From positions 1 to 64,000 of IMG/VR virus record IMGVR_UViG_3300042863_001519: a stretch of 64,000 nucleotides of DNA. One strand, given 5' to 3'. The notes beneath the pieces were generated by a model. It did not search any database, was not told the origin of the DNA, and saw only the letters and a list, made by a program, of their open reading frames with translations. The stretch comes from a virus. A program made the position numbers and the translations under genes. Of this stretch, positions 1 to 64,000 are shown piece after piece (positions within the stretch are counted from its first letter, which is position 1; each line of letters begins with the position of its first letter).

Positions 1-1
1 T

Positions 2-3000
2 ACTGATAGTAAGTCTATTAAAACAGAAAAAGATGCACTTGCATTTTTAGATGTTTTAGATAAAGAAGAAGCAGAAGTAAGAGCAAATGAAAAAAAGGGC
101 AACAAGATTTTAAAAGGTTCACCTGTATTTAGTGCAAAATCTATTGAAAATATAGATAGTTTTGTTGAATGGGTAAAAGATAGACTTCCCCAAGGTATAA
201 TATCTGTTGAAGATATGAAAACCCTTGTAAATAACTTACAAGAAAACAGAATTACTGTAGGTGAGTTTGTTGCATACCTTGGTAAACTTAATCAGATAAA
301 AGGTGTTATCAGAACATCTAAAGAAAGTCCATTCAAATACCATGAGGCATTCCATGCAGTGTTCCGTTTGCTGCTAGACCAAAAACAGATAAATTCTTTA
401 TTGTCTGAAGCAAGAAAAGAATTTGCTATAACAGAAGCAGGACTGGAAGAGTTACGTACTCTTACTGATGAAAATCAGAAATTGACAAGAAAGCAACTTG
501 AAGAGCTGTATCTAGAAGAAAAGATGGCTGACAAGTTTGATGAATATATGATGGGCAAAAGAGGTCCTGTATCTCCTGGTATAAAAGGTTTGTTTGAAAA
601 ACTTCTGAGATTTATAAAGAACTTCTTTTCAAGGTTTACACCATCTGACCTTAAAACTTTCTTTATAGAAATTGATGAGGGCAAATATAAAAACAGTACT
701 ATTCAGAGTAATAGTTATACAGATGATGTAAGAACAAATCCACTTGGATTTACAATACCTGCATGTAAGGTTATTAAACTTAGTTCAGATGAAGTAATTT
801 TACCTAATGGTAAAAAAGTTTCTGTTGATGTTTACATGCCTCAAAAACAAGCAGATAGGCTTGTATCTACTATTACTGCTCAGTTTGATCAGGAAATAAG
901 AAATAAAGGACTTAAACAATATAACAGTGAGTCTATACTGAATGGTATTCTTAATAAGTATAAGGATACATATAACCCACGTAGACCAAAGTACATTGAT
1001 GTAGCATTAAAAATAACTAATTCTGCAGAAGCAAAAAATTACTTAAGAAAGATACATGATATGCAGAAAGTTTTCTCTAAAACGGAAACTAGAAATGCTA
1101 TTAAAGAGGCTGTTGCTGAATCTTTGAGAATACTTGGGTATGAAGTAACGCTTGATACATTCGAAAATGATAAACTAACTGATACATATGGCCCAAGGTC
1201 TTCTGATAAATTTGATAAGAAAGACCCGGGAGCTGCTGCAGGACCTGAAGGTAAAGCACAGGAACTTCGTAGATTTATTGCAGGTACTACTACGTTTGCA
1301 ATAGATGAGTTTGGTAACACCCATTATGAAAATGGTGAACCAATGATTGAGGCAGTTAATGCAGGTGATGTGTATAATGGAATACTTAAACTTCTTGCTA
1401 ACACCTCTAGTCAGGAAAAGCAGATTAAGAAGTTAAAGGATTTTGTAAAAATGAATGTTCTTGTAGACAGTGTTACAGGTGAAGAAAGAATTGTTGATAA
1501 CAAACACTCAGTTGCTACAATAAAAAGATTGTTTGAAATTACAGGATATAACAATGATACAAAAAAGTTTACCGCAAATCAGGAAATGGTAAACATGTTT
1601 CTAAAAGGTTTTTCTTCTTATTCTGCAAATTATCTTTTTACACAAGTTGACCCAAACAATGGTAACACTGTTACTACATATGCTAATACAAAAGACTCGT
1701 CTGTTGTACAGGTAATGTCATGGAATAATGCTTTTTCAAGACTGTATGAAGACCAGATGAGAAGACAAAGCACTAATACTGAGTATGCTGATTTGTACAA
1801 AAGTAAGAATGCCGGTATAGTTGCATTTAAAGAAGCAATAAACGAAACATCAAAAAAGAAAGTCGAGAAAGATTCTGTTATCAGGGCCAAAGCCCATTCT
1901 ATTAGTGCTGCACTTAAAAAAGATATAGGAATTGCTATTCACCCTAACTATATAAAATATTCTATCCTCAAAGCAAAACAAGAAGATGCTTTAGATGAAA
2001 AAGGTGAGCAAGCAGATTTCCTTGAAACATTTGGTGAACTTGATCCAATTACTGAGACAATGTTTACTGTTGCTCTTACAAATACTTTATCAAAAGGGAT
2101 ATCTCCTTTTAGTAAGGATATGTATGAAGAAGAAGAAGTAGAACAAGAACAAGTTAAAAAAGAAGATGAAGATGAAGTATCTGATTCAAAAAACAATACT
2201 GCATATAACATCTTGTTAAAGATTGCTCAAAATAACAGCATATTTGATGAGACAATTGGAACAATATCTTTTACTACTTCTGATAATGAAACTAGGTACG
2301 CACATACTCACCCTAACTTTTATCATGTAAATATTAATCAGTTTAATGATCCAAAAGTAATTGAACAAATCAGAAAAGATGTTGAAAAAAATACAGTACA
2401 TCTTCTTTCTAATGATGACTTTATTAAGTTGCTTAACGATAAAGCAATCAAAGTAAACATGGCAGATGGTCTGAAGAGCAGTAATGTTAATTCTTCTGAA
2501 CAAGGCACTACTAATAAAAAAGGTACTGTATACGGTGACTTTATTAGAAGGGATAACTTGGCATATCTTTTTGCAATGTATGACATCAGTAAGAAGAAAG
2601 ATGCAAAGGTTTCAAGAAGCAGTAACCCTACTGATTATTTTTATAAAACTGGTCATCTTATAAGAACTGTTGAGTCTAAAAAAGCAGGCTATTTTATAGA
2701 CCTACCAGTAATAAATGCAATAGTTACTAAAGATGGAAAAACATCTTTATCTGATACTGCTTTAGATATTCTTTACAATACTGTTCTTTATGAAATTAAC
2801 AGGATTGCAAGAGTAAACAAAGAAATAGAAACTGGTAAAGATATAAATGGTAATCCTGTAAAAGAGATAATAGACTATAATGAAGGTGCACTAAGAGGCC
2901 TAAAACTTTATGAGACTGGTAACATGTTAGGTAACCTTGCTGCAGATATAGAAAAGAATGCAGTTGATCCTAATTACGTACCAGACAGAGAAGCAATTTT

Positions 3001-6000
3001 GGAACAGTTGAATACTTACTGGATGGGTCAGGTTAACAGACTTGTTGACATGATGATAAAAGAAGGGCTTGTTAGTACAGATAATAAAAGAATACTTGCA
3101 CCAAGTTATCTTTTTAAAGGCTTTGGTGGTAAGAATGCTAATTTGATGAATGAAAAGATGTATTTGATAAAGAATAACTTCATGCATAACATTTCACAAG
3201 TGTTCATGAATGACTTCTTAAATACATCTGCTGTTAACAAACTTCTTCATGGAGATGAATCAAAGAGCTTTAAACTTTTTGTTGAGCAGGTAAAACGTGC
3301 TGCCGGTGCTAATGCTGCTGGCCCATCTATTGAAAGTATTGTAACTAAAGATGAATGGGGCATAAGTCATAAATTAACAAATGTATACCATGTTACTTAT
3401 AAAGACACTGAGTTTTTGAAAAGGTCTGGTGAAAAAGGTGAGCAAGACGATGGTCAAATGTATTGTACAGTTAAAGGTTTGAGATACATGCTTTTTGGTA
3501 TGGGTACTTTGAAGCAAGTACAGGTAGATATCTTAAACAAGATAGAAAGGGGAGATGTTGTTACTAAAGAAGAGTTTTTTAAAGCAGGTGGTATTCAGGA
3601 TATGAAAGCTGCTTTTAATCCTTTAAAGATGGTTTACTTTGATGGTAAAACATACTTAAAGTGCTCTGTACAAATGCTCTCAAAAGAGTTTACTTCATAT
3701 TGGAGTAAGACTAAAGGTAAATGGGTTGCTTATCCAGGTAAAGAGAACTTGCATAACATTAGGTTAAAACTGGAGAACTTTGAGAAGAAGAATGAAACCA
3801 TAACTTTTGCTCATCCTGTTCAGGTATCCAAAGGCATGAAGAAAGCAGTTGCTTCAAGTATTGCAGCTATTACTGATAAAAACTTTAATAAGTTACCTGC
3901 AGACTACATGAGGCAGCAATTAGAGAATCCGTCAGGCAAGTTAAGCATGACAGATCCTACTCAAAAACTGCAACAAATATTTGCCGAGATACCTGCAAAT
4001 AGCACAGTGTATCTTAATGGTAAAAAAATGACAGGTAAAGAGGCAGTTGATAACTACCTTGACCTGATTGCAAAAAGAGCAGCTATAAATTATAAAATGA
4101 AAAGAAATGGCATTTTTGATATCAAAGATGCTTTTAATGAAATATCCATGTCTTATCAGACAGGACAAGTTACAGCCAAGCTAGCTAAGTTTTATGATTT
4201 GTGTTATGAAAATTTGATGGCTACTGGTGCAGATGCTCAAACACTTGAGTTCTTCCGTACAAAAGACGGAGAGGTGGTATACGACCTTAATTTCCCTGCT
4301 ACCTTACCAAAGTACACCCAGTTGTTTCTTGCATATTTTAGCAGTGGTGCATTCCAAGCTAAGGTACCAGGGCTTACTCTTACCCTTATATCAAATGCTC
4401 ATCATAAAACAGTTAAAAGACTTATTTCTGTAGATGAGCAAGGTCAACCAAAAGAGTGGGAAGTTATAACTCGTGAAATGTTTGATGCTGATCCAGAGAA
4501 GTATACTAAGTCTCTTATTCAATATACACAAGACGATGATGGTACTACTCTAAAAAGAATGTTTACTGGCCTTGAAGAGAAACTAGCCACAGGTAAACCT
4601 GTATACTATCTTGATGATCTTAGGGACAATGTTGGTATATACAACAGTGATGGAGAACGTATAGAAACTTACAGTGAATATATTACTGCAAGTCATTATG
4701 AAGAAGAAGATTCTGCAGTAGAGTCAAGTTTTTCTGTACGTATACCATCAGACGATAAACACTCTTACATGAATGCAAGAAGAGTGGATGTTTTACCTGT
4801 ATGGATGGGCTCTACTGCTATGTTTCCACAAGAGATTATGGAAAAAAGTGGTACTGACTTTGACTTGGATAAGGTTTATGTATCTATACCAGACACTTAT
4901 GCAAAAGATGATAAACGTGTTGCATATGGTTCTGCTACTACAGATGCGGAAAAGTTTGAAGAGTATGTAACTTGGCAGTACAATAACAATAAAGCTTTTA
5001 AGAACAATGTAAAAGCTTCAATGAAAGAAGATGCTTCATTAACAGAAGTAATAAAAGAAAAAGCTGAACTTAATGAAACTCAGTCTCAATTAATATCTAA
5101 GATCTTACAAGCAGATAGAGATATTCAAAAAGAAAAACAGACTAAACACCTTCTTTTAACTGCATCTGGTTACATTTCTGCTAAAGGTATATACCTTCAA
5201 GATTTTAAAGATGCTAAAAAGGCTATTGTAAACAACTATAATAACGGTAAAAAAACTGCAGACGAACTTGAGGAAACAATTAAAGCAACAAGAGATTGGC
5301 ATATCCTCAAAGTCCTTGCAGAAATGAAAATGCCAGCATCGGTTGCACAGTTTAACAAAGAAGGTGGTGAAGAAATTAACCCCGGTGTTATAAACAATAA
5401 AGTGCTTGAATCTAATCAATCGTTGTTAAGTTCTGAAGCAGTTGCAGGTGGAGAAAATCCTATTCTTAATCAACCTACAAGTACTGATGCATTTAAGATA
5501 TTTGCTGAAACAATAAAAAGAGAGTTAGCAGGTGCTGATAGTGAGTATGCCATTGACCTGTTAAACAGAATTACTGACAAGAAAGAAGATACTAGTTCAA
5601 TGTTGGGCAAAGAAATATCTCGTGATACTAATGCACAAGGTAGAGATAACATTGGTGCTGCTGCAAATGCTGTTATCAATTACTCTATTAATAGCACTTT
5701 TGGTCTTAATTTAAAAGGTAAAAAGATTACAATAGACGGTAAAGAGTATAACTCATATACAAATCTTAAAGCTTGGAATGGCAATGCATTTAGTGGTGAG
5801 AGAGTATTTGCATCTCTTTCTGCTATCGAGAATGCAATGACAGATAATGCCAAGTTTGCTTATTCTGGTAAGTATGGTTTAAGTATTGGTGCAGTTGGTT
5901 ATTTATCTAACATGGTCTCTCAAGGTATACCTTTTGAAACAGCAATGTTATTTATAATTCAACCTACTGTACAAGAATATTTTAGACGTATTTCAAATCT

Positions 6001-9000
6001 TTCTTCTAATCTTAAAACTAGTGAAGAGAGTTCTCTTAGCAAGTTTCAGATTATGCAAGAGCTTGAAGATTATATTGTTGCTAATCAAGAAGAAGAAGAA
6101 GAAGAAAAAGAACAAGAAGAAGAAAAAGGGGCAGAAGAAAAGAAAAAATATGACCCTACTTCAAGAGAGGCAATGATAGATAATATCCGTAATAATAAAA
6201 TGTCACTTGAGATTTTTGATATTCTTAAGACAATAGATAAGCAGTCTATGGATCTGATGGAGTTCTCAAAAATTCTTAAGATAACACAAGGTATCCCTGT
6301 TTCCTGGGAAGAGTTTGATGATATCAAAAAAGCAATGAACAAATTTGGTTTGATTGATGCATCAACTGAAGAAAAGGATCTTAGTATTGATGTTAAACAA
6401 ATCATGAAACATGACCATAAGTTTATGGCAAAGTATATTGAAATGTTTCGTGACCTTGATGCTTTATCTGCATTTGTGTTTGTTGAAAGGAACCCTCAGT
6501 TTATGCAGGTAATGGATATTGTAAAAGCAAACTTTGATGTACCATCATCAGACAAAAAAGAGTTTAACAATAGTTTGAAGCTAAACTTGCTTTCATATTT
6601 CTCAATTAGTGCATACAAAAAATATCTTGATAAAGAGGGACTTGGTTCATATGTTACTTCATTGAATCATGCAATGATATACCCTGAAGTTCTTGCAAAA
6701 GAAACTAATTATGAAGATGCTATTGATATTGTAGTAAAATTAAAAAAGAAGTTTGCTGAAGAGAATACTCCAAACTATTTTATCAACTACATTCTTAACA
6801 TTGTTGATGCAGGGGACAATGTATCTAAGATTAATAAGGTAGAAATAAATAGTTGGGCAAAGCTTTCTCCTTACCAACAAGAGAAGATAATAGATGGTTA
6901 TTTGCAACTTTACAGCAATAAGGATACACATATTGATGCAGTTGCTTTATTTCACTATTTGTTAGTAAAAGATGGAGGGCAGTTTAAATCAGGTAGTTTT
7001 ATTCGTTATATTCATAATGGAGTCTTTAAAAACTTATTGAATAGTACAGCTGATGTAAACAGACTTTTATCTGATAAAACTGCAGATGATGTTGCATATA
7101 ATGAAGTATTTGGTAAAACAATGTCGGAGCTGGTTGACGGTTTTCTTAAATCATATGCTACTTGGGCAGGTAATGAAACTTACATAAAGCAAACAACGAT
7201 TTTTGCTCCTGTACTAAAAAATAAAAACTCTCCTATTTATCTTGACAGAGAATCAAAAGTTCTTTACGTTGATTATAAAATGGGTATGGAATCAGTTGAG
7301 GTCAATGAAGGTGACAGTAAATTCATGTCTAGGTTACGAGATATGGAAGATAATGGTTTTGGTTACGAGTTTGAGGAAATTGTTTACAAAGACAAAAAGA
7401 CTGGTAAGGATAAGAAAAAGAAGACAGTAAAAATTAGTTTCCCTTACTCTATAATGATAAACAATCAGCTTTACATTTTACAGGCAGTTGACAAAGCTGA
7501 ACCTGAAGGTGCACAAGATTTTGTCAACATGCTTGGAGTAGACCAAAGTATTGCAAAAGGTTCAAGAGCTAGGTATATTCAAGGTAAACTAAGAGGCAGT
7601 AAAGAACAATGGGGAGGAGCAGCTGTTTTTGGTAAAATGCCTATAAGAGAGGAAATAGTTGTTCGCAATGAACAAGTAATTAATAATCCTCCTTATTCAT
7701 CAGATGTGCCTTCAGGTAAGAATATTGTAACCAAGACTCAAGAAGTAGTTAATACTGGTACCAAAAGAGATTATGATGAAACTGCAGAGTTGGGTAGTAT
7801 AAAGAATCCTTACAAGGCAGTAATGAACTTTACAGATGGTGATGGTGGTAGAAATATGAAACCTGAATTTGCTGGCAAGTCTACTATGGATCTTATTCTT
7901 TCTGGTGATCGTACTGGTACTACAAGAGACTTGACAAAAGACTACAACAGGCTTCCTGTTAAAACAGATGACTTTATTGAGTTTTCAGATAAATTAGGTA
8001 GAAAAGCACTTGTACGTGTAACAGAGACATGGACTTCTATTAAAAACGTAGATGCAGAGTCTTGGAGTGATATAGAAGGTTGGGATAAATCTGTGTACAA
8101 TAATCTCATTAGCAAAAAAGAAGCTCAGTATAAACAACTTCAATTTGTTCTTGTAGATACTGAACAGAAAAATTTGATTGTTGATAACATAGAAGATGTT
8201 AATGATTTAGATGCAATTAATGCTTTAAAAAATCAATTTGGATTGTTTGTTTACAGAAATGGTGATAAATTTGGCATAGGAAACATTGCTACCAGTGAAA
8301 CTCCTCAACAGATGTTAAAACGTCATGTTGATGCTACTGAAAAACAAGAAGTTTCTACTCAAGCTCCTATATCAGAAACTACTAATACAGGTATACAGTA
8401 TCCAAACAAGCCGGAGTTTAATAAACTTCCTGTAAAACTGGGTAAACCCACTATGACATATGCTGGTATAGGTAGTAGAAGGACACCTGCAGAAATGCTA
8501 CCCCTTATGACAGAATTGGCTAAAGAGTTAGCTGCTAAAGGGTACACATTAAACAGTGGTGCTGCAGAAGGTGCTGATAGTGCTTTTGAAGCCGGTGCTA
8601 GTACTAAAAAGGACATATTCCCAGGTAATATAAAGACAGGTAAAAGAGAGCTTATGATAGCTGAAGAGATACATCCTAATTGGGGTGCAATGATAGCTGC
8701 TGCAAAAAGGAATGCTATTCAAAAAGGAAAAAATCCTGAAGCTGCTGCTGCATATGTAGCTAATCTAATGGCAAGAAATACCAATCAGGTATTTGGTAAA
8801 AACCTTGATACTCCTGTAGATTTTGTACTTGCATATACTCCTGATAACTTAACTGACTATACAAAGAGAACTATAGACTCTGGAGGTACAGGGCAGGCTA
8901 TAGACATGGCATCAAGAAAAGGTATACCTGTTATCAATATGGCTGGCCCTAACTGGAGATCTCAACTTGATGCAGTGATTAATAGGCAATCTTCTATATC

Positions 9001-9205
9001 AGAAACTAATGTATCTTTACCAACAGGTGAGCAAATGACTGACGAACAGTGGGAAACAGAACTAGCTGCTATATATAAAGAGAAAGGAGACAAAAAAGGT
9101 AGGACTGAAACAGAATGGACCAAAGCTGCTAAAGGATTCAGAGATCAGAGTAGGTCAATTGGTGCTACAGATGAGCAAATACTTAACACTATAAAATGTT
9201 TATAA
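2..9205 (+). CDS. crAss-like virion RNA polymerase polyprotein, 5' end outside the window
   Basis: The frame is open from base 2, and no stop separates it from the first ATG at 215, so the gene begins upstream; at least 3067 codons are present. A zincin-type protease motif HEAFH lies at 341-355 and is followed by an E-rich helix (EEKMADKF) that could supply the third zinc ligand. The polymerase active site is the DxDxD string DFDLD at 4856-4870, preceded by an RIPS block and SGT as in crAss-like/YonO-type single-chain RNA polymerases. Near the C-terminus come an ASCH-like domain (about 7850-8150, FAGKSTMDLILSG then EGW) and a SLOG/DprA-like Rossmann domain (about 8450-8960, YAGIGSRRTP). Two acidic linkers lie near 2130-2190 and 6085-6150. 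In this phage group such proteins are carried in the virion and transcribe early genes after injection; that role is inferred here. The polymerase call is firm; the accessory domain roles are uncertain. Confidence 0.88.
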   Translation, partial: TDSKSIKTEKDALAFLDVLDKEEAEVRANEKKGNKILKGSPVFSAKSIENIDSFVEWVKDRLPQGIISVEDMKTLVNNLQENRITVGEFVAYLGKLNQIKGVIRTSKESPFKYHEAFHAVFRLLLDQKQINSLLSEARKEFAITEAGLEELRTLTDENQKLTRKQLEELYLEEKMADKFDEYMMGKRGPVSPGIKGLFEKLLRFIKNFFSRFTPSDLKTFFIEIDEGKYKNSTIQSNSYTDDVRTNPLGFTIPACKVIKLSSDEVILPNGKKVSVDVYMPQKQADRLVSTITAQFDQEIRNKGLKQYNSESILNGILNKYKDTYNPRRPKYIDVALKITNSAEAKNYLRKIHDMQKVFSKTETRNAIKEAVAESLRILGYEVTLDTFENDKLTDTYGPRSSDKFDKKDPGAAAGPEGKAQELRRFIAGTTTFAIDEFGNTHYENGEPMIEAVNAGDVYNGILKLLANTSSQEKQIKKLKDFVKMNVLVDSVTGEERIVDNKHSVATIKRLFEITGYNNDTKKFTANQEMVNMFLKGFSSYSANYLFTQVDPNNGNTVTTYANTKDSSVVQVMSWNNAFSRLYEDQMRRQSTNTEYADLYKSKNAGIVAFKEAINETSKKKVEKDSVIRAKAHSISAALKKDIGIAIHPNYIKYSILKAKQEDALDEKGEQADFLETFGELDPITETMFTVALTNTLSKGISPFSKDMYEEEEVEQEQVKKEDEDEVSDSKNNTAYNILLKIAQNNSIFDETIGTISFTTSDNETRYAHTHPNFYHVNINQFNDPKVIEQIRKDVEKNTVHLLSNDDFIKLLNDKAIKVNMADGLKSSNVNSSEQGTTNKKGTVYGDFIRRDNLAYLFAMYDISKKKDAKVSRSSNPTDYFYKTGHLIRTVESKKAGYFIDLPVINAIVTKDGKTSLSDTALDILYNTVLYEINRIARVNKEIETGKDINGNPVKEIIDYNEGALRGLKLYETGNMLGNLAADIEKNAVDPNYVPDREAILEQLNTYWMGQVNRLVDMMIKEGLVSTDNKRILAPSYLFKGFGGKNANLMNEKMYLIKNNFMHNISQVFMNDFLNTSAVNKLLHGDESKSFKLFVEQVKRAAGANAAGPSIESIVTKDEWGISHKLTNVYHVTYKDTEFLKRSGEKGEQDDGQMYCTVKGLRYMLFGMGTLKQVQVDILNKIERGDVVTKEEFFKAGGIQDMKAAFNPLKMVYFDGKTYLKCSVQMLSKEFTSYWSKTKGKWVAYPGKENLHNIRLKLENFEKKNETITFAHPVQVSKGMKKAVASSIAAITDKNFNKLPADYMRQQLENPSGKLSMTDPTQKLQQIFAEIPANSTVYLNGKKMTGKEAVDNYLDLIAKRAAINYKMKRNGIFDIKDAFNEISMSYQTGQVTAKLAKFYDLCYENLMATGADAQTLEFFRTKDGEVVYDLNFPATLPKYTQLFLAYFSSGAFQAKVPGLTLTLISNAHHKTVKRLISVDEQGQPKEWEVITREMFDADPEKYTKSLIQYTQDDDGTTLKRMFTGLEEKLATGKPVYYLDDLRDNVGIYNSDGERIETYSEYITASHYEEEDSAVESSFSVRIPSDDKHSYMNARRVDVLPVWMGSTAMFPQEIMEKSGTDFDLDKVYVSIPDTYAKDDKRVAYGSATTDAEKFEEYVTWQYNNNKAFKNNVKASMKEDASLTEVIKEKAELNETQSQLISKILQADRDIQKEKQTKHLLLTASGYISAKGIYLQDFKDAKKAIVNNYNNGKKTADELEETIKATRDWHILKVLAEMKMPASVAQFNKEGGEEINPGVINNKVLESNQSLLSSEAVAGGENPILNQPTSTDAFKIFAETIKRELAGADSEYAIDLLNRITDKKEDTSSMLGKEISRDTNAQGRDNIGAAANAVINYSINSTFGLNLKGKKITIDGKEYNSYTNLKAWNGNAFSGERVFASLSAIENAMTDNAKFAYSGKYGLSIGAVGYLSNMVSQGIPFETAMLFIIQPTVQEYFRRISNLSSNLKTSEESSLSKFQIMQELEDYIVANQEEEEEEKEQEEEKGAEEKKKYDPTSREAMIDNIRNNKMSLEIFDILKTIDKQSMDLMEFSKILKITQGIPVSWEEFDDIKKAMNKFGLIDASTEEKDLSIDVKQIMKHDHKFMAKYIEMFRDLDALSAFVFVERNPQFMQVMDIVKANFDVPSSDKKEFNNSLKLNLLSYFSISAYKKYLDKEGLGSYVTSLNHAMIYPEVLAKETNYEDAIDIVVKLKKKFAEENTPNYFINYILNIVDAGDNVSKINKVEINSWAKLSPYQQEKIIDGYLQLYSNKDTHIDAVALFHYLLVKDGGQFKSGSFIRYIHNGVFKNLLNSTADVNRLLSDKTADDVAYNEVFGKTMSELVDGFLKSYATWAGNETYIKQTTIFAPVLKNKNSPIYLDRESKVLYVDYKMGMESVEVNEGDSKFMSRLRDMEDNGFGYEFEEIVYKDKKTGKDKKKKTVKISFPYSIMINNQLYILQAVDKAEPEGAQDFVNMLGVDQSIAKGSRARYIQGKLRGSKEQWGGAAVFGKMPIREEIVVRNEQVINNPPYSSDVPSGKNIVTKTQEVVNTGTKRDYDETAELGSIKNPYKAVMNFTDGDGGRNMKPEFAGKSTMDLILSGDRTGTTRDLTKDYNRLPVKTDDFIEFSDKLGRKALVRVTETWTSIKNVDAESWSDIEGWDKSVYNNLISKKEAQYKQLQFVLVDTEQKNLIVDNIEDVNDLDAINALKNQFGLFVYRNGDKFGIGNIATSETPQQMLKRHVDATEKQEVSTQAPISETTNTGIQYPNKPEFNKLPVKLGKPTMTYAGIGSRRTPAEMLPLMTELAKELAAKGYTLNSGAAEGADSAFEAGASTKKDIFPGNIKTGKRELMIAEEIHPNWGAMIAAAKRNAIQKGKNPEAAAAYVANLMARNTNQVFGKNLDTPVDFVLAYTPDNLTDYTKRTIDSGGTGQAIDMASRKGIPVINMAGPNWRSQLDAVINRQSSISETNVSLPTGEQMTDEQWETELAAIYKEKGDKKGRTETEWTKAAKGFRDQSRSIGATDEQILNTIKCL

Positions 9206-9209
9206 AATA

Positions 9210-12200
9210 ATGGCAAGTTGTCCTAATATAAATTCTCCAGAGTTTAAAGCACTGGAATCTGTACACGGAAGAGAAAAATCGACTCTTCTGTTTCATATGA
9301 ACAACGAAGTAGTACCTACAGTAGAGCAAGCTGCTAAACTGTTAGGTATACAGGGTATAAAAAACTTACCTCCTCTTTCTAATAAAGAGCTATATTATCA
9401 ATTAGGTACTTCTGAAATAGAACAAGCCAATAAAGAACTTGATCAGTTTCTTTTAGACTACCTAAAACCATTTGGTATTAAAGTAAAAGATATAGAAGAA
9501 CTAAAGAAAAGGTTTAATGTAAAAGATGCATTAGGTGTAGCAGATGTTCTGAATAAGGTTATCTATCTATCTAAGGGTAACAGAAGGATAGATACTATGG
9601 CTGAAGAAGCTGCCCACATGATTACCATGTTAATGGGTAGAGATCATCCTTTATTTCAACAACTCTTTAATAATATTGAAAGGCACTCAAGCTTTAATGA
9701 GGTGTATAGAGAGTACATGCCTATATACAATAATCTAGAACAGGTAAAAAAAGAAGCTGTTGACAAGTTAATAGCAGAGGCTATTGTTAATGGATGGAAA
9801 GTAAAAGGAACCAAAGAAGAAAAGAATTTACTACAGAAGTTTATTGATGCTATCAAACAATGGTGGGATAGTTTTATTAATAAAAACGAAACTTTTAGTC
9901 AATATACAGCAAACAAAAAGATAAGTCCTACTGCAGCTATTATAGCTGAAAAAATACTTAGTGGAGACACTTCTCTTATTAACAAAGTTGAGGGAAAAGA
10001 AAAATTAGATTACATTAAAGCATTATCAGGTAATAAACATGCCAAAAATACTATAAATCTTTTTACTGATTATTTTGGCTTTAGGCTTACTGGTTCATTG
10101 GCAATAGCTGCTCAGGGTGAGACTATAAACCGTCCCTCAGAATCTCCTATACATGATCTTGATTTTGTAGTGTCAAAAGATTTTGATATAAAAAAGATGG
10201 ATGAATATATGAGAAACATGGGTGCTATACCTACTCACAGTGGCATCTTTACTAAAACCTCAAGAGGAGATGTCTCATCTACATATGCCTATCTAGTACC
10301 TGCAGAGGGATATACAGTAGAAGCAGCACATAGGACAACATCTAAATATTGGACAGAGTTTGCTGATGAAGTTATACTAAGAGATAGTAATAATAAAGAA
10401 ATATTTCGTGGCAAATGGGATAAAGCTCCAGCTGATAAACTACTTAATGTTGATTTCTTTGATAACTCTGAAAAGAATAAAGAAGCTGCTGGTAAATATA
10501 AAAGCTGGCAGGATATCTATTTTGGCAAGATGACACTTAGCAATCTTGGAGACAAAGCAAGAATGTTTCCTAGAGCAAAAGATCAAACAGATTATATTGA
10601 AAGTAATCCTGTACAAAGAGATAATATTAGACCAGAGTTTTTTTACTATCAATTATCATCAAAAGAAGAACGACCTGCTGAAAAGAAACTTGATCAACAA
10701 CTTACAGATTTTCTTACTAAACTAGGAATATCTGTAGAAAGAGTCAAGGAGATTATGACCAGTAAAGGTATAAGTGCTGCTGCAATGACCGATACTATCA
10801 ATAAGATTATTAAAATAGCAGATGGTAAAGCAGGTATAGATACATTACCAGAAGAGGTTGCTCACATTTTTCTTGATATGTTGCCGGCTAACTCTACTCT
10901 TCTTAGAGATATCTTAAAGGATGTAAGGACAAGAGACATCTATAGAAAAGTAATGGATAAGTATGGTGACTTGGATGAGTATAAAAATGAGGACGGTACT
11001 GTTAATGAAGATAAGATTGCTAGAGAAGCTGCAGGTCAATTAGTTGCAGATGCAATAGTTGGTGAGTTTGAAGATAGTAAAATAAAGAGTTTTTGGAAAA
11101 GGATATGGGATTATATTAAACAGTTGTTTAAAGGTAAAGAACTACTTACTCCCTACAAACAGATAGCAAAAGAGATTCTAAAAGGTGAAATAGCTAATCT
11201 GCAACCTACATTAGGAGGTAAAGGAATTTACTATCAGTTAAAAGAAGAAGAAGAACAATTAATAAGAAATGCAATTAAAAAAGCAAATCCTATACAAGTT
11301 AAAGTAATTGAAGAAGTTTATTTCAAGCCTCACAATAGATATTATCTTGATGAAAAAATTGAAATTGATAAAAAAACTGGCATTGTTAAAAAAATTCGCA
11401 TTTATAAAGACAGTGCCGGTGATTCTTATACATCTTTAACAACTGCAATGGGAGTTGATTTTCCTGAAGATCGCAAAGATGAGTTTGAAGCAAACAGAGA
11501 TTGGGGTAATGATGTTGACCAGATAATGCAAGATATCTGTTTAAGAAAGAAATTTAATGACATTAAAACAAAGGTTTTATCTGAAGAAGTAAAAGCTGAG
11601 GTTTATTCAATTCTTTCAGAATACTATGGTGAACTTAGTGCAGGTAATTGCATTGTGTTGCCCCAAGTAATAGTAGCAGATGAACAAACAAAAGTTGCTG
11701 GTACAATTGACTTATTAGTTATTGATCCTTATGGTAACATGAGAGTAATTGATATCAAGTCTTCATGGAACAGACATAAGAGTTCATCATCTACTACCCC
11801 ACATGCTCTAAAATCTAGCAGTAGAATTTTAGAAAACACTGCAAATACACCAAAGCCTATAACTAAAATTACAAAATTACAACAACACGGTGCCCAGGTA
11901 GGCTCCTATGCAAAAATGTTACAGCTACAAGGTTGGTATGTAAACCCTATAAATGGGCTTGCAACAAAACATATTTACCTTAAAAGAAAAACAATAAAGG
12001 ATGCAGAAGGTAACGAATCTACTATTATACAATCTGCTGAAGAAGATGGTGAAGATGTACGTAAACCATCTGATAACTATACTTTGATACAAGCATTAGT
12101 ACCTACTCCTCTTACTAATAAGGATAGGTTACAAGAAATTAATGATGAGTTTGGAATAGGTAATCCTATCAGACAATCACAAAAGCAAGACCCTGCAAAA

Positions 12201-15200
12201 GCTATTATACCAAAAGATATTGAAGAGAAACTTGATGAAAAGTTTAATGAAATAAATGAAGGTATTCGTAAGTTTTCAGAAGAACTTGAAGAGCTAAAAC
12301 ATAAATCAGGTGGACGATGGGTAAAAGATGCAACCGGTACATTAGTAAAAACTGCTAAGTTTAAAGCAAGAGAAGATACTGTTGAAAGAGTAGATAAACT
12401 ATATGAAGAACTTTCAACAGCACTTAGCCATGAAAGCAGAACTGTAGCATATGGCAAGTTTCTGGACTTTATGGAACAACAATTAAACAATATTGGTAAA
12501 TTTCTTACAGATAAAGATGCAAAAGGAGAGTTTCCAAAAAACATTGACAATATAGATTATCTAAACATTGCTCTATTAGCTCAAAAGTTTATCTCATCTT
12601 TTAATGGTATACTTAATCTTAATGTTTTTGGTACTGCAGAACAAGCAATAAAACTATCTCAGGTAGTGCAAATGCTTAATGATACTAATGGATATATTGC
12701 TGTTGCAATTAAGCAATACAATATGCGGTGGACAAGTGAGACTACAAGCCGAAAAAACCTGACAAAAGAAAATCTTGAAGCATACGTTACAAAAGATAGA
12801 GATGTAACCAATAACGAAGCAATGTTTGGTACATTAGGTAATAGTGGTGTGTTTATTATTGAGAATGCAGACAAAAAGATTAAAGCAAGGTTTCTTGCAG
12901 CTAAAGAAATAGCTGAAGAAATGATTAATAAGTTTGTGTTACCTGCATCAGAAAAATTAAGAGTTGCAAATGGAGGCAAGATAACTGCTAATATGTATGA
13001 CTTTATGATGAGAAAAGATCGTGAAGGTAAACGCATGGGCCAGATTGTGTCTCAAGTAGGAAGAGTGTATAGAGAAAAGCAAGACAAGATTTATAGTCAA
13101 CTTACTGATATTGAAGGTCATGTATATAACTACAAAGAGATAAATGACTTAGATGCAGCTACACAGGAAGATATTCAATACAATATTGATCTTTACTATA
13201 AAAAAGAAGCAAAGAGAAAGTTTGATAGTGCTGAAGAGTTCGATGAAGATGGTAATACATCTTCTGGAGAATACCATAAATACTCTGATGAGTTTCTAGC
13301 AGAAAGAGAAAAGTACATGTATAAAGAACCTGTAGGAGGTACTCTTAAAAAGATAAACGGTAAATGGAAAAAAGTAGATGTAACTTGGAGATGGGAGTTT
13401 TATGCAGGTAAAACTCCCGAAGCTGAAGCAGAAATCATTGCTTTTAAAAGAAAATACTTTAGAGAAATTCCTAACTATTTAAGTGCAGAATTTGTAAAAG
13501 GTAAACCTACAGGTATAGTAACTGAAAAGTTTAGTTTATGGGTACCCAAAGCTGATTACGTAGAGGTAAGAGATACAGTAAAATCAACTGGTGAAGTTAT
13601 TGCAGATAAAGGTTACTATGAACTGATGAACCCTACTACAGAATTAGGTAGAGCTCAAAAAGAGTATTATATGATGTATGTAGATACCATGTTAAAGGTT
13701 CAAGACATGTTACCTACAGATGCTGCAGAAATATTTAAAAGAGGTGGTATACCCTCACTTGGTGCAAATTGGGTACAGAAGATAGGTAACGGTGATGTTA
13801 ATGCAGGTGTTCTTATGGCTAATGCAATAAAAGCATCTTTTCAAACTCCGGTTGCAATGGGTAAAGATGTTGCTGCAAACTCTGGATCTGCAAGACAAAA
13901 AATACCACTTCTTTACGTTAGCCCACTTCAATCTCAATTGCAGATAGATAAAATAACTGCTGAAATAAATGAACTTGAAAGTAAAAAATCAAAACTTTCA
14001 GAAGTTGAATACGTAAAACAAAAGAAATATCTTGACAATTTAATGAAGAGGGAAAAAGGAAAAATGAAAGCTAATGATTTGCATCCTGACCTCTCTATTG
14101 GACTAGTTGAAATACTTAAAGCTGCTACTCAATTTCAAGCCAAATCAGATATTGAAAGTGATCTTCAGGCGGTAAATACTCAGTTGTTAAACATGGAGTT
14201 TGAGCAAGAAGTTACTACATTTGGAGTAATTACAGGTAAAAAAACAGTAAGTGGTATACAGTCAAATGCTTATAAGAGATTTAACGGATGGTTAAATATG
14301 TGTTTTTACAACGATCCTCTTATGGATAAGAGTACTGCAGATAAAATAGTTAAAAAGCTGATGAGTTATACATCTGCTCTTGGTGTATCATTTAACCCTA
14401 TGGGATGGGTAAACAACTCAATTACAGGTACTTTGGGTAACTTTGTTGACAGTCTTGGTGATGATTTCTACAATGCATCTGCAATGAGAAGAATGACTAC
14501 TGTTGAGTTTCCAAAAGCAATGGTTGGTTATATGCGATCAATGATGGAACACAAAGTAAAAGGTTCTACTTATGAAAAAAAGAAAGCCGGTTCAAAGTAT
14601 GAGTGGCTTTGTGACTTTTTTAATGCTATACAAAAAAATGATGATGATGTTCGTGGTGATATAAACTGGCTTGCCAAAGTAGGTGGTTACTCAGGTATGG
14701 AAGCAGGTGAATACATGATGCAATCTAAAGTTGCTAATTCAATTCTTGCATCTATTCCTATAAAAGGTTCTATAACAGATCCTGTTACAGGAAAAGTAAC
14801 TGAACTTGATGAAATAATGCTTTATGATGCTTATGAATTTGATGAAGCTACTGGTCAGGGTAAACTAAAAAAAGGCTATGAACTTTCAGATAAAGAACGA
14901 TACGATATTACTAACCGTATCCGGGAAACAATTGATCGCATACATGGTAACTACACCCCTATCAATAAAACAATGTTTGAAAGGGAATGGTGGGGCAAGT
15001 TAATGATGCAGTTTCACAAATGGGTATACCCTAACCTTAAATCAAGAATACAAAGAGGTAAATACGATGAGAACCTTGGTGGTGGCATGGACATTGAAGG
15101 TAGATACAGAACTGTATGGGGCTTTGTAACAAAATTAAACAGTCTTGCAGATTTTACTTCTGGAGATGCTTGGGGCCGTTTAACAAAGCATCAAAAAAGC

Positions 15201-15632
15201 AATGTAAAGAAAAGTCTTGCAGATGCAGCAATACTCTGTGTATTATTTGCTACTGCTCACGTTTTAGCAATGATTGCAGATGATGTACCAGACGATGACC
15301 CTGACATGAAAAGATGGGTACACTGGTTACAATTACAAAATGACAGATCAATTGCAGAGATAGGGTTATTTGTACCCCCTTTAGGTTTTGTAGAAGGGTA
15401 CAAATTATTTAAAAACCCTATACCTGCAGCAAGTCTTGTAAGGGAATTTGCAGAATTGTTACAAGCAAGTTATCAATATCCTTTCTTGGATGATGAGCAT
15501 AGATATTACCAGAGAGGACCTTATGAAGGAACGTCTCACCTTGCTAAAGAATCAAGAGACATGTTGCCTATTTTTAGACAATATGATAGAATCAGATCTT
15601 TAATAAACAATAATAAACTGTTTATAAAATAA
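9210..15632 (+). CDS. giant virion-associated multidomain protein (2140 aa)
   Basis: Starts 4 bases after the polymerase gene, so the two are co-transcribed. The N-terminal third holds two related modules, each with a YYQL segment, a helical stretch and an EExAH motif: EEAAH near residue 132 and EEVAH near residue 547. They look like zincin domains in which the first His of HExxH is now Glu. A third YYQL follows near residue 675. Between the modules is a nucleotidyltransferase-like block (GSLA near 295, HDLDF near 315). A PD-(D/E)XK nuclease core (GTIDLL then VIDIKSS, about 830-850) follows. The long C-terminal half is not recognised, apart from a hydrophobic helix near residue 2010. In crAss-like phages the large proteins beside the RNA polymerase are packaged cargo or polymerase partners; I infer the same here. 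Confidence 0.75.
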   Translation: MASCPNINSPEFKALESVHGREKSTLLFHMNNEVVPTVEQAAKLLGIQGIKNLPPLSNKELYYQLGTSEIEQANKELDQFLLDYLKPFGIKVKDIEELKKRFNVKDALGVADVLNKVIYLSKGNRRIDTMAEEAAHMITMLMGRDHPLFQQLFNNIERHSSFNEVYREYMPIYNNLEQVKKEAVDKLIAEAIVNGWKVKGTKEEKNLLQKFIDAIKQWWDSFINKNETFSQYTANKKISPTAAIIAEKILSGDTSLINKVEGKEKLDYIKALSGNKHAKNTINLFTDYFGFRLTGSLAIAAQGETINRPSESPIHDLDFVVSKDFDIKKMDEYMRNMGAIPTHSGIFTKTSRGDVSSTYAYLVPAEGYTVEAAHRTTSKYWTEFADEVILRDSNNKEIFRGKWDKAPADKLLNVDFFDNSEKNKEAAGKYKSWQDIYFGKMTLSNLGDKARMFPRAKDQTDYIESNPVQRDNIRPEFFYYQLSSKEERPAEKKLDQQLTDFLTKLGISVERVKEIMTSKGISAAAMTDTINKIIKIADGKAGIDTLPEEVAHIFLDMLPANSTLLRDILKDVRTRDIYRKVMDKYGDLDEYKNEDGTVNEDKIAREAAGQLVADAIVGEFEDSKIKSFWKRIWDYIKQLFKGKELLTPYKQIAKEILKGEIANLQPTLGGKGIYYQLKEEEEQLIRNAIKKANPIQVKVIEEVYFKPHNRYYLDEKIEIDKKTGIVKKIRIYKDSAGDSYTSLTTAMGVDFPEDRKDEFEANRDWGNDVDQIMQDICLRKKFNDIKTKVLSEEVKAEVYSILSEYYGELSAGNCIVLPQVIVADEQTKVAGTIDLLVIDPYGNMRVIDIKSSWNRHKSSSSTTPHALKSSSRILENTANTPKPITKITKLQQHGAQVGSYAKMLQLQGWYVNPINGLATKHIYLKRKTIKDAEGNESTIIQSAEEDGEDVRKPSDNYTLIQALVPTPLTNKDRLQEINDEFGIGNPIRQSQKQDPAKAIIPKDIEEKLDEKFNEINEGIRKFSEELEELKHKSGGRWVKDATGTLVKTAKFKAREDTVERVDKLYEELSTALSHESRTVAYGKFLDFMEQQLNNIGKFLTDKDAKGEFPKNIDNIDYLNIALLAQKFISSFNGILNLNVFGTAEQAIKLSQVVQMLNDTNGYIAVAIKQYNMRWTSETTSRKNLTKENLEAYVTKDRDVTNNEAMFGTLGNSGVFIIENADKKIKARFLAAKEIAEEMINKFVLPASEKLRVANGGKITANMYDFMMRKDREGKRMGQIVSQVGRVYREKQDKIYSQLTDIEGHVYNYKEINDLDAATQEDIQYNIDLYYKKEAKRKFDSAEEFDEDGNTSSGEYHKYSDEFLAEREKYMYKEPVGGTLKKINGKWKKVDVTWRWEFYAGKTPEAEAEIIAFKRKYFREIPNYLSAEFVKGKPTGIVTEKFSLWVPKADYVEVRDTVKSTGEVIADKGYYELMNPTTELGRAQKEYYMMYVDTMLKVQDMLPTDAAEIFKRGGIPSLGANWVQKIGNGDVNAGVLMANAIKASFQTPVAMGKDVAANSGSARQKIPLLYVSPLQSQLQIDKITAEINELESKKSKLSEVEYVKQKKYLDNLMKREKGKMKANDLHPDLSIGLVEILKAATQFQAKSDIESDLQAVNTQLLNMEFEQEVTTFGVITGKKTVSGIQSNAYKRFNGWLNMCFYNDPLMDKSTADKIVKKLMSYTSALGVSFNPMGWVNNSITGTLGNFVDSLGDDFYNASAMRRMTTVEFPKAMVGYMRSMMEHKVKGSTYEKKKAGSKYEWLCDFFNAIQKNDDDVRGDINWLAKVGGYSGMEAGEYMMQSKVANSILASIPIKGSITDPVTGKVTELDEIMLYDAYEFDEATGQGKLKKGYELSDKERYDITNRIRETIDRIHGNYTPINKTMFEREWWGKLMMQFHKWVYPNLKSRIQRGKYDENLGGGMDIEGRYRTVWGFVTKLNSLADFTSGDAWGRLTKHQKSNVKKSLADAAILCVLFATAHVLAMIADDVPDDDPDMKRWVHWLQLQNDRSIAEIGLFVPPLGFVEGYKLFKNPIPAASLVREFAELLQASYQYPFLDDEHRYYQRGPYEGTSHLAKESRDMLPIFRQYDRIRSLINNNKLFIK

Positions 15633-16041
15633 TTAAGGTGTCAATTTCACCTTTTGGTTTAAATTTTTCATTTGGATAATAGTCTTGGTATCTATAAACA
15701 GCTCTGCCAAGACTATCTCTATAAACTTTTGTTTTATCCTCATTCCAAAACAGAAACTTTTCTGGTTCTGTTGGTATTACAGGAGTTATTTGTTCTGTAA
15801 TACGGATGTTGCCAGTTAATCTTTGACCGCTTTTATATTCCATAAAAAGCATTGTATCAAAATCACTTGTCATACTAAAACTTTTTATAGAGTTTGATAA
15901 AGGTTGCCCTTTATCTTTCCATACTTCCATTTGTTGAATTTCTATAGATAATTCTCCGTTTTCATTAACATAAAGAACTCCATCATAATTATGTGCAACA
16001 ACATGCACTACTCCTCTGTTTATATTTCTTTCTTTTACCAT
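15622..16041 (-). CDS. hypothetical protein, 139 aa, convergent to the giant genes
   Basis: Single leftward gene whose end overlaps the end of the giant + strand gene by 11 bases. The sequence is beta-rich and mixed in charge, with repeated W/Y/F positions in the C-terminal half, no signal peptide and no membrane helix. I do not recognise a family. The start ATG at 16041 is preceded by a TAAATTTG element about 26 bases upstream, so it likely has its own promoter. Confidence 0.6.
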   Translation of the reverse strand: MVKERNINRGVVHVVAHNYDGVLYVNENGELSIEIQQMEVWKDKGQPLSNSIKSFSMTSDFDTMLFMEYKSGQRLTGNIRITEQITPVIPTEPEKFLFWNEDKTKVYRDSLGRAVYRYQDYYPNEKFKPKGEIDTLIIL

Positions 16042-16067
16042 ATTCTAATTTTAAAAATTCAGGTTTA

Positions 16068-16075
16068 CAAATTTA
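16068..16075 (-). promoter_or_regulatory. Bacteroidetes-type -7 promoter element (TAAATTTG)
   Basis: Exact TAnnTTTG on the minus strand, 26 bases upstream of the ATG of the 139-aa gene. The longer string CGTAAATTT also occurs upstream of recA (as CGTAAATTTA, 20378-20387) and upstream of the gene starting at 40115. No clear -33 TTTG was found. Confidence 0.5.
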
Positions 16076-16180
16076 CGAGTTACACATAAAATGTGCAACT
16101 CTTTTACCGTATTTATTTTATTTTCATTTGCTAAAGTCTTGGTTTTTTTGTATATTAATAATGAGGTAAAACAACTAATT

Positions 16181-16504
16181 ATGAGCACAAGAATAAATAA
16201 CACTTGTCTGTATTACTTTGTACACTTGGATGCAGATGAGAATCCTATTCCTGGTACAATGTATGGCAAGAACAACAACAAGATTGATACTGGTTACAAA
16301 TGTAGGCAAGCTCGTCTTACAGGGGAAGTAATGACTGTTCCTGAAGGATCTGTACAATGCATAGGACCTCTTCGTTACTGGTATCAATTAGATCAGCAAG
16401 GTGACATACGCCCTAACTCTATGATTGCCGTACAGGGGGTTCCTAAAGGTCAAGCTGGCCGTTCTTGTCAGTATATTGAATACAAAGTAATTAAACCGGT
16501 GTAA
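16181..16504 (+). CDS. hypothetical protein in lysis region, 107 aa
   Basis: The ATG at 16181 is chosen over the longer frame from 16091 because the extra residues are hydrophobic intergenic translation and an A-rich stretch precedes 16181. The protein is soluble-looking with four cysteines (CLYY, KCRQ, VQCI, SCQY) and no signal peptide. I do not recognise the family. It is followed after one base by the holin-like gene, so it belongs to the small rightward lysis operon. Confidence 0.55.
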   Translation: MSTRINNTCLYYFVHLDADENPIPGTMYGKNNNKIDTGYKCRQARLTGEVMTVPEGSVQCIGPLRYWYQLDQQGDIRPNSMIAVQGVPKGQAGRSCQYIEYKVIKPV

Positions 16505-16505
16505 C

Positions 16506-16688
16506 ATGATGAGCAATTATTATAAAAATACTCCTGCCAAATGGCGTAAGATAGGTGATGCTTTACTTGCAGTAAGTACCACTATTACAGGTTTTGCTAT
16601 TTATGAACAATCAAAATGGGTAGCTTTATCTGCATTAATTTTAGGAGTACTTGGTAAATTTTTAACTAATTTCTTTACTGAAGAGTAA
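16506..16688 (+). CDS. holin-like small membrane protein, 60 aa
   Basis: Two hydrophobic helices (about residues 15-33 and 38-56) are separated by a short turn containing SKW. The N-terminus is short and basic and the C-terminal tail acidic (FFTEE). Size, topology and position directly before a lysozyme gene fit a phage holin that would permeabilise the inner membrane. No sequence motif proves it. Two adjacent ATG codons could serve as start. Confidence 0.6.
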   Translation: MMSNYYKNTPAKWRKIGDALLAVSTTITGFAIYEQSKWVALSALILGVLGKFLTNFFTEE

Positions 16689-16710
16689 GAGTAATAGTAA
16701 ATAGAAAATA

Positions 16711-17238
16711 ATGGAAGTAACAAGCAATGGTATTTTAATGACAGCTCTCTTTGAAGGTTTTTCAGCAAAGCCTTATAAGTGCCCTGCCGGTGTGTGGACC
16801 ATAGGATATGGTTCTACTTTTTATGAAAATGGTACCAAAGTAACACCAAAGGATCCTGCCATCTCTGTAGATAGGGCAACAAGCCTGCTTTCTTACCATA
16901 TGCGACACTTTGCACAAACAGTTGACTCATACACTACTGATGCTATCAAAGCCCATCAATTTGATGCTTTGGTAGATTTTGCATACAATGCAGGATTAGC
17001 TGCACTAAAGTCATCTACCTTACTCAGAAAGGTAAATGCAAAGCCTAACGACCCTACTATCAGTACAGAGTTTGCAAAATGGATATACGGAGGAGATGGT
17101 TCTCGTAACAAGAAAGATGACGATGGTGACGGTCTTATAGATGAAGCTGGAGAAAAACAACGTCTGAACGGTCTTGTAAAAAGAAGAACTGCAGAAGCAC
17201 TTCTTTACACTAAAGGTATTTACACTACCATTCTATAA
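16711..17238 (+). CDS. phage lysozyme (GH24 endolysin)
   Basis: A T4-lysozyme-type muramidase that hydrolyses the beta-1,4 bond between MurNAc and GlcNAc in peptidoglycan. The catalytic triad follows the E-8x-C-5x-T spacing: E15, C24 and T30. Cys at the T4 Asp20 position is common in this family. The helical core and the AYN/FDALVDFAYN region are conserved. Around residues 134-146 is an insert with a DxDxDG loop (DDDGDG) resembling a calcium-binding loop, which the compact T4 enzyme lacks. There is no N-terminal signal sequence, so export probably needs the neighbouring holin. The gene ends tail-to-tail against the UDG paralogue, overlapping by 14 bases. Confidence 0.93.
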   Translation: MEVTSNGILMTALFEGFSAKPYKCPAGVWTIGYGSTFYENGTKVTPKDPAISVDRATSLLSYHMRHFAQTVDSYTTDAIKAHQFDALVDFAYNAGLAALKSSTLLRKVNAKPNDPTISTEFAKWIYGGDGSRNKKDDDGDGLIDEAGEKQRLNGLVKRRTAEALLYTKGIYTTIL

Positions 17239-17863
17239 TAGGTTTATTGTAAGAACTAAGTATTGAGTTAATCCAAGCTCCCCAATTGTTATCCTGTATA
17301 GGAAACTTTAGTTCTATTTTTTTGATATAGCTGGAATCAATATCTTCCTCATATTTCCACGTATCTGATCCAAGAAGCACCCAAGGAATATTTGGGTGTT
17401 TTTTGTTTATTGTCTCAAGCATTCTCATAATAAAAGGCTCCCAAAGTTTTTTATGTGCTTTACCTTCTATTCTACTGGTAAGAGATAAAGGTAACATTAG
17501 GATACCTTGTTCTGTCCAATGATCTATTATTCTTGTAGTACGACCAGAACTTTTTACAATGTTTAGTTGTATTGGGTCTATTATTTTATTTGGGGAGTTT
17601 AACACTATACCATCTGAATACTCCAATCTATTAGGAGTATAGTCAATTAGCAATACTGTTTTTACTTTACTGCAGGAAACTTCTTCCATAAATCGAAATG
17701 CTTTCCCTAAACTTGGGCAGAATCTCTGATTGTCTACTTCAACTTTCTTCTTTAACTCGGTAATAATATCAGAAAAATCAGAAGATTCTAAAAATATTCT
17801 AAGCTCATCATACCAACCACTACTCTTCAACTTCTCATTTATCTTTGTTACAATTTCCTGCAT
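17225..17863 (-). CDS. divergent uracil-DNA glycosylase-like protein
   Basis: Aligns end to end with the other UDG of this phage at 29441-30271: the MQ start, the LLIDYTP versus VVLMDPYP active-site strand, the WTEQGILMLP versus KEGVLLLN uracil-binding strand, and the terminal IIEW versus VINW. Asp74 matches the water-activating Asp of the GQDPYH motif, but the Asn of the LLLN strand is not kept and the His of the second active-site motif (HPSPL) is replaced in a KFP context. It may be a weakened or repurposed glycosylase, or act as a binding protein. It sits alone on the minus strand between lysis genes, diverging from the gene at 17907. Confidence 0.7.
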   Translation of the reverse strand: MQEIVTKINEKLKSSGWYDELRIFLESSDFSDIITELKKKVEVDNQRFCPSLGKAFRFMEEVSCSKVKTVLLIDYTPNRLEYSDGIVLNSPNKIIDPIQLNIVKSSGRTTRIIDHWTEQGILMLPLSLTSRIEGKAHKKLWEPFIMRMLETINKKHPNIPWVLLGSDTWKYEEDIDSSYIKKIELKFPIQDNNWGAWINSILSSYNKPIIEW

Positions 17864-17877
17864 TGATTTTATTTTAC

Positions 17878-17885
17878 TACTTTTG
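17878..17885 (+). promoter_or_regulatory. Bacteroidetes-type -7 promoter element (TACTTTTG)
   Basis: Exact TAnnTTTG, 21 bases upstream of the ATG at 17907 and inside the 43-base divergent gap. No consensus -33 TTTG at 19-21 bases is visible. Confidence 0.5.
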
Positions 17886-17906
17886 TATTACAAAGCTAAA
17901 TACTAT

Positions 17907-18212
17907 ATGTCGGATAACCAACAAGATATGCAAATTCCTCACCTCAAAGCTACTGCAATTATTGCTGTACAGATAGGAACAGGTTTTGTACAAAGATTGC
18001 AAGAGCTAATGATATTCCTTATGGAAGGAAGAGAAGAAGAGATTAAAGCTCTTGAAATAAAAAAACCAGGTGAAGATATGACTCCTTGGGAAAATTCTGT
18101 AGTTACTGTAACGATGATTCTACAAGATATCATGAAGAATGCAAAAGATACAGATCAACTTGAGTATAAATCATTAAGCTCTATGCTTCCCAGTAGTCCT
18201 GATCAACATTAA
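17907..18212 (+). CDS. hypothetical protein, 101 aa
   Basis: The start at 17907 (MSDNQQDMQIP) is chosen over an upstream in-frame start that would overlap the divergent UDG-like gene; a TAnnTTTG element sits just upstream. It is mostly helical, with a hydrophobic central helix and an acidic EGREEEIKALE segment. Not recognised. It ends 32 bases inside the convergent gene at 18181. Confidence 0.55.
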   Translation: MSDNQQDMQIPHLKATAIIAVQIGTGFVQRLQELMIFLMEGREEEIKALEIKKPGEDMTPWENSVVTVTMILQDIMKNAKDTDQLEYKSLSSMLPSSPDQH

Positions 18213-18447
18213 GATCAGCCTCTATTATTACTTCATCTTCTTCATATTCTTCCTCCTCTAACTCTTCAACTTGTTCTGGAGTAAGGATAACACCATTGGT
18301 TTGTGCAAACGATTCGTAAAAAGGATTTGATATTTGTGCACCACTGCCTTCAACACATATTTCTTGTAAACGAGTATCCGTAACAGCAAGAAACATCCAT
18401 ATAGGAATGTCAATTACTCGTTGATCACAAGGACAGTTGTACAACAT
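18181..18447 (-). CDS. hypothetical acidic protein, 88 aa
   Basis: The ATG at 18447 is preferred to the TTG at 18468, because the promoter element at 18466-18473 would overlap the longer version. An N-terminal CxC motif (NCPCDQ) is followed by a very acidic run of Glu residues near position 65. No family recognised. It is the only gene here with a palindromic operator-like element at its promoter, so it is probably regulated separately. Confidence 0.6.
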   Translation of the reverse strand: MLYNCPCDQRVIDIPIWMFLAVTDTRLQEICVEGSGAQISNPFYESFAQTNGVILTPEQVEELEEEEYEEDEVIIEADLNVDQDYWEA

Positions 18448-18450
18448 ACA

Positions 18451-18501
18451 TTTAAAAGGTGTAATCAAAGTTAACCTATCACACTTTAAAGGTGTAATAG
18501 G
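18451..18501 (-). promoter_or_regulatory. promoter with palindromic operator-like element
   Basis: Minus-strand -7 element TAACTTTG at 18466-18473. Immediately upstream, 18475-18501 is an inverted repeat: arms CCTATCACAC and GTGTAATAGG with one mismatch around a TTTAAAG core. A direct copy of the TTTAAAGGTGTAAT half lies on the other side of the -7 element at 18451-18465. Three related half-sites bracketing a promoter suggest a repressor or activator site. Confidence 0.5.
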
Positions 18502-18529
18502 TTTCTTTGAATTATTGCACTCTTAGCTA

Positions 18530-18928
18530 TTATGTTACATCAAACATCTTTTTTGCATTTTCAATTGCTTTTTGATGCAGCTCTTCTGGGTAACCGTTCC
18601 CCTTTTTTGTATGACAATCAAAACACACAAGAAAAAGATTGTCCATTTCAAACTTGAGATGTTCATACCTTTCTCTTCCATGTTCTAGTAAGTGATCATG
18701 ATAGATGCTTTTGTTTTCTCCGAATAATTTACAGTTACAACTTTGGCAGATGTGAGGTTTTATTCTCCAATGTTCTTCAAACAATTGCCATAATTTTTCA
18801 CCTTCTTCTTTTCGGTCTATAAGATGCTTTCTATCAGATATTTTACGTTTAATCATACCACCTTTTTTAAGTGGTGTAAATTTAAGAGTTCCTGGCTTTC
18901 TTTTTAATGGTACTTTTTTCATTGCCAT
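18530..18928 (-). CDS. HNH endonuclease
   Basis: 132 aa. The core shows two zinc-binding CxxC-type pairs (CQSC and CFDC) flanking an HDHLLEHGRERYEHL stretch and ending in NLFLVCFDCHTKKGNG, the ββα-metal HNH fold. A basic N-terminal tail (KVPLKRKPGTLKF) may bind DNA. It overlaps the gene upstream by 47 bases and is in the recA operon. It could be a recombination or packaging nuclease or a free-standing homing enzyme; it has no TAnnTTTG promoter of its own, unlike the homing endonuclease genes elsewhere here. Confidence 0.75.
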   Translation of the reverse strand: MAMKKVPLKRKPGTLKFTPLKKGGMIKRKISDRKHLIDRKEEGEKLWQLFEEHWRIKPHICQSCNCKLFGENKSIYHDHLLEHGRERYEHLKFEMDNLFLVCFDCHTKKGNGYPEELHQKAIENAKKMFDVT

Positions 18929-19349
18929 ATTGCATAAACCTTTGACTTTTCTTTGTTTTTGTTTCAGGTATAGTAATTGTAAGGAGTTTAAAATCTTCCA
19001 CTACTATACTATACTGATCTAAAGGATACTTTCCATTGCCCAAAGTTTTTATCATGTTTTCAAACTGAGGTGTCAGTACATGTTTTCTTATCTCTTGTTC
19101 TGTTGCCGGACCAACTCTTTCATGGTATCTTTCAATAAAGTGTGTAGTTAAATAGATCTCTCTAGCATTCAACCTTTCCAACTTGTCTTCTATTGCATTT
19201 AATTGTTGGTTGTGTTTTTTCAAATTAGAAACAACCTCTTTCTCTACACCTTTCCAGTAACTGATCTTTTCTTCATGTTTCTTCTTTTGGGCATATAGCC
19301 CTCTTATTATACTCTCCTTCTTCACCTTTTCAACACTCTCTAGCTCCAT
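18882..19349 (-). CDS. coiled-coil protein with a HFIERYxERV domain, 155 aa
   Basis: Residues 1-60 are a charged coiled coil. Residues 65-125 carry a THFIERYHERVG motif followed by a beta-rich segment, a pattern I have seen in small phage proteins related to DUF4258-like folds, without known function. The start ATG overlaps the recA stop (TAATG), so it is translationally coupled to RecA and may work with it. Confidence 0.5.
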   Translation of the reverse strand: MELESVEKVKKESIIRGLYAQKKKHEEKISYWKGVEKEVVSNLKKHNQQLNAIEDKLERLNAREIYLTTHFIERYHERVGPATEQEIRKHVLTPQFENMIKTLGNGKYPLDQYSIVVEDFKLLTITIPETKTKKSQRFMQYGNEKSTIKKKARNS

Positions 19350-20338
19350 TATCCAATCTCTTTAATTTTTCCCAATATAGTTTTTTCTAATTCTTCTGCA
19401 TACTCAGGGTTGTCTATAAGAAACTGTTTTACTTTATCCATTCCTTGTAGTTTTGTTTCCTCTATTGTATACCAACCAGCACCTCCCAGTTTTACAAGAT
19501 CAAACTCTACAGCAAGGTCAATTACTTCACCTGCTCTGTCAATACCAGTACCCCAGTTAATACGAAACTCTGCTTTGCCAAATGGTGGTGCACATTTATT
19601 TTTGATTACTTCAATCACAGTCTTGTTACAAGAGTTTATTTTGTCTACTACTCTACTAACTTTGTATCGTATATCAGAATAGAACTTCCATGCATTGCCA
19701 CCAGATGGTTTATCTGGATCACCATAGTCACCAATTTTAGTACGAAGCTGTGATACACCTATCATAGTGCAACGATTAGCTCCTAACAATGGATGAATTT
19801 TACCCAATGCAGTACTGTTGATTCTTGCCTCCAAGCCAACTACTGCATCACCAACATCACCTTCAATTACTTTTTTAGGCATTGCTGCAGTATGTGAATC
19901 AATAATAATCAATCTAACCATTCCTGTTTTGATAAGTATTTCGGCCTGATTGTAACCATCTTCTTTGTTATCGGGTTGCATGATAACAAGATTGTCAACA
20001 TCTACACCAAGAGCAGTAGCATATTTCTTATCAAAAGAATGCTCGTAGTCCATTAATACAACCTTGCCTGGTATTTTTTGAAAGTTTGCAATCATGTGTA
20101 AACATGTAGTTGATTTACCTGATGATTCAGGGCCAAATATTTCAATCAGTTTACCAATTGGGTTACCACCAAGATTTGTAGCAACATCAAGATTCAATGA
20201 ACCTGTTGGTACAATCTCATAATCAGATGCAACATCTTTACCAAATATTACAGTTCCTGCTCCGTAACGCTTTTCTAATACCGTCACTGCTTCCATAAAA
20301 GGGTCTTTTGCACCTTCTGTCTTTGTTGTCTTTGCCAT
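19349..20338 (-). CDS. recA: RecA-type recombinase
   Basis: 329 aa. Bacterial-type RecA, the ATP-dependent strand-exchange protein for homologous recombination and repair. Walker A is GPESSGKST at residues 69-77; the Walker B region is MVRLIIIDSHTA. The L1/L2 region includes EGDVGD and GGNAWKFYSDIRYKVSRV, and a VSQLRTKIGDYGDP segment matches RecA. The usual C-terminal acidic extension is reduced to GKIKEIG. It is the promoter-proximal gene of a short operon with the coiled-coil and HNH genes, and a terminator precedes it. Confidence 0.95.
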   Translation of the reverse strand: MAKTTKTEGAKDPFMEAVTVLEKRYGAGTVIFGKDVASDYEIVPTGSLNLDVATNLGGNPIGKLIEIFGPESSGKSTTCLHMIANFQKIPGKVVLMDYEHSFDKKYATALGVDVDNLVIMQPDNKEDGYNQAEILIKTGMVRLIIIDSHTAAMPKKVIEGDVGDAVVGLEARINSTALGKIHPLLGANRCTMIGVSQLRTKIGDYGDPDKPSGGNAWKFYSDIRYKVSRVVDKINSCNKTVIEVIKNKCAPPFGKAEFRINWGTGIDRAGEVIDLAVEFDLVKLGGAGWYTIEETKLQGMDKVKQFLIDNPEYAEELEKTILGKIKEIG

Positions 20339-20354
20339 ATGTTTTGTTTGATTT

Positions 20355-20402
20355 TTTAAAAAAAGAAAGGGATTAAATTTACGAAAAATCTAACCCCTTT
20401 CC
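20355..20402 (-). terminator. rho-independent terminator upstream of recA
   Basis: On the minus strand, arms near 20391-20401 and 20365-20375 (GAAAGGGGTTA with TAATCCCTTTC) are followed by seven T. It ends the transcript of the gene at 20421. The loop contains a CGTAAATTT string found upstream of other genes here, so terminator and promoter may overlap. Confidence 0.65.
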
Positions 20403-20420
20403 AAGACTTTGAGCACATAT

Positions 20421-20990
20421 TTATTGCTCATATTTCTTCTTCCACGTCTCAATAGCTACCTCATCTGGTACATCTAATGATACTTGAATATGCATAGTTT
20501 TTGATACTCTTACCATTTTCATTGTTGAACTATCAATTACTCTTGTCTGCATTTTTGGTACTTCTTTTTTTGGCTCTCTCGGCCTTGGCATATTATTCTG
20601 TTTTCTTAAAGTTGATACAGTACTTAATTCACTTGACAATTTCTTCCTTCCTCCAGGTGCTTTGTATTCACTTCTATCTTTGTATGCTTGTCCTTCTACT
20701 CTACCAATCTGTTTCCATTTGCCATTAATCTTTATTCTTTTGTACAAGATGCCTTTGTGTAATTTAGTTGCAACATTGTTGACCTGCATACGCATATCTG
20801 GTACATCTTCTCCTTTTGTTCTTAGATACCACATTGCTCCAGATAAAGTTCCTATAGTGCACCCAATCTCTTCTGCTATTTTATAACAAGAAACACCGTT
20901 GTCTAATCTGTATTTTATATATGGTACTAACAGTTTCCATATTATTCTATTGTTTGCCCTTCGGTAGTTACTTGGTAATATCATAATCAA
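20421..20990 (-). CDS. helix-turn-helix DNA-binding protein, 189 aa
   Basis: Residues 20-60 form a clear helix-turn-helix (SCYKIAEEIGCTIGTLSGAM), followed by a basic middle region rich in K and R and a C-terminal beta/helix segment. Probably binds DNA as a transcription regulator or architectural factor; the family is not identified. It overlaps the nuclease gene upstream by 23 bases. Confidence 0.6.
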   Translation of the reverse strand: MIMILPSNYRRANNRIIWKLLVPYIKYRLDNGVSCYKIAEEIGCTIGTLSGAMWYLRTKGEDVPDMRMQVNNVATKLHKGILYKRIKINGKWKQIGRVEGQAYKDRSEYKAPGGRKKLSSELSTVSTLRKQNNMPRPREPKKEVPKMQTRVIDSSTMKMVRVSKTMHIQVSLDVPDEVAIETWKKKYEQ

Positions 20991-22062
20991 TGTTCAAGTT
21001 TACAACACCTTTGTTTAAAGACATCTCATAGCTTGTGCTCCATACACCAGTTTCAACGTGCCATGCAATATCTCGTATTAATTCATTCAAACCTCTGTAT
21101 TTGTAACCTCTTATACTAAATCCATTCCATGCTGCATCTAAGTCGGCTTTTGTAAGTTTTAGTACAGTAGGATCAGCAAAGCCTGTAGTGTCACAGAAGA
21201 TATAAATCATTGGTAATATTTTATAATCATCTAGACCATGTTCAAGTGCCCAATGACCTAGTGCACAGTCATACAGACCAGCTTGAATGTAGTAACCAAA
21301 CTTTAGGTATGCTTTTTGTGGTTCTTCTGAATCCCAAGAAGTTTTCCAATCAATAGGTTGTATTGTTTTCTGCTCATGATTTACAATTGTTTTGTCAATC
21401 ATAGACTTATACGGTACCTGTTGTATCTTAAATTGAATACTGAGCTCGTTAAATACATCTATACCTTTTTCAGAACGAGCATTTGCGTATTCATATGTGT
21501 AAGAATGTCCACGAAGTTTTGATACGATCTGCTCTGCTTTGGTAATCAGACTTACAGATACTGCAGACTTACCTATTGTAAGAAGAAGTTCTTTGTAATA
21601 GATTTCGGCATCTGATCCTTCAAACATTACAAGAATCTTTTCTACATCTTTGCCTTTGAACTTAACTTCTTTACCTGCCTCATCATACTTTACTTTTTGT
21701 ACAGCATCTCCAAACAGTGTAAGAAATGATTCTTTCTGTACACCATCTACTAATCCTATCAAAGTACGTGCAAACAAAGCATCTGCAAGTTCCTTCATTT
21801 GACCAGAAGGTTCTACTGCAGATAGCATGCAAAACTTATCTTCAAACTTCTGCTCTGCTAGAAAGCAGTGCACCAGGCTACCAAGCAATGTAGCAGTTGA
21901 TTCTGACTCTTTTCTAGCATTACCTAATACAAACTCCCTATAGAACTTCTCCCTGTCTGTATCAAAGCTTTTAATGGCACTGTACGATAGTATATCCTTC
22001 AACCCTCTGTAATCTTTCTCAGATAACTGATTCTTTTCTACTCTTGCTGCTAATTCCATCAT
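20968..22062 (-). CDS. PD-(D/E)XK nuclease (RecB/Cas4-like exonuclease family)
   Basis: 364 aa. The nuclease core is near residues 215-260: an HEQKTIQPIDWKTSW strand gives the D-x-K signature, followed by a YYIQAGLYDCAL helix, typical of Cas4/RecE-like phage nucleases. An SALVHCFL-like helix (GSLVHCFLAEQKFEDKF, about 60-75) carries the conserved His. It likely resects DNA ends for recombination with the RecA encoded next door. The start overlaps the MazG stop (TAATG). Confidence 0.8.
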   Translation of the reverse strand: MMELAARVEKNQLSEKDYRGLKDILSYSAIKSFDTDREKFYREFVLGNARKESESTATLLGSLVHCFLAEQKFEDKFCMLSAVEPSGQMKELADALFARTLIGLVDGVQKESFLTLFGDAVQKVKYDEAGKEVKFKGKDVEKILVMFEGSDAEIYYKELLLTIGKSAVSVSLITKAEQIVSKLRGHSYTYEYANARSEKGIDVFNELSIQFKIQQVPYKSMIDKTIVNHEQKTIQPIDWKTSWDSEEPQKAYLKFGYYIQAGLYDCALGHWALEHGLDDYKILPMIYIFCDTTGFADPTVLKLTKADLDAAWNGFSIRGYKYRGLNELIRDIAWHVETGVWSTSYEMSLNKGVVNLNIDYDITK

Positions 22063-22439
22063 TAAAATAGTGTTTTAAGTTCAACTTTCTCAAACCCTTC
22101 AGGCTTGACTACTTTCCCATATTGATTTTTATGTACCTTACCATCGGGCCACAATTTGTTCATGTTGTTTGCATGAATTAAATCCCACAGCTCTTCCATC
22201 TTGTCTATAAGACCATATTCACATGCTGTACCTAAAAGCACATACATTATATCTACCAAAGCATCGGCTACCTCTACTATATCATTATCCTGGTTAGCTT
22301 GTTTGAGCTCATCCAGCTCTTCTTGTAGAAGTCTTACTCTCAGCTCCTGTATTTCCTTTGCCGGCATTGTCGGGGCCGGAAGCACGTTGCATTCAAATGC
22401 TTTTTGAAATGCTTTGATGTCTGCTATTTCTTTTCTCAT
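22062..22439 (-). CDS. MazG-like nucleotide pyrophosphohydrolase
   Basis: 125 aa from the ATG at 22439, which overlaps the preceding stop as TAATG. The all-alpha NTP-PPase signature is visible: LQEELDEL followed by EVADALVDIMYVL, giving the EExxE and ExxD metal-binding residues. The C-terminal HANNMNKLWPDGKVHKN resembles phage MazG/HisE-like enzymes. It would hydrolyse (d)NTPs to monophosphates, perhaps cleaning the nucleotide pool during replication. Confidence 0.88.
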   Translation of the reverse strand: MRKEIADIKAFQKAFECNVLPAPTMPAKEIQELRVRLLQEELDELKQANQDNDIVEVADALVDIMYVLLGTACEYGLIDKMEELWDLIHANNMNKLWPDGKVHKNQYGKVVKPEGFEKVELKTLF

Positions 22440-23026
22440 TATTGATTGATTAAACTGTTTACGTATTCTTCTAACGACTTCACTTTCCAATGTATTACTC
22501 TTTGCTTACCAGTAGGAGTTGTCAGATATGCTTTCGGAGTAAAGGTTTCTTCAAAAAGTTTGTGAGGTTGTATCAGGTTTACATATAACTGATACTTTTC
22601 CCACATCCACTTTTGATTAATCTTGAATAACCTTGTCATATTGTTCTGATCAAAACCCGGCTTTACTTCTATCAAAGTTGTATAACTTCCTATAAAAGGT
22701 GCATCTATTTTAGTCATGTTGTTCATCCTATCTACAAATAATACAGTTCCTGCATGTGTCCAGTTTACAACAAACTCAGGAGTGTAAACGTGACTTTCAA
22801 GAAGTACCTGATTCTTTTCTACTTCTTTGGTCTTTGTTTTCATTTTTACTACCTGAGTATACTTTTTTTCTAATCTCTCAGAAAGATTATATGTAGGTGC
22901 TCTTTCAAGGCTTTCTACATACCCTGCTTCTATAAGTTCCTCAAAGTACAAAATTGTCATTATCTCCTCTTGGGAGTCAACCGCAATACCGTTGTAATAC
23001 TTCTGTTCTTTTTTTTCCTTTGCCAT
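22439..23026 (-). CDS. PD-(D/E)XK endonuclease, possible Holliday-junction resolvase
   Basis: 195 aa. An early YNGIAVDSQEE segment supplies the acidic helix, then VYTPEFVVNW and TLIEVKPGF give the PD...ExK core, followed by an FKINQKWMWEKYQLY helix. This arrangement resembles phage DUF1064/T7 endonuclease I or TnsA-like nucleases. Beside recA and another nuclease, a recombination role is likely; resolvase activity is an inference. Confidence 0.65.
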   Translation of the reverse strand: MAKEKKEQKYYNGIAVDSQEEIMTILYFEELIEAGYVESLERAPTYNLSERLEKKYTQVVKMKTKTKEVEKNQVLLESHVYTPEFVVNWTHAGTVLFVDRMNNMTKIDAPFIGSYTTLIEVKPGFDQNNMTRLFKINQKWMWEKYQLYVNLIQPHKLFEETFTPKAYLTTPTGKQRVIHWKVKSLEEYVNSLINQ

Positions 23027-23319
23027 TAATTAAATTTATTTAGTGGTGTTTCTTCAATTATCTTCTTTTCATACTGATCCCAGCCTCCTATTATCTTTCG
23101 TTCTTGAGTATCCAATATGTGATAACCAGTATCTCTTTTTGCAAACTCTTTAAGTTGCATTGATTGACCAAAACTTACATATCTATTGAATTTTACAGTT
23201 CTTGCATTTTCTGCTTCTTCTACTGTATCAAAGTCTCCTACAAAATCCAACATGCCTCCCATTGGGTAATATTGATCTTGTTCAAATAACCAATATCTTT
23301 TCAGTTTCTCTTTAGCCAT
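23026..23319 (-). CDS. hypothetical protein, 97 aa
   Basis: Contains a WLFEQDQYYPMGGMLDFVGDFDTVEEA motif and an ILDTQERKIIGGW ending. This pattern of short beta protein is common in Bacteroidetes phages, but its function is unknown to me. Its stop overlaps the nuclease start. Confidence 0.6.
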   Translation of the reverse strand: MAKEKLKRYWLFEQDQYYPMGGMLDFVGDFDTVEEAENARTVKFNRYVSFGQSMQLKEFAKRDTGYHILDTQERKIIGGWDQYEKKIIEETPLNKFN

Positions 23320-23483
23320 CTTCTAATTGTTTGTTTGTTTTTAACAATTTGCTTTATTTTTTTATAACCTGCTACACCTGTATATATGCGTATAACTCTT
23401 CTTTCTTTATTTACTTTGGTAAAGAAGGTGTTAAACATTTCTTTAAACAAATTACTACTAAAGTTTCCTAGGTTACTTTCCAT
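23301..23483 (-). CDS. small basic protein, 60 aa
   Basis: Very basic C-terminal half (GYKKIKQIVKNKQTIRRWLKRN), suggesting nucleic-acid or membrane-surface binding. Overlaps both neighbours, as real genes here often do. No family recognised. Confidence 0.45.
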   Translation of the reverse strand: MESNLGNFSSNLFKEMFNTFFTKVNKERRVIRIYTGVAGYKKIKQIVKNKQTIRRWLKRN

Positions 23484-23667
23484 CTTCTGTTATTTTTTGT
23501 GGTCTATCAAAAATATCCATCCATACAAAACCTAGACTAGCTCCTTTAAAAGGGTGGTTAAAAGTTTGTACAATATCTCCGTCTTTTACTTCTTCTAGAA
23601 ACTTGTTATACTCTTCTTCTGTTATAGGATAGTTTAGCTCATGTACTTTTTTATTCTGTTGTTCCAT
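23473..23667 (-). CDS. hypothetical protein, 64 aa
   Basis: Has an ITEEEYNKFLEEVKDGDIVQ helix-strand pattern and an FVWMDIFDRP ending. Overlaps the genes on both sides. Function unknown. Confidence 0.5.
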   Translation of the reverse strand: MEQQNKKVHELNYPITEEEYNKFLEEVKDGDIVQTFNHPFKGASLGFVWMDIFDRPQKITEDGK

Positions 23668-24064
23668 TTTGTTTTGTTAGTTTTACTGCTTCTTGTTTTA
23701 CTATACTATGCATTAGTATCAGTGTTTTTACAGGTATTTCTATGTAGCTGCCTCCTACATTTACCTTAGCCATTAGATTGTTAGGCATATTATCTACATC
23801 CCCCCATTTTTCTACCATGCTTTCTACATCTTTATCAGTTATCTCAGATAAAGGAGTATATTCTTTATCCATTCTTTCTCTTCTTTCTTTGTCTGATTTT
23901 TGTGCATTCTCAAAAAACTCACTGATGTCTTGTGATGTTACCGGTTTTGCATTGTATTCTATTGGTTTGTAGTTTTCTTGCATTAGTGCCCAAAGACCTA
24001 CAGCTGGTTTACTATTGTCATTACCCCACATTAGATTTTCTACTTCTTCTAGTTCATTACTCAT
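23651..24064 (-). CDS. hypothetical phage protein with TPLSEITD motif, 137 aa
   Basis: Carries YTPLSEITDKDV in the middle, the same string as in the protein at 44543 (LTPLSEITDDDA). The motif recurs in Bacteroidetes phage proteins of unknown function. The C-terminus (VKTLILMHSIVKQEAVKL) is helical. Part of an overlapping chain of small genes. Confidence 0.55.
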   Translation of the reverse strand: MSNELEEVENLMWGNDNSKPAVGLWALMQENYKPIEYNAKPVTSQDISEFFENAQKSDKERRERMDKEYTPLSEITDKDVESMVEKWGDVDNMPNNLMAKVNVGGSYIEIPVKTLILMHSIVKQEAVKLTKQNGTTE

Positions 24065-24291
24065 TCTAGTTTATCGTTTAGTTGTTTCATTATTTCCTTC
24101 CACACATCTTTCTTCTCATACTCACACAGTACTTTACCACAGCTAGTTGTATACTCTATACAGTATAGATTGTTATCTACCCATGATTGAATATTACAAC
24201 CATCTGCAGTGTTTATATGGCAGTGGAGTGTATCGTTGATATACACTTTGATACGATGATATAATATTTTTACCTCTATCTTAGTTGGCAT
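24061..24291 (-). CDS. hypothetical protein, 76 aa
   Basis: Beta-rich with four cysteines. The ATG overlaps the following start region by 4 bases in the usual style of this operon. Function unknown. Confidence 0.5.
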   Translation of the reverse strand: MPTKIEVKILYHRIKVYINDTLHCHINTADGCNIQSWVDNNLYCIEYTTSCGKVLCEYEKKDVWKEIMKQLNDKLE

Positions 24292-24622
24292 CTTGTTCTT
24301 TTCTTATCCAATAGTGATACTCACATATTCTTATTTCTTGTTCTGTTATCGGTGTACCATCTTTGTGCCTTAGTACCTCATCTATTCCCATATACATTGG
24401 TGGATGGTATTTTGTTCTTTCTTGTTGATCTATTAATCCTTCTACCATAGGTCTACTAGTTACATGTTTTACTACTTCCATAGCATATGCTTCCATTGCT
24501 TCTATGTAACAACTGTGCATACTACATAGTGGACAGTCAGGTGCTACTAATCCTCTATCTTTGTATGCTGGATCACAGTTACAGGTCACATATTCTTCTA
24601 GTATTTCTTCAGCTGTTTTCAT
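24281..24622 (-). CDS. hypothetical Cys-rich protein with MKTAEEIL start, 113 aa
   Basis: Begins MKTAEEILEEY and has a CNC...CPLCSMHSC cluster at about residues 14-39 that could bind zinc. The MKTxxEI-type start is shared by several short proteins here (32384, 32626, 32804). Function unknown. Confidence 0.55.
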   Translation of the reverse strand: MKTAEEILEEYVTCNCDPAYKDRGLVAPDCPLCSMHSCYIEAMEAYAMEVVKHVTSRPMVEGLIDQQERTKYHPPMYMGIDEVLRHKDGTPITEQEIRICEYHYWIRKEQDAN

Positions 24623-24636
24623 TGTTCTATTTACTG

Positions 24637-24858
24637 TTACATATGTACTATTATACCCATATGTTCTTTAAACTTTTCGTCTTTAGTTTTTAGATACCAT
24701 GTGAGTACCTTTTCTCCCATATTTTTATAGTTGTCTAACCACTCTTCTTCTTTATCATCCATATACACATAACAAGAACAAGAAGACCTGGTTTTTATGT
24801 CGTCTTTTGTAAGTACATCAATTATATAATCTTTTTCTACTTTTTGTTTATTGTTCAT
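24637..24858 (-). CDS. hypothetical charged protein, 73 aa
   Basis: Lys/Glu-rich with a SSCSCYVYMDDKEEEW centre. No motif recognised. Position and spacing fit the accessory operon. Confidence 0.5.
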   Translation of the reverse strand: MNNKQKVEKDYIIDVLTKDDIKTRSSCSCYVYMDDKEEEWLDNYKNMGEKVLTWYLKTKDEKFKEHMGIIVHM

Positions 24859-25252
24859 TATTGTCTCTTTTTACTGTTATCTGGAACCATTCTTCTGCAG
24901 ATGGGTTTTCTCTGCAGTATGTTGCTATTTGTTCTTCTAGTTCTTTTATTCTTAGAGACTGTAACATACATTCTTTTGTTTTTTCTATACAGGATTTTTC
25001 CCAGTCTACGCCTGATGAATCATGGAACAGATATTCTTTAGTTTTCTTATTTGCTTCTATATTCCATTGTATGTATCTGGTACTATTTTCTAGTGCTTCT
25101 TTCATTTCTTTTATCCTATTATGCAGTTCAGCATCTGGTGGGTTAATATACTGCTCATAAGATTGATTCATTGCTATTTGAGTTGCATTCAGGTACTCTT
25201 CAGCTTCTTTATCTGCTTCTGCATTCCATGGTATTTTATTATTCTCTTCCAT
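24848..25252 (-). CDS. hypothetical helical protein, 134 aa
   Basis: Acidic and largely helical, with an internal near-repeat: IPWNAEADKEAEEYL at the start and IQWNIEANKKTKEYL about 60 residues later, indicating an internal duplication. Function unknown. Confidence 0.55.
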   Translation of the reverse strand: MEENNKIPWNAEADKEAEEYLNATQIAMNQSYEQYINPPDAELHNRIKEMKEALENSTRYIQWNIEANKKTKEYLFHDSSGVDWEKSCIEKTKECMLQSLRIKELEEQIATYCRENPSAEEWFQITVKRDNNEQ

Positions 25253-25484
25253 CTGATTCTATTTTTACATTGTATTTCCACGCACTTTCCTGTTTGTTCT
25301 TTATTCCCCACAGTTTCTTCCAAATTCTTACTATCCACCATCTGGATACTGCCTCTATTACTATCTGCTCAGGCTCTCCTAATACTCTCATTTGTACTTT
25401 ACTTTGGAGTATATCAGAGCTTACGAACTCTTTTGTGTTTAGCAGTATTTTAAATTCCTTACCGTCTTTTCCTATCTGCTCCAT
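25239..25484 (-). CDS. hypothetical protein, 81 aa
   Basis: Beta-then-helix protein ending in a basic segment (WWIVRIWKKLWGIKNKQE). Its amphipathic, Trp-rich helix could be membrane-peripheral. Function unknown. Confidence 0.5.
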   Translation of the reverse strand: MEQIGKDGKEFKILLNTKEFVSSDILQSKVQMRVLGEPEQIVIEAVSRWWIVRIWKKLWGIKNKQESAWKYNVKIESDGRE

Positions 25485-25815
25485 CTTGTTCTAATTTTAG
25501 TAAAAAATCAATTGGATCAATTTCCTGCTTATCTAGCTCATAAGATTTCTTTTGTTTTTCATAATCAGGATGTGACTTTATTTTATCAATCAAATCCTCA
25601 AGATCTCTGTTTTTTACAGCCGGTTGTTTTGCAGGAAGCTCTGCAAGATACTGTCTTCTGAGTGAATATATAATAGCATCTACCAATTCTGCAATGTATT
25701 GCATATTTACTTCCTCACCTCTTGCATCACCTATGTAAGTGTGCAGTGCATCAAACAACACCTGACCAAAGCCAGGTGTGTCTAATACAGCTAATTTAGT
25801 TTTTACTTGCCTCAT
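25459..25815 (-). CDS. hypothetical protein, 118 aa
   Basis: Soluble, mainly helical, with a DLEDLIDKIKSHPDYEKQKK linker and an IDPIDFLLKLEQDG end. No family recognised. Confidence 0.5.
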   Translation of the reverse strand: MRQVKTKLAVLDTPGFGQVLFDALHTYIGDARGEEVNMQYIAELVDAIIYSLRRQYLAELPAKQPAVKNRDLEDLIDKIKSHPDYEKQKKSYELDKQEIDPIDFLLKLEQDGADRKRR

Positions 25816-25818
25816 TTT

Positions 25819-26307
25819 CTAGTTTTGTCTGTAAAGATAATAGGTTGTACCATTTACTTGTTGCTCTTCTTCATGTCCGTTGTGCCCAGACAAACAGTGA
25901 CCTCTACCGTCCATACGTGCATCACTTTTCCACGATTCTCTATCAAAGTAGTTACGCATACTTTGAGGTATTTCGAGACACTCGTCTATGTAGTTTTCAA
26001 GACTCTCATCCCATGCATCATCTGCTTCACTATCTGTATATACTAACCAGTCACTAGTTCTCTCATCGTAGTCTTCTACATCTACTTGCTTGTCGTCATA
26101 TTCATCCTCTACCCATTGTTCAAACGTATTTGGCTCTTTTTCTTCATTGTCACACTCATGACAATAGTCATCCCATTTAGCTTCAGCATCTTCTTTAGTA
26201 CCTTCCCAAATTCTTACATCATCTCCAGTACCAGTACTAAACCACTCCAGACCATCTACTTCTTGCATCAATGCAAGGCTCTTTTCAATTTCTACATTCA
26301 TTTGCAT
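25819..26307 (-). CDS. very acidic phage protein, 162 aa
   Basis: Strongly acidic over most of its length (Glu/Asp runs around residues 35-115) with a GRGHCLSGHNGHEEEQ tail ending TTYYLYRQN. Such proteins are common in phage accessory regions. The charge could allow DNA mimicry (an anti-defence role), but that is only a possibility. Function unknown. Confidence 0.55.
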   Translation of the reverse strand: MQMNVEIEKSLALMQEVDGLEWFSTGTGDDVRIWEGTKEDAEAKWDDYCHECDNEEKEPNTFEQWVEDEYDDKQVDVEDYDERTSDWLVYTDSEADDAWDESLENYIDECLEIPQSMRNYFDRESWKSDARMDGRGHCLSGHNGHEEEQQVNGTTYYLYRQN

Positions 26308-26310
26308 GTC

Positions 26311-26568
26311 TTAATCCTTTTTTGAATTGTTCCAGATTTCTTTATCGTCTTCATAAACTTCAATGGTTGAATCACCATTATTGTCCTCTACTCTTATTGG
26401 TAGTTCTGTGTCAACAAGAGTTTCCCACTCATAAGCTAATTCCTCATTGAATAAATAATTAGAACCTTCTCCATTTTTAAAAGCTTCTATTATCTGATTC
26501 AAATCTACATCATCAAGATGAGCACGACACCATACGGTTACTTTAAAATCACAATACTTCCTTGCCAT
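26311..26568 (-). CDS. hypothetical acidic protein, 85 aa
   Basis: CDFKVTVWCRAHLDDVDLNQIIEAFKNG start with an acidic C-terminus. Alpha/beta composition; no recognised family. Overlaps the upstream gene by 20 bases. Confidence 0.5.
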   Translation of the reverse strand: MARKYCDFKVTVWCRAHLDDVDLNQIIEAFKNGEGSNYLFNEELAYEWETLVDTELPIRVEDNNGDSTIEVYEDDKEIWNNSKKD

Positions 26569-27565
26569 TCCAGTTCATTTTTATTGCCATTAACTCAATC
26601 TCAGTTTGTGTTATCCGGTGGCAACCTACACGGATATGCTGAGGTGTAATTTCTTGTACTGTATAACCTGCTATTTCATACTTACAAGTTTCTGTTCCTA
26701 TACAACTACCTCTCTCTAGTACTACTTTGATGTATCTGTAGAAACGATATGCAAGTTCAATTGGTATCTGTACACTTTGAGATGTTTCGATACGTTCTTT
26801 CTCTGCATTGTATCTAAGAAGATCAGGTTGTGATGAGTTGCTACCATATCTTCTTCTTTTCTTTTGCACATAAGGTTTATATGCCTCAAAGTTTCTCCAT
26901 TTCTCTATTTGTTCAGCATTATCTCTCAGCTCTCTTTTCTCTCTTGCTATTCTTGCTTTCTCTTGCTTTTCTGAGAGTTTAGGATCTACTAATCTTTCAG
27001 CTTTCTTCTTCTTATACTCTTCTACCTCTTGTTCCCATTTATCAGATTTTGCTTTGGTTACAACAGCTTTGGTTTCTTTATCTAGTTTAATCTTGAAGAA
27101 CTTTATATAACTTTCTAACTGCTCTACATTTTTTCTTGCATCTTGTACATACCATGCTTTATTTTCTCTTGCTGAAGCTGCTTTGCTCAAACACTCTTCA
27201 ATATTTCTTCTCCATATAACAATGTTTACATCATGATTTGGAGTAGAGTAGCTAGGTACTTTGGGCATATACAGCTTCTCAAGATGTTGTGTTGCTCTCC
27301 ATACATCACTTATGTGCTTTGATGTTGTACTACTGTAACTATCTAATGTAAAAAATATAGTAGCTTTACCCTTATCATCTATATATCGTTTGGCTATAGG
27401 AAAATGCCTACCAAAGCTATAAATAACACCATTTTCTATAAAACCATTTCTACACCTTACATCTCTACCAATTTCATGTGCAAAGATATGTGCAACTTCA
27501 GACATGTTACTAAATACATGCTTTACTCTTTTTGTTTTTGTTACTGTATTTGTTTCTGTGCTCAT
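26549..27565 (-). CDS. conserved-type phage protein with basic coiled middle, 338 aa
   Basis: N-terminal part has AHIFAHEIGRDVRCRNGFIENG and IYSFGRHFPIAKRY, a pattern I associate with an uncharacterised family shared by phages and plasmids. Residues 150-240 are a highly charged coiled coil (KKKAERLVDPKLSEKQEKARIA type). The C-terminus ends in a beta segment with GCHRITQTE. Function unknown. Its stop and the downstream start overlap. Confidence 0.6.
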   Translation of the reverse strand: MSTETNTVTKTKRVKHVFSNMSEVAHIFAHEIGRDVRCRNGFIENGVIYSFGRHFPIAKRYIDDKGKATIFFTLDSYSSTTSKHISDVWRATQHLEKLYMPKVPSYSTPNHDVNIVIWRRNIEECLSKAASARENKAWYVQDARKNVEQLESYIKFFKIKLDKETKAVVTKAKSDKWEQEVEEYKKKKAERLVDPKLSEKQEKARIAREKRELRDNAEQIEKWRNFEAYKPYVQKKRRRYGSNSSQPDLLRYNAEKERIETSQSVQIPIELAYRFYRYIKVVLERGSCIGTETCKYEIAGYTVQEITPQHIRVGCHRITQTEIELMAIKMNWNGKEVL

Positions 27566-28455
27566 AATGCTAATTCTATTTGAATACCTAACAATAAGTT
27601 TCTCTCTTCTTTCTTCTTTACCAGATGATCAATAGTGCTTTTGCACTCTTTGATCATATCCTCTTTACCATCATCTCCATAATAACCCCAACAACTATCT
27701 ACATTTTCACCATCTGCATCTTCTATTCTGAAACCATATACTTCACCGGTAAGGTAATTGTCATACACCTCTACTTCTCCCTCCAAGTACTTATCAGCTT
27801 GTTCTGGAGTCCAACCTTCTGCTTCTATTTTGTCTTTGGTAATGTATATCCAACCTACCTGACCTGAATCCCACCTGCAGCTAAATGAACTTGTACTGAT
27901 CGTAATACCCGAATGGTCATACAGATACAAGCTCTTGATAATTGTACCCTTCTCTTCTATTGCTCTGAACAGATCAGCTCTGCTCATATCATCATGTTCA
28001 CATCCTCTATCATAGACTGTTTCTTCTATAAACTTTTGTACAAGGTACAGGGAATAGTCATCTATCTCTGGTACACATCTGTTATACATACAACCGTCTA
28101 TAAACTCATACAGCTCGTCATACGGTATTGTTTCTATCTGTTTGTTCTTACTATCTAGCCACTCATTCAGATTACGTATTATTCCTTGTATGTAGTTCTC
28201 TTCTTGTGCTGCTTCTCTATCTATACCAGCTAGCTCATATAGTAGATCTATTGGCTCATTATAATTCTTGCTTATTGGATAACTTCTATGCTCTCTGCCC
28301 TTTAAACCATTGTTATCCATATCACCCAAGTCGTATCTTGAGTGCCAGCAACACATGACTCCTACATTATCCCATTCAGTACGAGGATTCTGAGCATCTT
28401 CATCATATTCTACTTTGATAGTATAACCTTTGTATTCTTCTGTACTATAGCTCAT
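27562..28455 (-). CDS. conserved-type phage protein with Cys/acidic C-domain, 297 aa
   Basis: Begins EEYKGYTIKVEYDEDAQNPR and ends with the block GWIYITKDKIE...YLEGEVEVYDNYLTGEVYGFRIED...DSCWGYYGDDG. I recognise this block from many phages and mobile elements as an uncharacterised family. Acidic overall. It often sits with anti-defence genes, but no function is known. Confidence 0.65.
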   Translation of the reverse strand: MSYSTEEYKGYTIKVEYDEDAQNPRTEWDNVGVMCCWHSRYDLGDMDNNGLKGREHRSYPISKNYNEPIDLLYELAGIDREAAQEENYIQGIIRNLNEWLDSKNKQIETIPYDELYEFIDGCMYNRCVPEIDDYSLYLVQKFIEETVYDRGCEHDDMSRADLFRAIEEKGTIIKSLYLYDHSGITISTSSFSCRWDSGQVGWIYITKDKIEAEGWTPEQADKYLEGEVEVYDNYLTGEVYGFRIEDADGENVDSCWGYYGDDGKEDMIKECKSTIDHLVKKKEERNLLLGIQIELAL

Positions 28456-28465
28456 TGTTTCTGTT

Positions 28466-28732
28466 TTAGTCTATTAATCTCCAATAAGATGCATCATGTT
28501 CATCACACAGCTGTCTGATTTCATCTAGTATGTTCTGTACTATTGAACCTCTTTCTATGTCGTATCCTGGTTCACATACATCTATACTATACAGGTCCTC
28601 TTCTTCTCTACTGGTATCTGTGTATGTATCTAGACCACGTATACTGTTCTTTAACATCCACAGTACATCTCTATCTATACTACTCTTTAGTACTGATACT
28701 ATCTTTACTATATTGTCATCTATTTGTATCAT
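28466..28732 (-). CDS. hypothetical protein, 88 aa
   Basis: Helical with an acidic EEEDLYSIDVCEPGYDIERG region. Its ATG lies within the end of the 44-aa gene upstream. Not recognised. Confidence 0.5.
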   Translation of the reverse strand: MIQIDDNIVKIVSVLKSSIDRDVLWMLKNSIRGLDTYTDTSREEEDLYSIDVCEPGYDIERGSIVQNILDEIRQLCDEHDASYWRLID

Positions 28733-28850
28733 TGTTCAATTGATTTATCCGTTCTACCATTTGTTTTTTGTTACCAAATAGTAACCAACACCTACTTTTA
28801 TTGCAGAATATTCCCCACTCTTTTTTATATTTATCTAGTACGTAACTCAT
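28716..28850 (-). CDS. small protein, 44 aa
   Basis: ATG at 28850 overlaps the stop of the upstream gene as ATGA, and its own stop overlaps the next gene, so it fills the gap exactly. The sequence begins MSYVLDKYKKEWGIF and includes a CWLLFGNKKQMVERI stretch. Basic; function unknown. Confidence 0.5.
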   Translation of the reverse strand: MSYVLDKYKKEWGIFCNKSRCWLLFGNKKQMVERINQLNNDTNR

Positions 28851-29326
28851 TCTGTTGTTTTATACTCTTTAAGAATATCTTCTCTCTGTTCTTCACTCAT
28901 CTCTTCCCACTCGTAAAAGTTCTCTTTTTTATACAGCTCTAGTTCTTCAGCAGTATCTCCAATATACTCTATACCGCATATATCCATTATAGCTTCTTTT
29001 GGTAGAGAGTCCCACTGTTCTCTTAGTTCTGTAGTATCGGAGATTGTATACTGTTCATATTCACTATCCCACTCTTGCTCTGTTATTAGATACCCTTGTC
29101 TGTTTACCCAACGATAACCAGCTATTATACCATACCACCCATTGTTATCATCTATTATTGTCCATATTCTTTTTGGTGTTTTTTCTAATATGCTTACAAG
29201 CTGCTGATGATACTCTTTTCCATATGTCTCAAAAAAACAGTTATCAAAAGAACCACCTGATGTATACAGATTCTGTACGCATGTGTATTTCTCAAAAAAC
29301 ACATCATCACTCATTTGTTTGCTCAT
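28847..29326 (-). CDS. hypothetical acidic protein, 159 aa
   Basis: The start MSKQMSDDV at 29326 is favoured by an A-rich upstream stretch; a longer frame begins at 29359 and another ATG lies at 29314. Contains DDNNGWYGIIAGYRWVNRQGYLI and an EEMSEEQREDIL end. Phage accessory type, no known function. Confidence 0.55.
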   Translation of the reverse strand: MSKQMSDDVFFEKYTCVQNLYTSGGSFDNCFFETYGKEYHQQLVSILEKTPKRIWTIIDDNNGWYGIIAGYRWVNRQGYLITEQEWDSEYEQYTISDTTELREQWDSLPKEAIMDICGIEYIGDTAEELELYKKENFYEWEEMSEEQREDILKEYKTTE

Positions 29327-29522
29327 TTTCTGTTGAATTTTCAATGTCATTAATCTCACGTAAAAAAGCCAGATATCCCCTAATGGTTATATCTGGCTCT
29401 TCTTTACATAATTTGTCTATCTCTTTCTCAGATAGATGTTTTAATCGTCCCACGGAAGACCTAAAGATCTTGAACTCTTCAGTGGTTCCTTTGTTCCCGG
29501 TATCGGTTTCTGTTTCTTGCAT
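29307..29522 (-). CDS. hypothetical protein, 71 aa, overlapping the UDG 3' end
   Basis: Its first 82 bases overlap the end of the uracil-DNA glycosylase in another frame, and its end overlaps the next start. The later half (RGYLAFLREINDIENSTENE) has protein-like composition. It could be real but overlaps more than its neighbours do. Confidence 0.4.
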   Translation of the reverse strand: MQETETDTGNKGTTEEFKIFRSSVGRLKHLSEKEIDKLCKEEPDITIRGYLAFLREINDIENSTENEQTNE

Positions 29523-30271
29523 TCTGTTTCTTCTATTTCTTTGTTCTTTATCCTATACCAGTTAATTACATGTTCTTCACCATTGTTGGCTGTGATAATG
29601 CCATTACACCATTTAAAGCAGTCATCGTATTTCCATGCCCTGTTCTGATAGCTTGCTGCTACAGGGTGCTCTATTTTCTTTACATAGTGCAGCAACGGTG
29701 ATACATACTTCTCCAGCTTATGGGCTTGGGCACCACATAGTACTATTGGTAAACCACTAAAGTATTTATTCAGTATTTCTTCAAAGAGAAACTTCATAAA
29801 AGGATGCCATGCTTCTGCATGTGAACCTGGTTTATCCCTTTCACACGTTAGTGAGCTATTAAGCAACAGTACACCTTCTTTAGTAAGCAGATAGCTATTA
29901 TCTGCTCTCTTATCAAAGTCGGGATTGAATCCAAAGAATGAATCCTCAATACCTTGATAAAAGATTTCCAAACTAGGTTGCAATGTACCTGTATTAGCAC
30001 ATGACATAGGAACACCATTAGCTATAACAATGTTATCCTTTGTGATACTTGGGTAAGGATCCATTAACACTACCACAGCCTTTACTTTATCTCTCTGACA
30101 CAACTCAAACGATTTAAACACATCATCTGAAGTAGGAACAATAACTCTTCTTATACTCTTCTGATGTTGCAAAAAAGAAAAGATCTTGTCAAACTCCGGT
30201 GTTGTGATAAATGGTTCAAACATTGGTAACCACGACCCAAATCTTTCTTTAATTTTATCCGTTATTTGCAT
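29441..30271 (-). CDS. ung: uracil-DNA glycosylase (family 1-like)
   Basis: 276 aa. Removes uracil from DNA. The active-site strand VVLMDPYP carries the catalytic Asp71 of the GQDPYH motif, IANGVPMS follows, and KEGVLLLNSSLT carries Asn138, the uracil-binding residue. HPVAAS (H202) replaces HPSPLS and is followed by the usual basic/aromatic loop; VINW matches the conserved PIDW end of the catalytic domain. A C-terminal tail of about 40 residues ends acidic (GLPWDD), unlike E. coli Ung. The second, degenerate paralogue is at 17225. Crassviruses commonly encode a UDG. Confidence 0.88.
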   Translation of the reverse strand: MQITDKIKERFGSWLPMFEPFITTPEFDKIFSFLQHQKSIRRVIVPTSDDVFKSFELCQRDKVKAVVVLMDPYPSITKDNIVIANGVPMSCANTGTLQPSLEIFYQGIEDSFFGFNPDFDKRADNSYLLTKEGVLLLNSSLTCERDKPGSHAEAWHPFMKFLFEEILNKYFSGLPIVLCGAQAHKLEKYVSPLLHYVKKIEHPVAASYQNRAWKYDDCFKWCNGIITANNGEEHVINWYRIKNKEIEETECKKQKPIPGTKEPLKSSRSLGLPWDD

Positions 30272-30280
30272 CTTTTTTAT

Positions 30281-31027
30281 TTATACCAATTCTGCTATAC
30301 CATATTCTTCTGTAAAGAACTGGTGATTATTCATCTGCTGCTGTAACCATGTTGTAGGAGTAGCACTTTTAAGTGCATAGGTTGTGTGATTGTACAGCTC
30401 CCACAGGCTGTCCGGGTGACCATAGTCAAATGTAGGCTTTATTAGCTCACTCTTGATAATATTGAGCTGAGTGCTTGTGATGATACCTTCTTCAATATAC
30501 ATACGACCCAAGAGCTCGGCAGTAGTCTTTCTGGTCACTTCTATCTCTTGCATCCTCTTCTTCTCAATAACCATCTTCTCAAATGTCTCACCAGCATCTG
30601 ATATATACTCTGTAAGCAGCTTTGGTGTCATTGTTTGTATCTGGCCCATGTGCTTGCTTTTGAATGTACCCATATCACCACGTACCATACCGTTCTCACA
30701 GATGAATACATAGCCACCAATAGCAAACTTCAAACTCAGTTGCTTGTTATAGCTGTTCTGCCAGGCTATCATGATACTCATGTCCGGATCATTGCCATAG
30801 TCAAGATGATACTTACCATTTGCTTTGGCACCACCTGATGCAAATGTATACTCTTCACTTCTCAATTTAAAGTCACACCTTTCTAAACTCTCCAAAGTAA
30901 GGTCCATAAGTTGACCATGGCTTACTGGTTTGTAGTAAGATGTTTGTTGAGGAACTTCTAAACTTCTAAGAAACTCTCTTGTTGATTTTACTTCTGCTAT
31001 TGCATTTACTGCTATATTGTTTTCCAT
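30281..31027 (-). CDS. DUF932-like phage/plasmid protein, 248 aa
   Basis: The centre (LKFAIGGYVFICENGMVRGDMGTFKSKH) matches the pattern of the DUF932 family, widespread in phages and plasmids and of unknown function. Lies directly upstream of the UDG with a 9-base gap, so it is co-transcribed with it. Confidence 0.65.
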   Translation of the reverse strand: MENNIAVNAIAEVKSTREFLRSLEVPQQTSYYKPVSHGQLMDLTLESLERCDFKLRSEEYTFASGGAKANGKYHLDYGNDPDMSIMIAWQNSYNKQLSLKFAIGGYVFICENGMVRGDMGTFKSKHMGQIQTMTPKLLTEYISDAGETFEKMVIEKKRMQEIEVTRKTTAELLGRMYIEEGIITSTQLNIIKSELIKPTFDYGHPDSLWELYNHTTYALKSATPTTWLQQQMNNHQFFTEEYGIAELV

Positions 31028-31037
31028 TGTTTTTGTT

Positions 31038-31235
31038 TTAAAATGAGCTGATTACACAAATCATGCCGTTCCCATCGGCACCTAAATTTTCCATTGCCCA
31101 AGCAATTGCCTCTTCTCTTGTTTTGAATGTTGCTAGATTAGTCCACTCACCACTATCTATTCTACTCACATGTGGTATATCTACTGCAAAACACTCTTCA
31201 TCATTTTCTTCTATGTTATCTATTATCTCACCCAT
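31038..31235 (-). CDS. hypothetical protein, 65 aa
   Basis: Acidic N-terminus, then a beta segment and FKTREEAIAWAMENLGADGNG, a compact alpha/beta pattern frequent in phage small proteins. Function unknown. Confidence 0.55.
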   Translation of the reverse strand: MGEIIDNIEENDEECFAVDIPHVSRIDSGEWTNLATFKTREEAIAWAMENLGADGNGMICVISSF

Positions 31236-31240
31236 TGTTT

Positions 31241-31501
31241 CTATTTTATGCTATTTATATAACCTTGTATTGCTTTCTCGTATATCATAGACTGTAATCT
31301 ATTCCAGTCTGTTTCTATTTCTGAGTTTTCTATATCTCCCTTGTAGTCTTCTACTAACAGCTGGTGAGCACTGTCTCCTTCTTCATACTCTCCTGTCATT
31401 AGTTTGAATACTTCAGCTTCTTTTTTTATCCACTCACATGAGCTGTAGTTAGGATAATAATATTCTACAAAATCCCAAACTTCGCTATTATTTGTTAACA
31501 T
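31241..31501 (-). CDS. hypothetical protein of the WDFVExYYPxYSSC family, 86 aa
   Basis: Shares WDFVEYYYPNYSSC and the ending IYEKAIQGYINSI with the protein at 34354 (WDFVEKYYPGYSSC and IYQSAIEGYIESL), so the two are paralogues. Function unknown. Confidence 0.6.
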   Translation of the reverse strand: MLTNNSEVWDFVEYYYPNYSSCEWIKKEAEVFKLMTGEYEEGDSAHQLLVEDYKGDIENSEIETDWNRLQSMIYEKAIQGYINSIK

Positions 31502-31977
31502 TGGTAGCTGTTTATTGCGTTTATAATATCTGCTAGACTAATAGTTTCTGTGAAGAACTCTTCTCCAGTGTTCTTACCTAGTCCGGTCCAGTTTACATGA
31601 TTCTCTCCATAGAGCTTTATAGTATGTCCTTCTACTTCTTGTGTTGGTTTGTGAGTAATATGCTCATCATTATCTTCTATTTCTACGAATGCCCAACCTT
31701 GTTTTGGTAGCTGTTCTACTAATAACAGTTCTTCCCACTTATCTCCTACACCATCTGTATTAAGAAACTCCACTTTATGAGTAAGAACTTCTATAGACAA
31801 CATAGTAGAGTGTTCATTTTTTAACATACTAGCCCTGTTTCCTATTCTTCTCCAAGGATGCATATGATTATTACCTATATTGTCAATGTGAATCAAAGCA
31901 CAATCACAGCTGTCCCATTCGCTGTTTACATGGGCACGTACTAGTATATGCTCTGTTGGTTTTTGCGATATTTTCAT
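31495..31977 (-). CDS. hypothetical protein, 160 aa
   Basis: Beta-rich, with ILVRAHVNSEWDSCDCALIHI near the N-terminus and several His residues. No family recognised. Overlaps both neighbours by a few bases. Confidence 0.55.
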   Translation of the reverse strand: MKISQKPTEHILVRAHVNSEWDSCDCALIHIDNIGNNHMHPWRRIGNRASMLKNEHSTMLSIEVLTHKVEFLNTDGVGDKWEELLLVEQLPKQGWAFVEIEDNDEHITHKPTQEVEGHTIKLYGENHVNWTGLGKNTGEEFFTETISLADIINAINSYQC

Positions 31978-32207
31978 TACGCTTCTTTTAGTAGTTTAAC
32001 AATATCTTCATCACTCATATTCCACTCATCTTCTGTTAGGTAATAGTACATTAGGTCGTCTATAGCTTCTGCTCTTTCATCACATTGGGCTAAACCCATC
32101 ATAATCTCATCTTCTAGACCTTTTGTACTAACAAAAACCATACCTCTAGAATCATCTAAAAATATCTCTCTATACGGATACTTCTCCCTTTTATATGTTA
32201 GTTCCAT
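31977..32207 (-). CDS. hypothetical acidic protein, 76 aa
   Basis: Begins MELTYKREKYPYREIFLDDSRG and ends in an acidic helix (YLTEDEWNMSDEDIVKLLKEA). Function unknown. Confidence 0.5.
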   Translation of the reverse strand: MELTYKREKYPYREIFLDDSRGMVFVSTKGLEDEIMMGLAQCDERAEAIDDLMYYYLTEDEWNMSDEDIVKLLKEA

Positions 32208-32412
32208 TTTCTTCGTTTTTCCATCTTATATAATCTTCTTCTGCACATATGCCATTATGATCTTGACACTTACAGCACCACGTATCATCTTTGCTATCTT
32301 CTATATCATCAAGATTCCACTGTATAGAATCTTCATTCAACTTTACCCACTGTTTGAACTCTACATCTGGCGAACCACAGTGCTCACACACCCATATTAT
32401 CTTCGTGTACAT
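32191..32412 (-). CDS. small zinc-ribbon-like protein, 73 aa
   Basis: Two CxxC pairs: CEHCGSPDVEF near residue 9 and WCCKCQDHNG near residue 47, as in rubredoxin/zinc-ribbon folds. Could bind nucleic acid or protein. No specific family. Confidence 0.6.
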   Translation of the reverse strand: MYTKIIWVCEHCGSPDVEFKQWVKLNEDSIQWNLDDIEDSKDDTWCCKCQDHNGICAEEDYIRWKNEENGTNI

Positions 32413-32629
32413 CTGTTATCTCTTTTACTATTCGGTGAATAAAAATACCACTATCCTGTAGCCAACCAAACTCTGTTAGAATAGCTTCCTCTATTGTAGC
32501 TGGTGGGTATGCATCAACCTCAGCATTAGTAGCTGCACATATCTGCATTATCTCTTCAGCTACTAGTATCTCTACTAAGAACTTCCTTGTTTTATGTGCT
32601 TCTTCTACTATTTCATCTACTGTTTTCAT
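32384..32629 (-). CDS. hypothetical protein with MKTVDEI start, 81 aa
   Basis: Starts MKTVDEIVEEAHKTRKF, one of a local set of MKTxxEI-type short proteins, and contains an EFGWLQDSGIFI segment. Function unknown. Confidence 0.5.
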   Translation of the reverse strand: MKTVDEIVEEAHKTRKFLVEILVAEEIMQICAATNAEVDAYPPATIEEAILTEFGWLQDSGIFIHRIVKEITDVHEDNMGV

Positions 32630-32793
32630 AGGTTATCTATTAGGCTGAGTATTCTACATTCTGTATTATCATCTATTGCTTGGTCAGCACATTCACTAAT
32701 TATACTATTAGCCCACTCTTTGAGTATAGTTTCTGTAGACTCCCAATCATTATATTCTACTAGCTCTTCTGTTATTTTTCTTATTGTTTTCAT
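32626..32793 (-). CDS. hypothetical protein with MKTIRKI start, 55 aa
   Basis: Start chosen at the MKTIRKITEELVEY ATG (32793), outside the end of the upstream gene. Shares ILKEWANSI with the neighbour at 32804 (LLQEWADEI), so they are duplicated copies. Function unknown. Confidence 0.5.
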   Translation of the reverse strand: MKTIRKITEELVEYNDWESTETILKEWANSIISECADQAIDDNTECRILSLIDNL

Positions 32794-32803
32794 AATATAT
32801 ATT

Positions 32804-32950
32804 TTACCACTGATGTCCACTTATTTCTGCATTATCTTTAATTTCATCAGCCCACTCCTGTAACAGCTGTTCTATCTGTTTAGTACCCATATTTTTATCT
32901 ACAAATATGCCTTTTTCTATTTCTATAGCTATTTCTTTTGCTGTTTTCAT
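32804..32950 (-). CDS. small protein with MKTAKEI start, 48 aa
   Basis: Reads MKTAKEIAIEIEKGIF and later QLLQEWADEIKDNA; clearly related in layout to the protein at 32626. Fills the gap between genes with normal composition. Function unknown. Confidence 0.5.
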   Translation of the reverse strand: MKTAKEIAIEIEKGIFVDKNMGTKQIEQLLQEWADEIKDNAEISGHQW

Positions 32951-32978
32951 ACTATTTGTTTTTGCTTAAAATGTTTGA

Positions 32979-33155
32979 CTATTCATGTTCTTGGTTTTCT
33001 TCTAAATAGAAATTAATAACCTGCTCTTTTGCATTTACATAAGAGCTAGCTTCAATTGCTTTATACCACATGCCTGATTGTTCTGCATTCTCAAGAGATA
33101 TAAGGTTTATAAACTTTCCCTTTTCTCTCTCATAGCCAACATAATATGTTTTCAT
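32979..33155 (-). CDS. small protein, 58 aa, following the primase
   Basis: ATG at 33155 overlaps the primase stop as ATGA. Begins MKTYYVGYEREKGKFI and ends acidic (FYLEENQEHE). Such coupling argues that it is real. Function unknown. Confidence 0.5.
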   Translation of the reverse strand: MKTYYVGYEREKGKFINLISLENAEQSGMWYKAIEASSYVNAKEQVINFYLEENQEHE

Positions 33156-34120
33156 ATTAAATCTTTTGATTTTAATGTTTCAAGTAATACTTCTTCACCA
33201 TGTAACCGATAAAGATCTGCAAAATCTTTAATAGGTAGATATGACCTTGGTACATTAATGTAATTGTACTTAAACTCTTCAGTTATTTTTATGCAATTCT
33301 TTACACCAGCATCATCACTATCATAATTAATCCACACTTCTTTGTCACGCAACTCTTCTACAAAACTTTCAGTAAAACATGCTCTAGTTTCATTCTGTAC
33401 ATTTATTACATTGTCAAGGTACTTACTGAGAACCAGTCTGTCCTTCTTTGACTTTGTAATAATTATCCTATCTGCACTTTGTATCACCTTTCTGTTTTCC
33501 ACAATTGTCAATGGAATATTACTCTTCCATCTTTCATCTTTAGGTCTATTTGGAAAATAGAGTTTATATCCTTCATCATACCGGTAAACATATGCAAGCT
33601 CATCTTTGAGAACAGGGCATCTATGTCTATTGATCCAAGCTTCTTTTAAAGGATATACATCATCTTCTTTTAACTGAGCAGAAGTAATACCAAACTGTTT
33701 CCAGTAGTTACCATCGGCCTGGTTAAACTTCCTTACAGTAACTTGGATAAAGGAATGTCTCTTTTGGTCTATAAAGGGTTTTACATACTGAGAGGTAATT
33801 CTTGCAGATTCATCTTTACCATCTTCTATACCAAAGTCTTTTGCAATCTTTATTAATGCAGCTTTGATATCAAGATTGTATAGCTGCTCTACAAGATTGA
33901 TACAATCACCTCTAAAAGTATCATCGGAATGATCTCGGTGTTGTATCTTACCATCTCGCATGTAAACAGAAAAAGAAGGATTGTTGTCTTTGTGAAAAGG
34001 ACTTTTTCTGGATTGACCTATAGTAAACTCACCAATGTAATATCTGTAAACATCATACTCGTTAATTTTACTAAACAGATAGTCTTTAGATATTGTTTCT
34101 TCCCTTTTTTCCAGTTTCAT
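33152..34120 (-). CDS. DnaG-like primase with degenerate zinc finger
   Basis: About 322 aa from the MKLEKREE start (a longer frame begins at 34156). The N-terminal part matches the CHC2 region of DnaG primases (SRKSPFHKDNNPSFSVY and GDCINLVEQLYN), but the Cys ligands of the zinc finger are missing. The Toprim-like domain follows: RIIITKSKKDRL at the position of the first acidic motif, here with Lys in place of Glu, and WINYDSDDAGVKN supplying the DxD metal site. It would make RNA primers for the phage replisome with the helicase at 37-39.6 kb. Confidence 0.8.
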   Translation of the reverse strand: MKLEKREETISKDYLFSKINEYDVYRYYIGEFTIGQSRKSPFHKDNNPSFSVYMRDGKIQHRDHSDDTFRGDCINLVEQLYNLDIKAALIKIAKDFGIEDGKDESARITSQYVKPFIDQKRHSFIQVTVRKFNQADGNYWKQFGITSAQLKEDDVYPLKEAWINRHRCPVLKDELAYVYRYDEGYKLYFPNRPKDERWKSNIPLTIVENRKVIQSADRIIITKSKKDRLVLSKYLDNVINVQNETRACFTESFVEELRDKEVWINYDSDDAGVKNCIKITEEFKYNYINVPRSYLPIKDFADLYRLHGEEVLLETLKSKDLI

Positions 34121-34361
34121 CTTCGTTCTCTTTGTTGTCTTTTCTAAAATGAGCAATAAGATGAAGATATACTTCTTTCATTGCAAAAAACTCATGAGCC
34201 CAATGTCCTTTTATAATCTTTTCAATAGAACCATCTGGCTGTACTACTGAATCATACAGATCTTCATCTGTTTTATTTTTTGTTGTATCTTTCCAATCTA
34301 TTTCTGCAAGACAAGTTGCCAATCCATCAATGTCTATTATATCATATACCGTTTTATCCAT
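34086..34361 (-). CDS. hypothetical protein, 91 aa
   Basis: Begins MDKTVYDIIDIDGLATCLAEIDW and ends in a charged tail (DNKENEDETGKKGRNN) overlapping the primase start. Contains WAHEFFAMKEVYLHLIAHF. Not recognised. Confidence 0.55.
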   Translation of the reverse strand: MDKTVYDIIDIDGLATCLAEIDWKDTTKNKTDEDLYDSVVQPDGSIEKIIKGHWAHEFFAMKEVYLHLIAHFRKDNKENEDETGKKGRNNI

Positions 34362-34815
34362 TCTTCTGTCTTTTGTCTTTTAGTGATTCAATGTATCCTT
34401 CTATTGCACTCTGGTAAATCTTTACCAGTAACTCATCTTGTACCATTGCTGCTTTCACATGACTCCCATTGAGTTTATATTTCCACATTAACTGTGCAGC
34501 TTCTCCCCAATTACAATCAGGCTCTGTCATAATTACATCAAGGTCATTTGCTTTTGCTATCTGATCACAGCTACTATAACCAGGATAATACTTCTCTACA
34601 AAATCCCATGGGATGGTCAATTTCTGATCTTCATCTTTCTTTGTTTTTATGTATTTAAGTAGTATCAACCAAAGACTATCTAGTTGAATAGCATCGTATG
34701 CTTCTTGTAACTCTTCACCTTCCCATAAAGACTCAGAGGCCCTGGAAATCTCCAGGACCATCTTATCAAAGTCTTTTTTAGGCATTTCTACCATTGCTTG
34801 CTTAATTGCTTTCAT
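34354..34815 (-). CDS. hypothetical protein of the WDFVExYYPxYSSC family, 153 aa
   Basis: N-terminal helical domain plus a C-terminal half paralogous to the protein at 31241 (WDFVEKYYPGYSSC and IYQSAIEGYIESL). Function unknown; position is between primase and SSB-like genes. Confidence 0.6.
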   Translation of the reverse strand: MKAIKQAMVEMPKKDFDKMVLEISRASESLWEGEELQEAYDAIQLDSLWLILLKYIKTKKDEDQKLTIPWDFVEKYYPGYSSCDQIAKANDLDVIMTEPDCNWGEAAQLMWKYKLNGSHVKAAMVQDELLVKIYQSAIEGYIESLKDKRQKNG

Positions 34816-34816
34816 A

Positions 34817-35446
34817 TTATGCTTGTTGTATCTTCTGCATGTACTTTACCAAGAGCTGAGAGTGTTCCTTCTGAAACTCTATCATAACATCACGGTTGCT
34901 CTTTGTCATAGATGTTGGTATCTCTGGTAGTTCTATTCCATCAAGCATTTTTGCCATCTCAATCTTCTCCTGCATTACTTTGATAAAGTCAGCAGCACTC
35001 TGTGCTTTGATAGCAGGATTACCATCTGTAATTCTTCTTGTCCACTGTCTTTTTTGCTTATCTGCTACTGGTGTAGGCTCTACTACTGGTGCCGGTGTAC
35101 CTGGTTCTGTTGCAAATCCTGGCATTATTGCAGCTATTCCTGTTCCGGTTACTTCATGTACATTGTTCAGTTCCATTGTTGGTGTTGTTTCTACTGTTCT
35201 ATAAGCTAATTCTGCATATTGACCTAGTTGCTCAATAATAAAATCTCTTTGATCTTCTTCACAATCATCTTCATCAAGTAAGTACTCATTTACTTGTCTT
35301 ATATCTTGTACTTTGTTAAAAATATTCAAACAGTTGACAATTACATCTGGCTTAATGTCATTGATGTAAAATACTAATTCATTACTGTCTTGTGTATCAA
35401 CTACTGCAGGTATTGCACCATGTGTGCTTAATATGTAACGATTCAT
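34817..35446 (-). CDS. hypothetical protein with Pro-rich linker, 209 aa
   Basis: N-terminal globular domain (RYILSTHGAIPAVVDTQDSNELVFYINDI), then a Thr/Pro/Val linker (TEPGTPAPVVEPTPVAD), then a basic RQWTRRITDG segment and a helical C-terminus. Bipartite architecture suggests a protein-DNA or protein-protein adaptor. Not recognised. Confidence 0.55.
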   Translation of the reverse strand: MNRYILSTHGAIPAVVDTQDSNELVFYINDIKPDVIVNCLNIFNKVQDIRQVNEYLLDEDDCEEDQRDFIIEQLGQYAELAYRTVETTPTMELNNVHEVTGTGIAAIMPGFATEPGTPAPVVEPTPVADKQKRQWTRRITDGNPAIKAQSAADFIKVMQEKIEMAKMLDGIELPEIPTSMTKSNRDVMIEFQKEHSQLLVKYMQKIQQA

Positions 35447-35451
35447 TGTTT

Positions 35452-35492
35452 TCTTTTTAAAAAGCAGGGGAATTATTATTAGTTCCCCTGCA
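35452..35492 (-). terminator. rho-independent terminator
   Basis: Minus-strand hairpin GCAGGGGAA/TTCCCCTGC (arms 35483-35491 and 35464-35472) followed by five T, between the SSB-like gene end and the next start. Confidence 0.8.
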
Positions 35493-35505
35493 TTGTTTCA
35501 AATAA

Positions 35506-36444
35506 TTACCAATCTATCTCAGTTGGTGCTACTTTAGGACTTTCTTCTCCATCTTCTTTAAAGGTATTGTCACCAGTAACTTGATGGATACTTGGGTCAA
35601 ACTTCTTCAAGAAGCAAAGCTCAAATGCACCTTTGCAACCATATTTACCAATAGCTTGTTCGTGCCATTTACTCACAGCTTTATCAGCATCCCAGTTTTT
35701 GGTAGACATTGCAAATGCAAACTTCTTAAACTTGTAACTAGAGATAAAATCACCGTACAGGTTCTGATACATTTTTGTATCACCATCTTTCTCTACTATA
35801 CCTACAAATGCAAGAGCTGCAAATGGAGAAGCAAGAGAATTACCATCACCTTTTAACTGACTACGGTATTCTTTTTCAATATAGTTATCCAGATTGCGAA
35901 ACAGTTTTCCTTTATCAAAAAGAATATTGGTCTTTTCTGAAAAGAAGTTTGCTTTTCCCAACCAAGCTTGGAGGAAGTTGTAGAAGTCAGCTTCACCTTG
36001 TATTGCCTCACGAACTTTCTTCTTACCAGTAAGAGGGTTACCATCTTTGTCTTCAGTAATAAGATTACCATTCTTGTCTTTAAACTCTGTAAACCACGAT
36101 GGGAGATTTTCCTCACTATCTACCCAAGTAGACATACCACTTTGGTTCACAAACTGTTTCTTACCAGATGCTTCAGAAACTACTTTCTTATCTACTATAC
36201 GGAAACGGTGATTAAACTTCTGCTTGTCGGCAGTCTGTGCTTCCATCCAGAAACTCAAAGTCAGAACTTCTTCTTGCTTATCGTTCTTGGTTTCATAAAC
36301 TTGCTCACTGGCATTATCTTTCAGCTTATAGTCTAAAATTTCAGCAAGCTCTTCTTTAGAAGGATTGATTGCTAATACTCGGTCCATCATTGCAAATCCT
36401 ACAAATAACGGACGTTCTTGGGCACTACTCTTTTCTAATTCCAT
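35506..36444 (-). CDS. putative single-stranded DNA-binding protein
   Basis: 312 aa. Central region is beta-rich with conserved aromatics and a GKKKVREAIQGEADFYNFLQAWL segment, followed by a basic stretch and an acidic C-terminal tail ending KVAPTEIDW. An acidic tail with a final hydrophobic residue is the layout of phage SSBs that recruit replication partners. It lies between primase and the Sak4-like ATPase. The SSB call rests on layout and context, not on a clear OB-fold motif. Confidence 0.5.
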   Translation of the reverse strand: MELEKSSAQERPLFVGFAMMDRVLAINPSKEELAEILDYKLKDNASEQVYETKNDKQEEVLTLSFWMEAQTADKQKFNHRFRIVDKKVVSEASGKKQFVNQSGMSTWVDSEENLPSWFTEFKDKNGNLITEDKDGNPLTGKKKVREAIQGEADFYNFLQAWLGKANFFSEKTNILFDKGKLFRNLDNYIEKEYRSQLKGDGNSLASPFAALAFVGIVEKDGDTKMYQNLYGDFISSYKFKKFAFAMSTKNWDADKAVSKWHEQAIGKYGCKGAFELCFLKKFDPSIHQVTGDNTFKEDGEESPKVAPTEIDW

Positions 36445-36480
36445 AATTTAATTTATTTTTATTTGTTTACTTAATTTTTA

Positions 36481-37194
36481 CTACAGTGAATAATACTCAG
36501 ACATACGATCAAAGATATACTTACCATCATTTGGTATTTCCAGATGATTGTTGCCGTTTTTATCCGGGAACATGCCTTCTGGTACCTTGGTAGATGTATC
36601 CATTTCAAAAGTCTTTAGGAAGTACTGTGGTTTACCATCCTTCATTCTTGTACCTGTGTACAATACAATAGTAAAGTGTTGCTCGATTTTGCCTTCGAAC
36701 TCTTTACCATGTACCGACATCATTCTCTTCTTACCCTCACCCTCTACTTTGAGCCATTCGTCATGAGAGAATACAATAACATCCTTCTCAATGTTTTTGA
36801 GAATCTCAATGTACTCATACACCTGACGATTGTAATTCTTGTAAATATCAAAGCCCTGAAAGTTCATTGCCATTTCCTTGTTCAGTGTATTGAAAGCCAT
36901 TGTCTGACTATCAATAATAATCTGTTTGATCTCAGGATTAGCTCCAAACTTCTCAAGGTTGTCTTTGAACGATGCCCATGTCTTTGGCATACCCATAAAT
37001 TTGAAAGGTCCACCATCTTTATAAGGAAGTGGTTTCCTCTCCATGTTAATGTAACCGGTTGTGTTCCGGTCTGCTGTTTTTGACAAGTAGGACTTACCTG
37101 CACCTGTCGGTCCTACAACAGCTAATTTGCCGTAGAACGAACGCTTTAATGAAGATGCTTGTTTCTGCTCTTCACCACTTTTTTGGTTTTCCAT
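36481..37194 (-). CDS. Sak4-like RecA-fold ATPase (AAA_24 type)
   Basis: 237 aa. Walker A is VVGPTGAGKS near residues 27-36; Walker B is KQIIIDSQTMAF, followed by VIVFSHDEW as sensor. The small single-domain RecA core matches phage ATPases of the Sak4 group, which promote single-strand annealing with SSB. The adjacent SSB-like gene fits that pairing. A second recombinase beside RecA in one phage is notable. Confidence 0.75.
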   Translation of the reverse strand: MENQKSGEEQKQASSLKRSFYGKLAVVGPTGAGKSYLSKTADRNTTGYINMERKPLPYKDGGPFKFMGMPKTWASFKDNLEKFGANPEIKQIIIDSQTMAFNTLNKEMAMNFQGFDIYKNYNRQVYEYIEILKNIEKDVIVFSHDEWLKVEGEGKKRMMSVHGKEFEGKIEQHFTIVLYTGTRMKDGKPQYFLKTFEMDTSTKVPEGMFPDKNGNNHLEIPNDGKYIFDRMSEYYSL

Positions 37195-37202
37195 ATAATT
37201 GA

Positions 37203-37571
37203 TTAATTGATTACTGCTTTAAAGATTTCTTTTACTTTGGCATCTAGTAGTTCCTTGTTATCTGAAAGTACACCGTTAAGTATCTTGTTACCTTGACTTT
37301 GCCATCCAAATGAGTGTGAGAAGAAATCAGATAATTTTACTTGTTTGATTGTCTCTTGTATATGCTCATTTAATAGTTCTTTAAAGTTGGGTATCATATC
37401 CTGTACACCTTCTTTTACTAGATCTTTTGCCAGTTTTCCCATAAGCACTCTTCCTCTTTCACCAGACACTGATACATCTCCTACACAGTTCCTGACATGC
37501 TTTCTTATCTCATCTGTCACTATTTGCTTTATCTCTTCTTCTGAGAGATAGTCTTCTATTTTTATTTCCAT
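37203..37571 (-). CDS. hypothetical helical protein, 122 aa
   Basis: Amphipathic helices throughout (YLSEEEIKQIVTDEIRKHV, LLNEHIQETIKQV), no zinc or nucleotide motifs. Placed between the ATPase and helicase genes, so a replication accessory role is possible. A similar layout occurs in other phages as an uncharacterised protein. Confidence 0.55.
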   Translation of the reverse strand: MEIKIEDYLSEEEIKQIVTDEIRKHVRNCVGDVSVSGERGRVLMGKLAKDLVKEGVQDMIPNFKELLNEHIQETIKQVKLSDFFSHSFGWQSQGNKILNGVLSDNKELLDAKVKEIFKAVIN

Positions 37572-37584
37572 TTTTTATAGTTAA

Positions 37585-38694
37585 TTAATCAAGAAAATAT
37601 GCACCTGATGTTACTTGCTGGTATATCTCTTCCTTGATATCTTTCTTTCGAGGAAGGGTGCGAAAAATCCCATATTCCGGTTGTAGTGCCATAGGAAACT
37701 GTACACCATTTGTACCAAAGGAGTTTTTGAGAATGTGTAATGATCTGTAATAGGTTTTGAAAAATTCATCTCTAAAACCTTTCAGTACATAACCATTCTC
37801 TTTGTGTCCATCTAAGTCACCTACAATATGTCTGTATGGTTCGAACAATGCAAGAACAACATCAGCATCGTGTTGTGTTTGAGATGAATCAGCAAAGTCA
37901 CTGAGCTTTGGTGCTAAATCACCGAGTTTCAATCTTGATACATCGGCCAGGTTACGATTCAACTGTTGGATTACAACTGGTGAGAAACCATAGATGTCCC
38001 TTGCCTGTCTCATTACAGTACTGAACTTATCAATCTGTCCTTTAGACTTCTCAAGATCCTTCTCTGGTTTTAAAATACCAATGTGGTCAACAATAACCAG
38101 TACGATGTGATTAGGATGATTAGGAACATATGTACGATCAGCAAGGATATTTTCCATGCTTTTGTTACTCTTATCCTTGTCGATAATGGTACCGTGTTTC
38201 CTTGCAAATGCCTCTAGGTAAGCACTGATACCGGAAGGGTTCTTACTGCCCTCAAATGCTATCAGCAAGTCATCTGTTTCCCATTCATCTAGTATAGAAT
38301 AATTCATCTGTACCAAAGCATACTCCTGGTCATCCATCTTAAAGTTCTTCTGCCGACTCAATAGTTTTTTAGGTGGTATAGGAATACCCTGTTCTGTGAA
38401 TATCTTTCTAGCCAACCATCGTGCACTGTACTGGTACATCTTACGTTCCATACCAAACAGAATGATACTCAACTTGATATCAGGACTTTTGTTGTTCAGA
38501 TACCACTCTATAGGTCGTATCATGAACATATCTTGTGCCAAAGTGCTCTTGCCTGAGTTATGTACCAGTATTGGATCTTTTTGTGTTGCCAGATAGAAGT
38601 TGTTATTATCTTCTACCGATATGTCATATGTTGTTTCGTAAGGAATCTCCTCAAATGAAACAATATCCTGAAGATTTATAACAGATGCTTCCAT
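37585..38694 (-). CDS. dnaB: replicative DnaB-type helicase, C-terminal part, fused to split-intein C half
   Basis: 369 aa. Residues 1-46 are the intein C-terminal fragment: block F TYDISVEDNNNFYLA and block G ILVHN, with Ser47 as the +1 residue. From Ser47 the helicase resumes with SGKST, the second half of Walker A. Other DnaB motifs follow: IVLVIVDHIGIL (Walker B), VVIQQLNRN (H3) and TQHDADVVLALFE (H4). This part alone cannot bind ATP; it needs ligation to the N part at 39187-39636. Its ATG overlaps the HNH gene end by 19 bases. Confidence 0.9.
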   Translation of the reverse strand: MEASVINLQDIVSFEEIPYETTYDISVEDNNNFYLATQKDPILVHNSGKSTLAQDMFMIRPIEWYLNNKSPDIKLSIILFGMERKMYQYSARWLARKIFTEQGIPIPPKKLLSRQKNFKMDDQEYALVQMNYSILDEWETDDLLIAFEGSKNPSGISAYLEAFARKHGTIIDKDKSNKSMENILADRTYVPNHPNHIVLVIVDHIGILKPEKDLEKSKGQIDKFSTVMRQARDIYGFSPVVIQQLNRNLADVSRLKLGDLAPKLSDFADSSQTQHDADVVLALFEPYRHIVGDLDGHKENGYVLKGFRDEFFKTYYRSLHILKNSFGTNGVQFPMALQPEYGIFRTLPRKKDIKEEIYQQVTSGAYFLD

Positions 38695-39221
38695 GTTCTT
38701 TTTTGTATTATATTTTTAACAACATCAACTGTAGTTCCAAACTTGTCAGCAAGTTCCTTTCTTGTCATACACAATTGACCATTCTCATCATACTTGTTCT
38801 TTCTCCCATGCTTCCACAACTTTCTCATCTCTATCACATCTTCATCTTTTAAATTAGTGTGAGGGTTTCTTTCACCTGTAATGTTTCTTCTTTTACAAGT
38901 AAATGACCATTTCTGATTCTCACTTGCTGTACACCACTCCAAGTTAATAAGCCGATTGTCTGTACGGATATGGTTAATATGATTTACCTGTGGCTTGTTT
39001 TCAGGATTAGGAAGAAATGTTTTTGCTACTATCCTGTGGACTTTTACAGTTTCGATTTTCCCCTGATCATTTTTTAACATTGTTCGGAGATAACCTGAAC
39101 CATCTAAAGCAGGTTTCATTATTCTTTCCTGTCCTGTATTTTTCCAGTTGTAGGTCTTTATTTCACCATCTGTACTAACTTCATAACTACTGTATCCCGG
39201 TATCTTTTTCCATTGCTTCAT
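38676..39221 (-). CDS. NUMOD4-HNH homing endonuclease between split-intein halves
   Basis: 181 aa. Starts like free-standing NUMOD4 proteins (MKQWKKIPGYSSYEVSTDG), then an HNH core (HRIVAKTFLPN, QVNHINHIRTDNRLINLEWC), and ends with a helix-turn-helix-like DNA-recognition domain (MTRKELADKFGTTVDVVKNI). It lies in a different frame from both helicase fragments, overlapping each, and has its own TATCTTTG-N4-ATG promoter-start signal. It probably cuts intein-less helicase alleles and so spreads the whole insertion. Confidence 0.9.
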   Translation of the reverse strand: MKQWKKIPGYSSYEVSTDGEIKTYNWKNTGQERIMKPALDGSGYLRTMLKNDQGKIETVKVHRIVAKTFLPNPENKPQVNHINHIRTDNRLINLEWCTASENQKWSFTCKRRNITGERNPHTNLKDEDVIEMRKLWKHGRKNKYDENGQLCMTRKELADKFGTTVDVVKNIIQKRTWKHLL

Positions 39222-39636
39222 GTTGCAAAGATAGTAATAAATCTTTGATTTTCACAAACTTTTCCCCGGTAAAAAATTCATGATTTTCGGTTACGTTTAT
39301 AACTGTTCCGTTTTTCATTTTTATTCTGAGTAGTTTGTCAACATGAGTCTTATGAGTTATGGTATTGGTAACAGTTTTATACTCATTAACCTTGGTCTTC
39401 AGATTATAAGACAATACCTTATCTCCTACTTTTATTTGAGAAATAGGCATTACCCCTTGTTCTGTATGAACCAACTGTTCTCCAGTAAAACAACCTGTTT
39501 CTCCCCCAATAACATAACCTGTATTTTTAGCAATATCAATATAATCACCTACCCTGTCATAAGGTACAGGTATAATACCGGCTTTACCGTTTCTACCGTT
39601 CTCAATCTCTTTATGTAATTGCTCTGATAAACTCAT
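39187..39636 (-). CDS. dnaB: replicative DnaB-type helicase, N-terminal part, fused to split-intein N half
   Basis: 149 aa. Residues 1-48 are helicase and end in VIGGETG, the first half of Walker A. Cys49 begins the intein: CFTGEQLVHTEQG (block A), and NVTENHEFF (block B, TxxH). The intein N fragment is about 101 residues; its last residues overlap the HNH start in another frame. Together with the C part the rejoined helicase would be about 371 aa with Walker A GETGSGKST. No DnaB N-terminal primase-binding domain is present. The start at 39636 is coupled to the upstream stop. Confidence 0.9.
   Translation of the reverse strand: MSLSEQLHKEIENGRNGKAGIIPVPYDRVGDYIDIAKNTGYVIGGETGCFTGEQLVHTEQGVMPISQIKVGDKVLSYNLKTKVNEYKTVTNTITHKTHVDKLLRIKMKNGTVINVTENHEFFTGEKFVKIKDLLLSLQHEAMEKDTGIQ
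39226..39233 (-). promoter_or_regulatory. -7 promoter element of the intein-associated HNH gene (TATCTTTG)
   Basis: Exact TAnnTTTG on the minus strand, exactly four bases before the HNH ATG at 39221, predicting transcription start at or next to the ATG. Confidence 0.55.
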
Positions 39637-40115
39637 TATGCACTGTTTGATTCCGTATCATCGGAAAGTTCCTTTAACTCTTCATCTTTCCAGTATACAA
39701 ACTTACCACTGTTTAGATATGCAACAGTAGCTTTCATGTATTGGAAATCATTGTACGTTGGGTCTTTGTGAGTATAACTTGTTACCTTTCTTGACTCTAT
39801 TTCCACTTTGAGGCAGTAAAGCATATCACTATCATCAAAACCTGCTGCTTTCTTTGCTTTATTGTATGTCTCAAATGTTTTTGCTTTGTCATCTCTCAAA
39901 GCCCTTGTACCCTTAAACGTCTTTCCTTTAAACACAAAATTCATGCTTGCCGGGAATGTACACCACCACTGTTCAAACTCTTCAGGATATTCTATATTCT
40001 TTTTGTTCTTCTCTCTCACTGGCCTGTATTGCTCATGCCACTCCTCGTAACCACCATCAGGATTAGCCTCTAAAAAGACTTTGATGTTCTTAAATTGCTG
40101 TAGTGTAACTGACAT
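39636..40115 (-). CDS. hypothetical protein upstream of helicase, 159 aa
   Basis: Contains FEQWWCTFPASMNFVFKGKTFKGTRALRDDKAKTFETY, a Trp-rich segment reminiscent of phage replisome-organiser proteins, and an acidic C-terminus (KELSDDTESNSA). Position directly before the helicase suggests a loader or origin protein, but I cannot confirm it. A CGTAAATTT string lies upstream. Confidence 0.5.
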   Translation of the reverse strand: MSVTLQQFKNIKVFLEANPDGGYEEWHEQYRPVREKNKKNIEYPEEFEQWWCTFPASMNFVFKGKTFKGTRALRDDKAKTFETYNKAKKAAGFDDSDMLYCLKVEIESRKVTSYTHKDPTYNDFQYMKATVAYLNSGKFVYWKDEELKELSDDTESNSA

Positions 40116-40148
40116 AAAATGAGCTTATAAATTTACGATAAATAGTAC

Positions 40149-42224
40149 TTAAAACAAACTTATCTGACCACTTTCTTTCTCTTTTCTATCACGTTGATAT
40201 ATAGGAGAAATCTTGTCAATTATCTTATTGGTTGCACGTATGTAATACGTATAATCAATACCGTAGTCGTCCCAGTTTTCAGCACTAAAAGGTTTGTTGT
40301 ACAGTACCTGGAGCTCACTATCTGATTCACAATTGCTCTTCTCTGGACCTGTTTTATCACTGTTTGGGTTCTTCATCTTATACAACTTCTCACCAATACC
40401 TTTTGAGCAGTAATAACGTACTAGCTTGTTGAGATCAGTTACTGTACCAGTTTTTCTATCAACACTTCGATAGAAGTAATCCCTTGATGCTTTCTTGGCA
40501 ATACAGAAATCGAAGATGTTTCTATGACTTATCACAGTATCTTCAACCGGAATACCCTGAGTAAAGTACTTCTCTAATGCTATAGGAACAATACATTTAC
40601 TCTTGTTCTTGTGCAACTCATAACTTGTAAGGAAATCACCTTTCTTTTTTACTCTTTTGTCAAGAGGTTTGTCAATAACTATTGCTTTAAACTCACCATC
40701 TTTAAATACCCAGTCAGCTTTCTTTACTGCCAGATAATCATTAACGGATGTTTGTACAAACAATTCGTACTCTACATACTCCAAGTTACCAAGAATGTCA
40801 TTACCAACTTCTTCTTCCCATGTTTTACATGCATCATAATACTTCTGTACATAATCTTGATGAATCAGTACAGTAATACCATCGGTATTCATACTAGTTA
40901 TCTTGAGTGTTGGTATTTGTAGCAGATCCTCAGCTAACATAAATAGATCAACTTGACCACCAATAGTTACTTGCATACTTGCAAATGGGTCATATTGCCA
41001 ATCAAACCTATCACCAAGTCGGCCAAAATTCCCATTCATTACTAATTTATAACATTCTTGGAAATTATCATACTTCTTATCACCGGTTTCCTTATACAAC
41101 TTTTTAGCCTCTAGTCTCTTTGGAATGTTTATCACATATGCTTCATTCCACTTTGGTCCAAGGTGTGCAGGATAAATGTTTCTTTTACGTATGTTGTTAG
41201 GATACTGTGAGCCTACGTCAGCATCAATTAGTAGATAACCTTTAGGTATATCAATAATTCTAGGGTTATCTGCAGAGTGTACACCACCCTTTGCAAACAT
41301 TATTGTAATGTCAGTAAGAATAAATGGGAACTCCTGTTTTTCATTGAGATTAACCTTTGTCTTACCCAAGTTTGTAAAAAAGTTATTAAACTCAGCTGTA
41401 TCAAAATGAGTGTAGTCAGGAAAGCAATCCTTAAATCGGAAACCTGTTTTAGTTTTCCTCTCTTTTACTTTACTATACAACTGAGCTTCATTGATCTTTG
41501 CCAGATCCATGTACACTTTCTTGTTTAGCTCGGCACCGATCTTAACATCATTCCAGTTAATTGCAAGAGATGGAAACTTATACTCCTCAATAAGATCAAG
41601 TCGTAACTGTACTTTGTTCTTCCCTGCATAATCAGGATGATTAGTATTACCTACTGCAATGTTGTAGAGATTTGCTGTAGCAGCTACATCGTTCCAACAA
41701 TACTCAATAACTTCATCAATCTCTTCAGAAGTTAACTCTTCTTTACGAAAGTCAATAGGCAATTCTTCGATGTTACCATCTAAAGAAAACTCTCCAGCCC
41801 ACTTCAAAGAACATCTCTTGGCATCATTGTTGTAGTGAAACAACAGAAACAGATCAATCTGTTTGAAGTCAAGATAATGTTCTTTGTAGTGAGGTTGTAA
41901 TTCGTAGTTCCTATCATCAATCGTCTTTTGTGCAAACTCAAATATAGCTCTGATGATACGTTCAACCGGCCAGTGTATCCACAATGAACAGTTATCTACT
42001 ATAAACTGAAGTACTTGGGTATCAAAGTAAACTCCATTAAAAGTACAAAATCCCCATCTGTTATACTCAATTAAATGTTTTACAAGAGCATCTAATTGAT
42101 TTTTCCTAGATGAAATTTCATACTGAAATCTTTCATTAGTTTTTATATCAAGACCGCAAAACAAAAACATTGAGTAATAGGTTTCAATATCTATCACTTC
42201 TATTTTTAAATCTTCACTTTTCAT
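40149..42224 (-). CDS. family B DNA polymerase
   Basis: 691 aa. Replicative polymerase with 3'-5' exonuclease: Exo I VIDIETYY (D12, E14), Exo II FNGVYFDTQ, Exo III YCWNDVAA. The polymerase domain has motif A DADVGSQYPNNI near residue 335, motif B KLVMNGNFGRLGDR near 390, and motif C SMNTDGITV near 443 (NTD in place of DTD). The C-terminus is GQISLF, matching the QxxLF sliding-clamp-binding motif. Compact size fits protein- or RNA-primed phage B polymerases of crAss-like groups. Its start overlaps the GIY-YIG gene end by 11 bases. Confidence 0.95.
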   Translation of the reverse strand: MKSEDLKIEVIDIETYYSMFLFCGLDIKTNERFQYEISSRKNQLDALVKHLIEYNRWGFCTFNGVYFDTQVLQFIVDNCSLWIHWPVERIIRAIFEFAQKTIDDRNYELQPHYKEHYLDFKQIDLFLLFHYNNDAKRCSLKWAGEFSLDGNIEELPIDFRKEELTSEEIDEVIEYCWNDVAATANLYNIAVGNTNHPDYAGKNKVQLRLDLIEEYKFPSLAINWNDVKIGAELNKKVYMDLAKINEAQLYSKVKERKTKTGFRFKDCFPDYTHFDTAEFNNFFTNLGKTKVNLNEKQEFPFILTDITIMFAKGGVHSADNPRIIDIPKGYLLIDADVGSQYPNNIRKRNIYPAHLGPKWNEAYVINIPKRLEAKKLYKETGDKKYDNFQECYKLVMNGNFGRLGDRFDWQYDPFASMQVTIGGQVDLFMLAEDLLQIPTLKITSMNTDGITVLIHQDYVQKYYDACKTWEEEVGNDILGNLEYVEYELFVQTSVNDYLAVKKADWVFKDGEFKAIVIDKPLDKRVKKKGDFLTSYELHKNKSKCIVPIALEKYFTQGIPVEDTVISHRNIFDFCIAKKASRDYFYRSVDRKTGTVTDLNKLVRYYCSKGIGEKLYKMKNPNSDKTGPEKSNCESDSELQVLYNKPFSAENWDDYGIDYTYYIRATNKIIDKISPIYQRDRKEKESGQISLF

Positions 42225-42996
42225 TCTTTTTGGTTTTTATTCTATTATTTACAATAGGGTATCTATCATACATCAAAAGAAATTCCTTAATTTTTCTACA
42301 ATTTGCTGCATATATTCTTACAGTAGATGTTGCACAGTTTAAATAATTTGCACATTTTTCATCATTATTAAAAGTTTCAACAACTGTGTAATCTAAATTA
42401 CAAAGCAATAGTGTTCTTCTATTTTTAAAAGTTTTTCCTTTTGTTTTGCTAATTCTTTTTTCTATAGAAGATTTACTTTTTTTCTTACCTTTCCAATAAT
42501 CACTTATTTTCTTTTTATGATCAATTGTTAAAAGTTTTCCTGTATTTGCTGCAATAATTGCGGATAAAGTATTAGGGTGCTGAGGTCTTCCTTTCATTTG
42601 TTTTGATTTTTTTGCCTTAAAATCATCACTATGTCGAAAACCTGCATTTGTGCCGGCTATTTGAACAATATTGTACTTTAATTCTATTGGATATTTATCT
42701 AAATAAAATTGTTCACGAGAGAGTATAAATTTTATCATTTCTTGCTTTGAAACAAACTGACTTTTATCATACTGTTCAATAATCTCAAAATAAAAATTAT
42801 CTGCACCATACTTGTTATAAGCATTTTGCATCTTTTTACAACCGTGTACATTTTTATTTAGTTCTTTTAAATGTAGATGATACCTGTTACTAAAACTACA
42901 AAAAGAACTGCCTATATAAACTTTGTTTGAAATAGGAGTATATATTTGATATACTCCTATTTTTATACCTTCTCCTCTTATTAGTAATGATTTCAT
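42214..42996 (-). CDS. GIY-YIG homing endonuclease
   Basis: 260 aa from the ATG at 42996; a longer frame starts with a TTG at 43023 inside the promoter. The catalytic domain begins GVYQIYTPISNKVYIGSSF, followed by RYHLHLKELNKN and YGADNFYFEIIE. Downstream are two NUMOD-type DNA-binding segments (GFRHSDDFKAKKSKQMKG and the TGKLLTIDHKKKISDYWKG region) and a C-terminal helix-turn-helix (EKCANYLNCATSTVRIYA). Free-standing next to the polymerase gene, a classic homing position. A TATTTTTG element is four bases before the ATG. Confidence 0.92.
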   Translation of the reverse strand: MKSLLIRGEGIKIGVYQIYTPISNKVYIGSSFCSFSNRYHLHLKELNKNVHGCKKMQNAYNKYGADNFYFEIIEQYDKSQFVSKQEMIKFILSREQFYLDKYPIELKYNIVQIAGTNAGFRHSDDFKAKKSKQMKGRPQHPNTLSAIIAANTGKLLTIDHKKKISDYWKGKKKSKSSIEKRISKTKGKTFKNRRTLLLCNLDYTVVETFNNDEKCANYLNCATSTVRIYAANCRKIKEFLLMYDRYPIVNNRIKTKKNEK

Positions 42997-43000
42997 TTTA

Positions 43001-43008
43001 CAAAAATA
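43001..43008 (-). promoter_or_regulatory. -7 promoter element of the GIY-YIG gene (TATTTTTG)
   Basis: Exact TAnnTTTG on the minus strand, four bases from the ATG at 42996, with the same spacing as the other intein/intron endonucleases. Confidence 0.55.
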
Positions 43009-43070
43009 GTAAAATTTTATCAAAGTTTACGACTTTAAAAATAAAATCTCTAATCTGAGTTCTTCTGTCT

Positions 43071-43265
43071 TCATTTTACTTCTTCCTTTTGTTTTTTGCT
43101 GATTATTACAGTATCTACCAATGCTTTGTCAAAGATTTGTATTTTGTCATAAAAGTGATTCTCTACATCACCTTTGAAAAGTTCCTGTAGCATCATCTTC
43201 TCCAAATCATTCTCTGGGGTAAGTGCTAGTTCTATCTTACCATTGATAGCAAAGTTACATTTCAT
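43071..43265 (-). CDS. hypothetical protein, 64 aa
   Basis: Begins MKCNFAINGKIELALTPEND and includes a KMMLQELFKGDVENHFYDKI helix. Simple beta-then-helix layout. Function unknown; overlaps the upstream gene by 4 bases. Confidence 0.5.
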   Translation of the reverse strand: MKCNFAINGKIELALTPENDLEKMMLQELFKGDVENHFYDKIQIFDKALVDTVIISKKQKEEVK

Positions 43266-43570
43266 GCTTTTTTATTTAAGATACTATCAATGAGGTTATG
43301 TGAGTGAATGGCTATGGTGCCATAGTTGTAACCTACGGTTGCTCTTGGGTTTCTTACTTTCTTTCTAAGCTGCTCCCTTGCTTCTATCACAGCACTCTGC
43401 AGTTCTTGCTTCCTACGTTCAGATGCTTGCCACTTCTGCTCTCTTGTGGCACGTACATAAGTACGGCTTATAAACTCCTTAGAAGGGGCTGGTTTTGGCT
43501 CAGGGCAATATGCTGTTCCCATAATAGCTGATCCTGCAAATAAGAGGATACGTTTCGTGTTATTTTGCAT
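43262..43570 (-). CDS. hypothetical basic protein, 102 aa
   Basis: N-terminus (RILLFAGSAIMGTAYCPEP) is a possible weak signal or lipoprotein peptide with Cys near residue 22. The rest is Lys/Arg-rich and helical (SERRKQELQSAVIEAREQL). Function unknown. Confidence 0.5.
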   Translation of the reverse strand: MQNNTKRILLFAGSAIMGTAYCPEPKPAPSKEFISRTYVRATREQKWQASERRKQELQSAVIEAREQLRKKVRNPRATVGYNYGTIAIHSHNLIDSILNKKA

Positions 43571-43597
43571 GTTATTGGTTTTTGATTGTGAAAAATG

Positions 43598-44143
43598 TTA
43601 TAATCCTTTTTTAATCTTCTCTATACAACCAGCATAACCAGCAAGGTCAACTAGAGAGTCTTGTTTCTCACAGTTGTCTTTATTGGCTCTACAGATCTTC
43701 AACCAGGCCATCATCAAACCTACTTGCTCAGGGGTAATAGTTGCTTTTGTAATTACTTCCCATCCTTTAGCAATATCTTTGAAGTTGTCAGATGTCTTAC
43801 CATAGTCTTTTTCTCGGTCTCCGTATATAAGACCTTTAGCTGTATCTAGAATAGTATGACCAGGTGCTGATTGAATGTCGGGTTGTTGCTCGGTATGGTT
43901 TTGTGTAGGCTTACTCTCCAAACTTGCAATGAAATCGGAGTAGGTAATTTCGGGTAGTTTAGCATTGTCGTTGTAATTGTAATATATCCCTTCATGGCTA
44001 GATGGGTCTATTCTAAAAAATAGAAATTCATCATCAAAATGTATTGCAGATTTCAACCCATACCCCCTTGCCAATTCCGCTAAGTGGTTCAATTCTTGCT
44101 CCGTTGCGAACTTAATCGCTTTGCCTTCAAATGGGTTTGTCAT
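43598..44143 (-). CDS. two-domain phage protein, C-terminal DUF6378-like
   Basis: 181 aa. Residues 1-80 (FEGKAIKFATEQELNHLAELA to ITYSDFIASL) form a small domain also found at the N-terminus of the protein at 57109. The C-terminal part (LIYGDREKDYGKTSDNFKDIA and ITPEQVGLMMAWLKICR, KQDSLVDLAGY) matches an uncharacterised phage family I know as DUF6378. The shared N-domain on different C-terminal partners points to domain shuffling. Function unknown. Confidence 0.65.
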   Translation of the reverse strand: MTNPFEGKAIKFATEQELNHLAELARGYGLKSAIHFDDEFLFFRIDPSSHEGIYYNYNDNAKLPEITYSDFIASLESKPTQNHTEQQPDIQSAPGHTILDTAKGLIYGDREKDYGKTSDNFKDIAKGWEVITKATITPEQVGLMMAWLKICRANKDNCEKQDSLVDLAGYAGCIEKIKKGL

Positions 44144-44157
44144 GTGTTATGTTGTTT

Positions 44158-44541
44158 TTAGTTTTTACAATATTTGTTAATAAGAATTTCTTTGTACTCT
44201 TTCCCTTCTTTTGTTAAACCGTTTTCATCCCAGTAATCAGGTAGGTCATGAAAAGATTGAAGATGTTGCCATACATTTATGGCTATATTACTATATTCTT
44301 CTTTCATCTCTTTAAAAACATCTTCTTCCTCTATTTCTATATTATTTTTATGAAGACCAACTACACCACAATCATAATTTTGCTTAGGGTCTAGCATACA
44401 TCTTCCAACAGCACACATATTACCTGTTTCCTTATTATAGTACTCACAAAGACCAGTTTTATTAACAGCTCTTCTCTCAGGATTATTCTCATAGTATTCA
44501 ATAGTCTCTAGTACTAGTTCTTTTACAGTTTTCTTTTTCAT
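44158..44541 (-). CDS. hypothetical protein, 127 aa
   Basis: Begins KKKTVKELVLETIEYYENNPERRAV and contains GLCEYYNKETGNMCAVGRCMLDP, with three Cys that might bind metal. Similar short proteins occur in Bacteroidetes phages. Function unknown. Confidence 0.55.
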   Translation of the reverse strand: MKKKTVKELVLETIEYYENNPERRAVNKTGLCEYYNKETGNMCAVGRCMLDPKQNYDCGVVGLHKNNIEIEEEDVFKEMKEEYSNIAINVWQHLQSFHDLPDYWDENGLTKEGKEYKEILINKYCKN

Positions 44542-44542
44542 G

Positions 44543-44995
44543 TTATTTTGTTGCTTTTACGGCTAATCCAGCCTCGATTAAAGATGGTATGTGTAGGTAG
44601 CCACAATCGTAATGCTTTGAGCGTAGGAAGTCGATAATTTGACACCAAGACAATGCAGAAACATTAGTTTGCCTGTTGATGTAAATAGTTACCAGTTCCC
44701 TACCAGCAATAATAATAGATTCTATTGCTTGATACCTACATTGAGCAATCTTCGCCACCTCAATCGCATCATCATCCGTTATCTCGGATAGTGGGGTTAG
44801 GATTGGTTTAATCTCTCCGTAAAATGCAAAGTTTTGTATGGGGCTTTTGACTACATTATTATTCATGTATTCGTACCAAACCCTTGTTTTATTAATAGAA
44901 TTAACATTGCCAATTCTATTTTGTCTAGTGTCCTTTACCTCGCAGCCCATATAAGCCGCAAACATTCCCATTAAAAATTCGTTCGTGTATTCCAT
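44543..44995 (-). CDS. hypothetical phage protein with TPLSEITD motif, 150 aa
   Basis: Contains LTPLSEITDDDAIEVAKIA, a motif repeated in the protein at 23651 and recurrent in Bacteroidetes phages. C-terminal HYDCGYLHIPSLIEAGLAV. Preceded by the structured leader RNA at 45001-45322, so its expression may be attenuated. Function unknown. Confidence 0.6.
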   Translation of the reverse strand: MEYTNEFLMGMFAAYMGCEVKDTRQNRIGNVNSINKTRVWYEYMNNNVVKSPIQNFAFYGEIKPILTPLSEITDDDAIEVAKIAQCRYQAIESIIIAGRELVTIYINRQTNVSALSWCQIIDFLRSKHYDCGYLHIPSLIEAGLAVKATK

Positions 44996-45000
44996 GTTAT

Positions 45001-45322
45001 TTTATTGATGTTACTTTGGTAGGTGAAGATGTGTTTTTGGTAAGATACTGCAACTACTTTACTCACATTGCTCTACCAAAGCTTTTACTGAGAAGTAAGT
45101 AACAGATATTCCTCCCCTATAGTCCCCTCCAATTAAGGAAAAAGCTAAAGTAAGGGCTTTGAGTCAGCTCTGTTCCAGAAACGTGGACTATTTTAAATGA
45201 GAAAACCCTCATCTGATGAGGACCGGCAAAGGTATCAGAGAGGGTATTCAGAGGAACCAGTCCTCATCATTTTTATCTTAAAGTATGTATTATCCTATTG
45301 AAGATTTTGCCGGTCCTCTATA
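45001..45322 (-). ncRNA. structured leader RNA with attenuator-like alternative pairings
   Basis: No gene covers this stretch. A TATATTTG promoter element (45329-45336) would start a minus-strand RNA near 45322. The 5' segment at 45306-45318 (GAGGACCGGCAAA) is perfectly complementary over 13 bases to 45218-45230. A middle segment at 45260-45268 (GATGAGGAC) is complementary to the same region. That region also forms its own hairpin CCTCAT/ATGAGG (45207-45221) followed by GTTTTCTCATTT, which looks like a terminator. A tiny frame (MMRTGSSEYPL) starts at the middle segment. The layout resembles an attenuator or a short sRNA. Confidence 0.5.
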
Positions 45323-45328
45323 GTATTG

Positions 45329-45336
45329 CAAATATA
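45329..45336 (-). promoter_or_regulatory. -7 promoter element (TATATTTG) for the leader RNA
   Basis: Exact TAnnTTTG reading leftward, inside a short inverted repeat (TAGTAT and ATACTA flanks). Located after the SPFH gene and before the structured leader. Confidence 0.5.
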
Positions 45337-45375
45337 CTACACCCTTTTTCAAATTTCCAATAGTTTCTCAGATAT

Positions 45376-46185
45376 TTATTTTCCTACTATCTGCATCAAC
45401 TGAGGTGTGCCGAAGTAGAGTGGTTGACGAGTCTTTTCCCATGCCCGGATGAACTCAAGCTGCAGGATCTCTTTGGTAATACCTTTGCTACGGATAAGCA
45501 TCTGCTCCGTTTTCAAGGCCTCCAGTTCGTTCAGCTTACGTTGCTCAATGATCTGCTGATCCAGTACAGATACGTTGGTATTTACCTCATTACGGCTATC
45601 TATCTTGGCTTTTACCTTATCACTAAAGTCAAGCTGGCAAGAGAATGTAATAAGCTCCAGACCCTTTGCTTCGAATGCATCTGTAACCTTCTTCTGAACA
45701 TCCTGCTCAAAACGTAATGAACCACCGTTTGCCATCAGTGTATCAGTAAGATACTTCCGGCTCTCTTCCTTCATGATATCATAGATCTTAGTCTCCAGGA
45801 TATTATCTTCCAAAGCTTTCATAAAGTCATCACCGGCATCCAGATGTTTGTTCTCAAATACTACATCGACTGCACGTTTCTCCATTATCTTGAAAGAGTA
45901 GATAGGTTTTGAGGTAAACTCAGTGTTATCTGCTGCCTTAAGATGAAGAGTCTTATGTGTCTCATCATTGTCATCAAACGATGCACGTTGCTCCCACAGT
46001 GGTACCTGGAACAGCTCTGTACCGGCACTCATTGTCCACACACGACCTTTCTGCAGACTGAAATCTGCTTTGCCGGCCTTACCGTAATTTTCCATAAGCA
46101 CACCGATATAGTTAGGTGCTACACGATCACAAGATGTCATTGTTCCGATCATTGCTACAAGCAGGAAATACATTACTTTTTTCAT
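45376..46185 (-). CDS. SPFH/prohibitin-like lipoprotein
   Basis: 269 aa. Signal peptide and lipobox MIGTMTSC with Cys19 as the lipidation site. The following residues (YIGVLMENYGKAGKADFSLQKGRVW) match the start of an SPFH (stomatin/prohibitin/HflK) domain, with the rest of the fold to about residue 200 and a coiled-coil C-terminus (QQIIEQRKLNELEALKTEQM). Such proteins form membrane-attached rings and regulate proteases. In a phage it may protect or modify the host envelope, or inhibit a host quality-control system. Followed and preceded by other small membrane or lipoprotein genes. Confidence 0.8.
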   Translation of the reverse strand: MKKVMYFLLVAMIGTMTSCDRVAPNYIGVLMENYGKAGKADFSLQKGRVWTMSAGTELFQVPLWEQRASFDDNDETHKTLHLKAADNTEFTSKPIYSFKIMEKRAVDVVFENKHLDAGDDFMKALEDNILETKIYDIMKEESRKYLTDTLMANGGSLRFEQDVQKKVTDAFEAKGLELITFSCQLDFSDKVKAKIDSRNEVNTNVSVLDQQIIEQRKLNELEALKTEQMLIRSKGITKEILQLEFIRAWEKTRQPLYFGTPQLMQIVGK

Positions 46186-46186
46186 A

Positions 46187-46363
46187 CTACTTCTGGTTTT
46201 TGTTTTTGTTTACGTAATTAATAATAGAATGGATAATCACTACTACTGCAGAAAAACCTGCAATAATCAGAACATAGGGATGTATGTGATTAAATACAAT
46301 CCCCGGCACTATACACATAGAGAGTATAGTAAACAACGCAAGGTAAAGTTTGAACTGTTTCAT
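46187..46363 (-). CDS. small membrane protein, 58 aa
   Basis: Two hydrophobic helices (about residues 4-24 and 31-48) and a basic tail (NKNKNQK). The ATG is at 46363 and the gene ends one base before the SPFH start, so translation is likely coupled. Role unknown, possibly a partner of the SPFH lipoprotein. Confidence 0.6.
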   Translation of the reverse strand: MKQFKLYLALFTILSMCIVPGIVFNHIHPYVLIIAGFSAVVVIIHSIINYVNKNKNQK

Positions 46364-46372
46364 TTGTTTGTT

Positions 46373-46624
46373 TTAGTTTATCCTTATGAGATGATCAACA
46401 TCTGATGCTTTAAAAAACCATCCACCAATCTTAAAACTAACCTGATAGATGACATTTGGTTGTTTGCTGGTATCTACTGCATAGTACCTGTGTTCTGACA
46501 TTACAAAAGTGCAATGAGGACACGCTTTACGTATCCCCATTGCTCTCTCATTATAATCAGCTTGCATACTTCTACAACTACTAATGCTCAATGCTAGTAG
46601 AGCTACTATGATTAACTTTTTCAT
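46373..46624 (-). CDS. small lipoprotein, 83 aa
   Basis: Signal peptide with lipobox LSISSC and lipidated Cys17. The mature part has a CPHC motif and an IYQVSFKIGGWFFK beta segment. Starts directly at the stop of the ParB-like gene. Part of an envelope gene cluster with the SPFH lipoprotein. Confidence 0.7.
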   Translation of the reverse strand: MKKLIIVALLALSISSCRSMQADYNERAMGIRKACPHCTFVMSEHRYYAVDTSKQPNVIYQVSFKIGGWFFKASDVDHLIRIN

Positions 46625-47370
46625 TACTTTCTGTATAATAAAGATGTTACGTCAATAATTGAACCTTTCCTAGCCTTGTAGTTGTATATCTCACCCAATA
46701 GTTCTATGTAGTGAGTGGCATTGGTACAATCTACCATCTTCTTTTGCTGATATCGTAACTTTTCTATAAAGGTGCTAAAGTTGAAACCAGGTATTGTTGA
46801 GATCTTTACAAAAGCAACAGCAAAGCTTCTCTTTTTATAACCGGCATACAACTCTTTTATAGTTAAAAGCATCTCAGCTACCTCTTCAGCTTTCTTCAGA
46901 TTCTTTACCTTAAAGCCACCTATCTTAAAATCATTAAGCATCTGGTTGTAAAAGGTTTCTGTATCACTAAGCAGCATAATATTGATTGCATGACCAAGTT
47001 TGTACTTCTTTTCAAACTCTTCATACATTTCATAGTCTTTGTTGCCAGTGGTACTGAAGCTATTTACAAACTCAGCAGTACTCCAACGAGAATCATGGTC
47101 ATTAATAGCCCTGACTGTCTCAATGCTGGCACCTTTTACTACATAGTAGTAGAATGGTCTATCTAACCTTTTAGAAGCCTCCAAGCGATGTTGTCCATCA
47201 ATGATCTCAAACTTCTCATTGCATTGTGCAGGTGCAACTGTTTCTGGAAAGTTTTTCATCTTATCCATTACTGAGAGTACACGTCTTTCATCAATAATTC
47301 TGTTACCACCAATGTATTTAAACATTGCATAGTTTTTAGTTGATGATATTTGATATTGTTTCTGTAGCAT
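46624..47370 (-). CDS. ParB/sulfiredoxin-fold protein
   Basis: 248 aa from the MLQKQYQ start at 47370 (A-rich upstream ending AATAAC). The ParB N-terminal nucleotide-binding motif FEIIDGQHRLEA is at residues 54-65, followed by VVKGASIETVRAINDHDSRW. No helix-turn-helix typical of chromosome ParB is obvious; such phage proteins may act as CTP- or ATP-binding regulators or nucleases. A parS-like palindrome exists at 59990, but direct linkage is not shown. Confidence 0.72.
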   Translation of the reverse strand: MLQKQYQISSTKNYAMFKYIGGNRIIDERRVLSVMDKMKNFPETVAPAQCNEKFEIIDGQHRLEASKRLDRPFYYYVVKGASIETVRAINDHDSRWSTAEFVNSFSTTGNKDYEMYEEFEKKYKLGHAINIMLLSDTETFYNQMLNDFKIGGFKVKNLKKAEEVAEMLLTIKELYAGYKKRSFAVAFVKISTIPGFNFSTFIEKLRYQQKKMVDCTNATHYIELLGEIYNYKARKGSIIDVTSLLYRK

Positions 47371-47398
47371 GTTATTGCTTTTTAGATGTGAATAAAAA

Positions 47399-49573
47399 TT
47401 AAAGAAATACTCCGTGTTGTTCTTCAAGAGAAGCTAACCATTTGTTAAACAGATGGTCTTGAAATGCTCTTGAGCAATCTTCATGTTTTGTAAGCAGGTG
47501 CTCATTTTCTTCTATCAAAGTAACAGCAATCTCTCTAATACCTTTTTCAAACTGCTTTGAGGAGATATAGATAGTATTGTTTTTTGCAAGACCTAGTACA
47601 GATACCTGGCTGAATGTTACTACTTCGATAGGATAACTTATCTCATACTTCATATCAGTGAGTGCTTCAACAGCTTTCTTCAGTTGATAATCCATTTTTG
47701 GAGTAGTCTTTACAGGAATGGTAAAAATATCATTATCTTTATCAACACCACATACTTCCACTTCTGGGAAATCTTCTTTGATCTTTCTTGCCAATGATTT
47801 TGAAACAATCAGATGCGGTTCTGTTAACCTGTCTACATAAAAACCACTAAGATCCTGATTGATAACTATCCTGTTACCAATTGCATCTCTCCATGCAGAG
47901 TTCAATTTACGATATGAATCATGAAACTCAAGAGTTGTCTCGATAAACATTGCATCTTTAAAGGCACACTGCATAATAGTTGATGCAACATCTTTAGTTG
48001 CATGTTCCATCAGAAAGTCTCTAATTATTCTTCTTGCACCATACATATTATCTATTACTCTACTCTCGTTAATAGTAAAGTCAGGAAGATCGTAATGATA
48101 CAATGCTTCGCCTGCATCATAACATCTGATACCTCTACGATACAATATTCTCTGGTGCTTCTTACAGATATTCGGAAATACTTTCCCTACAGGTAGATCA
48201 ATTATTGCATCTGTTCTATCAAATGAGAAGTAGGTATCCCAGTTGTTGATTACTTCTTTTATCTGAGCTACATGCTCGATATAGAAACGTGTGTAACCTT
48301 CTTTACCGGTTACTATTTCTGTACTGGGTATTACGTTATTCTCACCCTCGTCAATAGCATTAGATACAAACTCACGCACTGCCATCCAAGTATCCCACTG
48401 TGGTCCCATATCAGTAGTAAGAGATGTTTCCCTACCATCTATCAATATCTTCTCAAAGCTCTTATCTCTAAAAGCTACAGGTTCTGTTGATAGTACTAAC
48501 TCCTTCTCACCAGAGAAGATACGTAATCCTATCTTAGCTTTGAGTAAAAGAGCTATTGCATACTTGTTACCTGAGCCATCAGGTATGTTAACTTATAGTT
48601 TCCTATAAGATCGGACTATATCATCACCCTTCTCATTAAGAGTTAGGGGCCGGGCACTTATACTGGTAATTAAGAACACTATAGTTCTCCAGTAGTCTCT
48701 GAACCTTTATAGAGTGTACTCTATACTTGGATGCTGATTGGCATATCATTTCTGACTTAGCTTTCCAGCAGTTCACCTCGGTTTTTATTTTCATCCATCT
48801 CTGGAAGGGGTTTCATGGCTCTTTTGTAATTTCTAAGTTCTAAAATAGACATAGGTTTGAGATACTCTTTTTCAAAGTTGCAACTAGCAAAATCTTTAAA
48901 ATAATATCTGTTTGCAGAATCATAAAATATAGCAGCATAAAAAGAATCTTTAAATCTTCCAATTTTTGTTGGACCAGCTCCTTTTTTTATAGTAATTGAA
49001 GAGGAATAATAATGATAAATTTTTCTACCGTTATTATCAGATGTAAGTTGTACACCTCTATATCCGGTTTTATTATCTACCCTTAATAACTTCTTTTTAC
49101 TATTGTTTTCATTAGTACATACTCTAAGATTAACAATTCTATTGTCATCTTTTATGTTGTTAATATGATCAATTTGCATATTATCAGGAATTAATGTACC
49201 TGTATGCAAAAACCAACATAATCTGTGGTATGTGCTTCTATATTCTATATTATCTACTGTAATGTAGATACATTCTCTATAACCTTTTATTGTCTTTCTT
49301 GTGTAAAGTCTATTTTTACGAATGTTGTTTATCTCACCAGTATTGAGATCATAACTAAACATACGCTTGAACACATCTTTTACTCTTTCAGAACTTGCTT
49401 CATTAAATGTTTTTCGGACTCTTTTCATGAAGCAAATATACAAAATTTTATTCTTAAAACCCAATCATTGTAGTACTATCTCTCTTGGTAGAACCACCCA
49501 TCAGTGTGAGTGCATTTACATCAATTTGTCCTTTGTTCTCGATAAGGAGAAACTGCTTGTTTGTGTTTTCCAT
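47399..49573 (-). CDS. GHKL ATPase-like protein, gene interrupted by a group I intron
   Basis: Exon 1 is 49573-49456 (39 codons plus one base) and exon 2 is 48579-47399; joined they give 1299 bases, 432 aa, in frame. The joined junction reads MIGFYGSGNKYAIA. The protein begins MENTNKQFLLIENKG and has a GHKL N-box: REFVSNAIDEG (E109, N113, D116). It resembles an uncharacterised phage family with this IENKG...LMGxSTKR...GSGxKYA layout. The exact in-frame join is strong support for the intron. Confidence 0.8.
48757..49428 (-). CDS. intron-encoded HNH homing endonuclease
   Basis: 223 aa from the ATG at 49428. HNH core: YRSTYHRLCWFLHTG, then DHINNIKDDNRIVNLRVCTNENN, followed by the AP2-like DNA-binding segment (KTGYRGVQL and the RFKDSFYAAIFYDSANRYYF region). 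It would cut intron-less copies of the GHKL gene and drive homing of the intron. Its stop lies in the intron catalytic core. A TATATTTG element is exactly four bases before the ATG. Confidence 0.92.
   Translation of the reverse strand: MKRVRKTFNEASSERVKDVFKRMFSYDLNTGEINNIRKNRLYTRKTIKGYRECIYITVDNIEYRSTYHRLCWFLHTGTLIPDNMQIDHINNIKDDNRIVNLRVCTNENNSKKKLLRVDNKTGYRGVQLTSDNNGRKIYHYYSSSITIKKGAGPTKIGRFKDSFYAAIFYDSANRYYFKDFASCNFEKEYLKPMSILELRNYKRAMKPLPEMDENKNRGELLES
49433..49440 (-). promoter_or_regulatory. -7 promoter element of intron HNH gene (TATATTTG)
   Basis: Exact TAnnTTTG on the minus strand inside the intron, four bases from the ATG at 49428. Confidence 0.55.
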
Positions 49574-49603
49574 TTTTTTTGTGTGTTTAAAAGTTAAAAA
49601 TGA

Positions 49604-49669
49604 TTAATTTACCCAACTCCATGTTGGTACATCCATTTGAATTGCAAGTAACTCTACGTATTCTTTCAT
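49604..49669 (-). CDS. possible very small protein, 21 aa
   Basis: Frame MKEYVELLAIQMDVPTWSWV lies in the gap before the GHKL exon 1 and is preceded by an A-rich stretch. Composition looks protein-like, but the length gives little proof. Confidence 0.25.
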   Translation of the reverse strand: MKEYVELLAIQMDVPTWSWVN

Positions 49670-49708
49670 GTTTTTGTATTTACCTGTTAAAAAATTAATT
49701 ATTTGTGC

Positions 49709-50029
49709 TTATTTAGCACATTTTTCAAAGTGGAAAATTACCTCATTACTTACATCTGCTACCATACCGTAATCCTTACATAAACTGTATTTACTGTTAA
49801 GATATTGTAGCTGTTTATGTACCACTGCTATGTGTAGCCTAAACTGCTCAATACTCTTACTCCCCTTACGCCTCTTACACCTCATGCAGCTAGGGTATAA
49901 CTGGTTATTAGTGCTGTCTAGTTTTAATGTGCTAATGGTTAACGCATTACCGCAGTACGCACATTTACAGCCATACTTATTTAGCACTTGTAGCCGTTCC
50001 GATTGTGGTATTCTGATTTGTGTTGTCAT
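49709..50029 (-). CDS. HNH-type zinc protein, 106 aa
   Basis: N-terminal CAYCGNALTISTLKLDSTNN followed by YPSCMRCKRRKGSKS: a Cys4 zinc site with the HNH nuclease layout and a basic patch. No promoter of its own; lies in an operon. Could be a phage nuclease used in packaging or DNA degradation. The end (VIFHFEKCAK) is unrecognised. Confidence 0.65.
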   Translation of the reverse strand: MTTQIRIPQSERLQVLNKYGCKCAYCGNALTISTLKLDSTNNQLYPSCMRCKRRKGSKSIEQFRLHIAVVHKQLQYLNSKYSLCKDYGMVADVSNEVIFHFEKCAK

Positions 50030-50289
50030 ATGCCGTTTATATTGTCCAAAATACTACCTATATAATGAGACCACAGCCCTTCTTTTTCTAGATACTTCTG
50101 CATATTATCTATTACACTTTTCATTTCAGGAGCTGCTGCACAGAGTTTGGCGTTTTCTTCTGCTTCATCCTCTCCTACATCTGTTGGAGATAATATATTG
50201 TCACCACTTCGGTCTAATATTTTCCAATTTTTCTCGTTTAAGTGCTCTAATACTGTTCTTACAGCATACCATTTCTTACTCTGTTCCAT
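50026..50289 (-). CDS. hypothetical protein, 87 aa
   Basis: WYAVRTVLEHLNEKNWKILDRSGDNIL start and an AKLCAAAPEMKSVIDNMQKYL helix. The start and stop overlap neighbours. Function unknown. Confidence 0.5.
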   Translation of the reverse strand: MEQSKKWYAVRTVLEHLNEKNWKILDRSGDNILSPTDVGEDEAEENAKLCAAAPEMKSVIDNMQKYLEKEGLWSHYIGSILDNINGI

Positions 50290-50464
50290 TTTCTATTATA
50301 CGGTTTTCGTTAACCTCTGTTATGCTCTGATTGTCTTCAGAGAATGTAAACATGCTTCTTATTACATCCCACCCTTTACCTGTCCATAGAGCTACTTCTC
50401 TTTTTTTAGGATGTCCCACTGCATCTACTGTTACCCAGTAATAGCCTTTCTTTCTTCTTTTCAT
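50276..50464 (-). CDS. hypothetical protein, 62 aa
   Basis: Basic N-terminus MKRRKKGYYWVTVDAVGHPKKREVALW, then an acidic end. Pattern resembles a short phage domain (YWVxV....EVAxW) of unknown function. Confidence 0.5.
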   Translation of the reverse strand: MKRRKKGYYWVTVDAVGHPKKREVALWTGKGWDVIRSMFTFSEDNQSITEVNENRIIENGTE

Positions 50465-50467
50465 TTT

Positions 50468-50659
50468 CTACAGTTTTTCTAGATGATTAATACTCACACA
50501 GCCTGATATACCTTCTACATTACACACTGGGTGTCCTGCTCCTACATGCCATACAGCTGATGTTATAGTTGTGTCTGTTGGGTTGTATCGTTCTCCTGTT
50601 GATGTTATTACAGACCAGTATCTTACTGGTGTACCTGGTATTATTTCTTGTTCTTTCAT
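50468..50659 (-). CDS. hypothetical protein, 63 aa
   Basis: Begins MKEQEIIPGTPVRYWSVI and has a VWHVGAGHPVCNVEGISGCVSI centre. Beta-rich and compact. Not recognised. Confidence 0.5.
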   Translation of the reverse strand: MKEQEIIPGTPVRYWSVITSTGERYNPTDTTITSAVWHVGAGHPVCNVEGISGCVSINHLEKL

Positions 50660-50668
50660 TTGGTTTTA

Positions 50669-50890
50669 TTAATTGTGAAAATCATCTTCTACTTCCCAGT
50701 ATCCTTGTTTAGTTACAGAAGAAGTTTCTTCTTGTTTTTCCTCATCTTGTATGAGTTTGTTAAAAGCTTTTTTCAATATGTCATGATCAACTTTTAGTTT
50801 AAAAAGTCTTTCTTCACATTCTACTTTGGCTGAATATCTACCAATAAGGTATGCACCTAGTGTAAAGATGCATATAAGAAACAGTTGCAT
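50669..50890 (-). CDS. small membrane-anchored protein, 73 aa
   Basis: N-terminal transmembrane helix (LFLICIFTLGAYLIGRY), then a charged coiled-coil region and an acidic tail. Type I or signal-anchored topology. Function unknown. Confidence 0.55.
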   Translation of the reverse strand: MQLFLICIFTLGAYLIGRYSAKVECEERLFKLKVDHDILKKAFNKLIQDEEKQEETSSVTKQGYWEVEDDFHN

Positions 50891-50929
50891 TTTGTATAAA
50901 TTTTGAGGTTAACGTATGTACAAACTTAA

Positions 50930-50961
50930 AATAAAAAAGCCAGGAGTAGAAACTCCTAGCC
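50930..50961 (-). terminator. rho-independent terminator
   Basis: Minus-strand hairpin with arms around GGCTAGGAGT and ACTCCTGGC followed by six T, after the stop of the gene at 50983. Confidence 0.75.
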
Positions 50962-50982
50962 ATTTTTCACACACACAAATTA

Positions 50983-51228
50983 TCATCTTGGGTTCTCATC
51001 TAAATCTATTGCAGCATCTTCTTCTTTACCAAAGTAAGCTTCACTTTCTTCTCTAGTAATACCATTGATCAAAAACTCTCGATCATCTGCACAAAGATGA
51101 GGTACAATCTTTTGTATAGGTGTACCTGTTTCTCTTCTGTTTTGTACCTGAGCAAACTGCTCTTCTGTAATATCTATCTCCTGGGTATATCTCTTGCCGG
51201 AGAGGATTGATCTTTTAGTTATCTGCAT
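50983..51228 (-). CDS. hypothetical protein, 81 aa
   Basis: Contains YTQEIDITEEQFAQVQNRRETGTPIQKIVP and a CADDREFLINGITREE segment, then an acidic C-terminus. Similar short proteins occur in gut phages; function unknown. Confidence 0.5.
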   Translation of the reverse strand: MQITKRSILSGKRYTQEIDITEEQFAQVQNRRETGTPIQKIVPHLCADDREFLINGITREESEAYFGKEEDAAIDLDENPR

Positions 51229-52066
51229 TGCTTTTGCTTTTTTGCCAGAGTTCGTATAGTTGTTGTGATGTTTTATTTTTATATTCCTTACCCGGAGCTA
51301 CTTCAGTTCTGTTATACCATGATTTATCTTTTTCTGAAAAACTCCAAAAATTTTGTATAACCCATGTTGCAAACTCAATAGCATTATTAGCTTCTTGTTG
51401 TTCTTGCCATGTTGCTCCGGCTTTGAAATGGAATCTACCATATAGACTACCAGGAGCAGATAAGTTAGCAGCATCTTCAAGTTCTTTATCTTCAGAAGCG
51501 TTTCTTGTTTTCTCAATATACTCTTCAGGATTGTTGAGGAACTTTTCATAGCCTTTATCTGATTCAGATTGCTCTACTATAACAACTTTATTAGCTACTG
51601 TGAGTTTGAGATATTTTGTCATTATACCCAAAGCTCTATGTTCTACAAGTATATCTTCACCAACTATTTCTAACCTCACCATATCTATCTTCCCATCAAC
51701 ATCTACATACTGCTTTAAGAATGATTCTGGTATAGCAGGTAAACCTAATGAAGGGTCTGTTGATGCTACTATTTTTTCTGCTTTAGGGTGTTGATTTATT
51801 AAAGTCAGTATATGTGCCCATTTTGTTGTATCTATTTTATCATCGGTAGTGTTATAATACCAATCACCTCCTTTTATCTCTTCATCAGAAGTAAAGTAGA
51901 TATCAAATGGTTGTAATATTATACCATGACTTTTGTTAGTAATAAATGCATTTCTGTTTGGTGCTATGTTCCATTCTTTAATATTGTCTATACCAGTAAG
52001 ATGGCACATATTAGATTTTTCTGTTGGTAGCATTACTACCTGACAATTAATTGTTTCTTTATTCAT
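51215..52066 (-). CDS. paralogous phage protein A, 283 aa
   Basis: Shares with the gene at 52059 a common order: a beta start (CQVVMLPTEKS / VQIVTIPLNKE), a central IxSDEEIxxGD block, and an AxTDPSLGLPAIPESFLKQYVD versus ASYPQLPGTLPISKETVQAWID block. The two are adjacent duplicates that have diverged. C-terminal helix with KSWYNRTEV. Function unknown. Confidence 0.55.
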   Translation of the reverse strand: MNKETINCQVVMLPTEKSNMCHLTGIDNIKEWNIAPNRNAFITNKSHGIILQPFDIYFTSDEEIKGGDWYYNTTDDKIDTTKWAHILTLINQHPKAEKIVASTDPSLGLPAIPESFLKQYVDVDGKIDMVRLEIVGEDILVEHRALGIMTKYLKLTVANKVVIVEQSESDKGYEKFLNNPEEYIEKTRNASEDKELEDAANLSAPGSLYGRFHFKAGATWQEQQEANNAIEFATWVIQNFWSFSEKDKSWYNRTEVAPGKEYKNKTSQQLYELWQKSKSNADN

Positions 52067-52880
52067 GTCCTAGATCTTTTAGTGCTTGTTTGTAACCTGC
52101 TTCATAATCTCTTAAACAATTTTCCCACAATTGATGCTCACTTAAAATATTATCCTTACACTTATCGTCAGAGTTATAAAGATTATTTGAATGCTCTAAG
52201 GATTTTTTAAGAATCTCTTCATCAGTAGGAACAGATGGTTTAGATTGTTTTTCACGAATATCATGAGAAAGTTCTTGTAAAAAAGAGTCTTTGAGTTCAG
52301 GCGTTTCTGCATATCGCAATTTTTTGAGAATCTCTTTTTCACTACAAACTTTCTTACCAAACTCTAATAGTAGATTACCTTGAGGGTCGAGTTTTGTTGG
52401 GTCACCATACTTTACTTTACCTTTTACAACAGAACAATAAATAGTATCACCTATTTCAACACTCCCCTCTCCAGGTGTACCAGCATCTATCCAAGCCTGT
52501 ACTGTTTCTTTAGATATTGGTAGAGTACCTGGAAGTTGTGGGTATGAAGCGATTATTTTTTTGCACCAACCTAAACCTGTTTTATAATCTTCAAATTCTA
52601 TCCAACCATTTGTTTTATCTACCGATAAACATTTTCCTATGAGGTGTTTATATGGAGGTTGTCCAGCATCACAATAATCATGACATATATCACCTTCCTG
52701 TATCTCATCATCACTAAGAACCAGTAGTTGTTGTGCTCTTCCATTTTCCCCATCGGGATTATCGTTAGCTGCTATTAAATATTTCTTATCAATAGATGTG
52801 AGAGTATGAGAGCAAATATCACCTTTACCCCAACCTTCTTTATTCAAAGGTATAGTTACTATCTGTACTGTCTTTTTCAT
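52059..52880 (-). CDS. paralogous phage protein B, 273 aa
   Basis: See the neighbour at 51215 for the shared blocks. This copy has an extra ICHDYCDAGQPPYKH region with two Cys and a helical, charged C-terminus ending GYKQALKDLGHE. Function unknown. Confidence 0.55.
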   Translation of the reverse strand: MKKTVQIVTIPLNKEGWGKGDICSHTLTSIDKKYLIAANDNPDGENGRAQQLLVLSDDEIQEGDICHDYCDAGQPPYKHLIGKCLSVDKTNGWIEFEDYKTGLGWCKKIIASYPQLPGTLPISKETVQAWIDAGTPGEGSVEIGDTIYCSVVKGKVKYGDPTKLDPQGNLLLEFGKKVCSEKEILKKLRYAETPELKDSFLQELSHDIREKQSKPSVPTDEEILKKSLEHSNNLYNSDDKCKDNILSEHQLWENCLRDYEAGYKQALKDLGHE

Positions 52881-52891
52881 GTTTATTGTTT

Positions 52892-53275
52892 TTATATAAG
52901 TGTTATTGCTTTTTCAATTACTGCTTGTCTTGCTTCATGATAAGATTCTGCCGCACCTCCAACATTTATGTAACAATCAACAAAATACCAACGATATAAT
53001 AACATAGTTGTAACACCCCTGCTAGTAGCAAAATCAACTAAATCTTTATCGTTCCTAGCTATGACAATGTGAATATTACGTTTCTCTCTAAACCAATCAA
53101 TGACTTGTTGCCAGAGTGGAGCTGCAATACATTCGCCTATACTCCTGAAGTTTTTAAAATCTGTATCGATTGGTTGTATTTCTTTTTCCCCGTCAAAATA
53201 AGCAAAACACTGTTTATCGAATCCTTTTTCCCTTAAATTAAGTGCTATCTCGTATGGTACAAATTCTTCTTCCAT
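52892..53275 (-). CDS. hypothetical protein, 127 aa
   Basis: Alpha/beta protein with LREKGFDKQCFAYFDGEKEIQP, IVIARNDKDLVDFATSRGV and an AESYHEARQAVIEKAI end. The first segment occurs in gut-phage proteins of unknown function. Confidence 0.55.
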   Translation of the reverse strand: MEEEFVPYEIALNLREKGFDKQCFAYFDGEKEIQPIDTDFKNFRSIGECIAAPLWQQVIDWFREKRNIHIVIARNDKDLVDFATSRGVTTMLLYRWYFVDCYINVGGAAESYHEARQAVIEKAITLI

Positions 53276-53304
53276 GTTTGTATGTGTTTTTAAAAAGTTT
53301 CAGA

Positions 53305-53352
53305 AATAATAAAAATAAAAAAGAGAGTAGTGATCGAACAACACTACTCTCT
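53305..53352 (-). terminator. rho-independent terminator after the HNH segment
   Basis: Perfect 11-bp inverted repeat (arms 53342-53352 and 53322-53332, AGAGAGTAGTG) with a 9-base loop TTGTTCGAT, followed in the minus direction by a T-rich run. Confidence 0.8.
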
Positions 53353-53420
53353 TAGTTTGTTGGCATACGTTTGTCTGGTGACAACACTCATGTATACCTG
53401 TATAGCCATGGCAGCTATTG

Positions 53421-53440
53421 TGGACCTGCTCGGAGTCGAA
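53421..53440 (-). other. tRNA/tmRNA-like 3'-end fragment
   Basis: On the minus strand: T-loop TTCGACT, a T-stem 3' strand CCGAG, an acceptor-like CAGGTCC and A. The matching 5' half is not adjacent. It lies one base after the HNH stop codon. Shares GGTCCAC with the end of the tmRNA at 54054. Confidence 0.4.
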
Positions 53441-53441
53441 C

Positions 53442-53981
53442 TTACACTGATTGATATGTTCTACCAGCACTAATATCCCTTATTACAGTCTCTTTTATTT
53501 TAAACTGTATAGCGATGTCTTTTACTTTCTTTTCTTTAGTTGCTAATAGTCTTTTTATTTCTATAGCATTTTCTCTAGACAGCTTTCTATTGCATATAGA
53601 TTGAAACTCTATTACTTTAGGCACATGATCAAACTTAGAGTAATGACCATGTACATATCTGCCATTTTGTTTTCCTTTAGCTTGTCTGAACTTGTTTACT
53701 TTATCTTGACAGTTGTCATTGTGTGTACCTACAGACAGATGAAAAGGATTTACACATGCTGGTACATCACAAGAATGCATGATTACTTTTCCTTCTGGTA
53801 TAGTTCTGTTATAGTAATACATATAAGCAACCCTATGTGCTCTATGATGTAGTTTACATCCATCTACAACTTCTTGAATAATACCATAGCCATCTCTACC
53901 TAGTCTTTTGTATAGTATACATTCGTTCTTATCTATATTCTGCAGATAAGGCTTTATTCTATTCATTACGCTTGTTGTCAT
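53442..53981 (-). CDS. HNH homing endonuclease next to the tmRNA
   Basis: 179 aa. HNH_3-type core: HRVAYMYYYNRTIPEGKVIMHSC, then CVNPFHLSVGTHNDNCQDKV, followed by a helix-turn-helix-like end (EIKRLLATKEKKVKDIAIQFK). A TATCTTTG element lies 16 bases before the ATG. The gene sits between the 3' end of the tmRNA and a second tRNA/tmRNA-like 3' end (53421-53440), so it is probably a mobile insertion that targeted this RNA gene. Confidence 0.88.
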   Translation of the reverse strand: MTTSVMNRIKPYLQNIDKNECILYKRLGRDGYGIIQEVVDGCKLHHRAHRVAYMYYYNRTIPEGKVIMHSCDVPACVNPFHLSVGTHNDNCQDKVNKFRQAKGKQNGRYVHGHYSKFDHVPKVIEFQSICNRKLSRENAIEIKRLLATKEKKVKDIAIQFKIKETVIRDISAGRTYQSV

Positions 53982-54004
53982 ATCTCTATATTTTCAACAA
54001 AGAT

Positions 54005-54049
54005 AATAAAAAAGTGGAACTAATCTACATTAATAGTTCCACTTTTTTT
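54005..54049 (-). terminator. bidirectional terminator after the tmRNA
   Basis: Hairpin AGTGGAACTA/TAGTTCCACT (54013-54022 and 54034-54043) with an A-run on one side and a T-run on the other; it ends the tmRNA transcript on the minus strand and separates it from the HNH promoter. Confidence 0.8.
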
Positions 54050-54053
54050 GTAG

Positions 54054-54420
54054 TGGACCCGGAGGCATCCGAGAGCCTCGTCCAAACAGTGTTCCTCTCA
54101 AAAAAGTTACGACTATGACTTGTTTTTACTCTGCTGTCTTCAGAGATGCTTGAAAGTTCTGCATAATCTACATCTACTTACAACGTCAATAGTTTTTATT
54201 TTAAACAGTCAGATTTCTCTTCTTATCTGTGGTGAATTAGGCTGCTTCTGCTACTAGAGCATTTGCAAAGCACATATTAATAATACGTGCACCTTCTTCC
54301 TGACGAGCAACTTTTTCGTTGTTTGCATCTATTGTTTGAATCTATTTATTTAAAGGACTACATCCTTGTCCTTAGTCGCCTTTTCTACTATACTAGCTGC
54401 TGTCAAAACCAATCGGGCCC
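54054..54420 (-). ncRNA. ssrA: transfer-messenger RNA (tmRNA)
   Basis: 367 nt on the minus strand. The 5' end GGGCCCG pairs with 3' CGGGTCC over all 7 acceptor positions, including the G3-U70 wobble needed for alanylation. The 5' region GATTGGTTTTGACAG matches the tmRNA D-loop consensus. A pseudoknot (AAGGAC/GTCCTT stem) follows. The resume codon GCA at 54326 is 94 nt from the 5' end in context AATAGAT-GCA-AAC, as in E. coli AATAGTC-GCA-AAC. The tag begins ANNEKVARQ and ends ANALVAEAA then TAA (54237). The 3' domain has GGAC, T-stem GAGGC/GCCTC and an 8-nt T-loop (TCTCGGAT) that departs from TTCRANN. CCA is not encoded. It would rescue stalled ribosomes with host SmpB and AlaRS and tag nascent proteins for proteolysis. 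Confidence 0.85.
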
Positions 54421-54462
54421 ATATTGTAATAATACACTCTGATCAGTTTCCTAACCAGAGTG

Positions 54463-54470
54463 CAAAAATA
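54463..54470 (-). promoter_or_regulatory. -7 promoter element of the tmRNA gene (TATTTTTG)
   Basis: Exact TAnnTTTG on the minus strand, about 43 bases before the mature 5' end at 54420. A CACTCTG/CAGAGTG hairpin in the leader (about 54434-54462) could be a processing signal or a terminator for the upstream gene. Confidence 0.55.
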
Positions 54471-54485
54471 AACTAATAAACTTAA

Positions 54486-54638
54486 TTAGTTTGCTAATTT
54501 CTCAACAGTTTCTACAACAACATCATCATGTCCTACATCACGGTATTCATTGGCTAAATAGTCAGCTTCTTCTTTTGTAAGAAGGTAATTATTAACCTCA
54601 ATGCCCCCTACCCAAACGGTGTAAATCTTTTGTTTCAT
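54486..54638 (-). CDS. small protein, 50 aa
   Basis: Begins MKQKIYTVWVGGIEVNNYLL and ends VEKLAN. The typical WVGGIEVN start recurs in short gut-phage proteins. Its last codons and stop match the end of the next gene (AEKLAN), suggesting a local duplication. Start at 54638. Function unknown. Confidence 0.6.
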   Translation of the reverse strand: MKQKIYTVWVGGIEVNNYLLTKEEADYLANEYRDVGHDDVVVETVEKLAN

Positions 54639-54642
54639 AATA

Positions 54643-54906
54643 TTAGTTTGCTAATTTTTCAGCATGTTCATACTGTAACCATGTTTTATTTCGACCATCT
54701 GGGTGTTTCCAAACATTGTATTCTGTTTGATCATAGCAATAACCAGCTGCACCAAAGTGACCATTATCAACTACACATACCATGTTTGGTACAAACTCTT
54801 CATTTGATATTCTTGTAGCACCATCTGCTATAAGTGACCTTACTTTCTGATCAAAGCTTGAACCCAGTGGTAAGCTTCTGCTATCTTGGTTGATATACTT
54901 TCCCAT
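54643..54906 (-). CDS. hypothetical protein, 87 aa
   Basis: Begins MGKYINQDSRSLPLGSSFDQK and contains MVCVVDNGHFGAAGYCYDQTEYNVW. Alpha/beta layout; no family recognised. Ends with the same EKLAN as its neighbour. Confidence 0.55.
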   Translation of the reverse strand: MGKYINQDSRSLPLGSSFDQKVRSLIADGATRISNEEFVPNMVCVVDNGHFGAAGYCYDQTEYNVWKHPDGRNKTWLQYEHAEKLAN

Positions 54907-54929
54907 TGTGTGTAAAATTTAGATTGTTA

Positions 54930-54970
54930 AAAGAAAATAGCCGGAAATTGTTACATCCCCGGCTATTTGT
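54930..54970 (-). terminator. rho-independent terminator
   Basis: Minus-strand hairpin AAATAGCCGG/CCGGCTATTT (arms 54959-54968 and 54935-54944) followed by TTCTTTT, after the gene at 54991. Confidence 0.75.
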
Positions 54971-54990
54971 TTACTTTGGTAAAAGAAGTA

Positions 54991-55368
54991 TTAGTCTTGG
55001 CTAACCATAGCTTTCCATGTTGGAAAATACGTATTACGAAGACCTTTTAATCTGCTGATGCCGGCTTCATAGCCTTCTATCTCTTTGTCTTTCTTGGCCA
55101 CATCATTCCACTGAACATTCTTAGTGTTTAACATACTAGCTCTAAACTTCTTCGCAGTATCCAGATCCCTTTGGGTAGCCGCTATGTTGGACTGCAAAGA
55201 GTTCAGATTGTCCAGAACATCGTAGGCTAGTTCCTGTGCTTCTACTTCCTGTGCTGATTGTTTCCTGATCTGTTCGTAGGTTAAGGGTTGTACCTGAATA
55301 CCCACTGTTTTGGTTGTTGATGTTGCTACTGTAGCTGTCTTGTTGCTGTTTCTGTTTGTTGTTGCCAT
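54991..55368 (-). CDS. Thr/Ser-rich N-terminus, coiled-coil protein, 125 aa
   Basis: Start at the MATTNRNSNKTATVA ATG (55368), since the longer frame is Lys-rich low complexity. The C-terminal 90 residues form a coiled coil (TAQEVEAQELAYDVLDNLNSL pattern). Its first 227 bases overlap the end of the upstream large gene in another frame. Function unknown. Confidence 0.55.
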   Translation of the reverse strand: MATTNRNSNKTATVATSTTKTVGIQVQPLTYEQIRKQSAQEVEAQELAYDVLDNLNSLQSNIAATQRDLDTAKKFRASMLNTKNVQWNDVAKKDKEIEGYEAGISRLKGLRNTYFPTWKAMVSQD

Positions 55369-56611
55369 TGTTTGTTGTTTGGTTTTTTGTTTTGTTATTA
55401 GTTGTATTATCTTCTTTTTCTTTACTCTCACTATAAGGTATCCAGTCACCTCTTTTTATGTAGTTGTCTATTTGTTTTGCAGTATATGAATAACGACTCA
55501 TTTTGTCTTCTCCATCTACTGTTTCCACTTTATAGTTATCTCTACTGACTTGTTTTATATACCAACCTTCTGTATTAGGTATATCTACATCATCAGCCAT
55601 ATCAGCAGGATTACAATATCTATCACCCACTTTCCATTTCCTACCAGCTGGTTGTTTCTGCTTACTAATATATTCTTCAGCAGCTTCAAAGGTACTGAAC
55701 AGTAGTTTATTATGGTCTTTATGGTTTTCTTTATCTGTAAACAGTACTTTATCACCTTTTTCGTTGCCATACCAGCTACCACTTGGGTTCAACCACCATA
55801 CTATATCTCCCTCATACACTTTAACACCATCAGTAGTAACAATAGACCACTTTTCTACAGCTGGTTGTTTTACTTGGTTGTCTGGTGTTGTTAGAATCTG
55901 TTTCCAGAGTTCGTATGGTACTATTGGTAGATCGTCTTCTTGCTTTTTTTCTGTTGGTATTACATCTTCTGGAGTTATTTTATACCAGATTCCATCACCA
56001 GTCCAGTGTATACCACCAGTTAACATTTTTAGATATTGAGCTATTTCACAAGACTCGCTATCAGGATTCTCTACCCAATACTCATCTGGTAGTACATCAC
56101 CATCCCATATATATAGTTCTGGTTTTTTAACAGCTACAGGTTCTACTTTGGTAACAGATGCTATTTCTTCAGGAGTAGCTGGTCTTATCTTATTTGCACT
56201 AGCTCCCCATTTTGTTAGTGCAGTATCTGTTCTGGTAATATTTCTTACACATACACTATCATTATTCACATTAATTACTTGGGTTACTGTACCTTCAGGA
56301 TCTCCACTTTGATCTTCTAGTATAACTACCCAATCACCTACTTCATACTCTATTGTTTCTTGATACTGTTGTAAGAACTGAGCAGCTGTTAGTTTTGTAG
56401 TAATAGGCCTACCTGTAATATATGCTATTTTCTTGTCTTTAGTAGTTTCTATGGTCTTAAAAGAACATGTTTGTTTTTCATGTGGTTTTTGTCCTGAGAA
56501 CCAGACCCACCCAGCATCTTCAAACACCTGCATTACATCTTTCCATTCTTGTTCTCCATTGAGCTCTATCCGTATATCTTCAGGGATAGGCGGTGCATTT
56601 GTTCTTTTCAT
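55142..56611 (-). CDS. multi-module protein with SH3/Tudor-like segments, 489 aa
   Basis: Contains repeated short beta domains: VGDWVVILEDQSGDPEGTVTQV, WSIVTTDGVKVYEGDIVWWLN and WKVGDRYCNPADMADDVD, each with a Gly-Asp turn and aromatic residues, like SH3 or Tudor folds. The last 85 residues are Asn/Gln/Ser-rich, low complexity, and overlap the start of the next gene. Probably a binding protein; target unknown. The long overlapping C-terminus may be partly a reading-frame artefact. Confidence 0.6.
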   Translation of the reverse strand: MKRTNAPPIPEDIRIELNGEQEWKDVMQVFEDAGWVWFSGQKPHEKQTCSFKTIETTKDKKIAYITGRPITTKLTAAQFLQQYQETIEYEVGDWVVILEDQSGDPEGTVTQVINVNNDSVCVRNITRTDTALTKWGASANKIRPATPEEIASVTKVEPVAVKKPELYIWDGDVLPDEYWVENPDSESCEIAQYLKMLTGGIHWTGDGIWYKITPEDVIPTEKKQEDDLPIVPYELWKQILTTPDNQVKQPAVEKWSIVTTDGVKVYEGDIVWWLNPSGSWYGNEKGDKVLFTDKENHKDHNKLLFSTFEAAEEYISKQKQPAGRKWKVGDRYCNPADMADDVDIPNTEGWYIKQVSRDNYKVETVDGEDKMSRYSYTAKQIDNYIKRGDWIPYSESKEKEDNTTNNKTKNQTTNNGNNKQKQQQDSYSSNINNQNSGYSGTTLNLRTDQETISTGSRSTGTSLRCSGQSELFAVQHSGYPKGSGYCEEV

Positions 56612-57015
56612 AATAGTTGATTTTGTTTTTTCTGTTCAATAAAAGCAATAACCTCTTCTATATCTTCGTCAGAGAGATACGTAATATTCTCTAGTATAAC
56701 ATGTATGCTGTTGATATAATCTTCAGCCAGATCTTTTGCTATACTATTCCAGGTGCCGGGCTCAATAACCTTCATCATTTTAGGAATCATACTATCCAGT
56801 TGCCTTATAGCATCTGCAGCTACAACAGTGAGATCTACAAAGTCTCTAGCTTTATTCTGTTTAGCTTGTTCTCTATAGAATATAAGAGTCTCACTAGTAC
56901 GTATATCATTCAGAGTTTTTCGAAACAGCTGCCTCTCTATGAATAATCTCTTATAAGAGTCAGCTAGTATCTGTCGTCTAGTCTCTGTTATCTGTGATGG
57001 GTGAGTTATTTTCAT
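56608..57015 (-). CDS. hypothetical helical protein, 135 aa
   Basis: Almost entirely helical (TRRQILADSYKRLFIERQLFRKTLNDI and the AADAIRQLDSMIPKMMKV region). Starts at the stop of the small membrane gene (TAATG). Function unknown. Confidence 0.55.
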   Translation of the reverse strand: MKITHPSQITETRRQILADSYKRLFIERQLFRKTLNDIRTSETLIFYREQAKQNKARDFVDLTVVAADAIRQLDSMIPKMMKVIEPGTWNSIAKDLAEDYINSIHVILENITYLSDEDIEEVIAFIEQKKQNQLL

Positions 57016-57149
57016 TACTTATTTTGTTTGCTATTTACAATAAAATACCTAACTACCAAAGCTATAACTAAAAAAACACCAGCACCTATTGATTGTATTA
57101 TTACATCTTTATTGACATACGATATTGGTATGTATAATAGTTGTGTCAT
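57015..57149 (-). CDS. small membrane protein, 44 aa
   Basis: One hydrophobic helix (IGAGVFLVIALVVRYFIV) with a short basic end (NSKQNK). The start at 57149 lies in the end of the gene upstream, and its stop joins the next start. Function unknown. Confidence 0.5.
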   Translation of the reverse strand: MTQLLYIPISYVNKDVIIQSIGAGVFLVIALVVRYFIVNSKQNK

Positions 57150-57552
57150 AGTGTTTTAATTGAATGGTTAATGATGCTTTTTTAAGTGGGCAAGTGGTGA
57201 ATATGTCTGCACTGCTTACTATGTACGATGGGTGTTCACAAAAATTGCCGCCACCTAAACCAACATGGAACGGACAATCCACACACCCTGTTATTTCTAC
57301 TACCTCAGTTGGTAATGAAGGGTTGATAAAATCGGAGTATTTAATAATTACTTTCTCTTGTGGCTTTTGTAAGTTTAGGTAGTACATTTTTGATGTTGTT
57401 TCAAAATAAATGCCACCATTATCATCAAACCATCTTTTAGAAAAACCCCCACTTCCCATTTCTTGTTCCTCAGCCAACTTAGCAAGGTGCAGCATTTGTT
57501 CCCAAGTATCGCATTTTATGCTTTTGCCTGTAAAATCGTGTTTGTTAGTCAT
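57109..57552 (-). CDS. two-domain protein, N-domain shared with the 43598 gene, 147 aa
   Basis: N-terminal FTGKSIKCDTWEQMLHLAKLA to IKYSDFINP is the same small domain as at 43598. The C-terminal half is different and Cys-rich (GCVDCPFHVG, FCEHPSY, TTCPLKK), possibly a zinc-binding module. Function unknown. Confidence 0.6.
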   Translation of the reverse strand: MTNKHDFTGKSIKCDTWEQMLHLAKLAEEQEMGSGGFSKRWFDDNGGIYFETTSKMYYLNLQKPQEKVIIKYSDFINPSLPTEVVEITGCVDCPFHVGLGGGNFCEHPSYIVSSADIFTTCPLKKASLTIQLKHYDTTIIHTNIVCQ

Positions 57553-57758
57553 TGTGTATATAGTTGCTGTTTTTGTATTTTATTTGATATATTTTCCCAT
57601 GCTTGTTCAGGTGTGTTAAATCTTATAGTTATATCGTCCCCGCCTTTTTTATTTTTTATATAATACCTAAAAGCGTGTGTTCCCGATACGTTATAATCCC
57701 ATTCGCAATACGCCATAGGATATACTGATAATACCTTTTCTTTGGCTGTCTGTGCCAT
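57549..57758 (-). CDS. hypothetical protein, 69 aa
   Basis: Start overlaps the next gene by 4 bases. Contains YPMAYCEWDYNVSGTHAFRYYI and NTPEQAWENISNKI; the second looks like the short helix of a common phage domain. Function unknown. Confidence 0.5.
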   Translation of the reverse strand: MAQTAKEKVLSVYPMAYCEWDYNVSGTHAFRYYIKNKKGGDDITIRFNTPEQAWENISNKIQKQQLYTQ

Positions 57759-57819
57759 GTGTTATTTATTTTTAGATAAAAAAAAAGATAGGGTTTATAG
57801 GTACTCATTACAGATGTTG

Positions 57820-58074
57820 TTATTCTACTGTTTCTGGTATTACGTAGATAGAGGAGAGTTTGTTGCCTTTGTATACACCAGGATTAGTAGCTTTGTTATT
57901 AACAAAATACACAAAGTTATGTAATATTACCTGAGACTGTATTACAACAGCTTCTTCTGTTGTAGGAGTGTATACTTTGGCATCTCTGATATCGTCAGAC
58001 ATATCACAAAATGTACTGCAGTGGTATCCGATAAAGTCATTATCTCTATTGACGTACTTAAATACTTTCTTCAT
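57820..58074 (-). CDS. hypothetical protein, 84 aa
   Basis: Begins MKKVFKYVNRDNDFIGYHCSTF and contains VYTPTTEEAVVIQSQVIL. Beta-rich soluble protein, no family. Confidence 0.5.
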   Translation of the reverse strand: MKKVFKYVNRDNDFIGYHCSTFCDMSDDIRDAKVYTPTTEEAVVIQSQVILHNFVYFVNNKATNPGVYKGNKLSSIYVIPETVE

Positions 58075-58085
58075 TTTTGTAGTTT

Positions 58086-58580
58086 TTAGTAGTTGTGAAT
58101 TATTCTTTTTGTTCGAAACTTCTTGAAGATATCAAAATGATCAATGTCAATAAAGATTACGTTAAATACAACTAGTGCAGTTGCTATTCCAACTATTGAC
58201 TTTTCTTGTTCACTTACAGTATCTACATTTACTATTACTAGCTTTGATAGGTAAACACAAAAGATTGCCAGTAGATTGCAAAACAGTACTAGAAAGTTAC
58301 TGTCTCTTGTTACTGTATCTACGTGTTTTTCTGGCAGTATCAACTCTTCTTTTTCCAACTCAAAGTAGTGGTACTTTACAACATCATAATTTGTATAGCT
58401 ACTAATATCTATTGTGAGTGGTGCTGATTCAATAAAGAAACAAATAGCTACATCGGTGTCATACATTTTTACACCCAAAGTAATATTGTTTTTCTCAACA
58501 AACTCTTTGAGTTCTTCATTATTACCAAACCATACAGAACATGTTGTATTTTGGATGTCTTTCAGTTTTATCTTTTTCAT
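58086..58580 (-). CDS. membrane protein with two transmembrane helices, 164 aa
   Basis: Soluble N-terminal domain (about residues 1-90) followed by two hydrophobic helices: VLFCNLLAIFCVYLSKLVIV and SIVGIATALVVFNVIFI. The C-terminal tail is basic (FRTKRII). Starts at the stop of the small gene at 58580. Function unknown; possibly an envelope-modifying or superinfection-type protein. Confidence 0.55.
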   Translation of the reverse strand: MKKIKLKDIQNTTCSVWFGNNEELKEFVEKNNITLGVKMYDTDVAICFFIESAPLTIDISSYTNYDVVKYHYFELEKEELILPEKHVDTVTRDSNFLVLFCNLLAIFCVYLSKLVIVNVDTVSEQEKSIVGIATALVVFNVIFIDIDHFDIFKKFRTKRIIHNY

Positions 58581-58714
58581 TAGATAATTGGTTGTGCAGG
58601 TGAAACAATAATAACATTGGGGAACTTGTTCTCAAACTCATTCCAGGTACCAACAAAAGTGTATACAATACAACTTTTTGCAACTCTTTTCTTAAACGTG
58701 AATACAAAGCTCAT
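58580..58714 (-). CDS. small protein, 44 aa
   Basis: ATG at 58714; reads MSFVFTFKKRVAKSCIVY and ends VIIVSPAQPII. The last base of the stop joins the next start (TAATG). Function unknown. Confidence 0.5.
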   Translation of the reverse strand: MSFVFTFKKRVAKSCIVYTFVGTWNEFENKFPNVIIVSPAQPII

Positions 58715-58744
58715 GATCTGTGTGTTTTTAGAGCGTGAATAATA

Positions 58745-58775
58745 AAATCGAAAAAAAAGGGGAGTTGAACCCCTT
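58745..58775 (-). terminator. rho-independent terminator
   Basis: Hairpin AAGGGG/CCCCTT (arms 58757-58762 and 58770-58775) with a TTCAACT loop followed by eight T on the minus strand, downstream of the gene at 58798. Confidence 0.8.
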
Positions 58776-58797
58776 CCCCGGCCTTTAACCGATTTTT

Positions 58798-59130
58798 TTA
58801 GTTTGCTGATGGATCTACAAGATTATCTTCTGTTTCATCATCGTCATTGTCATTTCCAAATAGTTTTGTTCTCATCTCTTCCAGTTGCTGCAACTCAGCA
58901 AACTGTTCAGTTTTGTATTGGATCATGTATCCCATATAAAGCAATTCTGTTCTACTGATGTCCAATGGCAGCTCTTTCTCACATGCAACAAAGGAGTTAA
59001 CACGATTTACTTTTTCGGTTTTACCAAGTTTTTCAATAGCAGCAATAACAATGCTTACTAATTGATCATTACGTTCTTCAGACATACCAAGACTTGAAGA
59101 TAATGTACTTTCTGTGTTCTGATTTTCCAT
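58798..59130 (-). CDS. hypothetical helical protein, 110 aa
   Basis: Start MENQNTESTLSSSLGMSEERN. Central helices (LVSIVIAAIEKLGKTEKVNRV and FAELQQLEEMRTKLFG), acidic end (DNDDDETEDN). Followed by its own terminator. Function unknown. Confidence 0.55.
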   Translation of the reverse strand: MENQNTESTLSSSLGMSEERNDQLVSIVIAAIEKLGKTEKVNRVNSFVACEKELPLDISRTELLYMGYMIQYKTEQFAELQQLEEMRTKLFGNDNDDDETEDNLVDPSAN

Positions 59131-59160
59131 TTTGTTTGTTTTTGATTGTTAGTATTGTTA

Positions 59161-59463
59161 TTACCAGCTATGATCCTCATGAAAGTAATCATCTTCTGAC
59201 ATCTGATCATTAAAAAAAGCAGCTATATCCCCATTAAGACTAAACTGATGCCGTTGATGCATATTAGATGTATTTTCCCAATACTGAGCATTTTCAGCTT
59301 CTAGACAATCATCATGCATAAACATACCATTTGGTCTTTTGTACATTGTACCTGTAGATTCACCACAAGATGCACATTTTACTGTATCACAACCTTGTGT
59401 ATGTGTGTATTTCTCAGGTAGTTCTATTTTACCTATTATACGAGGTCCTATTTGATTACTCAT
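59161..59463 (-). CDS. zinc-ribbon-like protein, 100 aa
   Basis: Contains CDTVKCASCGESTG (three Cys) and GMFMHDDCLEAEN, which together could bind zinc. The end is acidic (DYFHEDHSW). Could be a small nucleic-acid or protein adaptor. Function unknown. Confidence 0.6.
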   Translation of the reverse strand: MSNQIGPRIIGKIELPEKYTHTQGCDTVKCASCGESTGTMYKRPNGMFMHDDCLEAENAQYWENTSNMHQRHQFSLNGDIAAFFNDQMSEDDYFHEDHSW

Positions 59464-59516
59464 TGTGTGTTTTGTTTTAGATTGTTACTACAATTATGTT
59501 TAGGAGTGTTAATAAA

Positions 59517-59687
59517 TCAAAGTTTGCTCTCTAGTATAGAGCAACAGGCTGCAAGGCACAAGAATACACCAGCATATAGGAATGTAGTACCATTACTGGT
59601 ATACATACTACTTACCAAAGCAGCAGCAGCTACTACGGTAAGAAAGACACATAAGAACAAGAGAACAAGATTACGAGTACGTAGCAT
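59517..59687 (-). CDS. small membrane protein, 56 aa
   Basis: Two hydrophobic helices (about LVLLFLCVFLTVVAAAALVS and FLYAGVFLCLAACCSIL). The start MLRTRN at 59687 is chosen over a longer frame because a basic residue cluster followed by the first helix fits better. Function unknown; its position next to the origin-like region is notable. Confidence 0.5.
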   Translation of the reverse strand: MLRTRNLVLLFLCVFLTVVAAAALVSSMYTSNGTTFLYAGVFLCLAACCSILESKL

Positions 59688-59782
59688 GATACATAAGCCA
59701 CTACAGTAGGCCCACACTATTTGATTAATACGATTATTGCCAAGAGTACTTCTTTCTACCAAAGTAACTATAGATAGAAACA

Positions 59783-59808
59783 GAAAGAAAGAAAGAAAGA
59801 AAGAAAGA
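59783..59808. repeat. GAAA tetranucleotide repeat (about 6.5 units)
   Basis: 26 bases of GAAA repeat in a non-coding stretch. Could be length-variable. Confidence 0.8.
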
Positions 59809-59989
59809 TAAAGAACAAGAAAGAACCAGTAACAAAAACACTGTGGCAGATGTGCAATAGAGTTCGATACTGATTGTATGGGTAAAAAGAGAGGTTTTAG
59901 GGTTATTAAGGATAGTGGTTGATATCAATAAGAGGAAAAGGTGAGCAAAATACTGGGTTTTTACCCCTGTTTCACACACATTTACTAAT

Positions 59990-60005
59990 TGTTCCACGTG
60001 GAACA
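59990..60005. promoter_or_regulatory. parS-like palindrome TGTTCCACGTGGAACA
   Basis: Perfect 16-base inverted repeat, differing at one base from the B. subtilis parS form TGTTCCACGTGAAACA. It is the only copy in this window. Known bacterial ParB proteins bind this type of site. Confidence 0.65.
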
Positions 60006-60359
60006 TTATAAAACTGCATAAACAATCAGTTATACATAACAGATTCTTCTATACGGCTTATTTCATTGATATAACCCTGGGATTTTCGACACTTTATATA
60101 ACGTATAAACTATATGAAGATGTATAACTGCATTGAAAGCTACATGTTATTACTGTGGAACATCATGTATAACTCGTTGATTATCAATACTAATTATAAA
60201 ACACAATTACGTAGCTGAAGTTAAACCGGAAAGGTCAGCTAGATATTAAGTGAGATACACAATACTGACATATCCTTGCAGCACATAGACATATAGTACG
60301 TAACACCGACATGGGTCAAAACACCGACATATGGTACGTAGCACAAATACAACATGAGG

Positions 60360-60398
60360 GAAAACAACACATGGGTATTATCCCATGTGCTGTGTTCA
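60360..60398 (-). terminator. hairpin downstream of the 60422 gene
   Basis: Perfect 8-bp stem CACATGGG/CCCATGTG (60368-60375 and 60382-60389) with a 6-base loop, followed by TTGTTTTCC on the minus strand; a likely terminator for the gene at 60422. Confidence 0.55.
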
Positions 60399-60421
60399 TT
60401 TCCCTTTGTTCATGTCATGAG

Positions 60422-61021
60422 CTACTTCTGCTTACGGTTAGCAGCTCCACGAAGTGCATTACTGTTTGGCTTGTTAGCAGCAGCATTGGCAGCAAGATTA
60501 ACTTCTTCGATTTCCTCAAAGTTATCATGAGCAAGTAATACGTCTACTGATGTACCAGATGGGTCATAGTACTTTATCTGATAAATTATTTCATCATTAA
60601 TAGTACAAGCTATTCCAGCTAGTTTACAATCATTAGAAGCATACTTCACGTCTTGCTTAATATCTTCAGCATTTGGTGGCTCAAGAGTTTCTTCAATAGC
60701 TATACGACCAGGTAATATTTGACCTACTTCGTACTTAGCCTCAAAGCGGTCAATACGACCAACAGAGATAGCCCAATGTTCAATCTCAAGGTCAAGACGT
60801 TTGTTCTTGGTTGTCATTGGGGCAACCTGATAGAAACTCACATAACCCATTTTTGGGTTTTTCTTTGAAGGTACAACACATGTATCTTCAATAAGTTCTC
60901 CGTCAATGACTGCTGGTAGAACAATAACAGGGTTAGTGATACCCTTTTTGACAGCCTCTGCCATGATTTCTTGTGCGAATGCACGTTTTAGTTCTGCTGA
61001 ACTTTGTGTAATCTTTGCCAT
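60422..61021 (-). CDS. hypothetical protein, 199 aa, beside the origin-like region
   Basis: Mixed alpha/beta protein: MAKITQSSAELKRAFAQEIMAEA, then a VPSKKNPKMGYVSFYQVAPM strand region and a LDLEIEHWAISVGRIDRF strand. The C-terminus is Asn/Ala-rich and ends basic (GAANRKQK), which could touch DNA. Two copies of the CTCGTGAAAATATAATAGTTT repeat lie upstream. Function not recognised. Confidence 0.6.
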   Translation of the reverse strand: MAKITQSSAELKRAFAQEIMAEAVKKGITNPVIVLPAVIDGELIEDTCVVPSKKNPKMGYVSFYQVAPMTTKNKRLDLEIEHWAISVGRIDRFEAKYEVGQILPGRIAIEETLEPPNAEDIKQDVKYASNDCKLAGIACTINDEIIYQIKYYDPSGTSVDVLLAHDNFEEIEEVNLAANAAANKPNSNALRGAANRKQK

Positions 61022-61094
61022 GTTTTTGATTTTTAGGCGGTTAACAATAAATAATAAAATACATAAAAATGCTGAAGACAGCTCAAGTAAAGAA

Positions 61095-61175
61095 CTCGTG
61101 AAAATATAATAGTTTCTTGTTACACTTGCTGGACTGTGACAGCAGCAGTATGAGCTCGTGAAAATATAATAGTTT
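61095..61175. repeat. 21-bp direct repeat, two copies, promoter-region
   Basis: CTCGTGAAAATATAATAGTTT at 61095-61115 and 61155-61175, spaced 60 bases. A truncated third copy (AAAATATAATAGTTTCTT) is at 61750-61767. All lie upstream of leftward genes, so they may be binding sites for a transcription factor or the phage RNA polymerase. Confidence 0.55.
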
Positions 61176-61213
61176 TTAAGTTATAACAAGGGTTATTACA
61201 CCCTTATTATCTT

Positions 61214-61561
61214 TTAGCATTCAGCACTTTGGTTCTCCAAGCTATTGAGTTCACACTCATTACGAGCATCTTCCATTTCTTTAAACATCTTCTTTAGCCT
61301 TATCTTCTCTTCAAGAATAAAAGCATTTCTAATCTCTTCCTCAAAGCCAGCTTGTTCTCTTTCCTGTTGTATAGCCTCACGTATCAGAACACACGTACTA
61401 GCTATAGCCATAAAGCTTAGTAATCCTACCCATATCCAGATGTCAACAATAGCATGTTCATACTGCTTCTTACATGTAACATCAATAGCAGCTAAGTTCA
61501 TTGCTAGTACAAGCAGTACCAATACAACTGTGTAGGCATTCAAAAACGTACTTCTTTTCAT
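61214..61561 (-). CDS. membrane protein with cytoplasmic coiled coil, 115 aa
   Basis: Two membrane segments (NAYTVVLVLLVLAMNLAAI near residue 10-27 and WIWVGLLSFMAIASTCVL near residue 43-60) followed by a charged coiled coil (REAIQQEREQAGFEEEIRNAF). Function unknown. Confidence 0.6.
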   Translation of the reverse strand: MKRSTFLNAYTVVLVLLVLAMNLAAIDVTCKKQYEHAIVDIWIWVGLLSFMAIASTCVLIREAIQQEREQAGFEEEIRNAFILEEKIRLKKMFKEMEDARNECELNSLENQSAEC

Positions 61562-61595
61562 TTGTTTTATATATTAAAGGTTAAACAATACTATA

Positions 61596-61628
61596 CTAAA
61601 AAGAAACAGGTGCTTATAGTGCACCTGT
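61596..61628 (-). terminator. rho-independent terminator containing a stop codon in its loop
   Basis: 8-bp stem ACAGGTGC/GCACCTGT (61606-61613 and 61621-61628) with a 7-base loop that holds the TAA of the 31-aa frame, then TTCTTTTTAG on the minus strand. Confidence 0.7.
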
Positions 61629-61709
61629 CTCCATTAACCATATCATCTCTGCAATAGCTACTGCATCAATCTCAGCTTGCTCAAGAGCTATATCTCTATT
61701 AGATACCAT
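61614..61709 (-). CDS. possible small protein, 31 aa
   Basis: Reads MVSNRDIALEQAEIDAVAIA and ends MIWLMETGAL, with protein-like composition. Its stop is in the loop of a good terminator, which argues that the frame is real. No recognised function. Confidence 0.4.
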   Translation of the reverse strand: MVSNRDIALEQAEIDAVAIAEMIWLMETGAL

Positions 61710-61771
61710 AGTAAAGCCACTTTTTATTGGGCTATAGCATGGCTATAGTAAAATATAATAGTTTCTTTGTT

Positions 61772-61800
61772 AAAAAGAATAGAGAACATTACTGTTCTCT
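61772..61800 (-). terminator. rho-independent terminator ending the structured RNA
   Basis: Perfect 8-bp stem AGAGAACA/TGTTCTCT (61781-61788 and 61793-61800) with a 4-base loop and ATTCTTTTT after it on the minus strand. Confidence 0.75.
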
Positions 61801-62000
61801 ATCCCTAACTCTTGGTAGGAAGCCACTCCTTGTTTACGGTTCTTACATCTCCAAGGCAAGTAAGGAGAACGCCTCTGATTTAAAAAACATGACGTTTCAG
61901 TTTTTATGAGTTATACACAAACTCTCATCTGAAACTTGGCTAGGGGGATACCCCTGCTACAGTAGTGAAGCCGTGCAATATTATAGTTAGGCATATACCT
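61781..62000 (-). ncRNA. candidate structured non-coding RNA, about 220 nt
   Basis: The gene-poor stretch 61710-62056 carries on its minus strand a chain of stable hairpins: AGGGG/CCCCT with a 4-base loop, GTTTCAG/CTGAAAC enclosing ATGAG/CTCAT, and the 61781 terminator at the end. An AT-rich TATAATATTG is upstream. No reading frame fits. It may be a regulatory RNA or a leader; boundaries are approximate. Confidence 0.4.
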
Positions 62001-62056
62001 TCTCTAATATACAACTAGCTATTTGATACAGGTACCGAAAAGGAGGGTCAAAATTT

Positions 62057-62707
62057 TTAGAAAAAGTTTTTTTGAATACCATACTCTGCCATTAGTAAAG
62101 CTATTTCTCTCTCAAGGTGGTAGTAGTGTTGTTTGTTGTATCTTGTTAAGGGTATTCCGTTGTTGCTGCAGAACTTATCTTTTAGGGTGTCTTTTTCTTT
62201 TTGCTGTGGTGTGCAGTGGGAGCTTTGGCCATCATATTCTATCATGTGTATCCCTTTAGAAGTTAGTATCAGAAAGTCGTACCTGGCATATCCATACTCA
62301 GTAAACTTTAATCCTTCAAATGCTACCTCCCGGTACCAATCTACTTTGTACTTGTTCAACTCCTGTACTATTAACTTCTCTGCTTCACTAATCTGATTCT
62401 GTGCACGATCAACTACAAACCAATCTAATGGTCTCTTTACAGAACCTGCAACATTCCTGATTGTAGTACCAGCACCCTTTCTTTTAGCACCAAAGTATTT
62501 TCTTGCTTTTGCCATCTTTTTTTCTTTCTCTTTCTCTTTCTCCTTTTCCTTCTCGTGCCGGTTAGAAATTGTAACTAACTCCTCATGCTTTTTCTGAGTA
62601 ATACTTTTAGATGAATCAAATCTACTACTAGCAATACTGCCATTAGAATTACTCAACAGATAAAGAACAATAATACATATTACAAGCACAGTTATCACAA
62701 AAGCCAT
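62057..62707 (-). CDS. membrane-anchored PD-(D/E)XK (VSR-like) nuclease
   Basis: 216 aa. N-terminal transmembrane helix (FVITVLVICIIVLYLLS), then a Ser-rich linker and a Lys-Glu repeat (EKEKEKEKEKKM), then a basic stretch (AKARKYFGAKRKGAG) and a C-terminal nuclease-like domain: WYREVAFEGLKFTEYGYARYDFLIL, HMIEYDGQSSH, and DKFCSNNGIPLTRY. The IEYDGxxH and later D..K motifs match the VSR/DUF559-type fold. A nuclease tethered to the inner membrane could attack incoming DNA (superinfection exclusion) or process host DNA. A TACCTTTG promoter lies 15 bases before the ATG. Confidence 0.7.
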   Translation of the reverse strand: MAFVITVLVICIIVLYLLSNSNGSIASSRFDSSKSITQKKHEELVTISNRHEKEKEKEKEKEKKMAKARKYFGAKRKGAGTTIRNVAGSVKRPLDWFVVDRAQNQISEAEKLIVQELNKYKVDWYREVAFEGLKFTEYGYARYDFLILTSKGIHMIEYDGQSSHCTPQQKEKDTLKDKFCSNNGIPLTRYNKQHYYHLEREIALLMAEYGIQKNFF

Positions 62708-62722
62708 AAAAAATATTTTTTA

Positions 62723-62730
62723 CAAAGGTA
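62723..62730 (-). promoter_or_regulatory. -7 promoter element (TACCTTTG)
   Basis: Exact TAnnTTTG on the minus strand, 15 bases before the ATG of the membrane-anchored nuclease, in the divergent gap toward the rightward genes. Confidence 0.55.
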
Positions 62731-62808
62731 TTGTTATTTCCGAAATAGTTATATCTTTACACAAGAAATGTTTATTGCACATTTAAAATGTATACACAAA
62801 AATAGTTT

Positions 62809-63231
62809 ATGGAAGAGAAAAAACTTAAAAGGCCGACAGTAAGAGAACAGTTTGCAACAGGGCCTGAGCAAACAGAACAGAAAGCTCCAATGAGCAAAGA
62901 AGACACGATAAAGTTCTATGAGGAGAACTTACCTTTTATGAGAATGCAGGATGAGTATGAGAAACTTGCATTTGGATTTGCAGAAAGGAAAGTTGAACAT
63001 CTTGAACTACAGGTTCGTGAACTAGAAGCTATTGGTTATTTGAGTCAGTGGAAAGCTGGTCAAGACGAAGCTAAAAGAAGACAAGAGCACGAAGAAAAAA
63101 TGAAAGCTGAGTGGGATGCTATGACACCTGAGCAACAAGATGAATATCGTAAACAAGCCGAAGCTAATCTTGCAGAGATGCAGAACCAAGCAACAGAAGC
63201 AGCAAAGTTATCTAATCAAACAATAAGCTAG
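62809..63231 (+). CDS. hypothetical charged coiled-coil protein, 140 aa
   Basis: First gene of the rightward module. Basic/acidic coiled coil, with EKLAFGFAERKVEHLELQVREL and a long charged helix (GQDEAKRRQEHEEKMKAEWDAM). No signal. Function unknown; possibly a scaffold-like or regulatory protein. Confidence 0.55.
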   Translation: MEEKKLKRPTVREQFATGPEQTEQKAPMSKEDTIKFYEENLPFMRMQDEYEKLAFGFAERKVEHLELQVRELEAIGYLSQWKAGQDEAKRRQEHEEKMKAEWDAMTPEQQDEYRKQAEANLAEMQNQATEAAKLSNQTIS

Positions 63232-63233
63232 TT

Positions 63234-63509
63234 ATGATTAATGAGCTGAGAGAGTTTGAATATGATATTATTGAAAGCATGGGTTACGTTATCTATGATG
63301 AGATAGGTCGGAAGCAGAATGGTGATACTACCTGGTCCAAAGTTATTAAAGAGGATCAAATGTTTATAGTAACTGGTACCAGATACTCACAAGGAGGTGA
63401 AAAGAAAGAGTACCGGGAACTATATGACAGTGCAGAAGATTTTAAACTTGGTAAGTTAAGTAACGGTGAAAAGCAGAATGAGAATGAGAAAGAGAAAGAG
63501 AATGAATAG
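63234..63509 (+). CDS. hypothetical protein, 91 aa
   Basis: Alpha/beta N-terminus (REFEYDIIESMGYVIYDEIG) and a Lys-Glu-Asn-rich tail. Starts three bases after the upstream stop. Function unknown. Confidence 0.55.
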   Translation: MINELREFEYDIIESMGYVIYDEIGRKQNGDTTWSKVIKEDQMFIVTGTRYSQGGEKKEYRELYDSAEDFKLGKLSNGEKQNENEKEKENE

Positions 63510-63529
63510 TATTAAAATAGGAACCAACA

Positions 63530-63907
63530 ATGGCTGAAGTACAAGTAGTAAAATGGAACAAGACAATTCCCAATATGGAGAAACCGGATATTATTCGGTT
63601 TCAGTTTATGGTGCATTGTTATATCCAGAAGACTGCTAACATTAGTCCTGCACTTCTTGATTGTCTAACTTTATTGGGCACATTAGGAAGTGCAGAACTT
63701 CTGCCATTTTGTGAGATGCTTACAAAACAAGGTATATTTCAAAGTATACAAAGTAGCAGAAATGCCATTACTCGTTTACAGGATAAGAACCTTATCATAA
63801 AAGAGGGCAGGAATAAAAAGTTACTCAAAGTTCACCCTGATGTAAAAATATACAACAAGGGTAATGTATTGGTTGATATAAAATGTTTTAGTCCAGATAG
63901 AGCATGA
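63530..63907 (+). CDS. winged-helix-like protein, 125 aa
   Basis: The segment GIFQSIQSSRNAITRLQDKNLIIKEGRNKK looks like the recognition helix and wing of a winged helix-turn-helix, with a preceding helix (SAELLPFCEMLTKQ). Probably DNA-binding, perhaps regulating the virion genes downstream. Its stop TGA overlaps the next ATG. Confidence 0.6.
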   Translation: MAEVQVVKWNKTIPNMEKPDIIRFQFMVHCYIQKTANISPALLDCLTLLGTLGSAELLPFCEMLTKQGIFQSIQSSRNAITRLQDKNLIIKEGRNKKLLKVHPDVKIYNKGNVLVDIKCFSPDRA

Positions 63908-64000
63908 CACCAACTAAAGTAAAAGACTTGATTCCTGAGGTTGCAAAAAAACTAGGAATACCAGAAGAGCATCTTGCTGCAATGTATTCGTTCTACATTA
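63904..64000 (+). CDS. start of next gene, truncated by the window
   Basis: ATG at 63904 overlaps the previous stop as ATGA. About 32 codons are seen: MTPTKVKDLIPEVAKKLGIP then a helix with EEHLAAMYSFYI. Probably a small helical protein of the virion module; function cannot be judged. Confidence 0.55.
   Translation, partial: MTPTKVKDLIPEVAKKLGIPEEHLAAMYSFYI

What the first reader, a model, noticed from the sequence alone, without database searches (positions are those of the whole stretch)
37585..39636. Fractured helicase: split intein in the P-loop with an HNH endonuclease gene between the halves
The DnaB-type helicase is encoded as two separate genes. The N part ends its extein in VIGGETG, then Cys1 and intein blocks A and B. 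The C part starts with intein block F and G (ILVHN) and continues with SGKST. Rejoining gives a perfect Walker A, GETGSGKST. Between the halves, in a third frame and overlapping both, is a free-standing NUMOD4-HNH gene. Neither half can be a functional helicase alone. This matches the fractured-gene arrangement of split inteins described by Dassa and colleagues (2009), here in a crAss-like phage. The intein fragments are about 101 and 46 residues. A frameshifted ordinary intein is the alternative, but separate start codons, coupling overlaps and the dedicated promoter of the HNH gene favour a true split.
Basis: partly seen in the sequence, partly recalled or inferred. Interest (0 to 1): 0.9.

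Follow-up and report, generated by a model that had tools for sequence, protein, structure and literature searches.

The report
Split-intein helicase with homing endonuclease
A crAss-like phage makes its replication helicase as two separate proteins that a split intein should weld together, with a homing-endonuclease gene wedged between the halves; close relatives show that the whole package jumps between phages, and more distant ones suggest how such split genes could arise.

Summary
On the minus strand, an N half (39636-39187), a NUMOD4-HNH gene (39221-38676) and a C half (38694-37585) make a fractured DnaB-type helicase. The halves carry canonical class-1 intein blocks and rejoin at Walker A (GETG^SGKST). 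One detail is wrong: N and C halves share a frame and HNH is +1; the N/C frame holds 19 stops between them, so no sequencing error explains it. Five distinct alleles keep the arrangement, with purifying selection on all three parts. Sister phages have an intact 371-aa helicase with an exact empty site. Split and empty alleles alternate in at least four extein lineages. Intein plus HNH is 97-100% identical between helicases diverged at dS above 1, and always brings +1 codon TCA (Ser), replacing Ala once: homing as a unit. Trans-splicing is therefore well supported, though unproven chemically. It is a new member of the "fractured gene" class. Follow-up put it in a Walker-A-specific family found split in DnaB, primase-helicase and terminase genes. 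Related terminase inteins carry the same HNH nested out of frame inside one continuous intein ORF (0 stops observed, about 247 expected), a plausible precursor of the split state.

The parts
39187..39636 (-). N half of fractured DnaB-type helicase: N-extein (39493-39636, 48 aa, ends GGETG) fused to N-intein (39190-39492, 101 aa, Cys1, blocks A and B)
   Evidence: ORF; Hint/Intein_splicing; conserved in L001, L002, L004-8, L026
38676..39221 (-). free-standing NUMOD4-HNH homing endonuclease gene (181 aa), +1 frame relative to both halves; NUMOD4 39075-39215, HNH_3 38913-39044
   Evidence: purifying selection
37585..38694 (-). C half: C-intein (38557-38694, blocks F and G, ends ILVHN) fused to helicase C-extein (37585-38556) that begins S+1-GKST
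   Evidence: ORF; DnaB_C and Intein_splicing
38554..38556 (-). +1 Ser codon TCA, the C-extein nucleophile inside Walker A; TCA in every split allele, whereas empty sisters carry TCG or GCG(Ala) in three of four lineages
39226..39258 (-). Bacteroidetes-type promoter-like site TTTG-N21-TATCTTTG inside the N-intein coding sequence, ending 4 nt before the HNH ATG
   Evidence: 2 matches in the window, 3.5 expected by chance overall; identical across about 51 nt between window and L007 although the N-intein as a whole is 79% identical; motif at a similar place in 9 of 14 split relatives
39187..39221 (-). N-half / HNH overlap (35 nt); the last codons of the N half are the other frame of the HNH start
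38676..38694 (-). HNH / C-half overlap (19 nt); the C-half ATG lies in the HNH codons ..ACA.TGG.AAG.CAT..; ATG there in 14/14 split relatives, in 1/20 nested ones

Best explanation
It is a naturally split class-1 mini-intein lodged in the Walker A loop of the phage's only DnaB-type helicase, with a free-standing NUMOD4-HNH homing-endonuclease gene between the two intein-coding halves. The phage makes two polypeptides. Their intein parts (101 and 46 aa) associate, fold into one HINT domain, and ligate GETG to SGKST, giving the 371-aa helicase with an intact P-loop. The HNH protein, from its own promoter or by coupled translation, presumably cuts the unoccupied P-loop DNA in helicase genes of co-infecting relatives. 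Repair then copies N-intein, HNH and C-intein together with a short flank that includes the +1 Ser codon. Shown by sequence: anatomy, conservation, selection, empty sites, transfer as a unit. Inferred: protein trans-splicing, HNH cleavage at this site, promoter use.
For: Canonical intein blocks and catalytic residues (Cys1, TENH, HN^S) and Pfam matches. The two parts joined align end to end with the Spl DnaX mini-intein 7cfv (3.3e-6, residues 2-135). Same three-gene layout in 5 distinct alleles. Purifying selection, window vs L007: omega N-intein 0.08, HNH 0.10, C-intein 0.017, C-extein 0.036 at dS of about 1 or more, 0.6 for the C-intein. Sole DnaB_C in the record. Exact empty sites in 21 loci. 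In the extein tree each split allele sits beside an empty one: window~L009/L010; L002 and L026~L013-L016, L029; L004/5~L017; L006-8~L023-25. Cassette dS 0-0.14 against C-extein dS 1.1-1.4 for window vs L002 and L026. +1 codon always TCA; Ala(GCG) in the empty sisters of L006-8 against Ser in L006-8; 8 mismatches in the first 50 nt after the site in L004 vs L017, then 0-3 per 50 for the next 900 nt, a short co-conversion tract.
Against: No splicing or cleavage experiment. The C-intein Pfam match alone is weak (0.0026). One allele (L026) has a premature stop in HNH, so HNH is dispensable or the contig has an error. The promoter motif is no commoner in the window than expected by chance. All relatives are metagenomic contigs, some probably from the same populations.
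Confidence: 0.9

Rival explanations
1. A broken helicase: an ordinary intein gene fragmented by an endonuclease insertion or by frameshift error, no longer making helicase.
For: Neither half alone carries a complete P-loop; N/C frame has 19 stops.
Against: Layout and start codons kept across alleles with dS above 1 and low omega in all parts; sole DnaB_C; recurs in seven 80%-identity clusters including primase-helicases and terminases.
Confidence: 0.03
2. The HNH segment is removed at RNA level (an intron inside an intein), restoring a continuous mini-intein that splices in cis.
For: N and C halves are in the same frame; joining at the GAAGCA codons common to both edges would give a continuous mini-intein (...LQHEASVINL...; sequence inspection).
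Against: No Rfam match up to E=1 in 36000-42500; HNH coding fills essentially the whole insert, leaving no room for a group I or II core; C half has its own conserved ATG in all split relatives.
Confidence: 0.03
3. The two halves associate or work unligated, and the intein only performs N- or C-terminal cleavage.
For: Splicing was not tested.
Against: All splicing residues, including the +1 Ser nucleophile, are kept, and Ser stands in L006-8 where the empty sisters have Ala; the break lies within Walker A.
Confidence: 0.04

Closest known systems
Fractured genes with split inteins and free-standing endonucleases (Dassa et al. 2009, doi 10.1093/nar/gkp095; not held here; content from memory, its metagenomic nrdA/nrdJ cases are cited in PMC3653736)
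   Same: Enzyme of DNA metabolism broken by a split intein, endonuclease gene between the halves, phage context, possible control elements arriving with the endonuclease.
   Different: Here NUMOD4-HNH, in a Walker A loop, in a crAss-like phage; 35- and 19-nt gene overlaps; population data showing empty sites, co-conversion and transfer of the whole unit.
Salmonella phage S16 fractured UvsW (gp114 / gp114.1 / gp115, NC_020416)
   Same: N half plus N-intein, overlapping middle ORF, C-intein plus C half.
   Different: UvsW helicase, different middle ORF, intein outside the clade found here.
ShiLan element: out-of-frame 'hidden' HNH in a phage methylase (PMC11855218)
   Same: HNH in another frame of an otherwise open host ORF, as in the nested terminase relatives L055, L062, L129-L154.
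   Different: No splicing domains were found in ShiLan; the nested relatives here are real inteins; the window locus itself has 19 stops and is split.
P-loop inteins of mycobacteriophage terminases (PMC5050341)
   Same: Inteins in the Walker A motif of phage ATPases.
   Different: There the classic site is between the invariant Lys and Thr; here it is three residues earlier, G^SGK(S/T), and the intein is split.
crAss-like phages rich in introns and inteins (PMC7886860)
   Same: Self-splicing elements in core replication genes and TerL.
   Different: In that paper's main text HNH is not mentioned and the passages found on DnaB are not about inteins.

Membership tests
Fractured gene with split intein (Dassa 2009 type) | conserved enzyme coding region broken in two, each half fused to an intein half | tested here: met
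Fractured gene with split intein (Dassa 2009 type) | free-standing endonuclease gene between the halves, not in frame with them | tested here: met
   HNH 38676-39221, +1 frame
Fractured gene with split intein (Dassa 2009 type) | intein-less homologues with an exact empty site | tested here: met
   21 loci
Fractured gene with split intein (Dassa 2009 type) | halves ligated by protein trans-splicing | not testable with these tools
   residues present; needs co-expression
Class 1 intein | Cys/Ser1, block B TxxH, penultimate His, terminal Asn, +1 Cys/Ser/Thr | tested here: met
   C49; TENH; VHN^S
NUMOD4-HNH homing endonuclease | NUMOD4 and HNH_3 domains over curated cut-offs | tested here: met
   41.4 and 40.1 bits against 23.4 and 24.8
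NUMOD4-HNH homing endonuclease | site-specific cleavage of the empty allele | not testable with these tools
   transfer pattern consistent
Hidden out-of-frame HNH in a continuous ORF (ShiLan-like / nested intein) | host frame open through the HNH gene | tested here: not met
   window: 19 stops against 21.1 expected; met in 20 terminase relatives
Group I/II intron | catalytic RNA core at the insert | tested here: not met
   no Rfam match up to E=1
Crassvirales (crAss-like phage) | crAss-type RNA polymerase ORF and related replication genes | tested here: met
   no marker-gene tree was built

The most novel reading that the evidence does not exclude
The split state arose from a dual-coding intermediate. 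The same HNH gene sat out of frame inside a continuous Walker-A intein, as it still does in terminase genes of related phages, with the intein frame kept free of stops. Stops in that frame, plus a change making ATG just upstream of the C-intein (T to A, silent in the HNH Thr codon ACT/ACA), fractured the gene. The split cassette then spread across terminase, primase-helicase and DnaB genes by recognising P-loop DNA.
Probability: 0.5. Interest if true: 0.85.

Novelty: new member of a known kind. Interest (0 to 1): 0.64.

Why it matters
How split inteins arise and how endonucleases enter inteins are old questions. Here one HNH lineage is seen free-standing beside terminase genes, nested out of frame in continuous inteins, and between the halves of split inteins, the inteins all at the Walker A loop. 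Matched occupied and empty alleles in near-identical phages make homing of a whole fractured gene directly testable. It also gives a set of new natural split inteins with short C parts and +1 Ser, of possible use for protein ligation.

Tried and rejected
Sequencing frameshift: rejected (19 stops in the N/C frame, many contigs). Intron: no Rfam match. A second intact helicase in the genome: none found. Bacteroidetes promoter as a general phage signal: motif not above chance in the window (2 vs 3.5), so the promoter claim rests on position and conservation only; TAnnTTTG lies within 45 nt upstream of 11 of 41 distant HNH genes against 1.75 expected (some loci are duplicates). Target-site duplication around HNH (GAAGCA at both edges): the repeat is not kept in L006-8 (GAAACA), so it was not used as evidence. 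Sigma-70 scan: not clearly above shuffles. Genome-contig scan with the HNH alignment: 42 relatives, no intein context detected. Direction nested to split: not settled, because the root is weak and the split HNHs and split inteins each form one clade. Dassa 2009 could not be read.

Full report
OBSERVATION. The N half (149 aa) ends its extein in YVIGGETG and continues with C-FTGEQLVHT (block A) and VTENHEFF (block B). The C half (369 aa) has TTYDISVEDNNNFY (block F) and ILVHN (block G), then SGKST. Pfam supports a Hint domain in the N half, DnaB_C and a weak Intein_splicing match in the C half, and NUMOD4 plus HNH_3 in the middle ORF. One Intein_splicing match over the whole region spans 38557-39450 with 19 stops inside. 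Joined, the two intein parts align end to end with the Spl DnaX mini-intein 7cfv. The record is a 94.8-kb virus with a single DnaB_C match; the 2140-aa ORF and the helicase match crAss-like phages.

CONSERVATION AND SELECTION. A viral-contig scan gave 32 loci. Eight besides the window show all three parts with the same overlaps and start codons: L001 (identical), L002, L004/L005, L006-L008, L026; with the window that is five distinct alleles. Between window and L007 all parts are under purifying selection at dS around or above 1 (omega N-intein 0.08, HNH 0.10, C-extein 0.036; C-intein 0.017 at dS 0.6). L026 has a TAG in HNH while both intein halves are intact.

HOMING AS A UNIT. Twenty-one loci have an uninterrupted helicase (371 aa in most) with an exact empty site. 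In the extein tree the split alleles lie in four separate lineages, each with near-identical empty sisters. Window and L002 differ at dS 1.1 in the C-extein but only 0-0.14 across N-intein, HNH and C-intein; window and L026 likewise. Every split allele has the +1 codon TCA. Its empty sisters have TCG (L009, L017), TCA (L013-L016) or GCG, Ala (L023-L025); thus L006-L008 carry Ser where their empty sisters have an Ala that could not serve as nucleophile. L004 against its empty sister L017 shows 8 mismatches in the first 50 nt downstream of the site and 0-3 per 50 nt over the next 900 nt, a short co-conversion tract. This is what double-strand-break repair after endonuclease cutting leaves behind. 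The cut itself is inferred.

PROMOTER. TTTG-N21-TATCTTTG lies inside the N-intein coding sequence and ends 4 nt before the HNH ATG. The motif is no commoner in the window than chance predicts, so the case rests on its position and on conservation: about 51 nt are identical between window and L007 although the N-intein as a whole is 79% identical, and L004 keeps both boxes while changing two spacer bases. TAnnTTTG occurs upstream of 9 of 14 split relatives.

A WALKER-A FAMILY. Scans with the HNH and its alignment gave 147 unique relatives for which the frame could be scored. Fourteen unique split cases fall in seven 80%-identity clusters: this helicase, primase-helicases (L179, L182, L183, L186, L188, L194) and terminases (L174-L180), all inserted just before SGK of Walker A. 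Split HNHs form one clade (96/86), and so do the split inteins (93/95), with matching sub-groups, so intein and HNH travel together.

NESTED RELATIVES. Twenty unique relatives (14 clusters) sit in inteins of terminase-type genes whose ORF runs unbroken through the HNH gene, which is read in the same relative frame as in the window. They have 0 stops in the intein frame where synonymous-codon shuffles of the same genes expect about 247 in total; split relatives have 306 against 305, and the other 113 have 2593 against 2743. In an AlphaFold2 model of L055 the terminase and intein parts are mostly of moderate to good confidence, whereas residues 130-289, the dual-coded stretch, are below pLDDT 50, as expected for a filler. 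The C-half ATG of split loci corresponds mostly to TTG, CTG or GTG in nested loci (14/14 ATG against 1/20, Fisher 1e-8, not corrected for relatedness); in the window and L055 this is ACA.TGG against ACT.TGG, silent in the HNH frame. A third state exists: HNH genes standing directly upstream of, and overlapping, the terminase start. Nested-to-split is the easier path (few changes, against the removal of some 20 stops in reverse), but the tree root does not decide it, and the HNH could have entered the two intein groups separately.

KNOWN OR NEW. The window locus meets the tested defining features of the fractured-gene class; that class is known, and S16 UvsW is a cultured example. An HNH hidden out of frame in an insertion is known from ShiLan, but that element has no splicing domain. 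I found no paper in the held library describing out-of-frame HNH genes inside genuine inteins; the library is partial.

Noticed in passing
L055 2062-4137, L062 676-3510, L129-L154, L160, L172, L173, L191-L193, L205, L133: Terminase genes with a continuous Walker-A intein that carries a NUMOD4-HNH gene in another frame, with no stop in the intein frame over about 560 nt (dual coding).
   Followed up: yes
L040 1756-5319 (contig of L007): A second fractured gene next to the split helicase: apparent DNA polymerase A halves with N- and C-intein parts and a Vsr/EDxHD-like ORF (3266-4282) between them (assigned by eye).
   Followed up: partly
L031/L043 and L032/L045; L044: Class Ia ribonucleotide reductase fractured by a split intein with a GIY-YIG-like ORF between the halves; L044 has a continuous mini-intein without endonuclease at the same site.
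   Followed up: partly
L046 3-2030 and 517-1341: DnaX-like gene with a continuous intein frame while another frame of the same DNA encodes a Vsr-like nuclease; same nested logic with a different endonuclease family.
   Followed up: no
NC_020416 (L127) 3314-6040: Salmonella phage S16 UvsW is annotated as two DNA helicase genes with an overlapping ORF between; both carry intein halves.
   Followed up: partly
L155-L171, L185, L195: Free-standing relatives of the HNH lie directly upstream of terminase genes; in L155 and L161 an ATG for the downstream gene lies inside the last HNH codons (..TCATGGAAGCAC..).
   Followed up: partly
window 42214-43023, 49099-49227, 53712-53843: Further homing-endonuclease-like genes: GIY-YIG type beside the DNA polymerase gene, and two more HNH_3 matches.
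   Followed up: no
L026 4474-5016: HNH gene with a premature TAG while both intein halves stay intact.
   Followed up: no
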